DNA of 64,000 nucleotides from Methanofervidicoccus abyssi (GTDB lineage Archaea; AGJL01; Methanococci; Methanococcales; Methanococcaceae), in assembly GCF_004310395.1 (NCBI RefSeq), contig NZ_BFAX01000004.1, positions 1 to 64,000 of the forward strand. Direction: 5' to 3'. The notes beneath the pieces were generated by a model, which saw nothing but the letters and a program-made list of their open reading frames with translations, was not told the DNA's origin and did no database searches. The position numbers and the translations under genes are program-made. This document shows, piece by piece, positions 1-64,000 of the stretch (position 1 is its first letter; each line of letters opens with the position of its first letter).

Positions 1-957
1 CTCTGGAGTGAGGATTTCTCTGGGACCAGTTTCACAATCTGTGGAGATGATTGGAAGATTTAGGGTTAAAGCCTCAATTAACGTGTTAGGTAAGCCCTCC
101 CACAGGGATGAGTGAACATAACACTGTGAGTTTTTTAAGAATTTAAAGGGATTCTTATGAACTCCTAAAAGAAAGATATTATTTTCCAATTTAAGTTTTC
201 TTATTAGATCTTCCAATTCTTTTCTTAATTCTCCTTTTCCGAGGATTACTAATTTAGCACTTGGATGTTTTTCAACAACTTTTTTAAATGCCCTAATTAA
301 AAACCACTGTCCTTTTGGTTCCATTAGCCTCCCTATGTTTATAAATACAAAGGAATCCTTGAATATTTCCCTGTATTCATCTTCTATCGGCTCTTCTGAT
401 AGTTTTAGGTAGTTTTGGATATTGTGAGGGTTGTATATAACCTCTATTTTTTCTCTTGGGATATTATATTGGTTGGACAGTATATCTCTTAGTTTTTTGG
501 ATACTACTATAACTTTATCCGCCTTTGGATATAGAAGTTTTATTAGTGTGTTGTGGATCCTTCCATAAATTGTTTCATTGGGATACGCCATTAAAGGGTT
601 ATTACGTATTGATACCACCACTTTCCTATTTATTAATACTTTCCCTACAATGATGCTTATAAAATTAGGTGATTCAAGAAAAGAAATAAGTACATCTGGC
701 TTATTTTTTATCGTTTCTATAAAATATTTTGTCAGTGAGACTGGTAAATATAATGCCTTAATAAACACTGGAGTGTTGATGGTAAAATTTGATAGAGTTT
801 TGTACTGTATTTCTTTGTTAATAGTATAGTGTCTGTCTTTTCTTAATGTATATAATTTTATTTTATATCCTTTTTTTGATAATTCATTTAATAAAGTTGT
901 TGCCACTCTTTCTGCTCCCCCCCAAATCAGAGAATTTATTAAAAATTGAATTTTCAT
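1..957 (-). CDS. GT4-family glycosyltransferase (3' end outside window)
   Basis: This is a partial gene; its C-terminal coding end runs off the left edge, leaving 319 codons. The ATG at 957 follows a good ribosome-binding site (GGTGATAGAA). The N-terminus reads MKIQFLINSLIWGGAERV, the typical opening of GT4 (group 1) enzymes with the GGAE motif, and a later stretch (FVFINIGRLMEPKGQW) is the start of the second Rossmann-like domain. The visible end contains a SLWEGLPNTLIEAL-type motif that binds the nucleotide-sugar donor. The family transfers a sugar from a nucleotide donor to a lipid-linked or surface glycan at the inner membrane face. Neighbouring glycan genes support a role in N-glycan or polysaccharide assembly. 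The exact sugar cannot be told. Confidence 0.88.
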   Translation of the reverse strand, partial: MKIQFLINSLIWGGAERVATTLLNELSKKGYKIKLYTLRKDRHYTINKEIQYKTLSNFTINTPVFIKALYLPVSLTKYFIETIKNKPDVLISFLESPNFISIIVGKVLINRKVVVSIRNNPLMAYPNETIYGRIHNTLIKLLYPKADKVIVVSKKLRDILSNQYNIPREKIEVIYNPHNIQNYLKLSEEPIEDEYREIFKDSFVFINIGRLMEPKGQWFLIRAFKKVVEKHPSAKLVILGKGELRKELEDLIRKLKLENNIFLLGVHKNPFKFLKNSQCYVHSSLWEGLPNTLIEALTLNLPIISTDCETGPREILTPE

Positions 958-1023
958 TTCTATCACCTTGGATATTTTAAAAAATTAAAAGGATTAAATA
1001 AGTGCTCAATTACTTCCACTACT

Positions 1024-1104
1024 CTACTTTCTCTTCAAGACATCCTTCAATAATAATAAATAAAATCTATTACCATAAGCAACAATTACCGCGCATGTTT
1101 TCAT
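1024..1104 (-). pseudogene. Remnant of a GT2 glycosyltransferase N-terminus
   Basis: A 26-residue open stretch begins MKTCAVIVAYGNR and stops at a TAG. This opening closely resembles the first strand of GT2 enzymes (K-C-A-V-I-V-T-Y-x-N-R). No convincing continuation was found in the other frames before the next gene, so it looks like the 5' stub of a decayed glycosyltransferase. It occupies the gap between two intact glycosyltransferase genes. The remaining sequence from 958 to 1295 is AT-rich with no other gene visible. Confidence 0.45.
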
Positions 1105-1295
1105 AATCTCATACATAAAAAGATTATTAATTTGATACTTTATAGTAAATCATTATTATTTTGTAATATATAAAATCATATCCATTCAGGATTTCCAATA
1201 AAAAACCAATATTAAAAATATAGAGTGGGGTTTATAATTTAGGATTATAGTTTTTTACCTAATTCCAACAAAACTTTTTTAAATCCCACCGTTTA

Positions 1296-2129
1296 TCATT
1301 TTCTGTCTTTTATTTTTACTAACTCTTTAATTAAACCTTTCGGCGCAACTGTCAAAAAAATATACATCGATAGATGAAATAAAAATGTTTTCCAAAAATA
1401 AACATTATAATAAAAATACTTTTTATATTTCCAAAGGACTGAAATAGAATACTTAGAATAATTTCTTTGTTTATTTATTCTTTTTTCAATATTTTCTCTT
1501 ACCAATCTACGTTTTAATAAAAATTTTTCGATTATATCAAAGTTATGATTATTTAAAATACATCTAACCCAAAGATCATAGTCTTCAGAACTAGATAAAT
1601 TTTCATTATATTTTAATCTCTTTAAAATTCTTGTCTTTATCATCATACTAGGATGTACAAGCAGATGTTCTCTAAAAAAATAATTTTTTATATTTTTTAT
1701 TTTGTACCTTTCAGGTTTAAAACTACCTATAATATTATCCCTTTCATCGATCCAATAGGCCCAGGTAAATAGAAGATCTATATCTTCATTTTCTTCTAAA
1801 TAGTTAAACTGTTTTTCCAATCTCTGAGGTAATGCGATATCATCTGCATCCATAATAGCAACATATTTTCCTTTAGCAATATCAATAGCCCTATTTCTAC
1901 TAGCGCCCCTACCTAAATTCTTTTTATTCTTTAGAAATACTATCCTTTTGTCCTTTTCAGAATATTCTTTAATTATTTTTTCATTCCTTTCATTGTTTGG
2001 ATCATCTAAAACAATGATAAACTCAAAATCTTCAAATGTCTGGTTTAAAATCGACTCTATTGACTTTCTTAAATATTCCTCAGGCTCTCTGTATGTTGCC
2101 ATGATTACTGAGATTTTAGGGTTTCCCAT
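1296..2129 (-). CDS. GT2-family glycosyltransferase
   Basis: About 277 residues. The N-terminus (PKISVIMATYREPEEYLRKSIESIL) is the GT-A nucleotide-binding fold of GT2 enzymes; the metal-binding DxD appears as MDADD near residue 90 and a later SSEDYDLWVR matches the catalytic ED region. The C-terminal 40 residues are aromatic and hydrophobic, suggesting membrane association. An ATG at 2147 is also in frame, but the ATG at 2129 has the ribosome-binding site (GGGAAGGA) at a usable distance, so I prefer it. The enzyme probably adds one sugar to a surface glycan made by this locus. The donor and acceptor are unknown. Confidence 0.85.
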   Translation of the reverse strand: MGNPKISVIMATYREPEEYLRKSIESILNQTFEDFEFIIVLDDPNNERNEKIIKEYSEKDKRIVFLKNKKNLGRGASRNRAIDIAKGKYVAIMDADDIALPQRLEKQFNYLEENEDIDLLFTWAYWIDERDNIIGSFKPERYKIKNIKNYFFREHLLVHPSMMIKTRILKRLKYNENLSSSEDYDLWVRCILNNHNFDIIEKFLLKRRLVRENIEKRINKQRNYSKYSISVLWKYKKYFYYNVYFWKTFLFHLSMYIFLTVAPKGLIKELVKIKDRK

Positions 2130-2401
2130 CGATATATTCCTTCCCATTTTTTATTCTATTTAAAATATCATTTCCAAGATATTTTAATCCATAACGGTAC
2201 AAGAATACTTCGGGAAGTATTACGCTGTATTTTGTATTAGTTATATAAGTTGGACATTTAAATACTAAACCATCTATATAAAATACAGCCATGTTTTTTA
2301 TTTTATCCAATTCATTTTTATCAGGTTTTTAAAATTTTGAAATAATACAACGGAGACAGTAATCTATTTTTTATATATTCTTTTACATATTCCTTCGAAA
2401 A
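2116..2401 (-). pseudogene. Fragment of an unrecognised protein, frameshifted
   Basis: A 64-codon open frame (ATG at 2310) ends just inside the next glycosyltransferase gene. Upstream, another frame reads FSKEYVKEYIKNRLLSPLYY and on toward the same point, so the two pieces look like one coding sequence broken by a frameshift near 2320. Composition is protein-like (many aromatic and charged residues) but I recognise no family. It is sandwiched between the broken asnB and a glycosyltransferase and is probably the 3' remnant of another glycan-locus gene. It could instead be a small real gene of 64 residues. Confidence 0.3.
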
Positions 2402-2469
2402 ATGTTATCTTCATATATTTCTAATTATAATATTATTTTTAATATATCCATTTATACGTTTAAAACTAT

Positions 2470-4354
2470 TTAATTTATCCATCTTTCCCACCATTTTATA
2501 AATAAAAACAATCTAATTAAATAAGTTTTATACATTTTTATATCTTTACATTTTAAAACTTTTCTATATAAAACTTATAGAGATTTTCATCAATCTCTTT
2601 CAAGATCCCAACTTTCTCGGATATCTCATTTAGATACCTCTCCTTCAATATCCAATCTTCAAGGGGTGGGGTAAATCCCTGCTTTCCTCTATTAACAATT
2701 TTCTCAGGTAAGATATCTTTAATTATCTCCCTCATCAATTTTTTAGTTTTAAATAAATCAACCTTCCACTCCGTAGGAATTCTCTGACTGAACTCTGCAA
2801 ATCTATAATCTAAAAAGGGACTCCTTACCTCCAAAGCATGTGCCATAGATGCCCTATCAACTTTAACTAAATATTTATCTGCCAATGTATTATGGAGTAA
2901 ATCAAAGATTCTCAGTGCTTCCCCAAATTTGCCACAACCTTTTTTTAAACAATACCTCAACTTTTCAATTGTCCATCTCTTATAGATCTCTGGTCTCATA
3001 GCACAATCTTCTAAAGATCTTGAATAAAAATATTCTGGTTTCTCTAAAGACAGTTTAAAGGCCTTTTTTAGTAAATATAGAGTAGCAAGACCACCTATAT
3101 TCATCTTTACCGGTATTTTTGGCCCTATAATTCGTAATATCCTTGGCAGTTTTCTTATAAAATCCATCCTGTATCCAATTACATGAGTTTTATAACCTCC
3201 AAAAATCTCATCCCCTCCATCTCCACTCAAAACAACCGTAACATACTCCCTAGCCAACTCACTAACTTTATATGTAGGAAAACCACTGTAATCCCCAAAG
3301 GGTTCATCGTAGATCCAGCAGTATTTATCAATCAACTCTAAAAAATCCTTCTCTTTGAAGTAGTAATGATGATGGTTAGTTTTAAAAGCTTTTACAACTT
3401 CTTCTATATACGGGGTTTCATCATATTTCCCTTCAAAACCTATGGAAAAGGTATGTAATTTATGTAGATCTGTAAATTCTTTCATGACCCCTACAATAGT
3501 AGAACTATCTAGGCCTCCACTTAAAAAGGCTCCAACTGGCACATCACTTCTCATCCTTATCCTCACGGCATCCTTCAACAGTCTTTTTTCCTTCTTTAAT
3601 TAACTTATCTTTATCATAGATAGGATTATACTCAGGTAATTCCCAATAATAGTATTTTTCAATCTTAAAATTATCTAAATGTAAAATTAGATTCTGTCTT
3701 GGCTCTAATTTATAGGTGTCTTTATATATAGAATAGGGAGAAGGTATGAATCCCAAAGCAAAATAGAGTTGAACTGATTCTTTATTTATATTTTCCCTTT
3801 TATTTATCTCCTTTACAGCGATTATACCCTTTAACTCAGAGGAAAATATAAACTCTTTTCCATTCCAGTAGTAATAGAGAGGTTTAACTCCCAGTCTATC
3901 TCTTGAGAAAAAATAATATTTTTACTTCTGTCATAGATTGCGAAGGCCCACATTCCATTAAATTCCTTAACACATTCTGTACCTAAGATATTGTAAAGTT
4001 TTAGAATAGTTTCAGTATCTGTCCCACTTTCAGTTTTCAAGTTATACTTTTCCTTTAACTCCAAGTAATTGTATATTTCTCCGTTGAAAACAATTATTAA
4101 ATCAGCATTATTAAGTTCTTCGTCTTTGTAGATAATTCTATCATTTTCAACATTGTAGCCCATAGGTTGATGTCCTTTCTCACTTAGATCCAAGATGGAT
4201 AACCTAACATGACCTAAGCCTATAGAACCACTGTGATTATCGATGTAGATTCCTCTGTCATCAGGACCTCTATGTTTTATCGCTCTATTCATTTTTTCTA
4301 TTTCTTCTTTACTTACATTTCTCCTAATCTTACAATGCCGTTGATACCACACAT
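2470..4354 (-). pseudogene. asnB: Asparagine synthetase (glutamine-hydrolysing), four frameshifts
   Basis: The ATG at 4354 (after GGAGATAGGT) gives MCGINGIVRLGE with the catalytic Cys2 of Ntn-type glutaminases. HRGPDDRG, FNGEIYN and the ATP-pyrophosphatase loop SGGLDSS are all present but spread over frames. Frame changes are needed near 4317, within an A6 run at 3908-3913 (restoring SRDRLGVKPLYY), at a T6 run at 3584-3589 (joining the glutaminase and synthetase domains) and near 2560-2563 (restoring a C-terminus ending RLFLFIKWWERW before TAA at 2470). With these repaired the protein would have the usual length of about 600 residues. AsnB enzymes in glycan loci amidate sugars or supply asparagine. 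As written the gene cannot make an active enzyme; sequencing error at homopolymers is the alternative. Confidence 0.85.
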
Positions 4355-4459
4355 ACCTATCTCCTTCTCATGTCTTTTTACGACAATTGATTTTTTTTTC
4401 TTTTTATTATAATTCTTTATTATTCTAATATTTAAGGAATTAGACAGAAGTAGAAAGGT

Positions 4460-5989
4460 TTAAATAAATTTCTTTAGGATCCTTTTTAGTAGTGTTAGAT
4501 CTACTCCCAAGTTTTTCTCCACTGTCAACAAGAGATCAATATCTTCATTATCAATACTCTTACTGAATAGAAGAAGTAAAAAATAAACTCCTACAAACAC
4601 TATTGAAACCAGTACTGCATACCATATATTATCTACATTCAAGTTTAATGACTTTAAAATCCCCAGTAATATGAAACTAATCACTAAAGATTTGACATAG
4701 TTCCAGCTAAAAGGATGGATTTTAGAATTTTTATACAACCAAAACGACATAAGGATATTTAAAACAAAATAAGACATTGTTGTAGCGATAGCAGCACCTT
4801 CAAGGCCATACACTGGAATTAACACAAAATTCAGAATTATATTAAGAAGAGCTGCAAAAGAAGTACCAGCCAAATTTAATCTTGACTTACCAATTATAAT
4901 TAAATTTGACCCATTTAACCCAGTAGAAGCATGAAACATGAAACCAAGTGCCAAAATCTCAAGAACTCTACTTGCTTCTAAATACCTCCCTCCAAAGAAG
5001 AACGCTATAACAATCTTAGAAAAAAGAAATATTAATGTAAAAAGAGGTAAAGTCAGTGAAAATATCCATTTAGTTAAAATCTGGTAAATTCTACCCATCT
5101 CATTAAGCTTTCCTTGAATATAGAAACTTGAAACTAAGGGAACATAAAGGAAAGATATTGAGTTTAAAAATATTGTGAGTAGTCTAGCTATTGATGATGC
5201 TGAATTGTAGAGACCGACAACTTCAGAGTTTTTATAATAACCTAACATTAAGGTGTCTGTCCACCCCATAACAAAACTAAGAATTCCGGCAAAAAATAAT
5301 GGAATCGAAAAAACTACCAATTTCTTCCCAAGTGTCAGATCAAGAGAAAGTTCAAAACATAGAATTTTCATCTTTAACATATTAATTATTAAAATCAAAA
5401 ATGTAAAGATCTGAGAAATTGTATATGCAAAAAATATGAAGCTAAAGTTGAGGTTTAAAAATATTACAGAAATTACTAGTAGTAGATAAATAATGGGATA
5501 AATAATATTCTGAAAGTAAATCTTTTCTCTGACTCTACCAAAACCTTGAGAAATTGAAATTAAAACATTAGTTAGAGCAGAAAATGGTAAGGTGAAAACA
5601 ATTATAGGTAATACTTGAGATAATTTTCCATCTTTGAAAATCTGGACAATATTTTCCGTTTCAAGGATTAAAAACACCATCAATAAGATGCTACTTAGTA
5701 CGACAATTATTAATGCTGTTGAGATTAGTTTATTGATTTTTGAAGGATCTTTTTCCCTATAGAATACGATCTCTCTTGGTAGTGAATTTGGAAATCCGAG
5801 TGTAGCAACAGTAATTGCAATACTCAAAATAGTCAAAGCTAGATTATACACACCATATTCATCAATAGAAAAATTTCTTGCAATCAAAATTCTACTTAAA
5901 AATCCAAAAAACATTGAAATAACAACCCCAGCAAATACTATCCCCGTACCTCTCATGATTTTCTGTAAAGTATGACTTATTTCACTCAT
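4460..5989 (-). CDS. Polysaccharide/oligosaccharide flippase (Wzx/MATE-like)
   Basis: 509 residues, almost entirely hydrophobic, with about 12-14 membrane spans and short charged loops. The start MSEISHTLQKIMRGTGIVFAG followed by RNFSIDEYGVYNLALTI is typical of the RfbX/Wzx polysaccharide-export family in the MOP superfamily. Such proteins flip lipid-linked oligosaccharides across the cytoplasmic membrane. The ATG at 5989 has a GGTGAT ribosome-binding site about seven bases upstream. Its place beside glycosyltransferases and an epimerase fits export of a surface glycan or N-glycan precursor. The frame is intact over its full length, unlike asnB next to it. Confidence 0.9.
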   Translation of the reverse strand: MSEISHTLQKIMRGTGIVFAGVVISMFFGFLSRILIARNFSIDEYGVYNLALTILSIAITVATLGFPNSLPREIVFYREKDPSKINKLISTALIIVVLSSILLMVFLILETENIVQIFKDGKLSQVLPIIVFTLPFSALTNVLISISQGFGRVREKIYFQNIIYPIIYLLLVISVIFLNLNFSFIFFAYTISQIFTFLILIINMLKMKILCFELSLDLTLGKKLVVFSIPLFFAGILSFVMGWTDTLMLGYYKNSEVVGLYNSASSIARLLTIFLNSISFLYVPLVSSFYIQGKLNEMGRIYQILTKWIFSLTLPLFTLIFLFSKIVIAFFFGGRYLEASRVLEILALGFMFHASTGLNGSNLIIIGKSRLNLAGTSFAALLNIILNFVLIPVYGLEGAAIATTMSYFVLNILMSFWLYKNSKIHPFSWNYVKSLVISFILLGILKSLNLNVDNIWYAVLVSIVFVGVYFLLLLFSKSIDNEDIDLLLTVEKNLGVDLTLLKRILKKFI

Positions 5990-6199
5990 TTAGAGATCAC
6001 CATAATAATACAATTATTCTTGTAATGCTTTATTAATTTTATATAAATTTTGAATATAATTAAATATTTCCAGTCCATAGAAAGTTCTACATCTTCTAAA
6101 CAGAAAGTGAATATAGAATATTGTATATCAAAATATTAAAGTTAGTTAAAATTCCTAACTGGAGAGTGGTTCAAAAGAACTTCAATACAAAAAATAATC

Positions 6200-6882
6200 T
6201 CAAATAATTCGCTGAAGAAGTGTTAAAAATCCAATAATCAAAATTGTTGTATTAATAATATTTTTTAATTTATCTTTATTCGTCTTCATACTTACGTAGG
6301 TCCCTAAATATACAAATATATACCGGGTAAAGTCCCAACAATCAAAAATAGGGCCAAAAGGTAATCCACACCCTTCAAAAATACATAATTTAATACGCTG
6401 AAAAATGACAAAGCTAGACCTAAATCATTGTAACACCAACGACTTCCTTAGGACTGAGTTTGGCCAAGTTCATTAATGCAAAATTTACTATAACTCCAGC
6501 ACCAACTGAAGTGAAGTGGACAGTTAAGCCGATAATGAATCCTAGGAGATAAATATACCATTTTCTAGGCTTTATAGGAACAATAAATTTGCTCCTTAAT
6601 CAGACTAAGTGATGAACTAAAGATAAGGGTTAATGGAGATTTCATATTTCCCATTAATCTGTCTAACTCTTTTTTCAGAGAAAAGTGGATATGTGATTTT
6701 GTTATAGGGGGAAGATCCTTGTCCATATAGGAGTTATGTTTTGTACTCGAGGATTTTTGACAAGAGATTATATAAATCTTATGGTATTGACTAAGGTTAA
6801 ATAATAAAATTTTTTGTAAGATACTATTTATAACAGAGAAAAAAGAAAGAAATCCAACAACAATAGATAAAACTCTTATATA
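6200..6882 (-). pseudogene. TauE/SafE-type permease, broken by frameshifts
   Basis: Reading the minus strand in pieces recovers a membrane protein: an open frame from 6882 to 6565 without a start codon, then (from about 6599) a frame with KPRKWYIYLLGFIIGLTVHF and SVGAG, then LSPKEVVGVT, a frame change near 6424 giving DLGLALSFFSVLNYVFLKG and LIVGTLPGIYLG, and another near 6306 giving a C-terminus ending in IIGFLTLLQRII before TGA at 6202-6200. The second-half pattern (T-S-V-G-A-G, L-x-P-K-x-x-V-G-T-D-L, G-x-x-P-G-x-x-L-G) is that of the TauE/SafE (DUF81) family of anion exporters. The start is lost and at least three frame breaks exist. Assignment of the 5' third to the same gene is inferred. 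The flanks 5990-6199 and 6883-6982 hold nothing I can read. Confidence 0.7.
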
Positions 6883-6982
6883 TCAGTATAACGTATATTT
6901 TTCGAAAATAATATAAAGGTAGATAGGACAAGAAATCCCTACAAGACGTGTTTATTGCTTAAATGTCCATTTTCTTATCGTT

Positions 6983-7963
6983 CTACAACTTCAAAATCCA
7001 CCTCTTATTATCCAAAAACCAACTGCAGAATCTCTTAAGCCCTTCTTCAATGGATACCTTTGGGTTATATCCTAACAACTCCCTACTTTTATTTATATCA
7101 GCATAAGTTACTGGCATGTCTCCTTCCTGCATAGGTAAAAAGTTCTTCTTAGCAGTCCTACCAAGATACCTCTCCAACAACTCTATAAAGTACATCAACT
7201 TTACAGGTTTTGAGTTTCCAAGGTTGAATATTTCACAACTGAAATTCCTCTCAATAGAAGATATCACTCCATCTACAACATCGGATATATATGTAAAATC
7301 TCTCTCCATATTTCCATAATTATAAACATCTATAGGCTCTTCCAGGAGAATATTCCTTGCAAATTTAAAGTATGCCATGTCGGGCCTCCCCCATTCTCCA
7401 TAAACTGTGAAAAATCTCAACCCTACCATCTCTATACCGTAAAGGTGGTGATAAGTATAAGCCATAAGTTCGTTGGATTTCTTTGTTGCAGCGTAAAGAG
7501 ATATGGGATTATCTGTACTATCATCTTCACTGAAGGGGATCTTTTTATTGCCCCCATAAACTGAAGAAGAGGAAGCATAAACTACCTTATCTATATCGAA
7601 TCTTCTGGCAAATTCAAAGATGTTCATAGTACCTAAGATGTTGGATCTCTCGTAAGCCCAAGGGTCTTTTAAGGAGTGTCTAACCCCAGTCTGAGCCCCT
7701 AAATGGACTATTAGATCGATATCCTTATCTTTTAAATTTTTAACTAACTTTGAATAATCTGAAAAATCTAACTTTAAAAAGGTATAATTTTCGTACTCTT
7801 TTAAAATATTATTTCTCTTCTCTTTTAACATAGGATTGTAGTAGTTGTTATTCATGTTGTCAATACCTAAAATCTCAACATCGTTATAACTCTCCAGCAT
7901 TCTCTTACAGAGGTGGAATCCTATAAACCCTGCACTTCCAGTGACTAATATTCTGTTATACAT
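6983..7963 (-). CDS. NAD-dependent nucleotide-sugar epimerase (UDP-glucuronate 4-epimerase type)
   Basis: 326 residues of the extended short-chain dehydrogenase fold. The N-terminal Rossmann motif is TGSAGFIGFH, the catalytic serine region is YASSSSVYG and the Tyr-x-x-x-Lys pair is YAATK. The insert NMNNNYYNPMLKEKRN after the first Asp and the WGRPDMA segment are typical of the UDP-glucuronate/UDP-galacturonate 4-epimerase subgroup (CapI/LspL-like). It would make a uronic acid donor for the glycan locus, consistent with the UDP-glucose dehydrogenase encoded at 12677-14005. The gene is intact and stands alone, with decayed sequence on both sides. Confidence 0.88.
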   Translation of the reverse strand: MYNRILVTGSAGFIGFHLCKRMLESYNDVEILGIDNMNNNYYNPMLKEKRNNILKEYENYTFLKLDFSDYSKLVKNLKDKDIDLIVHLGAQTGVRHSLKDPWAYERSNILGTMNIFEFARRFDIDKVVYASSSSVYGGNKKIPFSEDDSTDNPISLYAATKKSNELMAYTYHHLYGIEMVGLRFFTVYGEWGRPDMAYFKFARNILLEEPIDVYNYGNMERDFTYISDVVDGVISSIERNFSCEIFNLGNSKPVKLMYFIELLERYLGRTAKKNFLPMQEGDMPVTYADINKSRELLGYNPKVSIEEGLKRFCSWFLDNKRWILKL

Positions 7964-8050
7964 CTTCTCAACTTTCTGATTTTATAAAAAGTATGTTATT
8001 ATATATTAAAAATATATTAAATAAATATTTTTTAATTATTGTCCTACTAA

Positions 8051-8242
8051 ATTATAAAAATATTAATTACCTTCATACAGGAAATATGTTTCCGCATTAC
8101 TAACTTCGATAAAATAATTAAGGAATATTATGATAAAGAATTAAAAAATGATGAAAAAGTATAAATTTTAGCCGTTATCTCTTTGGACGATCATATCAAT
8201 AGAGAAGTAGGGTGGATGTCTGTTAAAACATTTCTTCTATGA
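8051..8242 (+). pseudogene. Possible degraded ORF of unknown identity
   Basis: The gap 7964-8269 contains a plus-strand frame that stays open from 8051 to 8242 except for one TAA near 8162. It reads on one side FDKIIKEYYDKELKNDEKV and on the other ILAVISLDDHINREVGWMSV, both protein-like. There is no start codon or ribosome-binding site, and I recognise no family. It could be a remnant of a lost gene or chance. Nothing else is visible in this gap. Confidence 0.2.
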
Positions 8243-8269
8243 TTATTAATTTAGTTTATTCTAACTTAC

Positions 8270-9832
8270 TTACTTAGAATTCTTTTTTCCAAGATTTTTT
8301 CCAAGATAGTATAACACTCCTATTATTACCAGTATCCCTATAACCGCATACAGTGGGAAAGGCATTTTGTTATCATTCTCAACTTTAACCCTTATACTAC
8401 GCTGTGTAATATAGACATTGTCGTCTCCTTCATCCCTATCTCCAACTGCCCTTATCTCAATCGTAATAAAATATTCCTTAGGTAATGCATTTTTATCTAC
8501 ACTGACAACGATAGCACCAGTTCCATTCTCCCCCGGATTTAAGGTGCCGATTGTATCACTTTTCCTGGGATAGTCAAAGGGCTGGGCACTGTTTCTAATG
8601 GCAGTTATCCTTACACTTTCCGCCTTTTCATTTCCTACATTCTTCACAGTTATTAAAAGTGTGTTGTCCTTTCCTGCCTTTATAGTGTATTCCTTTGGAA
8701 TAATTTCAAGTATAGGTTTTGATTTAACGTATATATCAATAGTTTTCGTTGTATTATGTCTCCTGTTGAATATATCTAAGTACTCTATATAGATAGGTAT
8801 CTTGTAATGTTTAGAAGGGGCGTATTTATCAACATCTACGGTAAAGGAAACAGTTTTGCTCTCCCCTCCTCTCAATGTTCCAATATCTTTATAGTTTGCA
8901 TTACTCCAACTGTCCTTAAATGGATAGGAGGTTTTTAGATGCAGTTTTACATCTTTTGCCTCTCCATGGCCGTTGTTGGTCACTGTAACATCTATTCTTA
9001 CATATGTATCTCCAGGCTTGATATCCCTTGGAGTAGTAATTACATTTGAGATCCCCAATAGAATATCTCCATGAACAGTTAGTCCCATGTTTATTTCTTC
9101 ACTCTTTTCAGTACCATCTTCTCCTATCCAGCATAGAGTTGCAGGGATAAGGTATGCTCCTTCGGGTGTATTTTCATCGGTGTGTAATTTTAGGTTTATA
9201 AGTTTTATCTCTTGAGGCTTAACAGTACCTATGTAGAACTTCGTACCACCAACAGGTGAAATGTACTGATTGCTTCCAATGGATAGAGTGCACTCCTTAG
9301 CCTTTCCGGTACCTTTGTTGTATATTAAAATTGGAATTGTTACTGTCCTTCCCGGAATAAGTGATAGAGAGTTATTTTCTAACACTATTTCAAAGTTTGG
9401 AGTACCATAAACTGGGAGGTAGTATACCTTTGTCCAATTATGGTGAGTTACTACCCCTTCCTCTTTTTCAACCTTGTCGTAAGACACTGTTATATCCAAT
9501 CTGTAGTTTCCTGACACTGCACTTTCATTTACGTGGAGTTTAAAATGTACTACATCACTCTCTCCAGGGTTTAGGTGATGTATAGTTGCTACTCCCTTTA
9601 TAGGGTTAACTTGCTTCAATTCAAAGGGGTAGTGAGGTTTAATAGATATTTCTATATTTTTTAAATCTTCGTCGTAGTTATCGTTAGTTACCTTAATCCA
9701 GAGATCTACATCATCTCCAGGGTGTATAACCTCGGGAGAATATTGAAGCTCTCCTAAACTTAAAGCCTTTACACTTGTAACTACCATTATCAATATCAAC
9801 AGTGTCCCAAAACATCTCTTAGCAGATATCAC
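8270..9832 (-). CDS. Secreted, membrane-anchored Ig-like (CARDB/NEW3, COG1361-type) protein
   Basis: 520 residues. A signal peptide (CFGTLLILIMVVTSVKA) is followed by four repeats of about 110 residues with the pattern of beta-sandwich NEW3/CARDB domains: PGDDVDLWIKVTNDN, PGRTVTIPILIYNKGTG, PGDTYVRIDVTVTNNGHG and AGKDNTLLITVKNVGNEKA. The C-terminus has one membrane span (LYAVIGILVIIGVLYYLG) and a KKNSK tail, so the repeats face outside. The GTG start at 9832 has GGTGATACT at the standard spacing. It lies 8 bases after an RND exporter gene and a regulator in one operon, so it probably acts with the exporter in the cell envelope, as a periplasm-like partner or substrate binder. This pairing is known in other Methanococcales; its function is not. 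Confidence 0.82.
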   Translation of the reverse strand: MISAKRCFGTLLILIMVVTSVKALSLGELQYSPEVIHPGDDVDLWIKVTNDNYDEDLKNIEISIKPHYPFELKQVNPIKGVATIHHLNPGESDVVHFKLHVNESAVSGNYRLDITVSYDKVEKEEGVVTHHNWTKVYYLPVYGTPNFEIVLENNSLSLIPGRTVTIPILIYNKGTGKAKECTLSIGSNQYISPVGGTKFYIGTVKPQEIKLINLKLHTDENTPEGAYLIPATLCWIGEDGTEKSEEINMGLTVHGDILLGISNVITTPRDIKPGDTYVRIDVTVTNNGHGEAKDVKLHLKTSYPFKDSWSNANYKDIGTLRGGESKTVSFTVDVDKYAPSKHYKIPIYIEYLDIFNRRHNTTKTIDIYVKSKPILEIIPKEYTIKAGKDNTLLITVKNVGNEKAESVRITAIRNSAQPFDYPRKSDTIGTLNPGENGTGAIVVSVDKNALPKEYFITIEIRAVGDRDEGDDNVYITQRSIRVKVENDNKMPFPLYAVIGILVIIGVLYYLGKNLGKKNSK

Positions 9833-9840
9833 AGTATCAC

Positions 9841-10986
9841 CTATAATTTCTTTCTTTTAAAAATTGGTATTATATACTTCTCTTCGATAACAAGGAGTGC
9901 TGGAAGTAGAGTGATTACACAGATCATACAAAAGGCTATACCTAATGCACACACTTTACCTAAGTTCGCCATCATAGGAAGAGGAGCGATTACAAGAGCT
10001 AAGAAACCTACAACTGTCGTCGCTGTAGTGGCCATCACTGCCATTCCCGTGCTAACAACTGCAGTCTCTATGGATTCTACCACATCTCTTCCCTTCTTAC
10101 GCTCTTCTTCATACCTGTGCATAAGATGTATACCGTAATCAATACCCATACCTAAGAGCAGGGAACCGATACCTGCAGTTGCCATGTCTACAGGAATTCC
10201 CAGTATTCCCATAGCTCCTCCTGTCCATATCACTGCTATCACTATAGGTATCAGAGGCATGACTGTGGATAGTGGTTTCCTAAAGTATAAGAAAAGTACA
10301 GTAAGTATTCCTATTCCACCGATTAATGTTGTGAATACTTGGCTCTTCTTCATCAAGTCATCCAAAAGTTTTCTCATAGGAGGAGTACCTGTGCATACCA
10401 CCTCAACACCTGAAGGTACAGGCGAATCTTCAATTCGCTGATGGATGTCATTCATTACCTCCATAAGTTTTTTCTGATCTCCTCCAGCGTCAGTATAGGC
10501 GTTTACTATAACCATAGAGTAGTCGTGGTTGAAAATTTTATTTCTAACGTTCTCTGGTAGGGAGTTGTAAATCTCCTTTACAGTCTCTATGTCGTTGGGA
10601 ACAGTGCCGTTATTCTCCTTAATTATAACATCCACAGGAGAACTTACGTCTGTAATTCCATCTATTCCTTTCAGATCGTCCTCTAAAAATTTTATGTATC
10701 TTAAAACTCTAGGATCTCTTATGTCATTCACCTTATCTGGACTATCCGAAGGTTTTAACTTTATACAGATTATTATAATGTCTGTACCTCCAAAGTTGTC
10801 CCTTACCTCGTAGAGTGTCTTTATAATAGGATTATTCTGTGGAAGCATCTTCTCAAAGGCTGTTTGGAACTTAACATTAGTTGCCTCTATCCCTGCAAGG
10901 ACGGTGATTATTAAGATGATCATTACCATAAGGAAAGGCTTTTTTTCTGAAAAGATAGCAATTTTTCTCAATATATTTTCGATCAT
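9841..10986 (-). CDS. RND/MMPL-family exporter, half-size
   Basis: 381 residues with the layout of one RND half: an N-terminal span (PFLMVMIILIITVLAGIEA), an extracellular loop of about 170 residues starting KFQTAFEKMLPQNNP, then five membrane spans. The motif GIGSLLLGMGIDYGIHLMHR holds the conserved Asp used for proton coupling in the family, and the loop after it is EEERKKGRD. Full-length RND pumps have two such halves; archaeal proteins of this size probably dimerise. The start overlaps the upstream regulator by four bases (ATGA), showing coupled translation. The product probably moves lipids, hopanoid-like molecules or small hydrophobic compounds to the outer membrane leaflet; the substrate is not known. 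Confidence 0.87.
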   Translation of the reverse strand: MIENILRKIAIFSEKKPFLMVMIILIITVLAGIEATNVKFQTAFEKMLPQNNPIIKTLYEVRDNFGGTDIIIICIKLKPSDSPDKVNDIRDPRVLRYIKFLEDDLKGIDGITDVSSPVDVIIKENNGTVPNDIETVKEIYNSLPENVRNKIFNHDYSMVIVNAYTDAGGDQKKLMEVMNDIHQRIEDSPVPSGVEVVCTGTPPMRKLLDDLMKKSQVFTTLIGGIGILTVLFLYFRKPLSTVMPLIPIVIAVIWTGGAMGILGIPVDMATAGIGSLLLGMGIDYGIHLMHRYEEERKKGRDVVESIETAVVSTGMAVMATTATTVVGFLALVIAPLPMMANLGKVCALGIAFCMICVITLLPALLVIEEKYIIPIFKRKKL

Positions 10987-11450
10987 ACCTCTTCACCGAA
11001 ATCTTTATCTATCTTCTCAAGCACCTCTAACACTCTTCTTGATACCTCTCTCATACGTTCAATATGTTTTAATTTTTTAGAAATACTGTCATTTTCGTCG
11101 ATGTTGTACTTCTTTTTCAACTTCTCCAACTTATCACAGGCATTGGAAATAGTTTTATACTTCCTTTTAACTATATCCTTGTAGGAGGAGAAATTTCCTG
11201 CACATTTGTAGTAATTTTTTCTATCGCCCTTTATCCAGATCTTTTTAACTAAGCCTATTTCCTCGAGTTTGATTAGATTCATATTTACATTTCCTTTACT
11301 CATTCCTAGTTCCTTGGTTATATCATCTATACATAGGGGTTTATCGGCTAAGTAGAGTATTGCGTAGATCTTTCCAAGGGATCTACTATGCCCATGTATC
11401 TCAGCAATGTCGGAGAATAACTCGATTATTGTTTTTTTGATCTCTTCCAT
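10983..11450 (-). CDS. GbsR/MarR-type winged-helix transcriptional regulator
   Basis: 155 residues. The winged-helix region spans roughly residues 20-75: LGKIYAILYLADKPLCIDDI, then the recognition helix in ELGMSKGNVNMNLIKLEEIG and a wing with KIWIKGDRKNYY. The C-terminal half is a charged coiled coil for dimerisation. The protein heads an operon with an RND exporter and a secreted Ig-like protein and overlaps the exporter gene by four bases. An inverted/direct repeat set directly upstream (11471-11515) looks like its own operator, so it probably represses the operon. The ATG at 11450 follows GGGAGAGT. Confidence 0.85.
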   Translation of the reverse strand: MEEIKKTIIELFSDIAEIHGHSRSLGKIYAILYLADKPLCIDDITKELGMSKGNVNMNLIKLEEIGLVKKIWIKGDRKNYYKCAGNFSSYKDIVKRKYKTISNACDKLEKLKKKYNIDENDSISKKLKHIERMREVSRRVLEVLEKIDKDFGEEV

Positions 11451-11470
11451 ACTCTCCCAGATAATACATT

Positions 11471-11515
11471 GTTCAAATAATATTAAACATTCAAAATTTT
11501 TTGAACATTTTGAAC
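11471..11515 (-). promoter_or_regulatory. Putative operator of the GbsR-type regulator
   Basis: Just upstream of the regulator gene the motif GTTCAAA and its complement TTTGAAC recur: GTTCAAA at 11471, then TTCAAAATTTTTTGAAC-like sequence over 11490-11505 (a near-perfect 16-base palindrome), then TTTTGAAC at 11508-11515. The spacing and symmetry suit a dimeric winged-helix protein. Autoregulation is inferred. Confidence 0.5.
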
Positions 11516-11563
11516 ATTATAGAAAGTGATATATAAAAATTTCTATCAGTATGCCCAATACCT

Positions 11564-12673
11564 TTAGAAAAAAATGTAATAGGTAATTATTAATACTACA
11601 ATGAAATAAGGGATTGAATACTTATGGAACTTTAACCATATTTCTTTATTCTTCGACATTCTTAATGCAATAATATTGGCTAAAGAGGACACAACTGAAC
11701 CATTTCCTCCAACATTTACTCCATAAGTTATTGCAAGATAGTTGTTACTAAATTTTAAAACCAATACTGTAGAAGGCACATTACTAATTAACTGGGAAAT
11801 TAATGCGGATAACAGGAATATATCACCTGAAGAGTGTAGATTTAACCTTTTTATAAATTCTGATACTACCGGGATTGTTGCAATAAGCTGGAAATCAATA
11901 AAAATAGTAATAAATATAATCAATAATAACCAGTCTACCTTTAGTAGAACCTCTCTGTAAAATAAGATATAAAATATAAAAATAGCTGACAACACCCAAC
12001 AAACTAACCCAACCTCAAGAGAAATCAAGTACACAACTAACATTAGTAGTGATGAAATAAACAAACCTTTTTTATTAGGTATATTTCCTTTACTTTTTTC
12101 TGAAAATTTTATTTTCCTATCAGGAAAAACAATCCACACAAATATTAAAAGAATTATAAAAAGAAGAATTACCAATGTAAATGTTTTTGCAATGAACTCT
12201 ATAAAAGATATACCCCATTTCTGCCATAAAATGAGATTTTGAGGATTGCCAATTGGTGTTAAGGTGGAACCTACATTGGCAGAAATAGCTTCAAATACTA
12301 TCAATTTAGAGAGATCTTTTTTTAGTAAATTTTGCATACTTAATGTCAGTGGAATAACTATAAAGAGAGTCACATCATTTGTAAGAAATGTGGATAAAAA
12401 TGCTGAAAGTACAATTAAAAATATTGATAAACTCCTCTCACATTTTATTCTATTTAGCATATTTATTGAAAAAATATAAAAATATCCGCTTTCCTTTAAC
12501 CCTGTTGTAATTATAAGTAACCCAGTAAATGCAATTATTGTTCTCCAATCAACATATTGGGGGTAGTTAACTATCTCACTGGGATATAGTACAGTTAGAA
12601 TAAATAGTAAAAGAAGAAATGTAAATATAATAAACTTCTCCTTAATAAAATCAACTACTACTTTTTTTATCAT
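11564..12673 (-). CDS. ArsB/NhaD/SLC13-type anion or citrate permease
   Basis: 369 residues with about 10-11 membrane spans. Three family hallmarks are visible: FLSTFLTNDVTLFIVIPLT, SANVGSTLTPIGNPQNLILW and SQLISNVPSTVLVL, the paired re-entrant-loop motifs (TND, IGNPQN, SNVPS) of the ion-transporter superfamily that includes ArsB, NhaD and SLC13 carriers. These use Na+ or H+ to move dicarboxylates, sulfate-like anions or arsenite. The ATG at 12673 is preceded by GGGGTT and lies 3 bases after the UDP-glucose dehydrogenase gene, so the two are co-transcribed. The substrate cannot be read from sequence. Confidence 0.82.
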   Translation of the reverse strand: MIKKVVVDFIKEKFIIFTFLLLLFILTVLYPSEIVNYPQYVDWRTIIAFTGLLIITTGLKESGYFYIFSINMLNRIKCERSLSIFLIVLSAFLSTFLTNDVTLFIVIPLTLSMQNLLKKDLSKLIVFEAISANVGSTLTPIGNPQNLILWQKWGISFIEFIAKTFTLVILLFIILLIFVWIVFPDRKIKFSEKSKGNIPNKKGLFISSLLMLVVYLISLEVGLVCWVLSAIFIFYILFYREVLLKVDWLLLIIFITIFIDFQLIATIPVVSEFIKRLNLHSSGDIFLLSALISQLISNVPSTVLVLKFSNNYLAITYGVNVGGNGSVVSSLANIIALRMSKNKEIWLKFHKYSIPYFIVVLIITYYIFF

Positions 12674-12676
12674 ACT

Positions 12677-14005
12677 TTAACCCCTTCCAACCCCAAAGTA
12701 CTTAAATCCTAATTCTTTTATCCTCTCTTTATCTAAGATATTTCTACCGTCAAATACTATTTTTTCCCTAACCAAATTACCTATTTTATCCCAATCTTCA
12801 TCTATCAGTTGAGAGTATTCTGTCGTTATTATAATTCCATCCACATCTTTCACAGTTTCATAAATATCGTCCAAGACATAGAGATTATATCCATAGTAAG
12901 CTCCTGAAGTATCCAACCTGTACCTCTCTATGGTATTTTCTCTGGCCTTTTCTACGTAGTCGTAGCATTTAACTATACTTCCTTCCCTCAGTAGTAGATC
13001 TATCAGTTTTATACCTCTGCTCTCCCGTAAATCGTCAGTGTTAGGTTTAAAGGCTAACCCTAATACAGCAAAGGTTTTTCCATTTAGATCTCCATAATAT
13101 CTCTTTATCTTGTTTAAAAACCAATGTATCTGTTCCTCATTTACTTCATCTGTAGCTTTTATTAACTTAGGCTCGATACCTCTACTTTCAAACTGTTTTA
13201 TAAGCGCCTTCACATCCTTTGGAAAACAACTACCTCCATACCCAATACCTGCATTTAGGAATTTATCACCTATCCTTTCATCTAACCCCAACGCCTTACT
13301 GACAGTTTTAATATCTCCACCAACGGCATCAATTAACTTGGCAATCTCATTTATAAAGGATATCTTTGTTGCAAGGAAGGCGTTTGCAGCATATTTTATC
13401 ACCTCAGCACTTTCCCAATCTGTGATAATAAAAGGCACTCTTTTATCTAAGAAGTATTTATATATCTCTTTCATAATATCTATGGGACGGGAGTTATTAA
13501 CATCTTCAAATCCTAAAACTATCCTGTCAGGGTTAAAGAAATCCCTAAGAGCTATTCCTTCCCTTAAAAACTCTGGGTTTGAAACTACGTCTACATTACA
13601 ACCCCCCAACATTTCCTTAATTTTTCTGTTTGTGCCCACTGGGACTGTGGATTTTACAACGATTATTCTGTATCTATCATCGAAGTATCTTTTTATAGAG
13701 TTCACTGCAGAGTAGATAAACCTTAAATCAGCGTTTCCATCTCTATCTTGGGGAGTTCCAACACATAGGAATATAACATCTGAATTTTTTATCTCCTCGT
13801 AGGATGTAGTAAATCTTAGATTTTTTCCAACATGCTTCTTCAGGAGTTCTTCCAAACCTTCTTCGTAGAGGGGCGTTATACCTCTGTTAAGGAGTTTTAT
13901 CTTTCTCTCATCTATATCTATACCAACAACCTTAAAACCGAATTCAGCCAATCCTACACTTTGGATTAATCCAACGTAACCAGTTCCTACTACAGATATA
14001 TTCAC
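12677..14005 (-). CDS. UDP-glucose/UDP-sugar 6-dehydrogenase
   Basis: 442 residues. The NAD-binding motif VVGTGYVGL is at the N-terminus, followed by FLCVGTPQ and STVPVGT; the active-site cysteine is in GGSCFPKDV near residue 260 and the conserved lysine in IKYAANAFLATKISFINE. The enzyme oxidises UDP-glucose or a related sugar to the uronate with 2 NAD+. An in-frame GTG at 14014 overlaps the ribosome-binding site GGTGATAATT, so the GTG at 14005 (NISVVGTGYVG) is the likely start. The M. jannaschii homologue carries an intein at this protein family; here the coding sequence is uninterrupted. It likely feeds the uronate epimerase at 6983-7963. Confidence 0.9.
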   Translation of the reverse strand: MNISVVGTGYVGLIQSVGLAEFGFKVVGIDIDERKIKLLNRGITPLYEEGLEELLKKHVGKNLRFTTSYEEIKNSDVIFLCVGTPQDRDGNADLRFIYSAVNSIKRYFDDRYRIIVVKSTVPVGTNRKIKEMLGGCNVDVVSNPEFLREGIALRDFFNPDRIVLGFEDVNNSRPIDIMKEIYKYFLDKRVPFIITDWESAEVIKYAANAFLATKISFINEIAKLIDAVGGDIKTVSKALGLDERIGDKFLNAGIGYGGSCFPKDVKALIKQFESRGIEPKLIKATDEVNEEQIHWFLNKIKRYYGDLNGKTFAVLGLAFKPNTDDLRESRGIKLIDLLLREGSIVKCYDYVEKARENTIERYRLDTSGAYYGYNLYVLDDIYETVKDVDGIIITTEYSQLIDEDWDKIGNLVREKIVFDGRNILDKERIKELGFKYFGVGRG

Positions 14006-14367
14006 AATTATCACCTTAAAAATTTTAATATTAAAAATATATAAAAAATTAGATAATAAAATCTTTTAATATTCTGGATAAATTTTATTTTCATACTTTT
14101 TAAAACTATAATAATAATGGTAAAAAAATTAAATAAAGAATAAAAAACCTAAAAAAGTAAAGTTATCAAAAATTCTATCTTCCTTATCTAGTACTCAATG
14201 TAAGGTAGAAAACCCCTTCTTTAATATAGTTTTCCCTTAACTTCCATCTTATATGTTTTTTATATTATCCCATACAATTTATTCTACATTATTAATTATT
14301 AACTGTTCTTTTTATTATTTCAATAAGGGCTGTATTTTTTAATTAGTTTCTAGTAACTAAATCTCCA
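14006..14367. other. Intergenic, nothing recognised
   Basis: AT-rich spacer between the UDP-glucose dehydrogenase and the GalE-type epimerase genes, both on the minus strand. It contains the upstream ribosome-binding region of the former and several oligo-T tracts near its right-hand (downstream of galE) end at 14330-14340 but no ORF, RNA gene or clear repeat that I can support. Confidence 0.5.
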
Positions 14368-15276
14368 TTAGCCTTCTATTAAATACTTCTTCATCCACTC
14401 TACGGTCCTTCTAATTCCTTCCCTTAAATCAACAGTAGGTTTCCATTGGAGATCTAAAGCCCTTTCTATACTAACCACCATCCTGTATATTTCTCCCTCT
14501 CGAGGATCTGAATATACAGGTTTCTCTTTAAAGTTTAAAATGTCAGCTATTATATTATACAAGTGGTTAATAGAAGTTTCTCGTCCTGTACCGATATTTA
14601 CCACCTTATTTTTCCAATTTAGAGCCATGATAGTGCTCTTTGCAACGTCTCCAACATATACAAAATCCCTCGTCTGATATCCATCTCCGAATATCGTAGG
14701 TGTTTTACCCTTTAGCATACTCTCTATGAAGATACATACAACTCCAGCCTCTCCCCTAGGATTCTGCCTCTCCCCGTAAACATTTGAATACCTTAAGATG
14801 GTGTAGTCTATACCGTAGAGATCACCGTATAGTTCTATATATTTCTCACTGCAATACTTACTTAACCCATATGGACTTAAGGGTTCCTTAGGGTGTTCCT
14901 CATCAACTGGCAGGTACTTTGGATCCCCATAGACGGCAACAGAAGAGGCAAAAACTATCTTCTCAACGTCGTATCTTCTCATGGTTTCCAGTATATTTAA
15001 GGTCCCCATGATATTTACATCACAGTCGTAGAGTGGTTCTTTTAGAGAAGTTCTAACATTTACCTGGGCACCTAGGTGGATAATCCCATCAATATCCCTA
15101 AAATCTAAATCTTTATCCCTGATATCTCCTTTTATGAATTCTACTTTTTTGTTTAGATTTTTTATATTTCCGGTACTGAGGTTGTCTAAAACTATAACGG
15201 TATAGTTATTTTCCAGGAGATGATCTACAACATGACTACCTATAAATCCAGCACCACCTGTGACAAGTATCCTCAC
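14368..15276 (-). CDS. UDP-glucose 4-epimerase-type SDR enzyme
   Basis: About 302 residues of the extended SDR fold: NAD motif VTGGAGFIGSH at the N-terminus, FASSVAVYGDP for the catalytic Ser, and SPYGLSKYCSEKY with the Tyr-x-x-x-Lys pair. TILRYSNVYGERQ and GEAGVVCIF are typical of archaeal GalE-like epimerases. An in-frame ATG at 15303 lies inside the SECIS hairpin of selD, while the GTG at 15276 has AGGTGAAAAT right before it, so I place the start at 15276. The gene lies 52 bases behind selD on the same strand and may be co-transcribed. It probably interconverts UDP-hexoses for surface glycans. Confidence 0.87.
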   Translation of the reverse strand: MRILVTGGAGFIGSHVVDHLLENNYTVIVLDNLSTGNIKNLNKKVEFIKGDIRDKDLDFRDIDGIIHLGAQVNVRTSLKEPLYDCDVNIMGTLNILETMRRYDVEKIVFASSVAVYGDPKYLPVDEEHPKEPLSPYGLSKYCSEKYIELYGDLYGIDYTILRYSNVYGERQNPRGEAGVVCIFIESMLKGKTPTIFGDGYQTRDFVYVGDVAKSTIMALNWKNKVVNIGTGRETSINHLYNIIADILNFKEKPVYSDPREGEIYRMVVSIERALDLQWKPTVDLREGIRRTVEWMKKYLIEG

Positions 15277-15297
15277 ATTTTCACCTAAATAGTATTT

Positions 15298-15329
15298 GGA
15301 CATCCCTCCTTTAAAGGTTCGGGATGTCC
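15298..15329 (-). promoter_or_regulatory. Archaeal SECIS element for selD
   Basis: The minus-strand RNA folds into a perfect 9-bp helix (GGACAUCCC with GGGAUGUCC), an asymmetric internal loop of GAA on the 5' side and A on the 3' side, and a short C-C/G-G helix closed by UUUAAA. This is the published archaeal SECIS plan (GAA/A loop under a short GC helix). Its first base is the last base of the selD stop codon, so it sits in the 3' untranslated region as is usual for archaeal selenoprotein genes. It would direct SelB-dependent Sec insertion at the UGA at 16321-16319. Confidence 0.9.
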
Positions 15330-16381
15330 TACTCTACACTTACTATCTTCACATCTTTACTTAGATATGCCTTCCCAACGCCCTTTCTTTTAACTTTTCC
15401 AACTTCAAATCCGTAACATCCATACTTCTGAAGTTTCTCTACGAGATCCTCGGCGTACTCCCTCTCTATAGATATAAATAATCCCCCTGCAGTCTCTGCT
15501 CCATACCCTTCCAACAGTGGATGTCCAAAGAGGGGAGCTAGTCGCTCAGTACCTTTTATCACAGGTAGTGTATGTATCTCGATCTCAACGTTACTCTTTT
15601 TTGCTACCTCGTTACCATGGCCCAATATACCGAAGCCTGTAATGTCAGTCATTGCATGCCCTATCCTCTTTCCTACTTCTCTTTCTAGTTCCCTGAGAGC
15701 CAATAGCCCTTTTCTGTTGGATAGTGTCATTAACTCTATAGCTTTATTTACTATTTTTTCTTTTTCTTTATCCTCTATATCTAGTAATGAGACATACTCT
15801 GGCTCTACCCTTGAGAGTGCCATTGCAGTCTGGGTACCTAGGGGCTTTGTAAGTATTATCTTGTCCTCTTCCCTGGCCCCTCCTTTTGTAAGTATGTCTT
15901 CTTTCTTACCTACCCCTACCACTGCACCTCCTATAAGAGGATATGGATTGAGGATTGTATGTCCTCCTATTATAGTAGTACCTTCACCTCTACAGAAGTC
16001 CTGAAATCCTCTTAACATCTCCCTTGAAACCTCCAATGGAAGACTCTCTGGTATGCCAAGGATTACTAATGCTCCAGTTATATCTAACACTCCCATGGCG
16101 TAGATATCACTTGTGGAGTTACAGGCTGCAATCTTCCCCTGGATGTAAGGATCGTCCACTATCGGTGTAAAGACATCCACTGTCTTTACTATGGCTATAT
16201 CACCCCTTAAAACCACTGCTCCATCGTCTCCCAGTCCTACATAGACATCTCTTAAATCTTCCTCTGAGACAATTCCCTTTATAAGATACTCTAACTCGGC
16301 GTTGGGAAGTTTACATGCTCAACCGTGAAGTTTTACCATTTTTGTAAGTTTTATATTTCTAAGGTTGTCTTTATTAGACAT
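15329..16381 (-). CDS. selD: Selenide, water dikinase, a selenoprotein (Sec21)
   Basis: 350 residues when the in-frame TGA at 16321-16319 is read as selenocysteine. The ATG at 16381 follows GGTGATGAT. Residues 18-26 read LHG-Sec-ACKLP, the catalytic loop of SelD with Sec in place of the usual Cys and the conserved Lys two positions beyond the Cys; GLGDDGAVV and DPYIQGKIAACNSTSDIYAM follow, then GGHTI and TDITGFGILGHGNEV of the PurM-like fold. The enzyme makes selenophosphate from selenide and ATP. A SECIS element follows the stop directly. An ORF finder would start this gene at 16216 and miss the active site. A Sec-containing SelD is also known in M. jannaschii. Confidence 0.95.
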
Positions 16382-16734
16382 ATCATCACCGTAAGTAATT
16401 GTTATGGTGAAGTAAAATATTATATATTATAAGGTCATATGAAAGTACTATCTCTTCTGTTGCTAAGAGTTTTTTCCTAAAAAGGATAGATACATAATCT
16501 TATTTATTAAAGAATTTATATTATAAGTATTTTTTTAAATATACGCATTATTTTTTATTATAGTTTTATTTTTATAAAAGTTTCTGTTGAAATACAGATC
16601 TTTTACTATTTCTTTTAAATGAGATTTTTAATGGAAACAGGTTTATAATATTTTTTAAATAATTTAATAAATTTTTTATTAAAATTTTTAATATAATTAA
16701 TAATCGCTAAAAATTAAATTTTATAGGTGATAAT
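16382..16734. other. Divergent AT-rich spacer
   Basis: This spacer separates selD (minus) from the signal peptidase (plus) and must hold both promoters. It is very AT-rich, with many TATA-like stretches (for example near 16420-16432 and 16500-16530), so single boxes cannot be assigned with confidence. I see no ORF or RNA gene. Confidence 0.4.
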
Positions 16735-17337
16735 ATTTCCAAAAAATCTTTAGAAAAAAAGAAAGTTTTAAAATGGCTAAAATCTAAAAAAAATATTTTT
16801 GAATGGATACTATTCTTAGTAATTCTCTTCGTTGTTTGGAGTCATGTTAACGTGGTGGTATCTAACAGTATGTATCCTGTCATGAAGAGAGGAGATTTAG
16901 TAGTTGTGGAGAACGCACCTTGGGAGTTTAATCCTAAAGATGTAAAAGTTGGAGATATCGTAGTGTATAATGCCCACTGGCCTGTTGTTGGTAACAGGGT
17001 AGTCTGTATCCTTCATATAGATAACAAAACCTTAGCAATATACAGTGGAGATAAAACTATGCCTGTAATCCATAGGGTGATAGAAAAGATCGATATTGAC
17101 GGTAGTTGTTATATAATTACAAAGGGAGATAACAATCCCATATATGATCCAGAACTTATATCCTTAGATCAGATAAAACGGAGAGTAATAACAATTGATG
17201 GAAAACCTTTGGTAATTCCTTATTTAGGATTTATTTCCATTTACCTGAAAAAATATATATGGTTGTTTCTACTTTTATTGATATTATGGATTATCTACGA
17301 TTATATTAAAGATGGTAAAAATAAAAATAATAATTAA
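16735..17337 (+). CDS. Archaeal signal peptidase I (AUU start proposed)
   Basis: The catalytic domain is clear: Ser in VVSNSMYPVM, the His in VIHRVIEK, and the Asp in ITKGDNNPIYDPE, the Ser-His-Asp arrangement of archaeal type I signal peptidases; a C-terminal membrane span (YIWLFLLLLILWIIYDY) follows. The first standard start is GTG at 16852, which would delete the N-terminal membrane anchor. In the same frame upstream lies a charged stretch and a span (FEWILFLVILFVVWSHVNV), with no ATG, GTG or TTG. The codon ATT at 16735 has AGGTGATAAT immediately before it at exactly the usual spacing, so I propose it as start, giving 200 residues. The enzyme removes signal peptides from exported proteins such as the several secreted ones in this window. 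Confidence 0.85.
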   Translation: MSKKSLEKKKVLKWLKSKKNIFEWILFLVILFVVWSHVNVVVSNSMYPVMKRGDLVVVENAPWEFNPKDVKVGDIVVYNAHWPVVGNRVVCILHIDNKTLAIYSGDKTMPVIHRVIEKIDIDGSCYIITKGDNNPIYDPELISLDQIKRRVITIDGKPLVIPYLGFISIYLKKYIWLFLLLLILWIIYDYIKDGKNKNNN

Positions 17338-17395
17338 TAAATATTATTTACTAATACTAAAGAATAAAAAGTATAAAAATTAAAGAGGTGGGACG

Positions 17396-17698
17396 TTGGA
17401 GAACCAGGAGGAAGTAGTTAGAGTTAGGATACCAAGAAAGGATCAGAACGAAATACTAGGAGTAATAGAACAGATGCTTGGAGCCAGTAGAGTAAGGGTA
17501 AGATGCGTAGATGGAAAGGTTAGGATGGGCAGGATTCCTGGAAAATTGAAAAGAAAGATATGGATAAAGGAAGGGGATATTGTTATAGTGTCTCCCTGGG
17601 AAGTACAGTCTGATAAAAAATGCGATATAATATGGAGATACACCAAGAGCCAAGTTAGTTGGTTAGAAAAAAAAGGATATCTAAAGGATCTCTACTAA
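17396..17698 (+). CDS. Translation initiation factor aIF1A
   Basis: 100 residues covering the whole S1-like OB-fold factor: [20 protein letters not shown], then [38 protein letters not shown] and a C-terminal [14 protein letters not shown]. It binds the ribosomal A site during initiation. The TTG start at 17396 follows GAGGTGGGACG. The next gene (RIO1 kinase) starts 12 bases after the stop in the same frame, and the signal peptidase lies 58 bases upstream, so the three probably form one transcript. Confidence 0.95.
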
Positions 17699-17710
17699 CG
17701 GGGGGATAGT

Positions 17711-18544
17711 ATAGGGGGAAGAAAAAAATCCTTTGACAATAACCTAGAAGAGGAGATATACTTAGATAGAGAGTATCAGAAAGAGATAATAGAGAGGGAG
17801 AGGAAATTTTTAGAAGATTTAAAAACGGAAGATGGGGTATTTGATCGTAGGACTCTTTTAACACTTTACAGTTTACTCTGTGGGAAACACGTGGATAAAT
17901 ACGTAGGTATTATAAACTCTGGAAAGGAGTCTGCAGTTTTTTCTGCAGTTAAGGGAGATAAATACCTAGCTGTAAAGGTATACCGTGTTGCAACCTGTGA
18001 TTTTAAAACCATGTGGAAGTATATCCAGGGAGATCCAAGATTCCATCTAAGTAGGAGTTCTACAAGAAAGATCATACATACATGGGTTGAGAAGGAGTTT
18101 AGAAATCTGAAGAGAGCAAATAACTACGTTAATAGTCCAAAGGCTATACTTAGAAGGGAGAATGTACTTCTTATGGAGTTAATATGTGATGACAACGGAA
18201 TCCCATCTCCAAGGTTGAAGGATGCCCCAGATGTAGATTATGAAAAGATGTATCATAGAATAAGAAAGGATATGAAGATTTTATATAACGATGCCGAGTT
18301 GGTTCATGGAGACCTTTCCGAGTACAACATACTTGTTAAAGATGGAGAACCGTACTATATAGATTTTTCCCAGGGAGTTGTTGTTAGACATCCTCTATCT
18401 AAACCTCTGCTTATAAGGGACGTTAAGAATATCTGCAATTTCTTTAAAAAGAAAGGAATAGAATGTAACTATAAGGAGTTATATGAGTATATTACAGGGG
18501 AAGAAATTAATCCGGTAGATGAAGAGCTGGCAGAAGAGTATTAA
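17711..18544 (+). CDS. RIO1-type serine/threonine protein kinase (AUA start proposed)
   Basis: The kinase core is intact: NSGKESAVFSAV (nucleotide-binding loop), LAVKVYRV (Lys), LVHGDLSEYNIL (catalytic loop) and YIDFSQGVV (metal-binding Asp). RIO1 acts in small-subunit ribosome maturation. The first standard start, GTG at 17891, would remove the N-terminal region, yet the same frame is open back to the aIF1A stop and encodes about 60 more residues (DNNLEEEIYLDREYQKEI and on). No ATG, GTG or TTG lies there. ATA at 17711 follows GGGGGATAGT with the same spacing seen for ATG in neighbours, giving 277 residues. I propose AUA initiation; the kinase identity does not depend on it. Confidence 0.85.
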   Translation: MGGRKKSFDNNLEEEIYLDREYQKEIIERERKFLEDLKTEDGVFDRRTLLTLYSLLCGKHVDKYVGIINSGKESAVFSAVKGDKYLAVKVYRVATCDFKTMWKYIQGDPRFHLSRSSTRKIIHTWVEKEFRNLKRANNYVNSPKAILRRENVLLMELICDDNGIPSPRLKDAPDVDYEKMYHRIRKDMKILYNDAELVHGDLSEYNILVKDGEPYYIDFSQGVVVRHPLSKPLLIRDVKNICNFFKKKGIECNYKELYEYITGEEINPVDEELAEEY

Positions 18545-18580
18545 CAGTGTTTATCATTAAATTATTACCAACCGTTCTGA

Positions 18581-18625
18581 TTACTCGCTACTTTTGGGAC
18601 ATATAAAACTAATCGTAGCGAGTAA
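18581..18625. repeat. Perfect 11-bp inverted repeat with 23-base loop
   Basis: TTACTCGCTAC at 18581-18591 is the exact complement of GTAGCGAGTAA at 18615-18625. It lies 36 bases after the RIO1 stop and directly next to the 3' end of a minus-strand open frame that may be a TnpB remnant. The long loop and the lack of a T-run argue against a simple terminator. It resembles the subterminal hairpins of IS200/IS605-family ends, which is an inference. Confidence 0.6.
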
Positions 18626-18851
18626 CCTTCCAGCCTTCTATCTTCATTGACTGGCTTTCGAGAGGAACGGTGACTCCCACATCTTCAGGGCAATTTAGAA
18701 TCCTGCATCCATTAGGTCTTAGCCTACCTCTACATATCAGGTACACAGAAAAAGTACGAAGAGGATTAACGAAGATAATTATGTATGGAAAATATTTTAA
18801 ATGTTTCGCTGTGCAATCTATAAAACAGCTCTTCTTGAGAAAAGTCCACAC
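18609..18851 (-). pseudogene. Possible IS605-type TnpB C-terminal remnant
   Basis: The stretch 18600-18925 is clearly richer in GC than its AT-rich surroundings. On the minus strand an 80-codon frame ends in NCPEDVGVTVPLESQSMK and on to a terminal RYD just before the 11-bp hairpin. The tail recalls the variable proline/glutamate-rich tails that follow the zinc ribbon in archaeal TnpB proteins, and its position next to a hairpin fits the right end of an IS605-like element. I do not see the zinc ribbon or catalytic Asp/Glu, and the plus strand is also open (GTG at 18670 to 18927), so this is weak. The rest of 18545-19221 shows only a short AT repeat. Confidence 0.3.
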
Positions 18852-19114
18852 CTACCAGTGCTTGGAGGTATTTACAAAGAGAAACGTCAAACTTTTTTAT
18901 GTATACTTCGGTCCCTGTAGGAGGTAATAAAGAACAATAATTATGATAGTAATAAGATAAAAATAAGGAAAAAACCAGTGTTTTAAAAATAAAAAATTCT
19001 TTTTACCGTGAATATAAATATAATTTCCCTTCCACCCATAAACAGAAAACATTCTCTGAGATAGAGATGTAGTTAATAATTTACTATTTTTATAATGTTT
19101 TGAAAAGAATAATC

Positions 19115-19155
19115 ATTAATTCTAATATATTATTATATTAATTCTAATATATTAT
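19115..19155. repeat. Short AT-rich direct repeat
   Basis: A 19-base unit starting ATTAATTCTAATATATTAT occurs twice in a row with a 22-base period, about 65-105 bases before the GTPase gene. The unit contains TATA-like sequence, so it may double a promoter box; it could also be chance in AT-rich DNA. Confidence 0.4.
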
Positions 19156-19221
19156 CAGGATTTCTAATGGAACTGTGATACTACAATATTCTAGAGTCAG
19201 AAATTTTAACGTTGGGGTACT

Positions 19222-20376
19222 ATGAAAGGTAAAAAGATAAAGAAAGTTCCCACCAAAAAGATAGTTAATAAAATATTAGATGAGTGTGATGTTGTACTCT
19301 TTGTATTAGATGCCAGGAATCCAGAAGGTACTAGAAATAGAAAACTGGAAAAGATGATAAAGGAGAAGAATAAAAAGATTATATACGTTCTTAACAAGGC
19401 AGATTTAGTGCCTATAGAAATTCTAAAGAAATACAAGGAGAAAATTAAAGGAGAAAATCCTGAAAGTACTGTAGTATTTGTAAGTGCAAAGTATAGAAAA
19501 GGTACTAACATCCTCAGGGATGCTATTAAAAGATACCTATATTCTAATAATATCCGAGAAGGTAAGGTTGGGATCTTGGGATACCCCAACGTTGGAAAAT
19601 CTTCGCTTATAAACAGTTTAACTGGTAGGAGAAGTGCCACTAGTGGCCTCGTTGCAGGACTTACAAAGGGAGAACAGTGGGTAAAACTAACAAAAAACAT
19701 TAAATTATTAGACACTCCAGGTATAATAGAACCTAAGGAAGAAGATGAATTAGTAATATTAGGTGCTCTTAGATACGAAAAGATAAAAGATCCAGTTACT
19801 CCTGCAGTGAAGATACTTAGAAATGTGCATGCTTTCAACAAAGATGCTATTAAGAGACTCTACAGAGTAGATGTTGAAAATGTTCCAATAGACGAAAATA
19901 CTCTAAGGGAAATAGGGAGGAAGTTGAACTACTTGGAAAAATGTGGAAATGTTGATATTACAAGAACTGCGAGAACTGTGATAAAGGATTACTTAGAGGG
20001 AAGGTTAAACTACTACAATGTGGAGTTAGAGAAATACGGCCAGGAGAGAGAGGATAATATCGAATTTATCACAAAATATCTAGATAGTTTCTTATTTGTT
20101 GAGGATGCTCATGGTATAGTTACTCACTTAAAGGATGTAGATGAGTTGAAGAAGTTAAAGGTTAAAAAACCTATACTTGGTTCCAAGGAGATAGGGGATA
20201 CAGTGGTAGTTATATCCTTCGGAGAGAAATCATACGACAGTGGGAGGAAGAGAGTGGAGGAGTACGCTAAAAAGAATACCATAGATCTTTACTCTATTGA
20301 TAAGGGTAAATGTGGTAGGAACAGAATAGTTGTAGGAGTGGGAGAGAAGAAAGATAAACAGAGAAATATACAATAA
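19222..20376 (+). CDS. Circularly permuted GTPase (YlqF/YawG, COG1161 type)
   Basis: 384 residues. The G-motifs come in permuted order: NKAD (G4) near residue 55, then the P-loop GYPNVGKSS (G1) near residue 117 and DTPG (G3) near 162, as in ribosome-assembly GTPases of the YlqF/Lsg1 group. The N-terminus KGKKIKKVPTKKIVNKIL is basic, suiting rRNA binding. A C-terminal extension of about 150 residues (from about residue 235) is more variable and acidic/basic mixed, ending with a likely ligand-binding region I cannot name. The ATG follows GGGGTACT. Likely role: large-subunit assembly. Confidence 0.88.
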   Translation: MKGKKIKKVPTKKIVNKILDECDVVLFVLDARNPEGTRNRKLEKMIKEKNKKIIYVLNKADLVPIEILKKYKEKIKGENPESTVVFVSAKYRKGTNILRDAIKRYLYSNNIREGKVGILGYPNVGKSSLINSLTGRRSATSGLVAGLTKGEQWVKLTKNIKLLDTPGIIEPKEEDELVILGALRYEKIKDPVTPAVKILRNVHAFNKDAIKRLYRVDVENVPIDENTLREIGRKLNYLEKCGNVDITRTARTVIKDYLEGRLNYYNVELEKYGQEREDNIEFITKYLDSFLFVEDAHGIVTHLKDVDELKKLKVKKPILGSKEIGDTVVVISFGEKSYDSGRKRVEEYAKKNTIDLYSIDKGKCGRNRIVVGVGEKKDKQRNIQ

Positions 20377-20467
20377 TACAGTCGAGCACATAACATTTTA
20401 ACTATTACGAATCTTCTGTTAGCATGGGTTCTATCTTAACTTCTTTAGTTATAACTAAGGTGATAGA

Positions 20468-21049
20468 ATGGAAGAAGATCTCAACAAGGTAATAAAATTC
20501 CATGGACATTGCTGCCCGGGATTGGTAATAGGTTATAGGGTAGCAAAGTATGTTCTAAAAAATTTCAATAGATCCCAGGACGAGGAATTAGTAGCTATTG
20601 TGTATAATAACTCATGTAGTGTAGATGCTATACAATTTATACTCGGTTGTACCTTTGGAAAAGGTAATTTAATATTCAAAGATTATGGAAAACATGTTTA
20701 TGTATTCTATTCCAAAGAGAATAAAAAAGGTATTAGAATATCCTTAAAAGGGGAAATTAGTGAAGAAATGAACGCTGTTAGAAACCGTATATTGAATACC
20801 AAGAAGGGGAGTAAAGATATAGACAATCTAAAGATGCAGAAAAAAGAATATATCGATAAATTACTGGCCCTACCTGAAGAAAGACTCTTCAACATGAGGG
20901 AGGTAGATATCCTAGAACCTAAGAGATCTAAAATATACCCATCTATTCAATGTGAAGAATGTGGGGAATACTTTATGGAGATCAAGGGGAGGATAATAAA
21001 TGGGAAGATAGTTTGTATGGAATGTTTTGAAAGATTAATAGAGGATTAA
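20468..21049 (+). CDS. FmdE-family protein with C-terminal zinc ribbon
   Basis: 193 residues. The N-terminal domain starts IKFHGHCCPGLVIGYRVA, the hallmark of the FmdE family (named from a protein co-purified with tungsten/molybdenum formylmethanofuran dehydrogenase), and continues with YNNSCSVDAIQFILGCTFGKGNL. The C-terminus carries a CxxC...CxxC zinc ribbon (QCEECGEYF and VCMECFERL). The family's exact role is not settled; binding of metal or cofactor for the dehydrogenase is assumed. The ATG has GGTGATAGA before it. The gene ends 4 bases into the convergent AGOG gene. Confidence 0.85.
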   Translation: MEEDLNKVIKFHGHCCPGLVIGYRVAKYVLKNFNRSQDEELVAIVYNNSCSVDAIQFILGCTFGKGNLIFKDYGKHVYVFYSKENKKGIRISLKGEISEEMNAVRNRILNTKKGSKDIDNLKMQKKEYIDKLLALPEERLFNMREVDILEPKRSKIYPSIQCEECGEYFMEIKGRIINGKIVCMECFERLIED

Positions 21050-21801
21050 ACTAACTCTATCAACATCTTCACTTTTTGATATATATCTGTATCCAGAGAC
21101 TTCAGAGGTTTTTTAACTTTCTCCCAATTCCCCAAGGCTGGCCAAAGTAGGGAATCTATATGGAGGGGAGGAACTCCACTATTTCGGGCAACTTCATTCC
21201 AAAATTTTAGTACGTCTCCTTTAGTAAATTTTGTGGAATATTTCTCTATTCTACTATCTTTTGGAATCTCTACAGAGTAGGGATAGGGAATAAATTTATT
21301 AAATACCATCCTACCTCCATATCCAAAGATCTTGACGGTAAATACTACAGTCTTAGAAGAACCTTTAGTATTCAATATCTTAGCAATAGAGTTTCTGAAG
21401 GTTTCCATGTTGTTATAGTAGTTTTTAAACTTTTCGAAGGATAGTGTATTTAGTAGACTTTTTAACCTATATATCCTCTTTATCTTACCTTCTAAAAATC
21501 TTCTATTACCCTTTGAGTTGGAGAGAAACCCAACATACTCTTCCAATATACTTCCAGATATATCTTCCCACGGATACTCTGAAAACTCCCTCCACCAGTT
21601 TTCTCCAGTAGTAGAGAGTTGATAGGACACTAAAGCGTTAAGTATTATCAATTTTAGAAATAATACATTGTTGTTCAATCTCTCTTTAAGGTGTCTTAGG
21701 TAGCTATACTGTAGATCTATTTTTTCTTCGATTGTTCTTGCAGATTCTATCCCTAAGGATCTTATAACACACTTCAATATGTTTATTTTATTGTTATCCA
21801 T
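21046..21801 (-). CDS. Archaeal 8-oxoguanine DNA glycosylase (AGOG)
   Basis: 251 residues, matching the 250-260 of the AGOG family. The diagnostic elements are present: GENWWREFSEYPWE near residue 70, GSSKTVVFTVKIFGYGGR with the catalytic Lys of the helix-hairpin-helix glycosylases, and GVPPLHIDSLLWPALGNW with the catalytic Asp. The enzyme removes 8-oxoguanine and nicks the abasic site, a DNA repair function of particular value in thermophiles. ATG 21801 is preferred over the in-frame GTG at 21810, which overlaps the ribosome-binding site. It converges on the FmdE-like gene with a 4-base overlap. Confidence 0.88.
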   Translation of the reverse strand: MDNNKINILKCVIRSLGIESARTIEEKIDLQYSYLRHLKERLNNNVLFLKLIILNALVSYQLSTTGENWWREFSEYPWEDISGSILEEYVGFLSNSKGNRRFLEGKIKRIYRLKSLLNTLSFEKFKNYYNNMETFRNSIAKILNTKGSSKTVVFTVKIFGYGGRMVFNKFIPYPYSVEIPKDSRIEKYSTKFTKGDVLKFWNEVARNSGVPPLHIDSLLWPALGNWEKVKKPLKSLDTDIYQKVKMLIELV

Positions 21802-21810
21802 AATAACCAC

Positions 21811-22436
21811 AATAAAAGATAATTCCTATCAAATCTTTTTTATCTCTTTTTTATCTTTTATTATGTTACTTCATTTATAATTATTTTTTATACACTCCAT
21901 TCCTCATCAAACTTATTAAAAAATTAATAATATATATCATATTTTAAAAAATAAAAAGAAATAGATATTTTCTTCTCCATCCTAAATATTGGGAAGGTAA
22001 ATTTTTCTTAAAGGATTAACACTGTTTTCTAAGTAACACTGTTAGATATTCTTTTGTATCAAACAGAATTAACTTTGATAAGAACTCGTTGTTAACATTT
22101 AAATAAGAATATTAGAAAACTCTATACCATATTCATCATTACAGTTTTAAGATATTGTTCTAGTTCCCATAATAGTTAAAAATAATAAGATAAATTCTCT
22201 ATATTATATCCCAGTAGAATTTTCTATTTTGTTCCGGTGTTTAAAAACCCTTTGGATATCTAATGATTTTATTATATTATATTTATTATCTGGATTTTTA
22301 ATATGGTATTTTTTATACAATAATTATTATTTATGGGATTCTTGACGAGAATTGTTTATTATAACCCTTTGTTTATATTTGTCCTGGTGAGAATGAGATT
22401 TTATAATAAAATCTAACTACTTTCAAAGGTGATACT
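21811..22436. other. Divergent intergenic region, promoters only
   Basis: About 620 AT-rich bases between AGOG (minus) and atwA (plus). It must hold both promoters; a TTTATATTTG box at 22370-22379 lies about 60 bases before the atwA start and is a fair candidate for its TATA element. I see no ORF, RNA gene or repeat. Confidence 0.4.
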
Positions 22437-24110
22437 ATGGCAGAAGTGGTTGTTAAAAATCTCACTAAGAGATACGGTAGTAAAGTAGCCCTGAATAATA
22501 TTTCTTTCACTGTTAAAAAAGGGGAGATATTAGGAGTGGTGGGAAAATCGGGAGCTGGAAAATCTACACTGATAAGAATACTCAGAGGGGTAGATAAGGA
22601 TTATGAAGGGTATGTCGAAATACTTGGTAGAAGGGAGAACTTCAGGGAGGTTACAGCTATACACCTTCAGAGGAACTTTGCACTGTGGGCTGAACCAGCA
22701 ATCCACAACATAATAAGGAAGTTATATGCTGTAAGGAATGACAGTGATGAGTCTCTACCTATGGAAGAGGAGTGGGAAGAGTACGAAAAAAAGGCCTTGG
22801 AAATATTGAAATTAGTTGGATTGGAACATAAAAAAGATGTATTTGCCAACGTATTAAGTGGGGGAGAGAAACAACGTCTAATACTAGGTAGGCAGATAGC
22901 TAAGATATACGAAAGAGGAGAAGGAGTGCTTCTTTTAGACGAACCTGCAACTATGGCCTGTCCAGCCTCAAAACAGATCCTCTTAGATGTCCTGAAGAAT
23001 ATAAACAGGAAGTTAAATATAACCATAATTATTACTTCTCATCTCCCCGAGATCCACAACTATCTCTGCCATAGATGTATACTACTAGAGGAAGGTAGGA
23101 TAGTACTAGATGGAAAACCTAGAGAGGTAATAGAGAAATTCATGGAGAATATGTCACCTCCTTATATTAGAAAATCCACACCCAAAGATAAGACTATAAT
23201 AGAGGTAAAAAATGTATGTAAAAGATACTTTGTAGTGCGGGGAGGGGAGACGTTGAATATGAGGAATATCTCTTTCCACGTGAAGGAGGGAGAGATACTC
23301 TCTATCATTGGGCCAAGTGGTGCAGGAAAATCTGTACTTCTAAGACTCCTTGCAGGGGTTGAAGCCCCAGATAGTGGAAGGATCGTTGTTGATGGTGTAG
23401 ATCTAAGTGAATATGGATGGAAGAGAATAGAACTACGGAGGAAGATAGGAATACTACACCAGGAGTTCTCCCTCCCTCACTACTTAACAGTAGAAGATAT
23501 GTTAAAGTATAGGGCTGGAATAAAGGGAGAGAAGGCCATAACCGCTGCCAAGTTAAAATCTGAGGAGTTAGGACTATCTCCAAAAGTTGTAGATGGGATT
23601 TACCAGTTAATAGATCTCCCTGAAGAAGAGATGAAAAGTAAACTTGAGAGGTTAGGACTATCCTACGATATTGTGAATATCCTGTTCCCTGCTCTTGTAG
23701 ATGATGATTTCAACCCTAAGGAGATCCTTAAAACTCTAAACTTAGGTGAGGAGGTGCTAAATAAGACACCTATAGAATTGAGTGGTGGAGAAAAGGTTAG
23801 AGTAGCCCTTGCCTTACAACTGATAACGAAACCTAAAATACTCTTCCTAGATGAGCCTTTTGGAGATTTAGATCCCATCACATTAAGAGACGTTGCAAAT
23901 TATCTAAAGAAGATAAACGACAAATATGGGACTACGATAGTGTTAATTAGCCATCATATACCACTGATAAAAGAAATAAGCGACAGAGTGATACTTATAG
24001 ATAATGGAAAAGTAGAGATGGAAGGAGATGCGGAAGTTGTCTGTGATAGATTTATTGAGATAAGTAATTCAAGGTTTTTAGGAGAGAATCTAAAAATAAA
24101 ACACAATTAA
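22437..24110 (+). CDS. atwA: MCR activation ATPase, component A2
   Basis: 557 residues with two fused ABC ATPase domains. Domain 1: Walker A GKSGAGKST (residues 36-44), signature LSGGEKQR, Walker B VLLLDEPA. Domain 2: Walker A GPSGAGKSV, signature LSGGEKVR, Walker B ILFLDEPFGDLD. The MACPASKQ segment after the first Walker B and the overall layout match AtwA (methyl-coenzyme M reductase system component A2), a soluble protein that couples ATP hydrolysis to reductive activation of F430 in MCR. It has no membrane partner genes nearby, as expected for a soluble ABC protein. The ATG follows GGTGATACT. It shares the window with mcr itself, mmp10 and the McrA YcaO gene. Confidence 0.92.
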   Translation: MAEVVVKNLTKRYGSKVALNNISFTVKKGEILGVVGKSGAGKSTLIRILRGVDKDYEGYVEILGRRENFREVTAIHLQRNFALWAEPAIHNIIRKLYAVRNDSDESLPMEEEWEEYEKKALEILKLVGLEHKKDVFANVLSGGEKQRLILGRQIAKIYERGEGVLLLDEPATMACPASKQILLDVLKNINRKLNITIIITSHLPEIHNYLCHRCILLEEGRIVLDGKPREVIEKFMENMSPPYIRKSTPKDKTIIEVKNVCKRYFVVRGGETLNMRNISFHVKEGEILSIIGPSGAGKSVLLRLLAGVEAPDSGRIVVDGVDLSEYGWKRIELRRKIGILHQEFSLPHYLTVEDMLKYRAGIKGEKAITAAKLKSEELGLSPKVVDGIYQLIDLPEEEMKSKLERLGLSYDIVNILFPALVDDDFNPKEILKTLNLGEEVLNKTPIELSGGEKVRVALALQLITKPKILFLDEPFGDLDPITLRDVANYLKKINDKYGTTIVLISHHIPLIKEISDRVILIDNGKVEMEGDAEVVCDRFIEISNSRFLGENLKIKHN

Positions 24111-24133
24111 AAAATAAAAAAATAAAAAAGAGT

Positions 24134-24185
24134 AAAAACCTTGCCTGCATCACTTTTCTTAGGTGATATCTTTAAGGTTTTTTAT
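24134..24185 (+). terminator. Stem-loop plus T-run after atwA
   Basis: AAACCTT and AAGGTTT flank an inner pair (ATCAC with GTGAT), and the right arm runs straight into TTTTTTATTTTTT. It begins about 25 bases after the atwA stop. A U-rich tract is the usual archaeal termination signal; the hairpin may or may not matter. The rest of 24186-24510 is AT-rich with no gene I can support. Confidence 0.5.
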
Positions 24186-24522
24186 TTTTTAAATTATCTT
24201 AGTCCTTATCATAAGAGATAAAAATAATAGCAATTATAATTAAAAAAATTTTATTATACTTAATATCTTAATTATAAATTTTATACCTCTCCTCTACTAC
24301 TGAATATTCTTTTTAATTACTAATTTCAATACTAATTAATATCTCCTTCTGTGATATCCTGCCTATTTCTCTAAGGTACTTTTTAATAGCCAATATTTCT
24401 GTTTTTGCATTTCTCCTCCGAGTTTTTATAATAAATATTTTGTATTAACTACAAGTTTGTTCTAATTTTATGAATAATTATTCAATAACAGTCAAATTTA
24501 TATGCTATTTATCGAATGATAT

Positions 24523-24551
24523 TTCATTCGTGGGAATTAAACCCATATTAT
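24523..24551 (+). promoter_or_regulatory. Inverted repeat upstream of the secreted phosphoesterase
   Basis: CGAATGA and TCATTCG form a perfect 7-bp palindrome around TATT, followed at once by TGGG and CCCA around AATTAAA. The pair lies 40-65 bases before the ATG at 24589, where a transcript leader or operator would be. A TATA-like TTTATATGC lies just upstream (24498-24506). Function is inferred from position only. Confidence 0.4.
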
Positions 24552-24588
24552 AACTATCCAAAAAATAAGGATGTAGGTAGGTGGGCGT

Positions 24589-26508
24589 ATGAAGAAGAGT
24601 ATATACCTATTCCTACTATTAGGTATAATGTCTTTAACAGTATGTTATGGAGAAATTAATAACTCACAAAACTACGGAGATGTCTTCTTTATACAATTTG
24701 CAGATATTCACCTATGTAATAACAGTGAAGTTAAGGAGATATTTGGAGGTAAATTACCTCCTGTAAATATAACAAAAGAGGCAGTTAATGAAGTAATAGG
24801 ATTTAAACCTGATTTAGTTATACAGACTGGAGATATCGTAGCATTAGCAGGTAAGCATGATTTAGATACTGATGAAAGATGGTATAAATTGGTAAATACT
24901 ACCATATATGCACCTATAAAGAAGGCAGGTATTCCATTCTTATATGCTCCTGGAAATCATGACCCAGCAGGACTCAAATTGAAAAATATAGAAAAATACG
25001 ACCCTAGATATGGTGTTGGATTACTTCTAAAGTATTTATTAAGAGATAAAGGTACTACATACTACTCATATGACTATGGAAATTACCACTTTGTAATTAT
25101 AGATCCAGTGGAAACAGAGGAAAGTGGATACAGAGCAGTTAGATTACCTAAAGAAGAGTTGGAATGGTTAAAAAGCGATTTAGCAAATAACAGTGATAAG
25201 TTCATCATCATAGCCTACCATCAACCATTGGGTTCCTGGGAAAATAAGTCCTATAATGAGTTTTTAGATATAATCTCTAAGTATAAAGGACATATACTAC
25301 TCATTGCAGGGCACACTCATGACAACAGATTAATATATAGAAATGGAATTCCAGAATATCAGGGAGGTGCAGTTTGTGGGGATTGGTGGCAAACTGGTAA
25401 AACACCTGACGGTAATCCAATAGGATATGTTATATACTTCATAAAAAATGGTAATGTCTACAGATTCTACAAAGGTATCGGCTATACAGAGCAGATCAAT
25501 TTACTCTCTCCAAGGAATGTTGTATTAAATGGCACAACTCCAATTGAATTGAATGTATATGACGGGAACAAAACTATAGTCAATATAACTTATAAGATAG
25601 ATAATGGGAAATTGCATCCTCTTAACTTTACCTTGATCAATACTACAAAAATATGGTGGTACAACGCTAAGGGCAATATAGAAATAACTCCTAAACTACT
25701 GGATGACAGAAAACACAATATAACAATCATTGTTACAGCAAAAGATGGAAGTACCTTTAACAGAACATTCCATTACAAGTTCTCAAATAACCCCATTATG
25801 AAAATCTCTGAGATAACCAATGATACTAACTTTAAGGATTACTATGGATTATTTATTACGATAAATGGAACTATATTATCAGTTAAATACTATGGAAACT
25901 TACTTAAAATTACAGATGGTTCAGGGAATATAACTATATGGGCAGGAGACTGTAAACATGGTAACTTTGAAGTAGGACAAAAAGTGCTACTAAGAGGACA
26001 GATCACTCAATATAAAGGTACTAAGGAACTGAAGTTAATAAGAGGTTCCGATGTAAAGGTATATGGGTTTATTCCTTACCCAGATGTAGCTCCAGATATT
26101 AAATCAATAAAAATAAAAGAAATAGTACATAAAGCAAAATTAATAGTAGGTTCTAAGATAGATGCCAATCTGTCAGCAAAGGACTTAAAAACAACATTTG
26201 TTCTAACAAATAAACCTCTTGATATAGAAGAAGATTGTATCTTAATAGGAGGGCCGGTGGCAAACCCGATTGTGAAAAAATACTTAGAGATTTTTCCAGT
26301 AAAGGTAACTAACGAATACCCAGGGAAGCACAGAGGAGTAATAGAGGTGACAAAGATCAACGGCCATACTGTTATTCTCTTAGCAGGATCTGATATATGG
26401 GGTACCAAGGCTGCCGTGGAGTACTTCAAGACTCTTGAAGATATCCCTGAAGAGCCAATCTTTGTAGAGTGGAGAGATGGAAAGGCAGTTAAAATAAACA
26501 GACCTTAA
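24589..26508 (+). CDS. Secreted metallophosphoesterase with OB-fold and S-layer-like C-terminal domain
   Basis: 639 residues. A signal peptide (KKSIYLFLLLGIMSLTVCYG) leads to a calcineurin-like phosphoesterase domain at about residues 30-300 with the metal motifs FADIHL, QTGDIVA, APGNHDP, YHQPLG and IAGHTHDN. A Ig-like stretch follows, then an OB-fold region (about 405-485, LKITDGSGNITIWAGD) and a C-terminal domain of about 145 residues (DCILIGGPVANPIVKKYL, LLAGSDIWGTKAAVEYF) that resembles the C-terminal domain of Methanococcales S-layer proteins. The last 436 bases are nearly identical to the end of the gene at 28802-29731. Likely an exported phosphatase or nucleotidase held in the S-layer. 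ATG follows GGTGGGCGT. Confidence 0.82.
   Translation: MKKSIYLFLLLGIMSLTVCYGEINNSQNYGDVFFIQFADIHLCNNSEVKEIFGGKLPPVNITKEAVNEVIGFKPDLVIQTGDIVALAGKHDLDTDERWYKLVNTTIYAPIKKAGIPFLYAPGNHDPAGLKLKNIEKYDPRYGVGLLLKYLLRDKGTTYYSYDYGNYHFVIIDPVETEESGYRAVRLPKEELEWLKSDLANNSDKFIIIAYHQPLGSWENKSYNEFLDIISKYKGHILLIAGHTHDNRLIYRNGIPEYQGGAVCGDWWQTGKTPDGNPIGYVIYFIKNGNVYRFYKGIGYTEQINLLSPRNVVLNGTTPIELNVYDGNKTIVNITYKIDNGKLHPLNFTLINTTKIWWYNAKGNIEITPKLLDDRKHNITIIVTAKDGSTFNRTFHYKFSNNPIMKISEITNDTNFKDYYGLFITINGTILSVKYYGNLLKITDGSGNITIWAGDCKHGNFEVGQKVLLRGQITQYKGTKELKLIRGSDVKVYGFIPYPDVAPDIKSIKIKEIVHKAKLIVGSKIDANLSAKDLKTTFVLTNKPLDIEEDCILIGGPVANPIVKKYLEIFPVKVTNEYPGKHRGVIEVTKINGHTVILLAGSDIWGTKAAVEYFKTLEDIPEEPIFVEWRDGKAVKINRP
26073..26508 (+). 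repeat. Copy 1 of a 436-base C-terminal cassette
   Basis: This stretch and 29296-29731 have the same length and differ at about 12 positions by eye (about 97% identity), including both synonymous and a few amino-acid changes. Both copies start at the sequence TCCTTACCCAGATGTAGC and end exactly at the stop codon. Each encodes the S-layer-like C-terminal domain of a secreted protein. Confidence 0.92.
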
Positions 26509-26654
26509 TTGATATTTTATTCTTTTTGTTCCTTTTAATATAATTTTAAAAATATTTTTTTAAGTCTTTAATATTATACGTTATTAAAATTAAACTTATA
26601 ACCTATAAAACAAATATTATATGCTCGTATTTATACAAATACCGTTATTATATA

Positions 26655-26766
26655 ACCAAAAATTATATATATAACTAAAAATTATAAGCATTAATGTATT
26701 CTAAATACCTACCAAAAATTATATATATAACTAAAAATTATAAGCATTAATGTATTCTAAATACCC
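26655..26766 (+). repeat. Perfect tandem duplication of a promoter-like 56-mer
   Basis: Two adjacent copies (26655-26710 and 26711-26766) start ACCAAAAATTATATATATAA and end CTAAATACC; they are identical apart from the last base or two. Each holds a TATA-like box (AATTATATATATAAC). The second copy ends 23 bases before the ATG of the CARDB protein, so the duplication doubles its likely promoter. The rest of 26509-26654 is AT-rich spacer after the phosphoesterase gene. Confidence 0.85.
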
Positions 26767-26789
26767 TAAAATAGTAAGAGGTGAAATCT

Positions 26790-28688
26790 ATGAAAAAAAC
26801 CCTTATATTATTTCTACTGACTCTATTTGTAGGCACTGTTTCAGTATACGGACAACCAAACCTAGTAATAAAAGATATTACTACAACCACTCCAATATAC
26901 AACAATACCCCGACTGATATAAACATAACAATAGCCAACGATGGTAATGCTAGCGTAGATACCACATTCGCAGTGCAAATAACCATTACAAATGCCTCAG
27001 GAGTGGTATATACTGATACACAAAATGTAGAAGATGGATTAAATGCTAATGACAGTAAAAACTTAACCTTCACTTGGACTCCTAACAACACTGGAGAATA
27101 CAACATCACAGCAGTTGTAGACCCAAACGATGCCGTAAATGAATCAAATGAATATGATAACACCAAGACCAAAACCATCGAGGTATTACCTACACCAAAC
27201 CTAGTAATAAAAAATATTACTACAACCACTCCAATATACACCAATAACCCAACTGAGATAAACATAACAATAGCCAACAATGGTACTGGTAACGTAACTA
27301 CCACATTCCCAGTGCAAATAACCATTAAAAAAGATGATGCCTCAGGAAATGTGGTATATAATAAAACACAAAATGTAAACGGATTAAATGCGGGTGACAG
27401 TACAACCTTAACCTTCACCTGGACTCCTACCAACATTGGAAATTACACCATCATAGCAAAAGTAGATCCAGACAATACCGTAACTGAATCAAGTGATGAT
27501 GATAACACCAACACCACAACCGTCACTGTATTACTTGCTAAACCAAACCTAGTAATAGAAAATATTACTACAACCACTCCAATATACACCAATAACCCAA
27601 CTGAGATAAACATAACAATAGCCAACAATGGTGTTGCTGACGCAACTGACAAATTCGCAGTGCAAATAACCATTACAGATGCCTCAGGAAAGGAGGTATA
27701 TACTAATAAAACAGATGTAAGCGGATTAAATGTGAATGAAAATAAAACCTTAACCTTCACCTGGACTCCTACCAACACTGGAAATTACACCATCACAGCA
27801 GTTGTAGATCCAGACAAAGCCGTAGATGAATTAAATGAAAGTGATAACAACTACACCACAACCGTCACTGTATTACTTGCTAAACCAAACCTAGTAATAG
27901 AAAATATTACTACAACCACTCCAATATACACCAATAACCCAACTGAGATAAACATAACAATAGCCAACAATGGTGTTGCTGACGCAACTACCACATTCCC
28001 AGTGGAAATAACCATTACAGATGCCTCAGGAAATACGGTATATACTGAAACAAATGTAAGCGGATTAAATGTGGGTGACAGTACAACCTTAACCTTCTAC
28101 TGGATTCCTGGCAACACTGGAGAATACACCATCACAGCAGTTGTAGATCCAAACAATACCGTAGATGAATTAAATGAAAGTGATAACAACTACACCACAA
28201 CCGTCACTGTAACTGTACCTACTATCGCTCTTAAAAAAGGATGGAATCTCCTATCAATACCCCACAGGGCAGACATAACCTTCAGTAATCCAGAAGCAGT
28301 AGTATCTATAATAACCTACTACAACAACACCTGGTATAGTGAATCTAACTTGGAACCACTCTACGGATACTACATCTACTGTAATAACGATACCATCATG
28401 ACTATCAAATATATTATTCCAGAAGAACCTACAGCACCACCAGCAAGACCTGTATTCAAAGGTTGGAACCTCGTTGGAGTAAACCCTGCAGAATACGATA
28501 TCGATGGAGTAAGACTAATGGACTTCGTACTCCCTGTAGAGGATTCATGGGTAATGATACTTGATCCAGAAAATAATGCCCTCTATACTAAGTATGATAA
28601 TATATCCAGTATAGTACTTCATCCTTATGATGCATATTGGATGTATTGTAAAGAAAATGATATATTGGCAGGAAGAAGTTTGTATTAA
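26790..28688 (+). CDS. Secreted four-repeat CARDB protein with novel C-terminal domain
   Basis: 632 residues. Signal peptide KKTLILFLLTLFVGTVSVYG, then four CARDB (cell-adhesion-related Ig-like) repeats beginning at 26856, 27195, 27543 and 27885, each about 112-116 residues with the pattern PNLVI-DITTTTPIY, INITIANxG, TFTWTP and ITAVVDP. Thr and Asn are very abundant, giving many N-glycosylation sequons. Residues after about 480 form a different domain with two copies of GWNL (KKGWNLLSIPHR, FKGWNLVGVNPAE) and ends CKENDILAGRSLY; no anchor span is seen. ATG 26790 is preferred over the GTG at 26781, which overlaps the ribosome-binding site. Probable role: surface adhesion or matrix. Confidence 0.85.
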   Translation: MKKTLILFLLTLFVGTVSVYGQPNLVIKDITTTTPIYNNTPTDINITIANDGNASVDTTFAVQITITNASGVVYTDTQNVEDGLNANDSKNLTFTWTPNNTGEYNITAVVDPNDAVNESNEYDNTKTKTIEVLPTPNLVIKNITTTTPIYTNNPTEINITIANNGTGNVTTTFPVQITIKKDDASGNVVYNKTQNVNGLNAGDSTTLTFTWTPTNIGNYTIIAKVDPDNTVTESSDDDNTNTTTVTVLLAKPNLVIENITTTTPIYTNNPTEINITIANNGVADATDKFAVQITITDASGKEVYTNKTDVSGLNVNENKTLTFTWTPTNTGNYTITAVVDPDKAVDELNESDNNYTTTVTVLLAKPNLVIENITTTTPIYTNNPTEINITIANNGVADATTTFPVEITITDASGNTVYTETNVSGLNVGDSTTLTFYWIPGNTGEYTITAVVDPNNTVDELNESDNNYTTTVTVTVPTIALKKGWNLLSIPHRADITFSNPEAVVSIITYYNNTWYSESNLEPLYGYYIYCNNDTIMTIKYIIPEEPTAPPARPVFKGWNLVGVNPAEYDIDGVRLMDFVLPVEDSWVMILDPENNALYTKYDNISSIVLHPYDAYWMYCKENDILAGRSLY

Positions 28689-28801
28689 TTCATTAGCATA
28701 ATATTTATCTACCTTTTTTAATAATATTTATCTACTTTTTTTTAGATTTTTAAAATAATAACCTATATAGTTACCCATAATTCTATATAGGAGTGGGATT
28801 T

Positions 28802-29731
28802 ATGAAAAACACTACAAAAATATACATATTAGTCTTTGCTTTAAGTCTTCTATTGGCAAATTGTAGTTTAGCCAGTGATACTACTACACCACCTCAATTA
28901 CCTGCCCAATACTATGGAAAGGTTATTTCGCCAACTCCATTAAGTGGATATATTGTAGCAAAAATAGGGAATGAATCTTATGGTTCCATACCTCTAGTGA
29001 ATAATACATTTGGAGGCCCTACTTATTTAGATGAAAAGTTATTGGTATATGCACCGGGACAGGATGGTGCAGAGGTTACTTTTTATTTAAATGGTAGTAT
29101 CCTACTTAACTCTTCTGATACTATATATTATAAGGCAGGAGACATTAGAAATGTTACCTTATATTATAATGCAGAAAACATTAGAAATGTTACCTTATCA
29201 AGTAGCACATCATCAGGATCAGAAAGTACAAGTAGCACATCATCAGGAAGTAGTATATCATCCTCAGGAGGAGGCGGGTCCTCAGTATTTAAAAATCCTT
29301 ACCCAGATGTAGCTCCAGACATTAAATCAATAAAAATAAAAGAAATAGTACATAAAGCAAAATTAATAGTAGGTTCTAATATAGATGTCAATCTGTCAGC
29401 AAAGGACTTAAAAACAACATTTGTTCTAACAAATAAACCTCTCGATATAGAAGAAGATTGTATCTTAATAGGAGGGCCGGTGGCAAACCCGATTGTGAAA
29501 AAATACTTAGAGATTTTTCCAGTAAAGGTAACTAACGAATACCCAGGGAAGCACAGAGGAGTAATAGAGGTGACAAAGATCAACGGCCATACAGTTATTC
29601 TCTTAGCAGGTTCCGACAGATGGGGTACCAAGGCTGCCGTGGAGTACTTCAAGACCCTTGAAGATATTCCTGAAGAGCCAATCTTTGTAGAGTGGAGAGA
29701 TGGAAAGGTAGTTAAAATAAACAGACCTTAA
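28802..29731 (+). CDS. Secreted protein with low-complexity linker and S-layer-like C-terminal domain
   Basis: 309 residues. A signal peptide (KIYILVFALSLLLANCSLA) precedes an 85-residue beta-rich domain of unknown fold (YYGKVISPTPLSGYIVAKIG and on), a Ser/Gly-rich linker of about 35 residues, and a C-terminal domain of about 145 residues that is nearly identical to that of the phosphoesterase at 24589-26508. The start ATG 28802 has GGAGTGGG upstream; the GTG at 28793 overlaps it. The N-terminal part resembles PEGA/SipA-type carrier modules only loosely. The shared C-terminal domain suggests attachment to the same surface layer. Confidence 0.75.
   Translation: MKNTTKIYILVFALSLLLANCSLASDTTTPPQLPAQYYGKVISPTPLSGYIVAKIGNESYGSIPLVNNTFGGPTYLDEKLLVYAPGQDGAEVTFYLNGSILLNSSDTIYYKAGDIRNVTLYYNAENIRNVTLSSSTSSGSESTSSTSSGSSISSSGGGGSSVFKNPYPDVAPDIKSIKIKEIVHKAKLIVGSNIDVNLSAKDLKTTFVLTNKPLDIEEDCILIGGPVANPIVKKYLEIFPVKVTNEYPGKHRGVIEVTKINGHTVILLAGSDRWGTKAAVEYFKTLEDIPEEPIFVEWRDGKVVKINRP
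29296..29731 (+). repeat. Copy 2 of the 436-base C-terminal cassette
   Basis: Matches 26073-26508 in length and at about 97% of positions; see that entry. The upstream junction lies in the Ser/Gly-rich linker here and after the OB-fold there, so only the C-terminal domain is shared. Confidence 0.92.
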
Positions 29732-30182
29732 TAATTAATATTTTTTTTTATTTTTTAATATTTTTATTTTTAAAGATTATTGACAGATATTTTTAAGTTC
29801 TTTTCAGGAACCAAGGATATATAAAACTGAGGAGCTTTAATCTAAATATATTTTAATGAAATGTTATCTACTCCTGCGGTGGATTTTGCTTTAAGTATTG
29901 TACTGATTCTTCTATTTTTTGCAATCTTTACAAATTTTTCTTTTAGGATTTTCCTAAATAACGATTATAAAGTTAAATATATAATATATATAATTTAGTT
30001 ACATTTAAACGGAATAAAAACTTTTATTACAAAGAATCCATTAAAAATGTTATAAAAATAGGTACTGTTAAAAACAACTTATTAATATCATAGCTGATCT
30101 ATCTGATACACAATTAGAAAAATCTTCAAAAGAAGAGATTAGATTAATAATAAAAAAATTAAAAAGGATTTGTTTAACACCT
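29732..30182. other. Intergenic with a short degraded ORF
   Basis: T-runs at 29740-29770 may end the upstream transcript. A plus-strand frame without start codon, from about 30075 to a TGA at 30186-30188, reads NIIADLSDTQLEKSSKEEIR and continues basic; it looks protein-like but I recognise no family. It may be the 3' remnant of a lost gene. Nothing else is visible. Confidence 0.25.
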
Positions 30183-31907
30183 CTATGAAGTTTTAAAGAA
30201 CTCTATATAGGATTCTACTAATTTAATCCCTCCACTTGTAAGACCTTTTTTACCGATTAATCCCACATTTTTTAAAATAACTAAACTTTTCTTAATTTCA
30301 TCTATGGTTAAAGGCAGTAGTTTTGCCAGTAGTATAATTTCATTTTCTTTGTGTTGGCCAATTTCTTTTTTCTCTTTCCATATTTTGTCAAAGTCTTTTT
30401 TATTATTGTATATTGCTAATAGGATATTAAAGGTGGTTGGAGTTATTGCAAACTTTGTTGATAGTAATTCCTGGACCTTTGCCATCTCAATAGCTTCTTT
30501 AACACCTTCCCCAAGTTCTGTTAATATAATCATTTTATTTTGCAATTCTTTAATTAATCCCTTTGATTCCCCTTCGTTTAATGCCTTAATGATAGCTTCT
30601 TCATCACCACCAACATCTTTTTGTATTAACTCAACAAGTTCATCTCTGTGTAGGTATCTCTTTACAGGTAGGTTTATTAAAGCAGATATATCGTATTTAG
30701 TTAAATAAGGCTTTCTTTTAATGGATTTAGATAGTTTTAAAAGGAAACTACCCTTATCAGTAATACCTCTCTGTACTATCTTTTCTTCCTTACCTTTAAT
30801 TACCCATTGGGCAATAGGGGTATCATTATACTCAGGATATGTTATAGATTTCATCCCATCTGTAGTTACAACTCCTAATTCCTTAACCTTCTCTCCAAAT
30901 TCTGTCATCCAATAGGTATCCTTATTTTTGATAACCTCTCTTTTTATCAATTCCTTAAACTCTAATGTATGGAGGATTTCTCCTAAATTTTCAATACCAC
31001 TTCTTTTTTTGATTTCCTTGTAAGTAGGTAGGATTTCTGGATTAGTTTCATACTTCTCTTTGATAATTTCAATAGTCTTTAACACTTTAATCTCTTCTTC
31101 TAGTATATATATAGGAGTAATTTCCCTATACTCTTTACCTATTTCATTGTAGGTATTAACCATGGCGTGTCCCAACTCTGTGATCTCTTCCTCTGTACAG
31201 AAACCACTGTCTATCATTTCCTCAGTGTAATTACCTCCTTTCAGTGCCTCGAGATCTTCCTCTCTAAGTATTAATGCCCTACTCAATCTTGGAACCATGG
31301 AAGCGATTTTTAATACCTCATTTAATGCTTTTGTTGTGGCAAAAGCCTTACCTGCTTCAGTTTTAGGGGATATATTTAACAACCTCATAGCTTGTAGAGC
31401 ATTTAATATATTATCTCCCTGCTTTTTAGTGTTTTTATATGTTATTAATTCATCATAGAGTCCGATCTTAGGCATGTCTCTTACAAAGTCCAATATATCT
31501 GGAGTCAAATAAACTACAGGATGGGATTCTTTATACACTTCTAAGATCCCCTTACCTACATCAGTTAATCCATTAGAATCTGCCAAATGTCTTTCTACCA
31601 ATAAATTCTTCCAATCTTCTGGAACATATCCAGTTTTATCTAATAGATCCATAATTTTGATTATTTCGGAATTTAGGAATACATCGGGAATGTCTTCTAT
31701 AGGTAGATTTTCAACCAATTCAGCCATCTTTTTACCAACATTGGTAAAAATTATATCATTTCCAGTTAATTCAACAAAACCTAAAATGAAAAGTTCCAAT
31801 ATCCTTACATCAAACTCTTCGGGTAATTTACTTTTTATCATGTCTTTATCATGGGTGTTTTCGCTTATTAGTTTTAATATTTCCAAATGTCTCTTTTTTA
31901 AAAACAC
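30183..31907 (-). CDS. DUF505-family protein
   Basis: 574 residues, soluble, no signal peptide or membrane span. It consists of repeated winged-helix-like units: the pattern of a helical segment, then TELG, LTDVG, MTEFG or LTELG, recurs about every 80-100 residues (for example GLTDVGKGILEVY, TEEEITELGHAMV, YWMTEFGEKVKEL, IILTELGEGVKEAIE, GLTSGGIKLV). This matches DUF505, a family restricted to methanogens and a few other archaea whose function is unknown. The GTG start at 31907 has GGTGATAAG at the normal distance. The repeats suggest a nucleic-acid-binding or scaffold protein. Confidence 0.8.
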   Translation of the reverse strand: MFLKKRHLEILKLISENTHDKDMIKSKLPEEFDVRILELFILGFVELTGNDIIFTNVGKKMAELVENLPIEDIPDVFLNSEIIKIMDLLDKTGYVPEDWKNLLVERHLADSNGLTDVGKGILEVYKESHPVVYLTPDILDFVRDMPKIGLYDELITYKNTKKQGDNILNALQAMRLLNISPKTEAGKAFATTKALNEVLKIASMVPRLSRALILREEDLEALKGGNYTEEMIDSGFCTEEEITELGHAMVNTYNEIGKEYREITPIYILEEEIKVLKTIEIIKEKYETNPEILPTYKEIKKRSGIENLGEILHTLEFKELIKREVIKNKDTYWMTEFGEKVKELGVVTTDGMKSITYPEYNDTPIAQWVIKGKEEKIVQRGITDKGSFLLKLSKSIKRKPYLTKYDISALINLPVKRYLHRDELVELIQKDVGGDEEAIIKALNEGESKGLIKELQNKMIILTELGEGVKEAIEMAKVQELLSTKFAITPTTFNILLAIYNNKKDFDKIWKEKKEIGQHKENEIILLAKLLPLTIDEIKKSLVILKNVGLIGKKGLTSGGIKLVESYIEFFKTS

Positions 31908-32437
31908 CTTATCACCATATATAACAATTATATTAGTACTGTTTTGAATTATTCAGTTTATTTGAAGTTCTATATATATACTTTTCGGTATTTATATTTA
32001 AAAGATTAAAAACAGTTAAAAGATAATATCCCCTTAATAACAATAGATTTTGATATCATAAGCACTCTAACCACTTCTGAATAAACAAAAATAATTATAT
32101 GGGAGTTTTTTTCCAGAAGTTCTATTACTTTCTCCTTATACGAAAAAATACAAAGAAGTAAAACCTTATCATTACTTTCCTTAACAACAATCTAGTTAGG
32201 GGCTTGAAGTATTTTTTTTCTTTTGTATCTACCTAGATTCAGGAGAGTGATTTTGCAATATTAGGAGTCTCCTATTTAAGAGAAAATGGAGTTTATACGT
32301 TTTAGAACCATACAAAATTTATATATTGTAAATATTAATAACCCTCTAAGAATAATATTAATATATTTGTTATTAGTCCCATTTTATAAAAGAATAGTAA
32401 TTTTATACTAATCTCTAAATTATCTTTAGGTGATAAT
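31908..32437. other. Intergenic, possible degraded ORF
   Basis: On the minus strand a frame without a start codon, from roughly 32190 down to 32010, reads IVVKESNDKVLLLCIFSYKE and continues through KVIELLEKNSHIIIFVYSE to a stop. It has protein-like composition but no family is recognised, and a second frame is also open over part of it. It may be gene debris. TATA-like sequence at 32315-32330 may serve the methyltransferase gene. No other feature is seen. Confidence 0.25.
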
Positions 32438-33589
32438 ATTTCAAATATAAAAATTAGCATAGATAAGAGGGCCTATAACTCAATATTGAATTTTTCAAGA
32501 ATAATTTACAAAAATGCCATTATAAACAAGGAGGACATACCTGAGAAAGATGATATAGTGTATCTATATTACAAAAATAAATTTATAGCACAGGCCCTAT
32601 ATGTTAAAGGGAGTCCCTGTATAAAGATATTAACATTAAAAAAAGAGGATATTGATAGAGATTTCTTCTACAGGAGGATAAAGAGAGCTATCGAATATAG
32701 GGAGAAATTTCTTGGTTTTAAAAACACCTACAGGATGATATATGCAGAAGGCGACTATCTACCATGTATAGTGCTAGACAGATACAACAATATAGGTTCT
32801 ATGCAGATCTCTTCTAAGGTTATGGAAAAGTATGCACCAGTAATATACGAATGTGTGGAGGAACTTGCAGGTATCACTACCTTATATATCCAAGGAGCTA
32901 AGAAGGGAGACAGAATAAAACCGAGAATACTTGGGGATAGAAATAACGTAGAGACTATTATAGAAGAAGGAAGGGGAAGGTTCAAGGTAAATGTTAGTGG
33001 GCATAAAACTGGTTTCTTTTTGGATCAAAGAGATAACAGAATAGATATCGAGAAATATGTTAGAGAGGGAGATAGAGTATTGGACGTATGTTGCTATACA
33101 GGTGGCTTTGCTGTGCACTGTGGAGTAATGGGTGCAGAAGTGTGGGGGATAGATATATCGAAGAAAGCCTTGGAAGTTGCAGAGGAAAATATGGAGTTAA
33201 ACGATATCAAGGACTATCATCTTATACATGGGAATGCCTTTGATATAATGAGGGAGTTAATAGAAGATGGAGAATCTTTTGACATTGTAATACTAGATCC
33301 CCCATCTTTTACAAAAACCTCCAAAGATGTTAAAAATGCTTTAAGGGCCTACAACACCCTTAACTACTTAGCCTTAAAACTCTGTAGAAGGATGTTAGTT
33401 ACATGTTCCTGCTCCCACCACATAGACAGGGAGACTTTTAAGAATACAGTGGTATCATCTTCCCTAAGGGCTAAAAGAGAGATTAAGCAGATCGGAGGTT
33501 ATAGAACTCAATCTCCAGATCATGTAATTACTATGGCCAATAAAAATTTGGAGTATCTAAAATGTCTATTTTTTGCTGTAGAATGTTAA
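32438..33589 (+). CDS. PUA-domain rRNA cytosine-C5 methyltransferase, RlmI/COG1092 type (AUU start proposed)
   Basis: About 383 residues. An N-terminal PUA-like RNA-binding region is followed by a class I SAM methyltransferase domain: VSGHKTGFFLDQRDNR, then VLDVCCYTGGFAVHCGVMGA (SAM motif I), then FDIVILDPPSFTKT (motif IV) and VTCSCSHHIDRETF. These are signatures of the RlmI family, which methylates cytosine in 23S rRNA. The first standard start is a TTG at 32486 with no ribosome-binding site and it would cut the PUA region. ATT at 32438, right after AGGTGATAAT, gives (M)SNIKISIDKRAYNSILNF, as expected for this family. The context is the same as for the signal peptidase gene. Confidence 0.87.
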   Translation: MSNIKISIDKRAYNSILNFSRIIYKNAIINKEDIPEKDDIVYLYYKNKFIAQALYVKGSPCIKILTLKKEDIDRDFFYRRIKRAIEYREKFLGFKNTYRMIYAEGDYLPCIVLDRYNNIGSMQISSKVMEKYAPVIYECVEELAGITTLYIQGAKKGDRIKPRILGDRNNVETIIEEGRGRFKVNVSGHKTGFFLDQRDNRIDIEKYVREGDRVLDVCCYTGGFAVHCGVMGAEVWGIDISKKALEVAEENMELNDIKDYHLIHGNAFDIMRELIEDGESFDIVILDPPSFTKTSKDVKNALRAYNTLNYLALKLCRRMLVTCSCSHHIDRETFKNTVVSSSLRAKREIKQIGGYRTQSPDHVITMANKNLEYLKCLFFAVEC

Positions 33590-33606
33590 AAAATTGTTAA
33601 ACACTT

Positions 33607-33652
33607 AACAACCAGAGAAAAATCTCGGTATCGAGATATGAAGCAAGTTGTT
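33607..33652 (+). terminator. Two-helix stem after the methyltransferase gene
   Basis: Outer arms AACAAC (33607-33612) and GTTGTT (33647-33652) enclose an inner perfect hairpin ATCTCG-GTAT-CGAGAT (33622-33637). It begins 18 bases after the stop codon. It may be a 3' end structure or part of a small RNA. The remaining gap to 34119 is AT-rich with a T9 tract near 33907-33915 and no gene. Confidence 0.35.
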
Positions 33653-34119
33653 GTTATAAGTTATGAACAAAACTATCTATACCAAACAAAAACCCTAAGA
33701 ATCTCGAATAACAATTATAAAAACCTTAATAAAATAATTATACACTAGGCAATTGAGAATCTTAAATAGAAAATAACAATTATTTAAAGAAAAAGAATAA
33801 TTAAAATAAAAAAATATAGTTTTTTTAAAAAGTAGGACATTCCTTATCCTTACACCGTACTGGGTTCTGGGAAACTAAAAGTGGGATTTCAGTAATTCTT
33901 CTTAAGGGTTTTTTTTTACTTTTTCCTGTTATTTTTTATTTTATAATATTTTCTACTTATATCTTTAATAAGGTTATATTCATGAGGTAAATATACTATT
34001 AAAAATAAGGAAAAGTTTTTAAAATAAAAAACTCCTATTCATTCCAATATTAGAGAAAAGGTATATATCCGAAATCTCTAACTATAACTTTAATTTTATC
34101 TGTTATTACAATCTAAGCA

Positions 34120-34464
34120 TTAGAAGGTAATAATCTTATCACTCTCCTTTACAAAATTCACTAAGTCATGCATTGTACCTAGTACCACTCCATCTATAAG
34201 ATCTTCTTCCCTTAAACCCCTCGCTTTACAACAAGGACCACAGGCCTTTACAATCGCCCCAGATTCTATACAGTTTTTTAAGTATTCCATGTAGTTTGGG
34301 ACCTCAGAGGGATTTTGAGAATTCTTCGCCACGTAGACACCGTCTTCTAGAAGGAATATATTTACATCTATACCTTCTAACAGGGAGGTAAGGGCAAATC
34401 TAAGAGCCGAATATGCTCTTTCATGGCCATAAGGAGCTGTGGTGATTATCACCGTAAACTTCAA
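34120..34464 (-). CDS. DsrE/YchN-like sulfur-relay protein
   Basis: 114 residues of the DsrE/F fold: KFTVIITTAPYGHERAYSALRFALT, NIFLLEDGVYVAK and a Cys-rich loop IVKACGPCCKARGL with three cysteines that could carry persulfide sulfur. Partners of the DsrE family pass sulfur between carriers. It directly follows a TusA-like gene (12-base gap), so the two probably work together in sulfur transfer, for example for tRNA thiolation or cofactor synthesis. The TTG start at 34464 has GGTGATATA in front at the usual spacing. Confidence 0.85.
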   Translation of the reverse strand: MKFTVIITTAPYGHERAYSALRFALTSLLEGIDVNIFLLEDGVYVAKNSQNPSEVPNYMEYLKNCIESGAIVKACGPCCKARGLREEDLIDGVVLGTMHDLVNFVKESDKIITF

Positions 34465-34476
34465 TATATCACCTAT

Positions 34477-34689
34477 TTACTTCTCTATTACAATTTTAAA
34501 AGTATCTCCAGAATCCTCGATGGATACTACTTTATAACCATTGGTTTCAGCGAATCTTTTAATATTCTCCAGGGCAGGTTTGTAATCTCCTATTACAGTT
34601 AATCTCTCACCTTCTGGTAATTCCTCCAACGCTTTCTTTGTTTTCAACACAGGCATTGGACATATGAGGCCACGGACGTCTAACTCCAT
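34477..34689 (-). CDS. TusA/SirA-like sulfur carrier
   Basis: 70 residues with the family signature LDVRGLICPMPVLKTKKAL; the Cys in C-P-M-P carries sulfur as a persulfide. The remainder (LTVIGDYKPALENIKRFAE) matches the two-layer TusA fold. ATG 34689 has the ribosome-binding site AAGGTGG; the in-frame GTG at 34698 overlaps it and is rejected. It lies first in a two-gene operon with the DsrE-like protein. In methanogens such proteins are thought to act in tRNA thiolation or in sulfur handling; the acceptor here is unknown. Confidence 0.9.
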   Translation of the reverse strand: MELDVRGLICPMPVLKTKKALEELPEGERLTVIGDYKPALENIKRFAETNGYKVVSIEDSGDTFKIVIEK

Positions 34690-34831
34690 TATTTCCACCT
34701 TATATCTCCTTACATCATAGAATAAAGAACTTTTTACAGGGTAATTAATGGGATAATGTTATATAAACATTTCTATTAGATATTCTAATATCTAAATTAT
34801 GATATAAATAAAATTAATATAAAGTGTTATC

Positions 34832-35413
34832 ATGTTCCAGGAAGATAAAGAGAAAGCCTTAAAGAAGTTGAAGAATGCTTTAGAGAAAGGCCTCGTAGAT
34901 AAAGGTATAATATATCTACTTGAGAGAATAAACGAGATGGAAGATTACTACACAACTAGTTCTTGTATCGGGAGATGTGGTATAATGGAGTTTCCAAAAG
35001 GTAAAAATCCCAAGGTACATTCAAGATGGCTTGGAAAGTGGCACCACTATGGAGATGAGAGAGATTTATTTGAAGCCTTAGAGAGAAGATCTAAAGATTT
35101 TGGGATGTTAGTTTTTATAATGAACTCCCCCATACTCCACGTGGCCTCCAGAAATATCCCTGCTGCGAAGAGACTCCTGGATCTCGCTATTCACAACGGT
35201 TTAAAAGCTTCTTCTATAAAGTCTATAACGGATAAGAGGGTTATGGTAGAGATATTGAGTACCTATAGAATAGATGCACCAATTGGTATAGATGGGCGTA
35301 TCCTAGCAGATAAGAATTACCTCAAGATGTTATTGGAGGTTGGGAATGTTAAATTAAAAAAATCGAGAGAGTTATTTTATAGGTTTTATAGGACGTTGGA
35401 AAATATATCATAA
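34832..35413 (+). CDS. taw3: tRNA wyosine-derivative N-methyltransferase Taw3 (TYW3 family)
   Basis: 193 residues. TTSSCIGRCGIMEFPKG and HSRWLGKWHHYG are the conserved TYW3 motifs (S-S-C-S-G-R and S-R-W). The family methylates N4 of 4-demethylwyosine (or isowyosine) at position 37 of tRNA-Phe. A central helix-rich part (AAKRLLDLAIHNGLKASSIK) is also typical. The ATG has a weak ribosome-binding site (AAGTGTTATC). The gene stands alone, divergent from the TusA/DsrE pair. Confidence 0.88.
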   Translation: MFQEDKEKALKKLKNALEKGLVDKGIIYLLERINEMEDYYTTSSCIGRCGIMEFPKGKNPKVHSRWLGKWHHYGDERDLFEALERRSKDFGMLVFIMNSPILHVASRNIPAAKRLLDLAIHNGLKASSIKSITDKRVMVEILSTYRIDAPIGIDGRILADKNYLKMLLEVGNVKLKKSRELFYRFYRTLENIS

Positions 35414-35826
35414 TTAGAATGTTAGAATTATGACTGTTGATAATCCCAATACAAAACTTTTTAAATTAAATAACTATTAAAAAAGTATGATTATTATAAG
35501 AAATATAAAATTATTAAAAAAAATAAAAATATTAAACTCTGTAATAAAGAATATAAATTTATGACAAAAGAATAAAGTATAACTACCCCTGGACTACATC
35601 AAAGATTCCTATTAAATCTTTTCTTAAGAGAGTTTTTTTACATTTTTCTGGTTATTTCTTTTATTATTATTGTTAATTTTAATTATTATTTTTGGAATTT
35701 ATTGCCCTCTACTATTCCGCACCTACCTTATCAACAATAAGTTAACATAACCTTAAATAACAATCTATAAATATTATTACAGTATATTACTATCTCCATA
35801 CTTTAAAAAGAATATGAGGGACTACT
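35414..35826. other. Intergenic with T-run after taw3
   Basis: AT-rich spacer with a T7 tract following CTTAAGAGAG at about 35620-35638, a possible transcript end for taw3, and TATA-like sequences before the alba gene near 35768-35780. No gene or RNA recognised. Confidence 0.4.
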
Positions 35827-36099
35827 ATGATGGGTACAGTATTTGTTGGTAAAAAAAGTATTATGAACTATGTCCTTGCAGTAATCACTCAATTCAACGT
35901 AGAGAACGTAGACAAGGTAGTGATAAAAGCTAGAGGTAAGGCGATAAGTAAGGCTGTAGATGTAGAAGAGATGGTAAGAAATAGATTCCTACCTAATGTT
36001 AAAGTGGAAGAGGTTAGATTAGGAACTGATAAGGTAAAAAATGAGGATGGTAGGACAGTCAATGTTTCAACTATCGAAATAGTACTTTCAAAAGAGTAA
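35827..36099 (+). CDS. albA: DNA/RNA-binding protein Alba
   Basis: 90 residues, the full Alba length. [19 protein letters not shown] contains the Lys pair and N-terminal strand/helix typical of Alba, followed by [19 protein letters not shown] and [17 protein letters not shown], then a C-terminal strand ([10 protein letters not shown]). The protein coats DNA and RNA and is regulated by acetylation in some archaea. There are two adjacent ATGs; the first (35827) follows GAGGGACTACT. The gene converges on hemC with 3 bases between stops. Confidence 0.93.
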
Positions 36100-36102
36100 A
36101 AT

Positions 36103-37008
36103 CTAACTTTCTATACACTCCTTTAATCTATCACCTACGTATTTTGCCAACCTCTTAGCACCTTTTATATCTCCTATATCACAGCTGATCCTACTTTCTT
36201 CTGATAGAATTCTCCTTTTTTCCAGATCTACAACACTACAGATAAGATGAAGTTCTCTACTCTCCCTGCAATACCTTGCAAGAGCTCCAAAGGGAGCCTG
36301 ACAACCTCCCCCATAAGTTCTCAGTGCCCATCTCTCTGCAGTAGATTATAAATAAGTTTTACTATCGTTTATCTTTTTAAGTAGTTTTATGATCTCTCTG
36401 TCTCCCTTCCTGGCAGCCACTCCTATAACACCCTGAGCTGGTGCAGGAGGAATATCCAATTTCTTGTAATTCAGGTTTAAGGTATCTAGATCTATTTTAA
36501 GTCTCCTTAAACCTGCTTCAGCCACAACTATTCCCTGATATTTTCCTTCCATTAATTTTTTCAATCTAGTGTCTATGTTTCCTCTTAAAGAGACTATTTT
36601 CATCTTTGGATACTTCAGAGAGAGGAAGGCTCTTCTTCTAACACTAGAAGTGCCCACTACGACGCTACTCTCTATATCCACGTTCCTGTTGTACACTATT
36701 ACATCGTAGTAACTTTCTCGTTGTGGGGTTGCAGCTATAGTGAGATCTTCGTTCCACAGCGTAGGTACATCCTTTAGACTGTGAACTGCAATATCTATCT
36801 CATGTTCTAACATCTTAATATCCAATTCCTTGGTAAATACTCCTAATCCCAACTGAGATATAGAAACTCTCTGATCTACATCTCCTTTCGTTTTCACTAT
36901 CTTTATTTCAACCTCTAAATCTTCATCTATTTTTTCCAGGAGATTCTTTATGTAGTAAGTTTGGGCTAAAGCCAGTTTACTTCCCCTACTACCTATTACC
37001 AACTTCAA
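36103..37008 (-). pseudogene. hemC: Hydroxymethylbilane synthase with an in-frame UAA
   Basis: The frame encodes IGSRGSKLALAQTYYIKN, HSLKDVPT, TSSVRRRAFL and RGNIDTRLKKL, all hallmark HemC segments, then reaches TAA at 36348-36346. The same frame continues without any shift as STAERWALRTYGGGCQAPFG to a TAG at 36105-36103, so the whole gene would be about 301 residues. The Cys in GGGCQ that anchors the dipyrromethane cofactor lies after the stop, so the short form should be inactive. The enzyme polymerises porphobilinogen for sirohydrochlorin, F430 and cobamides. The likely start is the TTG at 37008 (after GGTGAAAACC). A sequencing error, a recent mutation with another copy elsewhere, or readthrough are all possible. 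Confidence 0.85.
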
Positions 37009-37845
37009 GGTTTTCACCTTAAACAGATTCCATTAAAATCATCAAAATAGTTTATTTACTTTTAATATCTTATCCTGTGAAAGTTCATGATCTCTATCTT
37101 TTATGTATTTACTTCTTTTTTATAAAGAGTGTGTTTAACATCACAACTTCAAGATTTATAATTTAAATGAGTTAACACCAGTTTGCTGTTTTTTCTATGT
37201 TCATTCGTTAAACCTGGAAAAAATAAGATAAATAGATATGAACTTAAAATTAGAACAAGACTTTTGATAAAACTAAGTATAAAATGAAGGATTCTGTGAG
37301 GTTCCTAAGCTTTAACATACCATTTTGAAATTATTCAATAACAATAACTAATGTTGCTTATATTAGTGTTTTTTAGTATTTGTCTAAAATCTAAATAACA
37401 ACCTGCTGATAAAACCTTCTCTGAAGAATGATCTGAGTAATTATAAAATTATTAAGTATATAATCTAGTTCCATCAAAAAAATCCTGATAAAATAAAATA
37501 ATTTACAATAAACCTTAGCTCTTATTAAAGGAATTGAATATTCAGAATGTTTCTGAACACTTAGACAAGGTATGAAATCCTATTGTGATATCAACAGTAG
37601 TATATGAAGGTATTTCAGAAAATTCTTTTCTCTATTTTTTAATTTTGCATTTGAGATTTTTAAACATTTTTTTATTTTTTTAACTTTTTATAGTTATTAT
37701 TTTTTTGAACCTTATCAGTTTGATAAGAACTAAGTTTTTTATTTACTCTAAATATAAATTTTAGATAAATTTTAATTTATTATATCAAAATTTATTATAT
37801 TAGTTGTAAGTATATTAATTATAACTAAAAATAATGGTAGATACT
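37009..37845. other. Long AT-rich intergenic region
   Basis: About 830 bases between hemC (minus) and a large secreted protein gene (plus), both transcribed outward. I see no ORF above about 30 codons with a start, no RNA gene and no strong repeat. T-rich stretches at 37630-37710 and a TATA-like stretch at 37770-37800 probably belong to the promoter of the downstream gene. Confidence 0.45.
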
Positions 37846-40491
37846 ATGGATACAAAAATAGTATTTATGCTCTTCTCCCTACTTGCACTAGCTACTGTTC
37901 AAATATATGGGGAAGATTTAAAAATAGTCGATGTATGGACATCAAATGTTTTAGTGGGAACATCAACACACACTACAGAATATTATATAAACCCCAAAAT
38001 AACACCAACAATTTTTGTGAAGGTGTATGGAGGATCTTACCAACACGATGTTATCTTAGAGGTTAAATCTGATGAAGGTGAAAGTTGGAAGTCATCCCTT
38101 GTACCAATACTACCACATAAAGAAGAAGTTATACCTGCAGAGTTAAAATTTAAAGAATTTGGTATTCACACTATTTATGTATCTCTACTGGATAAAGATG
38201 GAAAAGTTCTAACTAGTAAAAAAGCTACTATAGCTGTACCCGACCCAATAGATGTTGTAAATATATCCTGTGAGGATTCATTTATCAATGAGTCAAAACC
38301 AGATATTGAAATATGTAATTCCCCCTGGTTTATAGTAACCCTGAAAAATAACAGATATTCCCAGTCAGACTACAACGTTAAAGTATGGATTGCGGTAGTA
38401 TCTCAAAATTTCAACAAAGATGCCAGTAAGTATCCTAATGACAAAGGAGTGCTCTACTATGGAAAAAACGACAGTAAAGTAATATACTTAGCAAAAGGTA
38501 GTGAACGTGAAATAAAATTTAAAATACCTCCAATAACAGCTAAAGAAGATATTATAAAGATTCAGGTTCATATCAATGTCTCGGGAATACATGACTACTC
38601 CGATGGACCGGCTTATACTTTAATATATACAACTGATGGATATAAAATCAAATATTCACGGATAATACAACATAAAAAGTTTTATTATCCAATATCTCTA
38701 CAAGATTTCCAAATAGTAACTACCTTAAATAAAGATGTTGTAGGTATTCTGAAGAATTACTACAGGACTTCTAAAATAGAAGATGTTGAATTAGAGGAGT
38801 TGATAAAAAGCCGTAACTATGGAGATACTAAAGTTTTACCAAGGATATATCTAAAAGACGATCCATATCTCGTTATCACTAAATTAACGTTGGTAAATAG
38901 ATTCAACGATAAGTCTTCTGTAGTAGTGACTCTCGAAAGTGACACTGATAGAATCACAAAAGAGGTAGAGTTAAATAAGTTTGAAGTTAAGGAGATATAT
39001 CTACCTGTAAGTATCAAATATCCTAAGAACAGATTAAATATATCTCTACAATGTGGAACATATAAATATGAAATCTCTGAAAATTTAAAAATCAAACCGA
39101 TTGCAGTTTCTCCAGTATACATAGATAGTATTGAAATTGACAAAGGAAATGGGGTATATAGACCTATAGGGAACAATTACTACGTAGATTTGTTTATTAA
39201 TAATAACTGTACTTTAAAGATAACTTTGAAAAATTGTTACAATAAAACACTCTCCGGGAATCTTACAGTTGATGCTTTAGATTTTAATAAAGAAATAATG
39301 AAATGTCCTTCAAGACTTTCATTTAGAATAAACCCCGGGGGAAAAACAACTCTTTATCTCCCAATATCATTCAACACCGCTGTAAAAGGAGATATAAAAT
39401 TTACAGTGAAGGTTGATGGAGCATTAACAAGTTACTCTAAAATATTCCATTTCAATGTAAATAACATTAAAGCTGATATTGAATATATTAGTCCTTATAG
39501 TGTAAAAGTAACATTATTGAAGAACGGATCACAATATAGCAATATTCCTGTACCAGGTTATGAGAATAAATTTAAGATAACCTTTAGAAACCCTATGGAC
39601 GAAGATATTAGAGTATTTACATGGATAGAAGTAAAAGGAGAAAACAATGAATTTAAAGAATCGAGTGATAAAAAAATTATATGTATCCCATCAAAAGGGG
39701 AGAAATCTGTTTATTTCAAACTTAAATTTAATGAAGGGTTTAAAGGATATTTACAAGTTTATATATCTCCTGTAAATTACTCTAATCCGATATTGGTAGC
39801 ATCTAAATATATTACTGTATTTAGTCCCCTATCTATAGAAAAATTACAGTACAACAACTCTAAGATATATGGAGAAATAAAATACAGTTATACATGTACA
39901 AAACCCATATATTACAGATATTGGTATGTGTTGGAAAAGGATAATGAAAAGGTATTTGAAAGTACAAAATACAGTAAGGTTATATATCCTGGAGAAGTTA
40001 ATAAGATAGAGTTTAGGCTCCAAGGTCTCAAAGATTCTGAGTATACTTTAAGGTTTTTTGTAGAAATCCCCGACTTTGTAAAAATTAATTATACTGATTA
40101 TCCCATACTCCTAGAGAGATCTATTAAATTAAACAATACCATAGAAAATACATCTCTATTAAATACAACAAATAATAACTCGAGTAATACCATAGAAAAT
40201 ACATCTCTATTAAATACAACAAATAATAACTCGAGTAATACCATAGAAAATACATCTCTATTAAATACAACAAATAATAACTCGAGTAATACCATAGAAA
40301 ATACATCTCTATTAAATACAACAAATAATAACTCGAGTATTAACTTATCCGTTGTATATAACGAGAGTGAGGTAACAAAAAGTATGTCAAGTACTACGAA
40401 AGAGAGTGAAACTTCAAATGGAATAATTGGGACAATATTTGCCTCTATTATGGAAATAGTGGGAAGAATATTCCACTTCTTTGGATTTTAA
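37846..40491 (+). CDS. Large secreted Ig-like protein with repeat linker and C-terminal hydrophobic helix
   Basis: 881 residues. Signal peptide TKIVFMLFSLLALATVQIYG, then about 740 residues of beta-rich domains of the kind found in archaeal envelope proteins (for example KITLKNCYNKTLSGNLTVDA, TLYLPISFNTAVKGDIKFTV). Cysteine pairs near residues 140-160 may form disulfides. A perfect four-fold repeat of 17 residues (Thr/Asn/Ser-rich) follows, then a hydrophobic C-terminal segment (GIIGTIFASIMEIVGRIF) that could anchor it in the membrane or serve assembly. ATG 37846 is chosen because GGTAGATACT precedes it. No database family recognised; a surface or S-layer-associated role is inferred. Confidence 0.7.
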   Translation: MDTKIVFMLFSLLALATVQIYGEDLKIVDVWTSNVLVGTSTHTTEYYINPKITPTIFVKVYGGSYQHDVILEVKSDEGESWKSSLVPILPHKEEVIPAELKFKEFGIHTIYVSLLDKDGKVLTSKKATIAVPDPIDVVNISCEDSFINESKPDIEICNSPWFIVTLKNNRYSQSDYNVKVWIAVVSQNFNKDASKYPNDKGVLYYGKNDSKVIYLAKGSEREIKFKIPPITAKEDIIKIQVHINVSGIHDYSDGPAYTLIYTTDGYKIKYSRIIQHKKFYYPISLQDFQIVTTLNKDVVGILKNYYRTSKIEDVELEELIKSRNYGDTKVLPRIYLKDDPYLVITKLTLVNRFNDKSSVVVTLESDTDRITKEVELNKFEVKEIYLPVSIKYPKNRLNISLQCGTYKYEISENLKIKPIAVSPVYIDSIEIDKGNGVYRPIGNNYYVDLFINNNCTLKITLKNCYNKTLSGNLTVDALDFNKEIMKCPSRLSFRINPGGKTTLYLPISFNTAVKGDIKFTVKVDGALTSYSKIFHFNVNNIKADIEYISPYSVKVTLLKNGSQYSNIPVPGYENKFKITFRNPMDEDIRVFTWIEVKGENNEFKESSDKKIICIPSKGEKSVYFKLKFNEGFKGYLQVYISPVNYSNPILVASKYITVFSPLSIEKLQYNNSKIYGEIKYSYTCTKPIYYRYWYVLEKDNEKVFESTKYSKVIYPGEVNKIEFRLQGLKDSEYTLRFFVEIPDFVKINYTDYPILLERSIKLNNTIENTSLLNTTNNNSSNTIENTSLLNTTNNNSSNTIENTSLLNTTNNNSSNTIENTSLLNTTNNNSSINLSVVYNESEVTKSMSSTTKESETSNGIIGTIFASIMEIVGRIFHFFGF
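40135..40338 (+). repeat. Perfect 51-base tandem repeat, four copies
   Basis: Copies at 40135-40185, 40186-40236, 40237-40287 and 40288-40338 are identical. Each encodes 17 residues NTIENTSLLNTTNNNSS containing N-glycosylation sequons (NTS, NTT, NNS, NSS). It forms a linker between the Ig-like part and the C-terminal helix of the secreted protein. Exact identity suggests recent expansion. Confidence 0.95.
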
Positions 40492-40545
40492 AAACCAAAT
40501 TATCAATAATTATCAACAATCTTTTAAATAATCTAAAGGGAGACT

Positions 40546-42303
40546 ATGCTGGAGGATTTCTTAGATATTGAAATTCTTCTAACTCCCGAGTCCTACCGTA
40601 GAATAAACAACATGTCAGAAAAGGAGAGAAAAGATTTACTAATGAAAATTAAGGAATTTAAAAGTAAAAATAATACATTTATAGTACTAGACGACTATTT
40701 TTTAAATATTTTTCTAAAACTTGACTTAGAGAATGTTATAAGAATGTATAAAAACTGTAATTTCACAAAATACTACATAGGAGATGGGATAAATAACAAG
40801 GAGGAGATGTTAGAGAGTAGTACTGAGGTTCTTGATAGTACTCCATCTCCTATCTGTAAGATAGTCGATAACACCACATCTGATACTACTGAAGTTGTGA
40901 GTAATATTGCTAAGGATACATCTTCAGAAGTTATAGAAAAAACTGAAAATACTTTAATAGAGGAAAAGAGAAAGAAAAGAATATCTGAAATAAAATCTAT
41001 AAGAAACAGTATAAACCGTAGAATAAACTATATAGCTAAAGATATAGAGAGTAAGATAAGTGTATATAGAGAGTGGGATGTTACAGGTAAATCCACATGT
41101 GAAGGTACTATAGAGGATTTTAAAAAGTACTTTAAAGATAGATACAACAGGATAAAGAAAATGATAGAGAGGAAAGTGAAGAGAAAAGCCTATCCTTTGG
41201 AGAAGTTGTATAAGATGAAAGGAGAAAGTGATGTATTCATCGTTGGAATAGTCTTTGATATAAGTACTACGAAGAATGGACATAAGAAGGTGGAGATAGA
41301 AGATGAAAAGAGTAGTTTTACAGTAATACTGATGAAGGACAAGATAGAGCGGGGTGAACTACCTGACGATATACTGTTGGATGAAGTTGTTGGATTTAGG
41401 GGTTATGTCTCAAATACTGGAGAGATATTCTTTGCAAATGAGTGTATAAGACCTGATATAACTCCAAAAACACCAAGAAGTATTGATGAAAAGATATACA
41501 CCGCATTCCTATCTGATATCCACGTAGGGAGTAGAGAGTTCTTAGGGAATGTATTTAAAAGATTTATAGAACTACTAAACGGTAAGATAAGTAAAGGTAT
41601 AGAAGAGAAGATCGTCAGTAGGTTGAAGTATATATCTATAGCAGGTGATCTCATAGATGGGGTTGGTGTATACCCAGGGCAGGAAGAAGACCTCTACGAG
41701 ATAGATATTATGGCACAGTATTCTGAAATTGCAACATACCTGGAAGAGATACCTGAACATATACATATAATTATCTCCCCTGGAAACCACGACGCTGTAA
41801 GGCCTGCAGAACCTCAACCTGTATTACCTAAAAAGGTGTTGAAGTTATTCGACAGTTTAGACAACATTACATTTATAAGTAATCCAGGATATGTAAATGT
41901 CCATGGGTTGGATTTTCTGATATACCATGGTAGAAGTTTTGACGATATCGTAGGACAGGTGTCTTCTGCTAAATATACAGATCCTCCTTCTATAATGAGA
42001 GAACTGTTGAAGAGGAGACACCTATGTCCAACATATGGAGGTAGATGTCCTATAGCTCCTGAACATATAGATTACCTAGTTATTCATAAGGAACCTGATA
42101 TATTCCACGCTGGACATATACATATAAACGGTTATGGTGTCTACAAAGGTACTGTGATGGTTAACAGCGGTACCTTCCAGAAACAGACAGAGTTTCAGAA
42201 GAAGATGGGTATTCACCCAACACCTGGGAGGATACCTATTTTTGATATGTCTAGAATAGGAGATGTATATATCGAGTGGAACAACGGGAAGATAACTATT
42301 TAA
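40546..42303 (+). CDS. polB: DNA polymerase D small subunit (DP1)
   Basis: 585 residues. The C-terminal half is an OB-fold (FIVGIVFDISTTKNGHKKVE) and a calcineurin-like phosphoesterase domain with all five motifs: FLSDIHVGS, IAGDLIDGVG, ISPGNHDAVRP, YHGRSFDD and HAGHIHINGYG, the 3'-5' exonuclease of DP1. The N-terminal 200 residues include a low-complexity charged linker (DTTEVVSNIAKDTSSEVIEK). Together with DP2 it forms the euryarchaeal replicative polymerase D. The ATG follows GGGAGACT. It ends one base before the convergent YcaO gene stop. Confidence 0.93.
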   Translation: MLEDFLDIEILLTPESYRRINNMSEKERKDLLMKIKEFKSKNNTFIVLDDYFLNIFLKLDLENVIRMYKNCNFTKYYIGDGINNKEEMLESSTEVLDSTPSPICKIVDNTTSDTTEVVSNIAKDTSSEVIEKTENTLIEEKRKKRISEIKSIRNSINRRINYIAKDIESKISVYREWDVTGKSTCEGTIEDFKKYFKDRYNRIKKMIERKVKRKAYPLEKLYKMKGESDVFIVGIVFDISTTKNGHKKVEIEDEKSSFTVILMKDKIERGELPDDILLDEVVGFRGYVSNTGEIFFANECIRPDITPKTPRSIDEKIYTAFLSDIHVGSREFLGNVFKRFIELLNGKISKGIEEKIVSRLKYISIAGDLIDGVGVYPGQEEDLYEIDIMAQYSEIATYLEEIPEHIHIIISPGNHDAVRPAEPQPVLPKKVLKLFDSLDNITFISNPGYVNVHGLDFLIYHGRSFDDIVGQVSSAKYTDPPSIMRELLKRRHLCPTYGGRCPIAPEHIDYLVIHKEPDIFHAGHIHINGYGVYKGTVMVNSGTFQKQTEFQKKMGIHPTPGRIPIFDMSRIGDVYIEWNNGKITI

Positions 42304-43488
42304 CTATTTAATAGGTTTTATTCTTTTTATCCTCTCTTTTACCCAGGGAGATATCCTATCTCTATCTATGGAGTAAACTTCCATCCTTGGTATTATAACC
42401 CTTACAGTGTCTATCTCCGTTTTTTTCAGATCTACGTATATAAGTTTGTCAAAACCTGCCTCTATCAGTTTCTCCTTCAATATCTCCAGATCCTTTTTTA
42501 GATTATAAGTTGCACAATTCTCCATATCCTCGATATTTACAGTTTCCCTGTACTGATACCACCTTTTGTGAATTCTTTTCATCCTCTCATAACCTACTTT
42601 CCTTACTATATTCCCTCTTATAGTATCTCTTCTCTTGTTGTGAAGTTGTGTAGATCTACTCTGGGCTACTTCAGTAAGAGCCCTGATAACTGCAATCTCA
42701 GGATGTAGATGACACCCTACACCTATGCATAGAAGGGCAGGATCCCTCCAAACTTCTTCATCACATACTGCCCCCACAGTGGGGATACCTACATCCCCTG
42801 TTAGATCCTTAAGTATGACGTTTATATTAGCACTTTCAAACTTCTCCAACAGTTCGTGTATCAAGGGATTTTTCGCCCCTTCCACATCTATCTTCTTATA
42901 GGTATTTCCAGAGAGTTCTGCAATGCTCCAGGCATCCCTCTCTATAACTTCGAGAGCTCCATGGAGGATAGCTTCGTATAGGTTGTTACCAGAGGCTATA
43001 CCATTTGTATGACTCCTGAATAATTTACCCCTGTAGGGATGGAACACTCCCTCTGCAGGTACATCTAAGCTACACTGGTTTATAATGTCAAATCCCTCTA
43101 TCCACTTGATACCTTTGATATAATTTTTCCCTCCAAGATACCTATATACATCCACAGGTAAAATAAGTTCTCTTATATCTACAGGATTATCAGGTTTGTC
43201 TTTAAGCCTATCTCTATCATCTGGTTTTAATTCTGCAGAGTATCTCTCTATAGCCTCCATAGATCCTGAAACCTTAGCCTGTATATCTGTAGGCCCTTTA
43301 CCTAGGTGATATATTACACCATCTTGGGTTATTCTCTCTACCGCATAAACGGGAATACCTATCCTATCTAGATGATCTATTCTCTCTATGTTTTTAACAC
43401 CTATTTTATTGAGAATGGGGGTTATTCTATTCCAGGTTTCCGTAGGATGGCATATTCTGTAGGTCTCCAACATGTGGATGATATCCAT
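42304..43488 (-). CDS. McrA thioglycine YcaO enzyme (methanogenesis marker 1)
   Basis: 394 residues of the YcaO fold: SGSMEAIERYSAELK (ATP-binding), LYEAILHGALEVIERDAW, and IAVIRALTEVAQSRSTQLHNKR, with C-terminal VRVIIPRMEVYSIDRDR. In methanogens this group (marker 1) installs the thioamide on the active-site glycine of McrA, with TfuA where present; no tfuA is seen in this window. It follows a ferredoxin gene by 8 bases on the same strand, so sulfur or electron supply by that ferredoxin is possible but inferred. The presence of the target gene mcrA at the right edge fits. ATG at 43488. Confidence 0.9.
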   Translation of the reverse strand: MDIIHMLETYRICHPTETWNRITPILNKIGVKNIERIDHLDRIGIPVYAVERITQDGVIYHLGKGPTDIQAKVSGSMEAIERYSAELKPDDRDRLKDKPDNPVDIRELILPVDVYRYLGGKNYIKGIKWIEGFDIINQCSLDVPAEGVFHPYRGKLFRSHTNGIASGNNLYEAILHGALEVIERDAWSIAELSGNTYKKIDVEGAKNPLIHELLEKFESANINVILKDLTGDVGIPTVGAVCDEEVWRDPALLCIGVGCHLHPEIAVIRALTEVAQSRSTQLHNKRRDTIRGNIVRKVGYERMKRIHKRWYQYRETVNIEDMENCATYNLKKDLEILKEKLIEAGFDKLIYVDLKKTEIDTVRVIIPRMEVYSIDRDRISPWVKERIKRIKPIK

Positions 43489-43496
43489 AACAACCC

Positions 43497-43700
43497 CTAA
43501 ACACCTTCTTTAATTATAGATATAGCATTGGTAGGACACCTACCTGTGCATAACTTACAGTTGTGGCAGTAACTTGTGTCGTAGGCGTAGTACTTTTTAT
43601 CTTTGTCCATCTTCCATATTAAAGGACCTTTTGGACACACATCGTAGCATCTACCACATCCTATACATTTATCCTTATCTACTACTATCCTTACAACCAA
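43497..43700 (-). CDS. 2[4Fe-4S] ferredoxin
   Basis: 67 residues with two classical clusters: DKCIGCGRCYDVCPKGP and YCHNCKLCTGRCPTN, each CxxCxxCxxxCP. A 13-residue spacer between them includes KMDKDKKYYAYDTSY. Such small ferredoxins carry electrons in the cytoplasm. It heads a two-gene operon with the McrA YcaO gene, a context worth noting because YcaO enzymes are not themselves redox enzymes. The ATG at 43700 is preceded by GGTGACATCTTG. Confidence 0.93.
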   Translation of the reverse strand: MVVRIVVDKDKCIGCGRCYDVCPKGPLIWKMDKDKKYYAYDTSYCHNCKLCTGRCPTNAISIIKEGV

Positions 43701-43783
43701 GATGTCACCTAAGATAAAATTATATAAAATATCAGTATCATATATTTTAATAAAAACAAAAAATATTTATAACTAGTGGTAGT

Positions 43784-44206
43784 ATGGACGAAAAGGATAT
43801 GAAGATACTTGAAATATTGATGAAGGACGGTAGAAAACCCTACACAGAGATTGCAAAGATGTTAAATACTAGTGAAAGTTCTGTAAGGAAGAGGATTAGA
43901 AAGATGGAGGAAGAAGGTATTATTAAGGGCTACAGAGCAGAGGTAGAGCCCTCTAAAATTGGGTACAACGTAGTTGCATTAACTGGATTTGATACCAACC
44001 CAGAGGATTTCCTCACAGTTGCAAAGAAACTCTGTGAATTTGAAGAGGTAAAAAAGGTGTGGACTTCCACCGGAGATCATATGATCATGACTGAGATCTG
44101 GGCACGGGATGGTAAAGAACTATCTGAGATACTTTTTAACAAGTTAGGTAAAATAGATGGAGTTAAAAAGATATGCCCTGCAATAATACTAGAGGAGTTG
44201 AAATAA
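43784..44206 (+). CDS. Lrp/AsnC-family transcriptional regulator
   Basis: 140 residues. The N-terminal helix-turn-helix ([20 protein letters not shown] then [16 protein letters not shown]) is followed by the RAM effector domain ([37 protein letters not shown]). Related Methanococcales proteins (Ptr1/Ptr2) activate transcription by recruiting TBP. Divergent from the ferredoxin-YcaO operon with 83 bases between starts, so it may regulate that operon. The ATG has GTGGTAGT before it. Confidence 0.9.
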
Positions 44207-44519
44207 CTTCACCTTAACTCTAAATATGGAAAATTTAAACTATAATATTAAATATAGTAAAAAAAATAAAAAATAATAGATACAATGAAGTGAAAGTAAA
44301 TATGAAGTCCATATTCTCCTGAATTGCACTGTAAACTGGTGAAGCACTGGGTGTTGTCTATTCCTGTTATTTTTATAAATTATTCACTTCCTTTCTATCA
44401 AAACCTTTTATAAATAATTTAATAGTTTAAAATATAATGATATTATGAAAATATAAGTAAGAATTAAGATTTCCTTACTATACTTCTGAACATTGGAAGG
44501 AAGACAATCTTCTGAATAT
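44207..44519. other. Intergenic between Lrp regulator and hemerythrin
   Basis: Convergent 3' ends meet here. A hairpin-like AACATTGGA-AGACAAT-TTC segment at 44488-44513 lies just beyond the hemerythrin stop on its strand and resembles one beyond mfnB (50888-50918). No gene or RNA recognised in the rest. Confidence 0.4.
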
Positions 44520-44963
44520 TTATATCTCTATCATCTTATCAGGTATCTCTATTTTCTTCTCTTTAAACCATTTTCCATACCCATTTACATCCATATTCTT
44601 TATATGCATAATAAGCCATCCAACTATAAAATTTAATGCATCGTTAAACTTTTTGTCATCTCCCCTTTCAATCTCTGGAAGGAGGGTTTCTACAAGGTAT
44701 TTAACAAAAAAATTATGCATCTTTTTATGACCATCTAACTTCTCCTTGGGATAGTTGTACCTTTCCATGACTTCCTCTTCATGTTTAAAGTGTTTATCTG
44801 CATAGGTAATTACTGTATCGACTAGTATTTTTTTTGCTTCATCTTTATTTCCTTCCCTCATCAGAGTGTATATTTGGTTTATAGTTTTTATAAGTACCTT
44901 ATGCTCTCCGTCAAATGCTTCTATTCCTGATTCTAGATCTTTGGACCATTTTATTATCTCCAC
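44520..44963 (-). CDS. Bacteriohemerythrin
   Basis: 147 residues with the seven ligands of the di-iron O2-binding four-helix bundle: FDGEHKVLI, HFKHEEEVMERYNYPKEKLD, GHKKMHNFF and LIMHIKNMDVNGYGKW. Hemerythrins bind O2 and can deliver or sequester it. GTG start at 44963, after GAGGGATATT. It lies on the same strand as a rubrerythrin-like gene and the F420H2 oxidase gene, suggesting an oxygen-defence module, though spacers of 268 and 87 bases allow separate promoters. The spacer 44964-45231 is AT-rich and empty. Confidence 0.92.
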   Translation of the reverse strand: MEIIKWSKDLESGIEAFDGEHKVLIKTINQIYTLMREGNKDEAKKILVDTVITYADKHFKHEEEVMERYNYPKEKLDGHKKMHNFFVKYLVETLLPEIERGDDKKFNDALNFIVGWLIMHIKNMDVNGYGKWFKEKKIEIPDKMIEI

Positions 44964-45231
44964 AATATCCCTCTTATTATTATCTTCATTATTATATAAT
45001 AAAAAATATAAACAACTCTTAATAATAAAATCAATATCATCTTAAAAATAGTATTAACAACAATTAAAAATTTTAATAGATATTAATATATCATCTCTAA
45101 ATAATAATCAAAATAATAATTATAGAGAATTCTCATGTTCTCTAGTGTTTAGGCATGTTTCTACGAAAAATATTAAAAAAGAAAATAGCAAAAAAATGCA
45201 TAAGTATTATTGAACCAGTCAAAAAGGTTAT

Positions 45232-45660
45232 TTACTTGAAGTACCTCTCCAACAATCCCTTCAACATCATAGCATGCCTAGCTTCGTCTCTACTTGATTC
45301 ATCGAAGAAGTCATGAGCATGATCGATATTTAACTCCTTAGCTTTCTTAGCGGCAGCTTTCTTTTCCTTGTTTGCCTTACACTCCCCTTCCAACATCTTC
45401 TCGATGTTCTCTTTCAAGTTCTCGGATATAATTCCATTCATCTCTGCAAAGTGGGCAGCATGTTCAGCTTCTTCAAAGGCTATCCTTCTCAATACTTCTG
45501 CAACCTCTGGTAATCCCTCCCTCTGGGCCTGTCTTGCCATTGCCAGATATAGACCTACCTCTGTACACTCTCCTTTAAAGTTTGCTTCAACCTCTTTTTC
45601 TAAATCTGTACCCTTTGTAACACCTATCTTGTGTTCATTTACCAACTCTACATTAACCAT
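45232..45660 (-). CDS. Rubrerythrin-like ferritin-fold protein
   Basis: 142 residues. Two copies of the di-iron motif pattern appear: [20 protein letters not shown] with [16 protein letters not shown], and a later [20 protein letters not shown], giving the E...ExxH pairs of a rubrerythrin di-iron site. The C-terminal rubredoxin domain is absent, so an external electron donor is needed. Expected role: peroxide reduction. Strong ribosome-binding site (GGAGGTGAGG) before ATG 45660. It lies between hemerythrin and F420H2 oxidase genes on the same strand. Confidence 0.9.
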
Positions 45661-45747
45661 AGGTCCTCACCTCCTATTTTATATTTTATAAATAACCTTA
45701 AACAGCGAAAACAATATAATCAAAAAGTATATAAAGTAAAAGGTTGA

Positions 45748-46977
45748 TTACATCTCCTTTATCTTTGCAGCCAATCTCTTACCCATGTTGTAACACTTCT
45801 CCAACTCATCTTCAGTTGGTACGTAGTACAACTCGTATGCATCAAGTACGTTGAAGCCACAGGACTCTATTTCCTTTTTGAGTATCTCAACTGCTCCACC
45901 ATTACCTCCCATGGATCCAAAGACAACTGCCAACCTCTTCAACCCTGTTCTATTGAACTTCAACCCTCTAAGATAGTACACTATATCTCCCATTGATGGA
46001 TATGGCTCGTCATAGATTGTTGGTATTCCAAAGAGTACTGCCTTACTATCTAGGATATCCTTGACAATTTCACTTCTCTCATCTTCGTGGAGGAAGTACA
46101 TTACCACTTCAATACCTTCACTCATCAGCCCTTCTGCAAAGGCATGGGCCATCTTCTGAGTTGAATAGTGCATCGTATCGTATATTATTGTAGCCTTGTC
46201 TTTACACTTACCAGTTGCAAAGTTCTGGTAAGCCTCTATTACCTTCATTGGCTCTGTCCATATCTGTCCATGAGATGGAGCGATCATCTTAATCTTCTCT
46301 AAGAGTCCTAAGTCTGTAACCTCCTTGAACTTTTTTAATACTAACTTAGAGAGTGGTGTAATCAAGTTTGCGTAGAACTTCTTGTTTGCATCCATCAGGA
46401 CGTACTCTGGGATGTCTTTATCAAACCTCATATGTGCTGGGTAGCAGAGGTGCTGGCCAAATGCATCGTTTGAGAAGAGTATTCCTCCTTCGTTGTATAA
46501 TGTAAACATACTGTCTGGCCAGTGGAGGAGTGGTGCTTCTAAGAATGTTAATGTTTTACCTCCGAGATCTACACTTTCTAAGGACTTTACAGCTTTGAAT
46601 GGAGCATTCTTTAAAGATGGGTAGTGCTTCTTTAACCCCTCAATAGCAACCTCTGTACAGTAAATTGGAGCTTCTGGAAACTTCTTGTGAATCTCAGGTA
46701 GAGCTCCAGAGTGATCCTTCTCTACATGGTTTTGTACTATTACATCTATCTTGAACTCCCTACCTTCCTTTTCAAAAGCATCCTTTACCCTTCCCCACAT
46801 CTGAGCAGAAGTTCCTGGATAGGTGTTGTCTATTATAGCAACTTTCTCATCTCCAAATACTAGGTACGCGTTGTAGGTGGTACCCTTTAAGGTATATCCA
46901 TGATATTTCCTTATATCCCAGTCTAGTACTCCTACCCAATAAACTCCATCTGCTATCTTAACTGCATCTGCTTTCAT
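45748..46977 (-). CDS. fprA: F420H2 oxidase (flavodiiron protein FprA)
   Basis: 409 residues. An N-terminal metallo-beta-lactamase-like domain carries the di-iron motif [15 protein letters not shown], with further ligands in [19 protein letters not shown] and APSHGQIW; the C-terminal flavodoxin domain ([34 protein letters not shown]) binds FMN. In methanogens this enzyme reduces O2 to water with F420H2, protecting oxygen-sensitive proteins. ATG 46977 follows GGTGGTAAT. It leads a group of oxygen-defence genes on the same strand and is divergent from tupABC. Confidence 0.94.
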
Positions 46978-47045
46978 ATTACCACCATTTTATTTCTTTT
47001 ACGATTAATCCTATTCTACTATCCACTATATTAATTTAACTATAC

Positions 47046-47090
47046 GTATCTCGTCTAGATACTTTTGTTTTCAGTGCGATTTCGATATCG
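47046..47090. promoter_or_regulatory. Palindromes in the fprA-tupA divergent spacer
   Basis: GTATCT (47046-47051) and AGATAC (47057-47062) form a perfect 6+6 palindrome with a 5-base spacer; CGATATCG (47083-47090) is a second palindrome 20 bases further. They sit between two divergent genes where an operator would be expected. Which gene they control, and by what, is not known. The rest of the 243-base spacer is AT-rich. Confidence 0.4.
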
Positions 47091-47220
47091 TATTTTTAAA
47101 TTTTATTTAAATTTTATTAAAATCCTAAAAAATTCGAAAAATATTTATATTATTAATATACATTAACTTTGTTAAAATAATTAACTATATTTAATTAACC
47201 AACAGAAGTACGGGGGTATT

Positions 47221-48273
47221 ATGAAGAAAGGTATCTTAATATTATTATTAGGGTTGGTAATAGTAATAACAGCAGGTTTTCTCCTTTACTACTATCAACA
47301 CCAAAGTAATATTAGATATCTTACAATCTCCACTACAACAAGTCTATACGACACTGGACTTCTAGACACCATAGCAGAGATATTCAAGAGAAAGTACAAC
47401 ATAGAGTTGAGGTTCATTCCAAAGGGAACAGGAGCTGCCATCGAAGATGCAAAAAATGGGGTATGTGATGCTATCATGGTGCATGCTAGGAGCAAGGAGT
47501 TAGAGTTCATGAAGGAGGGCTATGGAGTAAATAGAAAGGTTTTTGCATATAACTTCTTTGTTATTGTAGGTCCCAAGGACGATCCTGCAGGGATCAGAGG
47601 ACTTCCACCAGTTGAGGCTCTTAAGAAGATCGCAGAGGCGGGAAGAGAAGGTAAGATAATATGGATTACGAGGGACGACGGTTCAGGTACTAACACCAAG
47701 GAGGTATATCTCTGGAAGTTAGCAGGATACAACTACTCAGAGATAAAAAAGGAGAGATGGGTGTATAGGACAGGATCTGGGATGGGCAATACACTTCGAA
47801 TAGCTGATACCAAGGGGGGCTATACTCTATCAGATACGGCAACATTTCTCAAGTACAAAAAGGAGGGAATAATACATAACTTAGATATACTAGTTGATAA
47901 AGGGAGTGAGTTGATAAATATATACAGTATAATTCTAATAAACCCTAAAAAGTACAAGAAGGATTATCAGGATGCTGTTCTTCTAGCTAAGTGGCTAACG
48001 GGAGAGGAGGGACAGAGGGTAATTGGGGAATTTGGTAAGAAGGAATTTGGAAAACCTCTATTCTACCCTATTGTAGAGGTACTGAAAAAGAGGGAGGAGC
48101 CTTTCTTTACCTGGATACTGAAGTATGGATTTATAAAGGATGGAGATGTTTTAACAGAGTGTCCAAAGGAGTTTAGATATGGGAAGAACTTTACATTCTT
48201 TGAATTTAAAATATCTGATTTAGAATATAGCCATACACATAACGTTTTAAACCATAATGGCAGTGTAAAGTGA
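47221..48273 (+). CDS. tupA: Tungstate ABC transporter, substrate-binding protein
   Basis: 350 residues. A membrane-anchoring N-terminal segment (ILILLLGLVIVITAGFLLYY) is followed by ISTTTSLYDTGLLD, the tungstate-binding TTTS signature of TupA, and by IPKGTGAAIEDAKNG, ITRDDGSGTNTKE and YTLSDTATFL. TupA binds tungstate outside the membrane. Methanococcales use W-dependent formylmethanofuran dehydrogenase and formate dehydrogenase. A C-terminal 40-residue tail (from TECPKEFRYG) is unusual but open. ATG follows GGGGGTATT. tupB begins 93 bases downstream. Confidence 0.93.
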   Translation: MKKGILILLLGLVIVITAGFLLYYYQHQSNIRYLTISTTTSLYDTGLLDTIAEIFKRKYNIELRFIPKGTGAAIEDAKNGVCDAIMVHARSKELEFMKEGYGVNRKVFAYNFFVIVGPKDDPAGIRGLPPVEALKKIAEAGREGKIIWITRDDGSGTNTKEVYLWKLAGYNYSEIKKERWVYRTGSGMGNTLRIADTKGGYTLSDTATFLKYKKEGIIHNLDILVDKGSELINIYSIILINPKKYKKDYQDAVLLAKWLTGEEGQRVIGEFGKKEFGKPLFYPIVEVLKKREEPFFTWILKYGFIKDGDVLTECPKEFRYGKNFTFFEFKISDLEYSHTHNVLNHNGSVK

Positions 48274-48366
48274 AATATTAAGAACTATACTGTTGGATAC
48301 TAATAAGTAGGATGTTCTATTAATTTTTTTTAATTAATTTTTAAACAATTTTTAAGAGAGAGAGGA

Positions 48367-49086
48367 ATGGCCTGGGACTATATAGTTAAGGGGTTTCTTA
48401 AAGCCTTTGAACTTATAATAAGTGGAAATCCTGAACTTTACGATATACTTCTTAGAAGTATAAAGGTATCTGGATTAGCTACTTTATACGCTGGGCTAAT
48501 AGGTATTCCCATAGGAGTCATTCTGGGACTCTCAGATTTTAAAGGTAAAAATGTTATAAAGTCCATTTTTAACGGGTTGATGGGTATTCCTACTGTAGTA
48601 CTTGGACTTATTCTCTATCTATTCTTGGCACCTACTGGACCCTTAGGATTTCTAAACCTACTTTACACTACTACAGGTATAAGTCTTGGCCAGATGATGC
48701 TGATTTTACCTATTGTTGTGAGTATTACAGCAAATTTTATAGAGAGTATAGAAGAAGATGTAAGATACTTGGCACTAACTTTAGGGGCAGATAAAACCCA
48801 GATGATGATGAAGGTTATCGAGGAAGCTTCTCCAGGTATATTATTGTCCCTGATGGCTGCATTCAACAGGGCTATTGCAGAATTGGGAATAGCCCTTATG
48901 ATAGGAGGTAACATCTTTGTAGAAGGAGGGAATATGAACACAAGGGTACTAACTACAGCAATTCAGATGTACGTCACAAGGGGAGAAATAAGTATGGCAA
49001 TTGCACTGGGAATCATACTACTGTCTCTAGTATATCTTATATCCGTGATAGTAAATTATATACAGAGAAGGTGGGCAGACTCATGA
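48367..49086 (+). CDS. tupB: Tungstate ABC transporter, permease
   Basis: 239 residues with about five membrane spans. The cytoplasmic EAA loop is LALTLGADKTQMMMKVIEEASPGILLSL with the conserved G at the right distance, and RSIKVSGLATLYAGLIGIPIG opens the permease core. It forms the channel that receives tungstate from TupA. The stop overlaps the start of the ATPase gene by four bases, so the genes are translationally coupled. ATG follows GAGAGAGGA closely. Confidence 0.93.
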   Translation: MAWDYIVKGFLKAFELIISGNPELYDILLRSIKVSGLATLYAGLIGIPIGVILGLSDFKGKNVIKSIFNGLMGIPTVVLGLILYLFLAPTGPLGFLNLLYTTTGISLGQMMLILPIVVSITANFIESIEEDVRYLALTLGADKTQMMMKVIEEASPGILLSLMAAFNRAIAELGIALMIGGNIFVEGGNMNTRVLTTAIQMYVTRGEISMAIALGIILLSLVYLISVIVNYIQRRWADS

Positions 49087-49790
49087 TGGTTCTAAAGGGT
49101 ATTTTTAAAACCTTTGGAGATAAGATTGTCCTTAAGGATGTTAATCTTACAGTAAATAAGGGGGAGATCTTTGCGATTTTAGGATATAGTGGTGCTGGAA
49201 AAACCACCTTACTTAAGATACTCTCAGCTTTAGACGTTGATTTTAGAGGAATCTATCTATTTAAAGATATAGATGTTAGAAAATACCCTGAAAAGGTAAG
49301 AAAATATATAACTATGGTCTTTCAGAACCCTGTAATGTTTAAAGGTACAGTCTTTGAAAATGTAGCCTACGGGTTAAAGGTTAGGGGATACAGTAAGAAT
49401 TATATTAAAGAGAAGGTAGATAGGGTGTTGGAATCTCTTGGAATCTTGGAGTTGAGAGATAAAAATGCTAAGAGGTTAAGTGGTGGAGAAAGGCAAAGGG
49501 TTGGAATAGCGAGGGCTTTAGTGTTGGACGTAGACGTATATATCTTTGACGAGCCGACATCTAACTTAGATATAGAGAATATCAAAGTTATAGAAGGTGC
49601 TATAAAGGAGTTGAAGAAAAAGGGGAAAACTATAATAGTTACAACTCATGATCTCCTTCAGGCTCGGAGGTTGTCAGACAGGGTAGCTTATATAGAAAAG
49701 GGGGAAATCGTTGAGGTTGGTGAGACTGAGAAGGTATTCAAGTATCCGAAAGATGAAAGAACCTATAGGTTTGTAAGTGGTATGTTTTGA
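49083..49790 (+). CDS. tupC: Tungstate ABC transporter, ATPase
   Basis: 235 residues: Walker A GYSGAGKTT, Q-loop VFQNPVMFKG, signature LSGGERQR, Walker B VYIFDEPTSNLD and switch His in TTHDL. It powers tungstate uptake with TupAB. An in-frame GTG at 49071 overlaps the ribosome-binding site (AAGGTGGGC), so ATG 49083 is more likely, giving a 4-base overlap with tupB. No C-terminal TOBE/regulatory domain is present. Confidence 0.93.
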   Translation: MMVLKGIFKTFGDKIVLKDVNLTVNKGEIFAILGYSGAGKTTLLKILSALDVDFRGIYLFKDIDVRKYPEKVRKYITMVFQNPVMFKGTVFENVAYGLKVRGYSKNYIKEKVDRVLESLGILELRDKNAKRLSGGERQRVGIARALVLDVDVYIFDEPTSNLDIENIKVIEGAIKELKKKGKTIIVTTHDLLQARRLSDRVAYIEKGEIVEVGETEKVFKYPKDERTYRFVSGMF

Positions 49791-49844
49791 GACGATTATT
49801 ATAGTCAAGAGCATAACTTTTAGAATTACTCTATTACCGTATCT

Positions 49845-50498
49845 CTAAATATCCATACATTCTCCAACTTTAGGTACAATTACCTTAACTCCCATTTCCT
49901 CTACTTTCTTTACTAGACCTGAGATATCCTGTTCTATCAGTGGGAAGGTGTTGTAATGCATAGGTATAAATATCTTTGGATTGAGGTATTCTACAGCTTT
50001 CACTGCTTCCTCTGGTCCCATCGTGTATCTTCCACCTACTGGAAGGAGTACCACTTTTGGATTATAGATCTCTCCTATAAGTTTCATATCTCCAAATAAC
50101 CCAGTATCTCCTGCGTGATAGACCCTGTCGTTAATTATATACCCTGTAGCCACTCCACCAGGTGTATTTTCATCTATATCTGAGGAATGTTCCGCCTTAA
50201 CCATTGTTAATTTTGAGTTCTTTATTTTAACAGTCCCTCCTATGTTCATCCCTTCTGCAGTGACTCCTCGTTTTCCCAAGTATACAGAAATCTCATGATT
50301 AGATACAACAGGGATGTTGTACCTCCTAGAGATCTCCACTGTACTTCCAAGGTGATCACTGTGTCCATGGGTTACAGCTATAACTTCTACACCTTCTACA
50401 ACCTTATCATAGTCTATACTACAAAGAGGGTTTGGAATGAAGGGATCTACCAGCACTCCATCTACTTTAAAACATGCATGGCCGTACCAACATATCAT
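49845..50498 (-). CDS. UPF0173 metallo-beta-lactamase-fold hydrolase
   Basis: 217 residues. The di-metal site is visible: AVTHGHSDHLG (HxHxDH), KAEHSSD, VYHAGDTGLFGDM and IPMHYNTFPL. This is the UPF0173 family, common in archaea and bacteria, with no defined substrate. ATG 50498 follows GGGTGTTAGT. It runs toward tupC, with 54 bases between the two stops. A tRNA-Arg gene lies upstream on the same strand. Confidence 0.88.
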   Translation of the reverse strand: MICWYGHACFKVDGVLVDPFIPNPLCSIDYDKVVEGVEVIAVTHGHSDHLGSTVEISRRYNIPVVSNHEISVYLGKRGVTAEGMNIGGTVKIKNSKLTMVKAEHSSDIDENTPGGVATGYIINDRVYHAGDTGLFGDMKLIGEIYNPKVVLLPVGGRYTMGPEEAVKAVEYLNPKIFIPMHYNTFPLIEQDISGLVKKVEEMGVKVIVPKVGECMDI

Positions 50499-50523
50499 AC
50501 TAACACCCTTATAGATTTATAAA

Positions 50524-50600
50524 TGGTGCCCCTGTCGGGATTTGAACCCGAGTCTGCGAATCCGCAGTTCGCAAGCATATCCTGGCTAGCCCACAGGGGC
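50524..50600 (-). tRNA. tRNA-Arg (anticodon GCG), CCA encoded
   Basis: The minus strand folds as a standard tRNA: acceptor GCCCCTG pairs with CAGGGGC, D-arm GGC...GCT, anticodon stem GCGAA/TTCGC around the loop CTGCGGA with anticodon GCG, T-arm TCGGG-TTCAAAT-CCCGA, then discriminator A and CCA. U33 precedes the anticodon and G37 follows it. It reads the Arg codon CGC (and CGU with modification). No intron is seen. Confidence 0.95.
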
Positions 50601-50951
50601 TTCTATTAATAAATACAATATAATACTAATATATTAACCTTTTCATTGGGGTTAGTATTCTTTCTAGTGCAAAGATCATCGTTGAAGGAGGTTAATAACG
50701 CTACTAAAGATAGGGATTTTGCCCCTCCAGATGCTAAGGGTGGGGAAAAATAATCATGTTTTTATACTCTTTTTTATTTAATTTTCTTTATTATAACAAT
50801 AAAACAATAATCTAAAAATAACTCTATAAATGAAAAAAAAAAAATTAAAATAAAAACCTTCTACTCATCTCAAAATACAAGACCTTCAAACATTGGAGAA
50901 AGAGACAATTCTCCCGAACAGGAGTATCATTATTGTAATGGTTTCGTTGGA
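50601..50951. other. Intergenic, possible 35-codon ORF
   Basis: A plus-strand TTG at 50646 opens a 35-codon frame to TAA at 50751-50753 reading GLVFFLVQRSSLKEVNN and ending DFAPPDAKGGEK, which looks protein-like, but there is no ribosome-binding site. A hairpin (GGAGAA/TTCTCC, 50894-50913) lies beyond the mfnB stop. Otherwise AT-rich; nothing else supported. Confidence 0.3.
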
Positions 50952-51671
50952 TTATTTATCTCCATTTTTACATAGTTTTACTAACTCCTCAACTAACTCC
51001 TTTTTTATTTTACCGTTGTTTCTGTCTCCCTTAGTACATGCTGCTCCCCTAATTCCCACTATATCACACCCTATTTCCTTTAATACAGGTATATCTTCTT
51101 TCCTTATAGAACCTGCCAATGCACATTCTAAGCCGTAGTTATGTACTTCCTCCACAAATTCAGAGATCAATTCTCTATTCAAGTGGTCAAATAACCTCTT
51201 ACCGTCTTTAACTGCAGTATCTAACATCGCAACATCACATCCAGAATCTCTGGCAACCTTAGGTATTATAAGAGGATCTACTGCCCCTACCCTGTAAGCA
51301 TCGGCATATCCTGCAGCTACAACTATCTTATTCTCGTCAATCTCTTTAACTGCTTTCACAACTTTATTCATTACATCCACAGCCTCCCTGTAGGATTTTG
51401 TCCCATAGAGCCCAACTTTTATATAATCTGCCCCGCTTATAGCAGCCCCAACTGCTGCAAGGGCCACAGTCCCAGGTTTATAAGGTACATCTCCTACCGT
51501 TGCACTAACTAAACGATCCTTTGGAGTAATATTTCTGATCTCTCTTATTACCCATGGAAAGTTTGCACCTAAGGAACCCTCTAACGGATTTTTAACATCT
51601 ATAATATCCGCCCCACCTTCAATGGCTTCTTTAGCCTCTTCTATATCTTTTGGACTGATAAGTATTCTCAT
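50952..51671 (-). CDS. mfnB: Methanofuran biosynthesis furan-phosphate synthase
   Basis: 239 residues, a TIM-barrel: [20 protein letters not shown], then [18 protein letters not shown] with the Schiff-base Lys, [27 protein letters not shown] with the second catalytic Lys, and [14 protein letters not shown] for the phosphate site. MfnB joins two triose phosphates into 4-(hydroxymethyl)-2-furancarboxaldehyde phosphate, the first step to the furan of methanofuran. ATG 51671 follows AGGTGAATAT. Its upstream neighbour encodes a metal-type binding protein, an unrelated function. Confidence 0.94.
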
Positions 51672-51785
51672 ATATTCACCTGTTGGGGTTTTAATAAAAA
51701 ATTTAAATAAAAATAATATTTAAAAATTTTTGTTATATAGATTATAAAATGTTAAAAATTAAAAAAATAGAATAACTTTAACAAA

Positions 51786-53057
51786 TTACTTAATTTTTAC
51801 ATAATATTTTAAATTATTATCCCCATCGGGGAACAGCTCAGGATGTATCATCTTAGCGTAATCTCTCATGTATCCTATAGGATCCTTTGTCTCCCATACA
51901 TAGTAATCTGGTTTTGATACATAGAATCTTCCATCTTTAAAAGCCTTGAAATTCTCAAACCCTGAGTTAGGATATGCCTTTAATAAATCCTCTTTACTAG
52001 TGATGTTTTTAGTTGTTCTTAATATAACTACATCAGCATTTTCTGCTCTCTCTAGGAAGGTTTCAGTGTCTATCTTTGTAGAACCTGTTCCAGGTATGTC
52101 GCTGAATACATACCTACCGTGGAATAAATCTATTAATCTTGCGTAGAAATTCTGAGCCTCTGGAACAGAAGGAGTACTTGTATCACTCCATTTCCAGAAA
52201 TTAACCACAGTTGGGTAGGTATCTGATTTTGCTACAGTTCTTAATAGGTTGTTCCTCTCGTACCAGGCTTTCTGGAAGTATTCATCTGCTTTCTTGTATG
52301 CATCCTTACCCCAGAAGGCTGCGACGAATTTTATCCACTCTATTCTTCCAAGGTATGTAGGTTCTTCGTAGGCAAAACACCTTGCTACAGGTATACCTAA
52401 CTTTCTTAACTTTGTTTCCATTTCGTCATGAGATGTCCAACCTCCTAGGAATGCTATATCTGGAGATACGTTAAGCACTACCTCGTAGTTCATACTATTA
52501 GCAGAACCAATATCTAGTACCTTACCTTCCTTGTAAAGTTCTGTAAGTTTAGGAGAGTCGAGTATAGCATATTTAGGGGCTCCTTTTATGGTATCGTGGT
52601 ACTTACCCAATATATCAGCCGTCGAAATTACAGGTGAATAAAATATAGTGACTACTCTATGTACTGGGACTGTTATCTTTGTTGCACCTGGGATATCAGG
52701 TGCTGTACTTCCATTTATCACTAGTAAAAATTTATTCTTTTTGGAATCCTCTAAATAACAATATCCATTATCCCAGTTTGGTTCTAAGGTGAATTTCGTA
52801 GCAAATACTACAGGACTTCTAAATCTCTCGTAGTTTTTAAATAGATACACCACGTCTGCAATGTTTATGGTATCATCACAGTTTAAATCTCCTACTCCAA
52901 GAGGCTCGTTTCTGTGTTTAAACAGATACATCACGTCTGCAATATCTACCTTTCCATCTCCATTTATATCTCCCATTTGAAACCCAAACGATATGGGAAT
53001 TAATGTTAATACTATTAAAGATATTATGGTAAAGTAGATTGTGTCTTTTCCTTTCAT
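51786..53057 (-). CDS. Dockerin-bearing Fe/cobamide-type substrate-binding protein
   Basis: 423 residues. Signal peptide (IYFTIISLIVLTLIPISFGF), then two dockerin-type Ca2+-binding repeats: GDINGDGKVDIADVMYLFK and GDLNCDDTINIADVVYLFK (residues about 30-80), then a TroA-like binding fold of the siderophore/cobalamin class (VHRVVTIFYSPVISTADILG, VVLNVSPDIAFLGGW, ENADVVILRT). Dockerins normally bind cohesins and tether proteins. No ABC permease or ATPase genes adjoin it, and cobN lies directly upstream. ATG 53057 follows GGTGA; the GTG at 53066 overlaps that site. Likely role: capturing a metal chelate or cobamide at the cell surface for the tetrapyrrole pathway. Confidence 0.8.
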   Translation of the reverse strand: MKGKDTIYFTIISLIVLTLIPISFGFQMGDINGDGKVDIADVMYLFKHRNEPLGVGDLNCDDTINIADVVYLFKNYERFRSPVVFATKFTLEPNWDNGYCYLEDSKKNKFLLVINGSTAPDIPGATKITVPVHRVVTIFYSPVISTADILGKYHDTIKGAPKYAILDSPKLTELYKEGKVLDIGSANSMNYEVVLNVSPDIAFLGGWTSHDEMETKLRKLGIPVARCFAYEEPTYLGRIEWIKFVAAFWGKDAYKKADEYFQKAWYERNNLLRTVAKSDTYPTVVNFWKWSDTSTPSVPEAQNFYARLIDLFHGRYVFSDIPGTGSTKIDTETFLERAENADVVILRTTKNITSKEDLLKAYPNSGFENFKAFKDGRFYVSKPDYYVWETKDPIGYMRDYAKMIHPELFPDGDNNLKYYVKIK

Positions 53058-53318
53058 TGTATTCACCTTTTAGTAATACTTTATTTAATATTAGTAATAC
53101 AATATTAAGAAATAATATATTTATAATTTACGATAAATTACTTAAAAAATATGAGAAAATAATAAATTTTTATTTTACGTTAATCCCATCAAACTGGATA
53201 CTTTAAAAATTAATAAAAATTACTTATAAAAAGAAAGTAATATCCTCAAAAATCATTAATTTTAGTTTTAGAATCTTTAATGAGAATTAAGTGTTAATCC
53301 TAAATTGAATTTAAAGAT

Positions 53319-56300
53319 TTAGAGTTTCTCCTCTACCATACCTTCGATCTCTAAGTATTTTCTCCTTAAATTTTCTTTCATCTCCTTACAGGCCTTCCAT
53401 TTATCTCTTTCTATAGCCTCTAAAAGTCGTTCTATAATGTTCATAAGGGCGTATGGATTGTTTTTCCTGAAAAATTCCTCCATATCTTTATCAAACACAT
53501 ACCTATTGGCGATCTCCTCGTACATCCAGTCATCGATAATGTTGGAGGTACAGTCCCAAGCAAATATGTTATCTATATATTTGGAAAAGTCTGCAGCTCC
53601 CTTGTATCCATGTCTCTTCATGCCCTTTATCCACTTTGGATTCATTATTTTACTTCTGAATATAAGTTTTCCTTCTTCTTTTAGATGTTTTGTTTTTATC
53701 CTACCCCTGTTAGACGTGTCTCCAACATAACTTTTAGGCTGTCTCCCTGAGTAGTATGTAACTGCAGCAATCAGTCCTCCATGATAACTGTTAAAGTCAT
53801 CCCCCTCGAAGATATCCCACTCTTGGGAGTCCTCGTTCTTTACAGTTAGTTCTATCTTAGATAAACGGTTTATAAACTCCTCCCTTGCATCCACTCCATA
53901 GACCCCCTTACCGTAGGCGTATCCCCCCCACTGGACATAAACTTTAGCTAGATCCTCTATAGATTTCCAGTTCTTTTCATCTATTAAATTGGCAACCCCT
54001 GCCCCATAGGTGCCTGGTTTATCACTGAATATTCTGTAGAGGCTTATTTCCCTTGCTATCTTCTCATCTATACCTTTTTTTATCTTCTCCTCAACTTCCT
54101 CCCTGTAGTGCTTCTTAACAAAGTTCATCTCCTCAGGCTCTGGAAGGTTTGCAACCTTCCTTATAGCCTCGTCTATAAGTTCAATAACCTGTGGAAAAGT
54201 GTCTCTGAACAGTCCGCTCACCCTCAGTGTGACATCTATCCTTGGTCTCTTCAACTCTTCTAATGGAATCACTTCTATGCCTGTAACTCTCCCCATCTTG
54301 TTCCATACTGGTTTAACCCCTAAGAGGTAGAGTACTTCTCCAATATCATCTCCCCTCGTCCTCATGGTAGGAGATCCCCATATTACTATTCCTAAGTACT
54401 CGGGGTATTTCCCCTCTTCTTCTAAATACTTCCTTATAAGATCCTCTGCAAGTCTCTTCCCCATCTCGTAGGCCGATTTTGTAGGTATCTCCTGGGGATT
54501 ACAGGAGTAGAAGTTCCTACCAGTTGGGAGACAGTTTATGTCCTTAGTAGGGGCCCCAGCCACTCTTGGAGGCACATAACATCCCTCAAGGGCATCTACG
54601 GTATGTTTTATCTCTTCCTCCACACTCATCAATTTTCTGTAGATCTTAGATACAATCTTCAAAACGTTCCTTAAGTTGTTATTTATAGGGAAGGTTTTCA
54701 ATCTGTCTATACACTCCTCCTGGAAGTTGTACCTACTGTACTCCTGAAGGAGGGATATACCGTATTTATATACCTCGTCTATCAACTTTTGATATTTACC
54801 TGGGTGTTCATTTAACTCCTCCCAGTTGTAATTTAGCACCTCTGATATCATCTTCAAATAATCAAACTGGTACTTCACTATCATAAATATCATATTTATT
54901 AACTTCTCCTCCTCTAAGGGAACCCCCATAATATGGAGCCCCTCGTTTATCTGTCTGTACTTTATCTCCTCCAAGTAGTCATGGATCTTATCCAGTAGCT
55001 CCTCAAATTCAATATCTACTTTTTCTATAACTCTCCCATCTAAAAGATCTTCATCTAGTTTCAACTCCTTAATCTTTTCCAGTATCCTTTTCCTTAAAAA
55101 TTCTCTTTTCTCCTTACTCTCTACTTCGTAGTATTCCTCTATACATCCCTCCAGTTCAGAGAGTTCTCCATAGAGATCTGAGATAGTCATTGGAGGTATC
55201 AGGTGGGAGATTATTGTAGCGTAGGATCTTCTCTTAGCCTGGGTACCTTCACCAGGGTTATTTACAATATATGGATAAATATTCGGAAGTTCCATATTTA
55301 TATCTGGATAACAGTCCTTGGAAAGTCCAACACATTTCCCTGGTAGCCACTCTAAACTACCATGTTTTCCCATGTGGATAATAGCATCTGCCTTAAAAAC
55401 ATCCCTGATCCACTTATAGAATGCGATATAGTAGTGAGATGGAGGTAGATCTGGGCAGTGGTATATTTTCGATGGATCTTCTCCAAAACCTCTTGGAGGT
55501 TGAAGAGATATGAATATATTCCCATTTATTATACCTGGAATTATCAATTCTCCGTTAAAGTTCATAACATCTCCAGGTATAGAACCCCAATGTTCTATTA
55601 ACTCCTTTCTAACCTTCTCAGATAGACTGTTGAACCACTTCTCATAAGCTTCCCTATCTACACTACCTACAGACTTCTTTATCTTCTCCTCAGTTAGGAA
55701 TCTTTTATCGTTGGTTACATAGTTTAACATATTTTCGATAAGTTCGTTCCCATTCTTGTACAATTTCTCTACAAGGAAACCCCTTTTCTTCAATTCCTTC
55801 ATTATATTGACTACACTCTCTGGACTGTCCAGCCCAAAGGCAGACGCGATCTTATCGTTTCTCGGTGGATAGTTGTGGAATATTATTGCAATTTTCTTAT
55901 TCCTGTTATTCTTTAACTTCAGATCTGCATATTTCAATGCTAGATCCACTATCTTTTCACATCTATCTCTAATAGGTTTGTACTTTACAATAGGAACTCC
56001 AACTCTACCCTCCTTAATTTTTTTCTTCCCTCCTATTGGGAAGTGTATAATTGCCCCGTCAAACTCAGGCATAGCCATGCCGATAACGAGATCTATGGGA
56101 TTAAGGCCTCTCTTAGATCCTTCCCACTCCTCAATGTATCCAGTAGATATTATACCCTGAAGTATCGGTGTGTTAAGTTCTTTCAAAAATTGAGGTTCCT
56201 CTTCTAAGTAGTCATCCCTTATCCCCATGGAGAGTGTAAACATCGTTGTATTTATTAGAACATCTATAACAGATTTTCCATTTATATAGAAGAATCTCTT

Positions 56301-56999
56301 AAATGTCTCCAAGGTACCAAGTGCTCCTAAGTCATTTTTTAAATGGGAAGAAAATACCCCTATAGGAATACCACCTTTTCTCTCGATGATATCTATAAGA
56401 TAATCCACATAGTCGATATTATTTGCAATAAACCAGTTTCTATAGAATAGTATTCCAATAGTGGGTTTCTCTTTTAACTCCTCCTCAGATATTCCTAAAA
56501 ATGATAGATATTTTTTCAGATCTTCAAAGTATTTACCTCTGTAGTATATCCCCTGCCAAGGTGTAGGTTTTGGCTCATCGTATTTTATAGAACTATTTCC
56601 AAAGGTACTTGCCAGATATAGGAGTAAATTTTTATAGTTTTCAACACCTTCGTAACTTAGATACTTCATCACTTTTTCCCTAACTTCTTCATCTACAGTG
56701 ATGGCATCCAAGAGATCAGGATGTACCTCATTTACTGTAGGTAGAGGTATGAATGGAATGTTATACTTTTGAGTAACTTTTTTCAATTTGTCAAAACCCT
56801 TAAAGGTATCTTTTCCTCCCATAAGTTTTGTAAATACTACGTTGGATTTTTTAACAAATTCCAAGAACTCCTTAAATTCCTCTTCACTGTAATTGCTGTT
56901 TAATATTCTAAATTCCAAGTAATCTTTAACCTTTTCATAAGCTTCTTCAAAAATCAAGTCATCACTATCTATCGTAGATACAAAGGCTATCCTTATCAT
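53319..56999 (-). CDS. CobN/BchH-type metal chelatase large subunit
   Basis: 1226 residues, the usual length of CobN. Conserved blocks include IIHMGKHGSLEWLPGK (metal/porphyrin site), NNPGEGTQAKRRSYATIISH, YVPPRVAGAPTKDINCLPTGRNFYS, VIWGSPTMRTRGDDIGEVLY and DVTLRVSGLFRDTFPQ. CobN-like proteins insert Co, Mg or Ni into tetrapyrroles with ATP, usually with CobS/CobT or ChlI/D-like partners, none of which is seen in this window. The metal here cannot be read from sequence. It stands 253 bases behind a dockerin-bearing binding protein on the same strand. The frame is intact throughout. Confidence 0.9.
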   Translation of the reverse strand: MIRIAFVSTIDSDDLIFEEAYEKVKDYLEFRILNSNYSEEEFKEFLEFVKKSNVVFTKLMGGKDTFKGFDKLKKVTQKYNIPFIPLPTVNEVHPDLLDAITVDEEVREKVMKYLSYEGVENYKNLLLYLASTFGNSSIKYDEPKPTPWQGIYYRGKYFEDLKKYLSFLGISEEELKEKPTIGILFYRNWFIANNIDYVDYLIDIIERKGGIPIGVFSSHLKNDLGALGTLETFKRFFYINGKSVIDVLINTTMFTLSMGIRDDYLEEEPQFLKELNTPILQGIISTGYIEEWEGSKRGLNPIDLVIGMAMPEFDGAIIHFPIGGKKKIKEGRVGVPIVKYKPIRDRCEKIVDLALKYADLKLKNNRNKKIAIIFHNYPPRNDKIASAFGLDSPESVVNIMKELKKRGFLVEKLYKNGNELIENMLNYVTNDKRFLTEEKIKKSVGSVDREAYEKWFNSLSEKVRKELIEHWGSIPGDVMNFNGELIIPGIINGNIFISLQPPRGFGEDPSKIYHCPDLPPSHYYIAFYKWIRDVFKADAIIHMGKHGSLEWLPGKCVGLSKDCYPDINMELPNIYPYIVNNPGEGTQAKRRSYATIISHLIPPMTISDLYGELSELEGCIEEYYEVESKEKREFLRKRILEKIKELKLDEDLLDGRVIEKVDIEFEELLDKIHDYLEEIKYRQINEGLHIMGVPLEEEKLINMIFMIVKYQFDYLKMISEVLNYNWEELNEHPGKYQKLIDEVYKYGISLLQEYSRYNFQEECIDRLKTFPINNNLRNVLKIVSKIYRKLMSVEEEIKHTVDALEGCYVPPRVAGAPTKDINCLPTGRNFYSCNPQEIPTKSAYEMGKRLAEDLIRKYLEEEGKYPEYLGIVIWGSPTMRTRGDDIGEVLYLLGVKPVWNKMGRVTGIEVIPLEELKRPRIDVTLRVSGLFRDTFPQVIELIDEAIRKVANLPEPEEMNFVKKHYREEVEEKIKKGIDEKIAREISLYRIFSDKPGTYGAGVANLIDEKNWKSIEDLAKVYVQWGGYAYGKGVYGVDAREEFINRLSKIELTVKNEDSQEWDIFEGDDFNSYHGGLIAAVTYYSGRQPKSYVGDTSNRGRIKTKHLKEEGKLIFRSKIMNPKWIKGMKRHGYKGAADFSKYIDNIFAWDCTSNIIDDWMYEEIANRYVFDKDMEEFFRKNNPYALMNIIERLLEAIERDKWKACKEMKENLRRKYLEIEGMVEEKL

Positions 57000-57442
57000 A
57001 GCTACATCCCATATTGTTCTTATAATATTTAATATATTTAATAATAATATTTAATAATCAAATATTTTTAGTATAATAACTTGTTTATTTTGTCATAATT
57101 CCCATCAAACCCATTATACAATGATAAAGAATAAGAAAGACTAAGTACTCTAGATAGCCTTACTTCCCATCAAAGCAGTAACTAAAAACTAATAAGAGAT
57201 AATAATTATAACAAAAAAATAAAGGAATAAGATATAGTAATAAAAATTTTTGATATAACTATAAATATTGTTCCTTCGATATTACGACAGAATTTCTCCT
57301 TACCACCTTAGTGTTCAGAAAAATATTTTTGGAGAGATATTGTTATAACAATTATTTTATTAATCTTACATAAATAAGAACGTAGAACTTAATATTATAT
57401 CATTAATATCTTAATCTTTATTTAACAAGAATAATAACAATA
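57000..57442. other. Intergenic between cobN and mmp10
   Basis: AT-rich. The motif CCCATCAAA occurs at 57107-57115 and 57169-57177; a third copy lies at 53185-53193 beyond the cobN stop. GTGTTCAG occurs at 57311-57318. No ORF or RNA gene recognised. It must hold the cobN promoter (near 57010-57060). Confidence 0.4.
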
Positions 57443-58744
57443 CTATCTTTTCCCAAAAAAGTTTATTTTTTCGATCAGTTCAGTGAAAGCTCTTTTCTCA
57501 AATTCCAAAACTTCTTCCTCTGTTAAGGTACCACTTACCTCTCCATCTAAGGTTAGTTTATCTACACCTCTAATTATCATCCTATCTCTTCCATCTCTGT
57601 TAAGTATTTTCTCTGCAACTCTGTCATGAACAAGGGCTAGAGGTGGAAGAAATACTGTATCCTTCAACTTTTTAAGATCAACTGTTTTTAAGTCCTCTGC
57701 TGTAATAAGATCTGAGATGTCTTTATTTACTTTGACAACATTGACTGGTGTATCTTGGAATATCTCCCTTAGGAAATCGTAGGCTATCTTTCCAGTGACT
57801 ATAGTGGCTTCAGCCTCTATCTTATTCCTCAATCTTTCAAGTATATCCTTGTGGTAGGTTATTGCAAAAGGTGCCTTTGTTAAAGGATCGTAGAGAGGTG
57901 TTCCAGTGATCCTGATCTTATCTCCAAAGCTTTCATGAACCTCTTTTACAATGTTTTTAAACTCTTCTACGGAATGAGGAGTTATACCTTCTATAATTGG
58001 AGCGTTTTTTAGTATAAGACCTTGTTCAGTGGTGTTGGCAAACCTCATCAATATAACCCCTTTTGCTCCCCAATCTACCAAATCTGAGAGTGTCCTGTTT
58101 AAAACTTCTCCGTCGTTAACTCCTGGGATAACTATTACTGCACAGTGTACCTCACAGTTTTCACAGAAGTACTCCAGACATTTTAGAGATATCCTGGCGT
58201 TTCTGTCGTTTAACCATTCTCTTCTCATATCTGGATCTGTGGAGAATACAGAGAATGTAACCTCATCTACTCCAGCATCTACAAGAGCTTTTGCAGTATC
58301 TAAATCTTTAAAACCTTTTCCAGAAGTATATCCTAAGTGTATCTTTAAACCTATATTTCCTATATACTCACAGAGGGGTATGAGATCTGGGTAGAAACTT
58401 ACGTCTCCTCCACCGGTTATATTCACCTTCTTATACTGCTGAAAGAAGAGGGCACTTTGAACCTGCTGTACAACCAGTGGTAATGGGAGAAAATCTCCGT
58501 TAATTTCCCTTACAGAGTATGTACAGTAGTCACAACCTACTTGATATGTACAGTTCTTACATCCAAAAGGTGTAATATTGTTGCTGTCTAATTTCCTAAA
58601 GTAGCAGAATCTGCAGAAACCTCCACAGTTTTTACCAGGTTCTCCCTTTAAATCTACTAAAAGTTGAGATTTATCTCTCAGTATATCTTCTTTTTCCTTA
58701 TTTGTATCCCATATACTCTGAAATTTAGTGAAATCAAAGTTCAT
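57443..58744 (-). CDS. mmp10: McrA arginine C-methyltransferase (radical SAM, methanogenesis marker 10)
   Basis: 433 residues. The radical-SAM motif [10 protein letters not shown] (CxxxCxxC) lies near residue 40, followed by a Cys-rich stretch [17 protein letters not shown] typical of this enzyme; [15 protein letters not shown] and [12 protein letters not shown] belong to the barrel, and the C-terminal part ([16 protein letters not shown]) is conserved. Mmp10 installs 5-methylarginine in McrA with radical SAM and cobalamin chemistry. It is divergent from mcrBDCGA with 296 bases between starts. The RBS is weak (ATGATATC). Confidence 0.92.
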
Positions 58745-58935
58745 GATATCATTTTAGTATCTTATAATTATTATTAAACATTTAATATGCTACAATAATA
58801 TTATATTAATATTATAATTAATACATTAATACTTAATACTGTCCTGTATAGCAAATAAAATATGAAGTAACATATAGAAGTCAGTAAAGTAAATATTCTA
58901 TTTAAATATATTGATATAAATTCTGTTAAGGTTTT

Positions 58936-58951
58936 AAAAAGATATATATAG
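58936..58951 (+). promoter_or_regulatory. Candidate TATA box of the mcr operon
   Basis: AAAAAGATATATATAG is the strongest TATA-like box upstream of mcrB. Initiation about 25 bases downstream would give a leader of about 65 bases before ATG 59041. Long mcr leaders are known in methanogens. The box is chosen by pattern only; other AT-rich stretches exist nearby. Confidence 0.5.
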
Positions 58952-59040
58952 TTTTCGATTTGATCTTAATAGAAAATTTATAATATATTATCTACTTATA
59001 AAAATGATAAGAATTATCAAAAAAGTAAAGAGTGATTACC

Positions 59041-60375
59041 ATGAAGAAGTACAACGACACAATATGTCTATACGATGCAAAAGGAAATCTTGTTGAGGAA
59101 AATGTACCATTAGAAGCCATTAGTCCACTGTACAACCCTGTTATAAAAAAGTTGGTAAAAGATATTAAGAGAACTGTGGCAGTTAATTTGGCAGGGATTG
59201 AAAACAGTCTAAGAACAGGTGCCGTTGGAGGAAAGGGTTGTAAAATACCTGGAAGAACCTTAGATCTACCAATTGTAGAAAATGCTGAAACTATTTTAGA
59301 AGAAGTCGAAAAGATTCTAAGAGTATCTCCTGATGACGATACTTCTATTAAAGCTATTAACGGTGGTAAGCAGGCAGTTGTCCAATTACCATCTAGGAGG
59401 TTGGAAATAGCAGCAGAGTATTCTGCATCTATACTAAATACAGCAATGGCTTTGAAGGAGGCCATAATTAAAACCTTCAACGTAGATATGTTTGATGCAC
59501 CTTTAGTCCATGCTGCAATACTGGGGAGATATCCTCAGTCAATGGATTACTTAGGGAGTAATATAGCATCCCTGTTAGGAGCCCCTTCAAATATGGAAGG
59601 TCCAGGTTATGCATTGAGAAACATTATGGTAAACCACTACGTGGCAACAACCAGGAAGAATGTAATGAATGCAGTTGCATTAGCATCCATTATAGAACAG
59701 ACTGCAATGTTTGAGATGGGAGACGCTATAGGATCCTTTGAGAGACTACACCTCTTAGGTCTTGCGTATCAGGGGCTAAACAGTGACAACTTAGTTATCG
59801 ACTTAGTCAGGGCAAATAGAAAAGGTACAGTAGGTACAGTTATAGCTTCTGTGATTGAAAGAGCCTTAGAGGATAAAATAATAACTGAAGATAAAACCTT
59901 AGAATCTGGATATATATTATATAGACCATTGGATATTGCTAAATGGAATGCCTATGCTGCAGCAGGACTGGTTGCAGCCGTTATTGTAAACTGTGGTGCT
60001 GCAAGGGCTGCTCAGAATGTTTCATCAACTATACTCTACTACAACGATATATTGGAGTACGAGACAGGTCTCCCAGGTGTTGATTTCGGTAGAACAGAAG
60101 GTACTGCAGTAGGATTCAGTTTCTTCTCCCACTCTATCTACGGTGGAGGGGGTCCAGGTATATTCTCTGGAAACCACATAGTTACAAGACACAGTAAGGG
60201 GTTTGCTATCCCACCAGTATGTGCTGCTATGTGTGTAGATGCAGGTACCCAGATGTTCTCCCCAGAGAGAACTTCAGCACTTGTTGGGACTGTATACGGT
60301 GCTATAGATGAGTTTAGAGAACCTATGAAGTATGTAATTGAAGGTGCTGTTGAGATAAAAGATATGTTCCAATAA
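59041..60375 (+). CDS. mcrB: Methyl-coenzyme M reductase I subunit beta
   Basis: 444 residues. [50 protein letters not shown] and a C-terminal [20 protein letters not shown] with [15 protein letters not shown]-like end are typical of McrB, which forms part of the F430 channel in the (alpha beta gamma)2 complex. ATG 59041 follows GAGTGAT; an upstream in-frame GTG at 59032 overlaps that site. It is the first gene of mcrBDCGA. MCR catalyses the last step of methanogenesis in the cytoplasm. Confidence 0.97.
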
Positions 60376-60403
60376 ATTAATAGTTATGAGTGAGGTAATA
60401 GTT

Positions 60404-60901
60404 ATGATAGAAGTTGAAGTATTTCCCCACAGATACTTAAAGGCAGAAACCACTGAAAAATTTCTTAACGAGATATACTCCCTAGATACTGTAGAGAGGG
60501 TTATTATCCATGGACAGTCTCTACCAAAAATTGTATATTACGGTCCTGCAAGAGGTACTCCAGTGAATCACTCTGAGAGAAAGATAATCAACGTACATGG
60601 AGTTCCTGTAGAACTTACAGTGATGGCAGGTAGATTCTGGATAACCTTAAAAGACGACAGTGAGATAGATAAGATCGAAGAGATCTGTAAGACTCTCTTT
60701 CCCTTTGGATATAACATAAGGATAGGTAAATTTACTAGAGATAAAGTAACAGTGACAGACTATATAAAGTATGGGGAGAAAGTAGTAAACATGATGGACA
60801 GATCTCTTATTGGATTGACAGATCCTAGGAGTAGATTTGACAGTGCAGTGAAGATAATACCTAAGGAGAAAGGTGAGGAAGTAACTTCCAAAGAACAGTA
60901 A
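60404..60901 (+). CDS. mcrD: MCR operon protein D
   Basis: About 165 residues from the ATG at 60404, which follows GAGGTAAT; an earlier in-frame ATG at 60386 (11 bases after the mcrB stop) lacks a ribosome-binding site. [36 protein letters not shown] and [12 protein letters not shown] match McrD, a small non-structural protein that helps assemble MCR (it binds and is thought to deliver F430/apo-MCR). It is followed by mcrC after 11 bases. Confidence 0.92.
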
Positions 60902-60912
60902 GATGTGATCCT

Positions 60913-61512
60913 ATGCCTGTGGGGAGGAGAGAACAGATAATAGACTGTAGGGCAGTGATGGGATTGGGAGAAGGAGGAGGTTTGGCCCAGAGAGGTACCT
61001 TTGCAGAAGCTCTGAGGAACGACGTAGTAGTTGTGGCAATGTCTCCTGGAAGACGACATATTACAAAGCCTGTCTGTGAGATAACCTACGGGATAAGGGA
61101 GGCAGGTATTCAAACCAGTGTCCTAGTTCTAAATGCAGGCAGTGGTATACCTCATGACGCTCCTCATGGTAGTTTAGGATCTACATTTGGTATAAAACCA
61201 GAAGAAGCAGAACAGGTTAATAGACATAAACTCTGTATAATACATTTTGGAAATGTCAAAAGTCATATCGTATATAAAGCTAGGTTGTTCTTAAGATACG
61301 TAGAGATACCGACAATAGTAGTCTGCCAGACTCCTGTAGATATGGAAGATTTTGCAAAGGTAGGGGTAAAAACAAGAGATGTTATACCCCTTGAACCTGT
61401 AACTAAAGGTACTATAGTAGATATAGTATCTGGTGTTGTGAGGGGGGAATCTCCCCCTCAATCAAAGATTGATGAAATTATCAAAAGAATTAAAGATAAT
61501 CTAAAAAAATAA
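60913..61512 (+). CDS. mcrC: MCR operon protein C
   Basis: 199 residues. The start [20 protein letters not shown] and [14 protein letters not shown] are hallmarks of McrC, which is also part of the MCR activation complex with AtwA (component A3a). Its presence separates this operon from the mrt isoenzyme operon, which lacks C. ATG 60913 follows GATGTGATCCT. The next gene mcrG begins 11 bases after the stop. Confidence 0.95.
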
Positions 61513-61523
61513 GGGGTGATTTT

Positions 61524-62306
61524 ATGGCATATACACCTCAATTCTATCCAGGTAAAACAAGAATTGCTGAGAATAGAAGAAAACACATGAACCCAGATGT
61601 TCAGTTGGAAAAGTTGAGAGAGATTCCAGATGACGACGTTGTGAAGATCATGGGACATAGACAACCTGGAGAGGATTACAAAACTGTCCATCCACCATTG
61701 GAGGAGATGGACCTTCCTGAGGATTACGTCAGGGATCTCGTTGAACCTATAAGTGGAGCCAAAGAGGGACATAGAATAAGATATATCCAATTTACAGATT
61801 CCATGTATAATGCTCCAGCACAGCCCTACGATAGGGCAAGAACCTACATGTGGAGATTTAGAGGAGTAGACACAGGTACACTCTCAGGAAGACAAGTTAT
61901 AGAGATGAGAGAGAGTAACTTAGAGGAGATTGCAAAGAACTTCTGTATAGATACAGCATTCTTCGATCCAGCAGTCTGTGGTATAAGAGGGGCTACAGTG
62001 CATGGACACTCCTTGAGACTCGATGAAAATGGACTGATGTTCGATGCATTACAGAGGTACGTATATGACGAAAAAACAGAGCATGTACTCTATGTAAAAG
62101 ACCAGGTTGGGAAGCCTTTGGATGAGCCTGTGGATGTTGGAGAACCTCTACCACCTGAGAAGTTAGCAGAGATAACTACTATCTACAGAAAGGACAACAT
62201 CCCAATGAGGGAAGATACAGAACTTATTTGTGTAGTTAAGAGAATTCATAGGGCAAGGACCTTGGGAGGATTTATGCCTACGGATGAAATATTTAAAGGA
62301 TTATAA
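61524..62306 (+). CDS. mcrG: Methyl-coenzyme M reductase I subunit gamma
   Basis: 260 residues. AYTPQFYPGKTRIAENRRKH, IMGHRQPGEDYKTVHPPLEE and DEPVDVGEPLPPEKLAEITT are McrG signatures; the C-terminus RIHRARTLGGFMP is conserved. The subunit closes the substrate channel of MCR. ATG 61524 follows GGGGTGATTTT. A 52-base spacer with a strong ribosome-binding site for mcrA follows. Confidence 0.97.
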   Translation: MAYTPQFYPGKTRIAENRRKHMNPDVQLEKLREIPDDDVVKIMGHRQPGEDYKTVHPPLEEMDLPEDYVRDLVEPISGAKEGHRIRYIQFTDSMYNAPAQPYDRARTYMWRFRGVDTGTLSGRQVIEMRESNLEEIAKNFCIDTAFFDPAVCGIRGATVHGHSLRLDENGLMFDALQRYVYDEKTEHVLYVKDQVGKPLDEPVDVGEPLPPEKLAEITTIYRKDNIPMREDTELICVVKRIHRARTLGGFMPTDEIFKGL

Positions 62307-62361
62307 TTAATTGTATTAGTTATTTTTAAAATAATTTCAAAAATTTTTTGAGGTGAGGATG

Positions 62362-64000
62362 ATGGATACAGAAAAAAGGTTGTTCTTAAAGGCATTAAAG
62401 GAGAAATTTGAGGAAGATCCAAAAGAAAAGTATACTAAGTTCTATGTATATGGGGGATGGAGACAGTCAAAGAGAAAGAGAGAGTTTGTAGAGCATGCAA
62501 AGGAGTACTTAGAGAAAAGGGGAGGTCTTCCATTCTATAACCCAGATATCGGAGTTCCATTAGGTCAGAGAAAGTTGATGCCTTATAAACTCTCAGGTAC
62601 AGACTACATAGTAGAGGGAGACGACTTACACTTCATGAACAACGCTGCTATGCAGCAGATGTGGGATGATATAAGGAGGACTGTTATTGTAGGTATGGAC
62701 ACAGCACATGCAGTACTTGAGAAGAGATTGGGAGTAGAAGTAACTCCAGAGACTATAAACGAATACATGGAAGTAATCAATCACGCATTACCAGGAGGAG
62801 CAGTTGTCCAGGAGCACATGGTTGAGGTAGATCCTGCCTTAGTATGGGACTCCTACGCTAAGATATTCACTGGAGACGATGAATTGGCAGATGAGATCGA
62901 TAAGAAGTTCTTAATAGATATCAACAAGTTGTTCCCAGAAGAACAGGCAGAACAGTTGAAGGCCGCTATAGGTAAAAAAACTTACCAGGTATCTAGGGTA
63001 CCTACCTTAGTAGGTAGAGTATGTGATGGAGGTACAATAGCAAGATGGAGTGCAATGCAGATAGGAATGTCCTTCATTACCGCATACAAACTTTGTGCAG
63101 GGGAAGCTGCAATTGCAGACTTCTCCTACGCTGCAAAACATGCAGATGTTATCGTAATGGGTACAGCACTACCTGCAAGGAGAGCAAGAGGTCCAAATGA
63201 GCCAGGAGGAATACCCTTCGGTATATTGGCAGATATTATACAGACATCCAGAGTAAGTGAGGACCCAGTAGAACAGGCCTTAGAGGTAGTAGGAGCAGGG
63301 GCTATGCTCTATGATCAGATATGGCTTGGTTCCTACATGTCTGGAGGTGTTGGATTCACCCAGTACGCCACAGCATCCTATACAGATGATATATTAGATG
63401 ACTTCTCTTACTACGGATACGACTACGTAGAGAAGAAGTATGGAATAAACGGAGTAAAACCAAGCATGGATGTTATTGAAGATATTGCTGCAGAAGTTAC
63501 ACTCTACGCATTGGAACAGTACGATGAGTACCCTGCTCTCTTAGAAGATCACTTCGGAGGATCCCAGAGAGCAGCGGTTACAGCGGCAGCATCTGGTATC
63601 TCAGTAAGTATGGCAACTGGAAACTCAAACGCTGGAGTTAACGGGTGGTATCTAAGCCAAATATTACACAAGGAGTATCACAGTAGGTTAGGATTCTACG
63701 GATATGATCTACAGGATCAGTGTGGTGCTGCGAACTCCTTCTCCATTAGAAACGATGAATCCTCTCCATTAGAGTTAAGAGGTCCAAATTATCCAAACTA
63801 TGCAATGAACGTAGGGCACCAGGGAGAGTACGCAGGTATAGTCCAGGCAGCTCACTCCGCAAGAGGAGATGCCTTTGCACTGAATCCACTGATTAAAGTA
63901 GCCTTTGCAGATCCATTACTTATATTCGACTTTGCCCATCCAAGAAAAGAGTTTGCAAGAGGGGCACTTAGAGAGTTTGAGCCTGCAGGAGAGAGAGATC
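62362..64000 (+). CDS. mcrA: Methyl-coenzyme M reductase I subunit alpha (3' end outside window)
   Basis: 546 codons are visible; about six residues are missing. ATG 62362 is preferred over the ATG at 62359 because of spacing to GAGGTGA. The modification sites are recognisable: YAAKHADVI (N-methyl-His), [14 protein letters not shown] (5-methyl-Arg, target of Mmp10), [10 protein letters not shown] (methyl-Gln) and [16 protein letters not shown], with the thioglycine Gly447 (target of YcaO) and S-methyl-Cys454. The F430 axial Gln lies in [15 protein letters not shown]. Together with McrB and McrG it forms the active site that releases methane. The C-terminus reads [16 protein letters not shown] at the window edge. 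Confidence 0.97.

Follow-up and report, generated by a model that had tools for sequence, protein, structure and literature searches.

An apparent AUU start codon in an archaeal rRNA methyltransferase gene and its probable counterparts in other genes of the Methanococcales

Introduction

Where does translation begin in a gene that carries a strong ribosome-binding site and conserved N-terminal sequence, and no ATG, GTG or TTG at the expected place? The question is raised by an rRNA methyltransferase gene of Methanofervidicoccus abyssi, in the 64-kb window analysed here (positions 1 to 64,000 of contig NZ_BFAX01000004.1), for which an earlier note had proposed an AUU start in a context shared with a signal peptidase gene. 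In bacteria, AUU-type starts have been described in individual genes. For archaea, a review of initiation gives AUG, GUG and UUG only (PMC7531240), and we found no account in the open-access papers searched of AUU, AUC or AUA (hereafter AUH) starts in the Methanococcales.

The analysis presented below indicates that an archaeal lineage appears to use AUU, AUC and AUA in at least a dozen genes, offering a natural system for testing start-codon judgement by archaeal ribosomes. A culturable and genetically tractable relative exists in Methanococcus maripaludis.

Results

The 5′ end of the methyltransferase gene features the following elements:

32428..32434, + strand: Shine-Dalgarno (SD) sequence AGGTGAT of the rRNA methyltransferase gene, read directly; GGTGR is found in every readable subclade ortholog
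32438..32440, + strand: putative AUU start codon, 4 nt past GGTGA; aligned ATT/ATA in 6 other species, with stops just upstream in 4
32438..33589, + strand: PUA and SAM-dependent methyltransferase (RlmI-like), 383 aa from the ATT; PF17785 PUA_3 at residues 7-59 plus methyltransferase domains
32486..32488, + strand: TTG, codon 17, rejected as start; its use would remove the conserved IDKRAY motif and the first part of the PUA domain

From the upstream in-frame stop of this frame to the TTG at 32486 there is no ATG, GTG or TTG, so that the gene indeed lacks the standard start that the earlier note had found missing, and the ATT at 32438 is in frame with the open reading frame. The TTG encodes residue 17 (numbered from the ATT) and thus falls inside the Pfam PUA_3 match, confirming that initiation there would cut the domain; it is also positioned 3′ of the IDKRAY motif, which lies between the two codons and is present in all readable Methanococcales orthologs, and on both grounds we discard it as the start. 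Gene finders limited to ATG, GTG and TTG would nonetheless pick TTG 32486, and it could be argued that the true start is canonical, whether there or upstream, and the ATT incidental; however, the loss of IDKRAY and of part of the PUA domain, together with the losses that the same assumption would impose on the other AUH genes described below, renders this reading highly improbable. As to the protein's identity, its nearest NCBIfam models are 23S rRNA m5C methyltransferases, with scores below cut-off for all of them: the cut-off of the 23S rRNA C1962 methyltransferase model (RlmI, NF053718) is not reached (232 vs. 575 bits) and only the domain plan is held in common.

Direct support for the ATT comes from its orthologs. 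The close subclade comprises nine species (this genome, G000, and G001, G002, G004, G005, G006, G007, G008 and G010; the relatives with a name are MAGs and single-cell genomes of Methanothermococcus), in seven of which the start position was read. G002 and G007 carry AGGTGATAAT-ATT, identical to G000, while AGGTGATAAC is followed by ATT in G001 and G004 and by ATA in G005 and G010; all six aligned codons stand behind AGGTGATAAY, and G001, G004, G005 and G010 have in-frame stops shortly upstream. G008 features AGGTGATAACATT at the corresponding position, and more distant orthologs have TTG (G003, G009, G011) or ATG (G012, G014, G016) a few codons 5′ of IDKRAY. A sequencing or assembly error of an ATG is excluded by the relatives' ATT/ATA at the same position with stop codons just upstream; since ATT, ATC or ATA also stands in assemblies made independently from other species, some of them complete genomes in a single contig, such an error is the least credible of the explanations considered here.

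The second gene of the proposed pair encodes a signal peptidase:

16725..16731, + strand: SD sequence AGGTGAT of the signal peptidase gene, read directly
16735..16737, + strand: putative AUU start of the signal peptidase I gene, 4 nt past GGTGA; AUU/AUC/AUA aligned with it across the Methanococcaceae and in most of the Methanocaldococcaceae read
16735..17337, + strand: archaeal signal peptidase I, 200 aa; TIGR02228 at 90.2 bits (cut-off 51.85)

The two genes do share the 15 bases that the earlier note reported at their starts, AGGTGATAATATTTC being found at 16725-16739 and 32428-32442, both on the + strand, where shuffled sequence leads one to expect 0 copies; no third copy exists in the genome (1,308,147 bases searched). 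The proposal that this 15-mer marks an AUU mode of initiation holds in that further genes share the mode, and fails in that the 15-mer itself is not a special signal: it is merely the consensus of SD, spacer and start, and the pattern obeyed more generally is (A)GGTGR-N4-AUH, where the third base may be U, C or A. Genome-wide searches returned the 15-mer only twice but uncovered other conserved genes that follow this wider pattern, so that the refuting condition set by the earlier note does not hold.

The signal peptidase start has the wider distribution of the two. At the aligned position AUH is found in all readable Methanococcaceae orthologs except the ambiguous G011, as illustrated by TAA-GGTGGTATA-ATC in G012, GGTGGTAAT-ATT in G009, GGTGGTACC-ATC in G013 and GGTGAGATT-ATA in G016, and among Methanocaldococcaceae it is ATT in G022, G026, G029, G030 and G035, ATC in G023 and ATG in G025. 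Judging from these alignments, the signal peptidase appears to have retained an AUH start across nearly the whole order Methanococcales.

Several observations on these genes can be added. The G025 signal peptidase (L081), the sole ATG among the Methanocaldococcaceae read, has the context GGTTATACTATG, without a GGTGR SD, so that AUG gain is accompanied by SD weakening. Those of genus g3 (L077-L079; G020, G017, G021) carry at the N-terminus, ahead of the membrane segment, a long extension rich in Asn and Lys, and apparently also have an ATT start, behind an atypical leader; they were excluded from AUH counts. In the window, the open reading frame at 17849-18544 (+) has its first canonical start, GTG 17891, within a longer open frame without a clear SD, and its start is uncertain.

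A scan for SD-led open reading frames without a usable canonical start, run over 457 kb of this genome, returned almost exclusively AUH genes, nearly all at spacing 4, and a whole-genome motif search with open-reading-frame checks added further candidates. With the methyltransferase and the signal peptidase counted in, the genome appears to have at least 13 AUH-started genes. The others, named from sequence without family searches, are:

G000:C4:235433 (L050): triosephosphate isomerase (TIM), ATC
C4:348792 (L056): PurO-like, ATT
C4:215425 (L049): agmatinase-like, ATC
L145: HisF, ATC
L152: MTA-phosphorylase-like protein, ATA
radical-SAM protein, ATC
ATP-grasp protein, ATC
two lipoproteins, ATT
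membrane protein, ATT
149-aa protein, ATT

Subclade orthologs confirm an AUH start in eight of these candidates; less well supported are the second lipoprotein, the membrane protein and the 149-aa protein. Initiation at the next canonical codon would shorten the products by 16-139 residues and remove, among other parts, the N-terminus of TIM and most of a signal peptide, and in nearly all AUH genes there is no canonical codon upstream before a stop, which again counts against canonical starts. A reversed-pattern control indicated that raw motif matches alone are mostly chance, and the counted sites were therefore restricted to those with open-reading-frame or ortholog support. AGGTGATAMY, the strongest context, has nine AUH and nine AUG raw matches in this genome, three of the nine AUH ones without a long open reading frame.

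To place these genes in a broader frame, the codon exactly 4 nt past GGTGR was tallied, counting no further than the first canonical start, over the same 457 kb (35% of the genome): ATG 52, GTG 10, TTG 6, ATT 5, ATC 4, other 2. Among the non-start triplets of this genome AUH accounts for about 10%, so that its share of 9 of the 11 non-canonical codons corresponds to P about 4e-8; in G004 the share is 5 of 7 (P about 2e-4). No AUH was found at spacings 1-3 or 5-9 in the census, and the four at spacing 10 (with seven other codons) are taken as ordinary third codons, since the frame is identical to that of spacing 4, two codons downstream. GUG and UUG, too, are nearly all at spacing 4; AUG is found mainly there but occurs at 6-7 as well. 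AUH sites thus resemble the ordinary SD-led GUG and UUG sites of Methanococcales, with which they share the GGTGR SD and the limitation to one optimal spacing of strictly 4 nt, but differ in a third base mismatched to CAU; in this context AUH is about as frequent as UUG. The base at -1 is a pyrimidine in all nine AUH sites vs. 40 of 68 canonical ones. Across the genomes sampled, all within the order Methanococcales, the frequency of AUH starts is several times higher in the subclade, where 400-460 kb contain 9 and 5, than in G011, G012 and G023 (1-2 each).

Conservation was assessed in a table, compiled by hand, of 78 ortholog AUH starts from ten gene families. The third base is U in 30, C in 31 and A in 17, GGTGR-N4 precedes 75 of the 78, and the -1 base is U in 46, C in 24, A in 7 and G in 1. 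For these families no AUG occurs inside the close subclade, two ATG orthologs stand outside it (TIM in G016, signal peptidase in G025), and parsimony on a methyltransferase tree requires at least 20 third-base changes, of which one is to G (TIM of G016). None of 38 start pairs between G000 and G004 switches between AUG and AUH. In species beyond the subclade these genes frequently have UUG or GUG starts instead, in keeping with a requirement for low output. We estimate P for AUG avoidance at about 0.003 to 0.07, varying with the mutation model, so that it is only moderately significant if third-base G is assumed rare. Conservation in several species, and the roughly eleven additional genes that share these features, lend strong support to the earlier note's view of a real initiation mode rather than an error.

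Discussion

We put at roughly 0.85 the probability that the methyltransferase gene starts at AUU 32438 as one of at least about a dozen unrelated AUH-started genes with selected weak starts. Such starts most likely depend, as the sequence comparisons suggest, on a strong, optimally spaced SD and often on U at -1. Among the elements of SD-led archaeal initiation, the SD at fixed spacing and the initiator tRNA(CAU) are present, and AUG, GUG or UUG is absent. The only initiator tRNA found (L310) is of the ordinary type, with A1-U72, GGG/CCC in the anticodon stem, CAU and A37, ruling out an altered initiator tRNA. Changes of aIF1 specific to the subclade are likewise ruled out, the factor being nearly invariant, and its own gene starts with ATG, which removes infC-like self-control via an AUH start. 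Nor is there a known structured RNA near the start, a tRNA being the sole Rfam match in the window.

In the mechanism we propose, the 30S subunit meets a strong SD, GGTGR in sequence and in most cases AGGTGAT, exactly 4 nt before AUH, presumably by pairing with the 3′ end of 16S rRNA, to which the SD is complementary. Met-tRNAi could then pair with the A and U of AUH, and the third-base mismatch would be tolerated because the SD sets the codon in the P site, often aided by pairing of the -1 U with A37. Selection would retain AUH and avoid AUG because small amounts of these proteins suffice, making the start codon a built-in throttle, possibly an aIF1-sensitive one. In a bacterial in vitro system weak third-base pairs are tolerated at low yield and disfavoured by IF3 (PMC10158994), and the extended codon-anticodon interaction of -1 U with A37 has been described for chloroplast initiation (Esposito et al. 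2001, as cited in PMC4587860). The likeness to chloroplasts lies in the mostly U (pyrimidine) at -1 of AUH and in the initiator's A37, from which a role in archaea may be surmised. Against a throttle, triosephosphate isomerase is not obviously a low-abundance protein.

A change in the subclade's initiation machinery could instead have made AUH tolerable, with starts then drifting without selection for weakness, as the several-fold higher frequency in the subclade might suggest. This we regard as distinctly unlikely: sites remain AUH across species despite third-base turnover and are never AUG within the subclade; between G000 and G004 no start moves from one class to another; aIF1 and the initiator tRNA are unchanged; and the AUH of TIM and of the signal peptidase is older than the subclade.

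Somewhat less improbable, though still doubtful, is that the selected weak starts form a regulated set, which abundant aIF1 would repress and its scarcity release, by analogy with IF3 acting on infC and sigR. In vitro, aIF1 lowers the stability of initiation complexes formed on mRNA with a non-AUG start (PMC6237735, PMC8211752), bacterial IF3 represses the GTC-started sigR and the ATT/ATC-started infC (PMC5472188), and weak starts are conserved here among unrelated genes; but aIF1 itself is ATG-started, and the gene functions (enzymes, signal peptidase, lipoproteins) have no obvious common theme. The earlier note called the mode perhaps regulated; constant low output accounts for the data equally well. 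A tentative extension, to which we give little weight, is that Methanococcales possess an AUH-started translational set, anchored by the order-wide AUH signal peptidase, in which initiation fidelity, through the level of aIF1, aIF2 or Met-tRNAi, would govern the output of all members together; metabolism and secretion would then be under the archaeal equivalent of IF3 control.

Comparison with bacterial infC (IF3) is instructive in both directions. In both systems AUH is conserved between species, AUG being avoided here as there, and AUG would be expected to raise output; infC, however, is autoregulated and encodes a fidelity factor, in contrast to the at least about a dozen unrelated genes and the ATG-started aIF1 described here. 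Streptomyces sigR (GTC, IF3-repressed) similarly illustrates how a non-canonical start limits protein output and leads gene finders to misannotate, but it is a single, experimentally tested bacterial gene, whereas the many archaeal AUH genes described here are predicted from sequence. Gene finders restricted to ATG, GTG and TTG would truncate or miss signal peptides, TIM, PurO and HisF. In G004, two additional AUH candidates, at C1:208439(+) (L224) and 353374(-) (L231), both have GGTGR-N4; one is glycosyltransferase-like with ATA, and the other gene has ATT.
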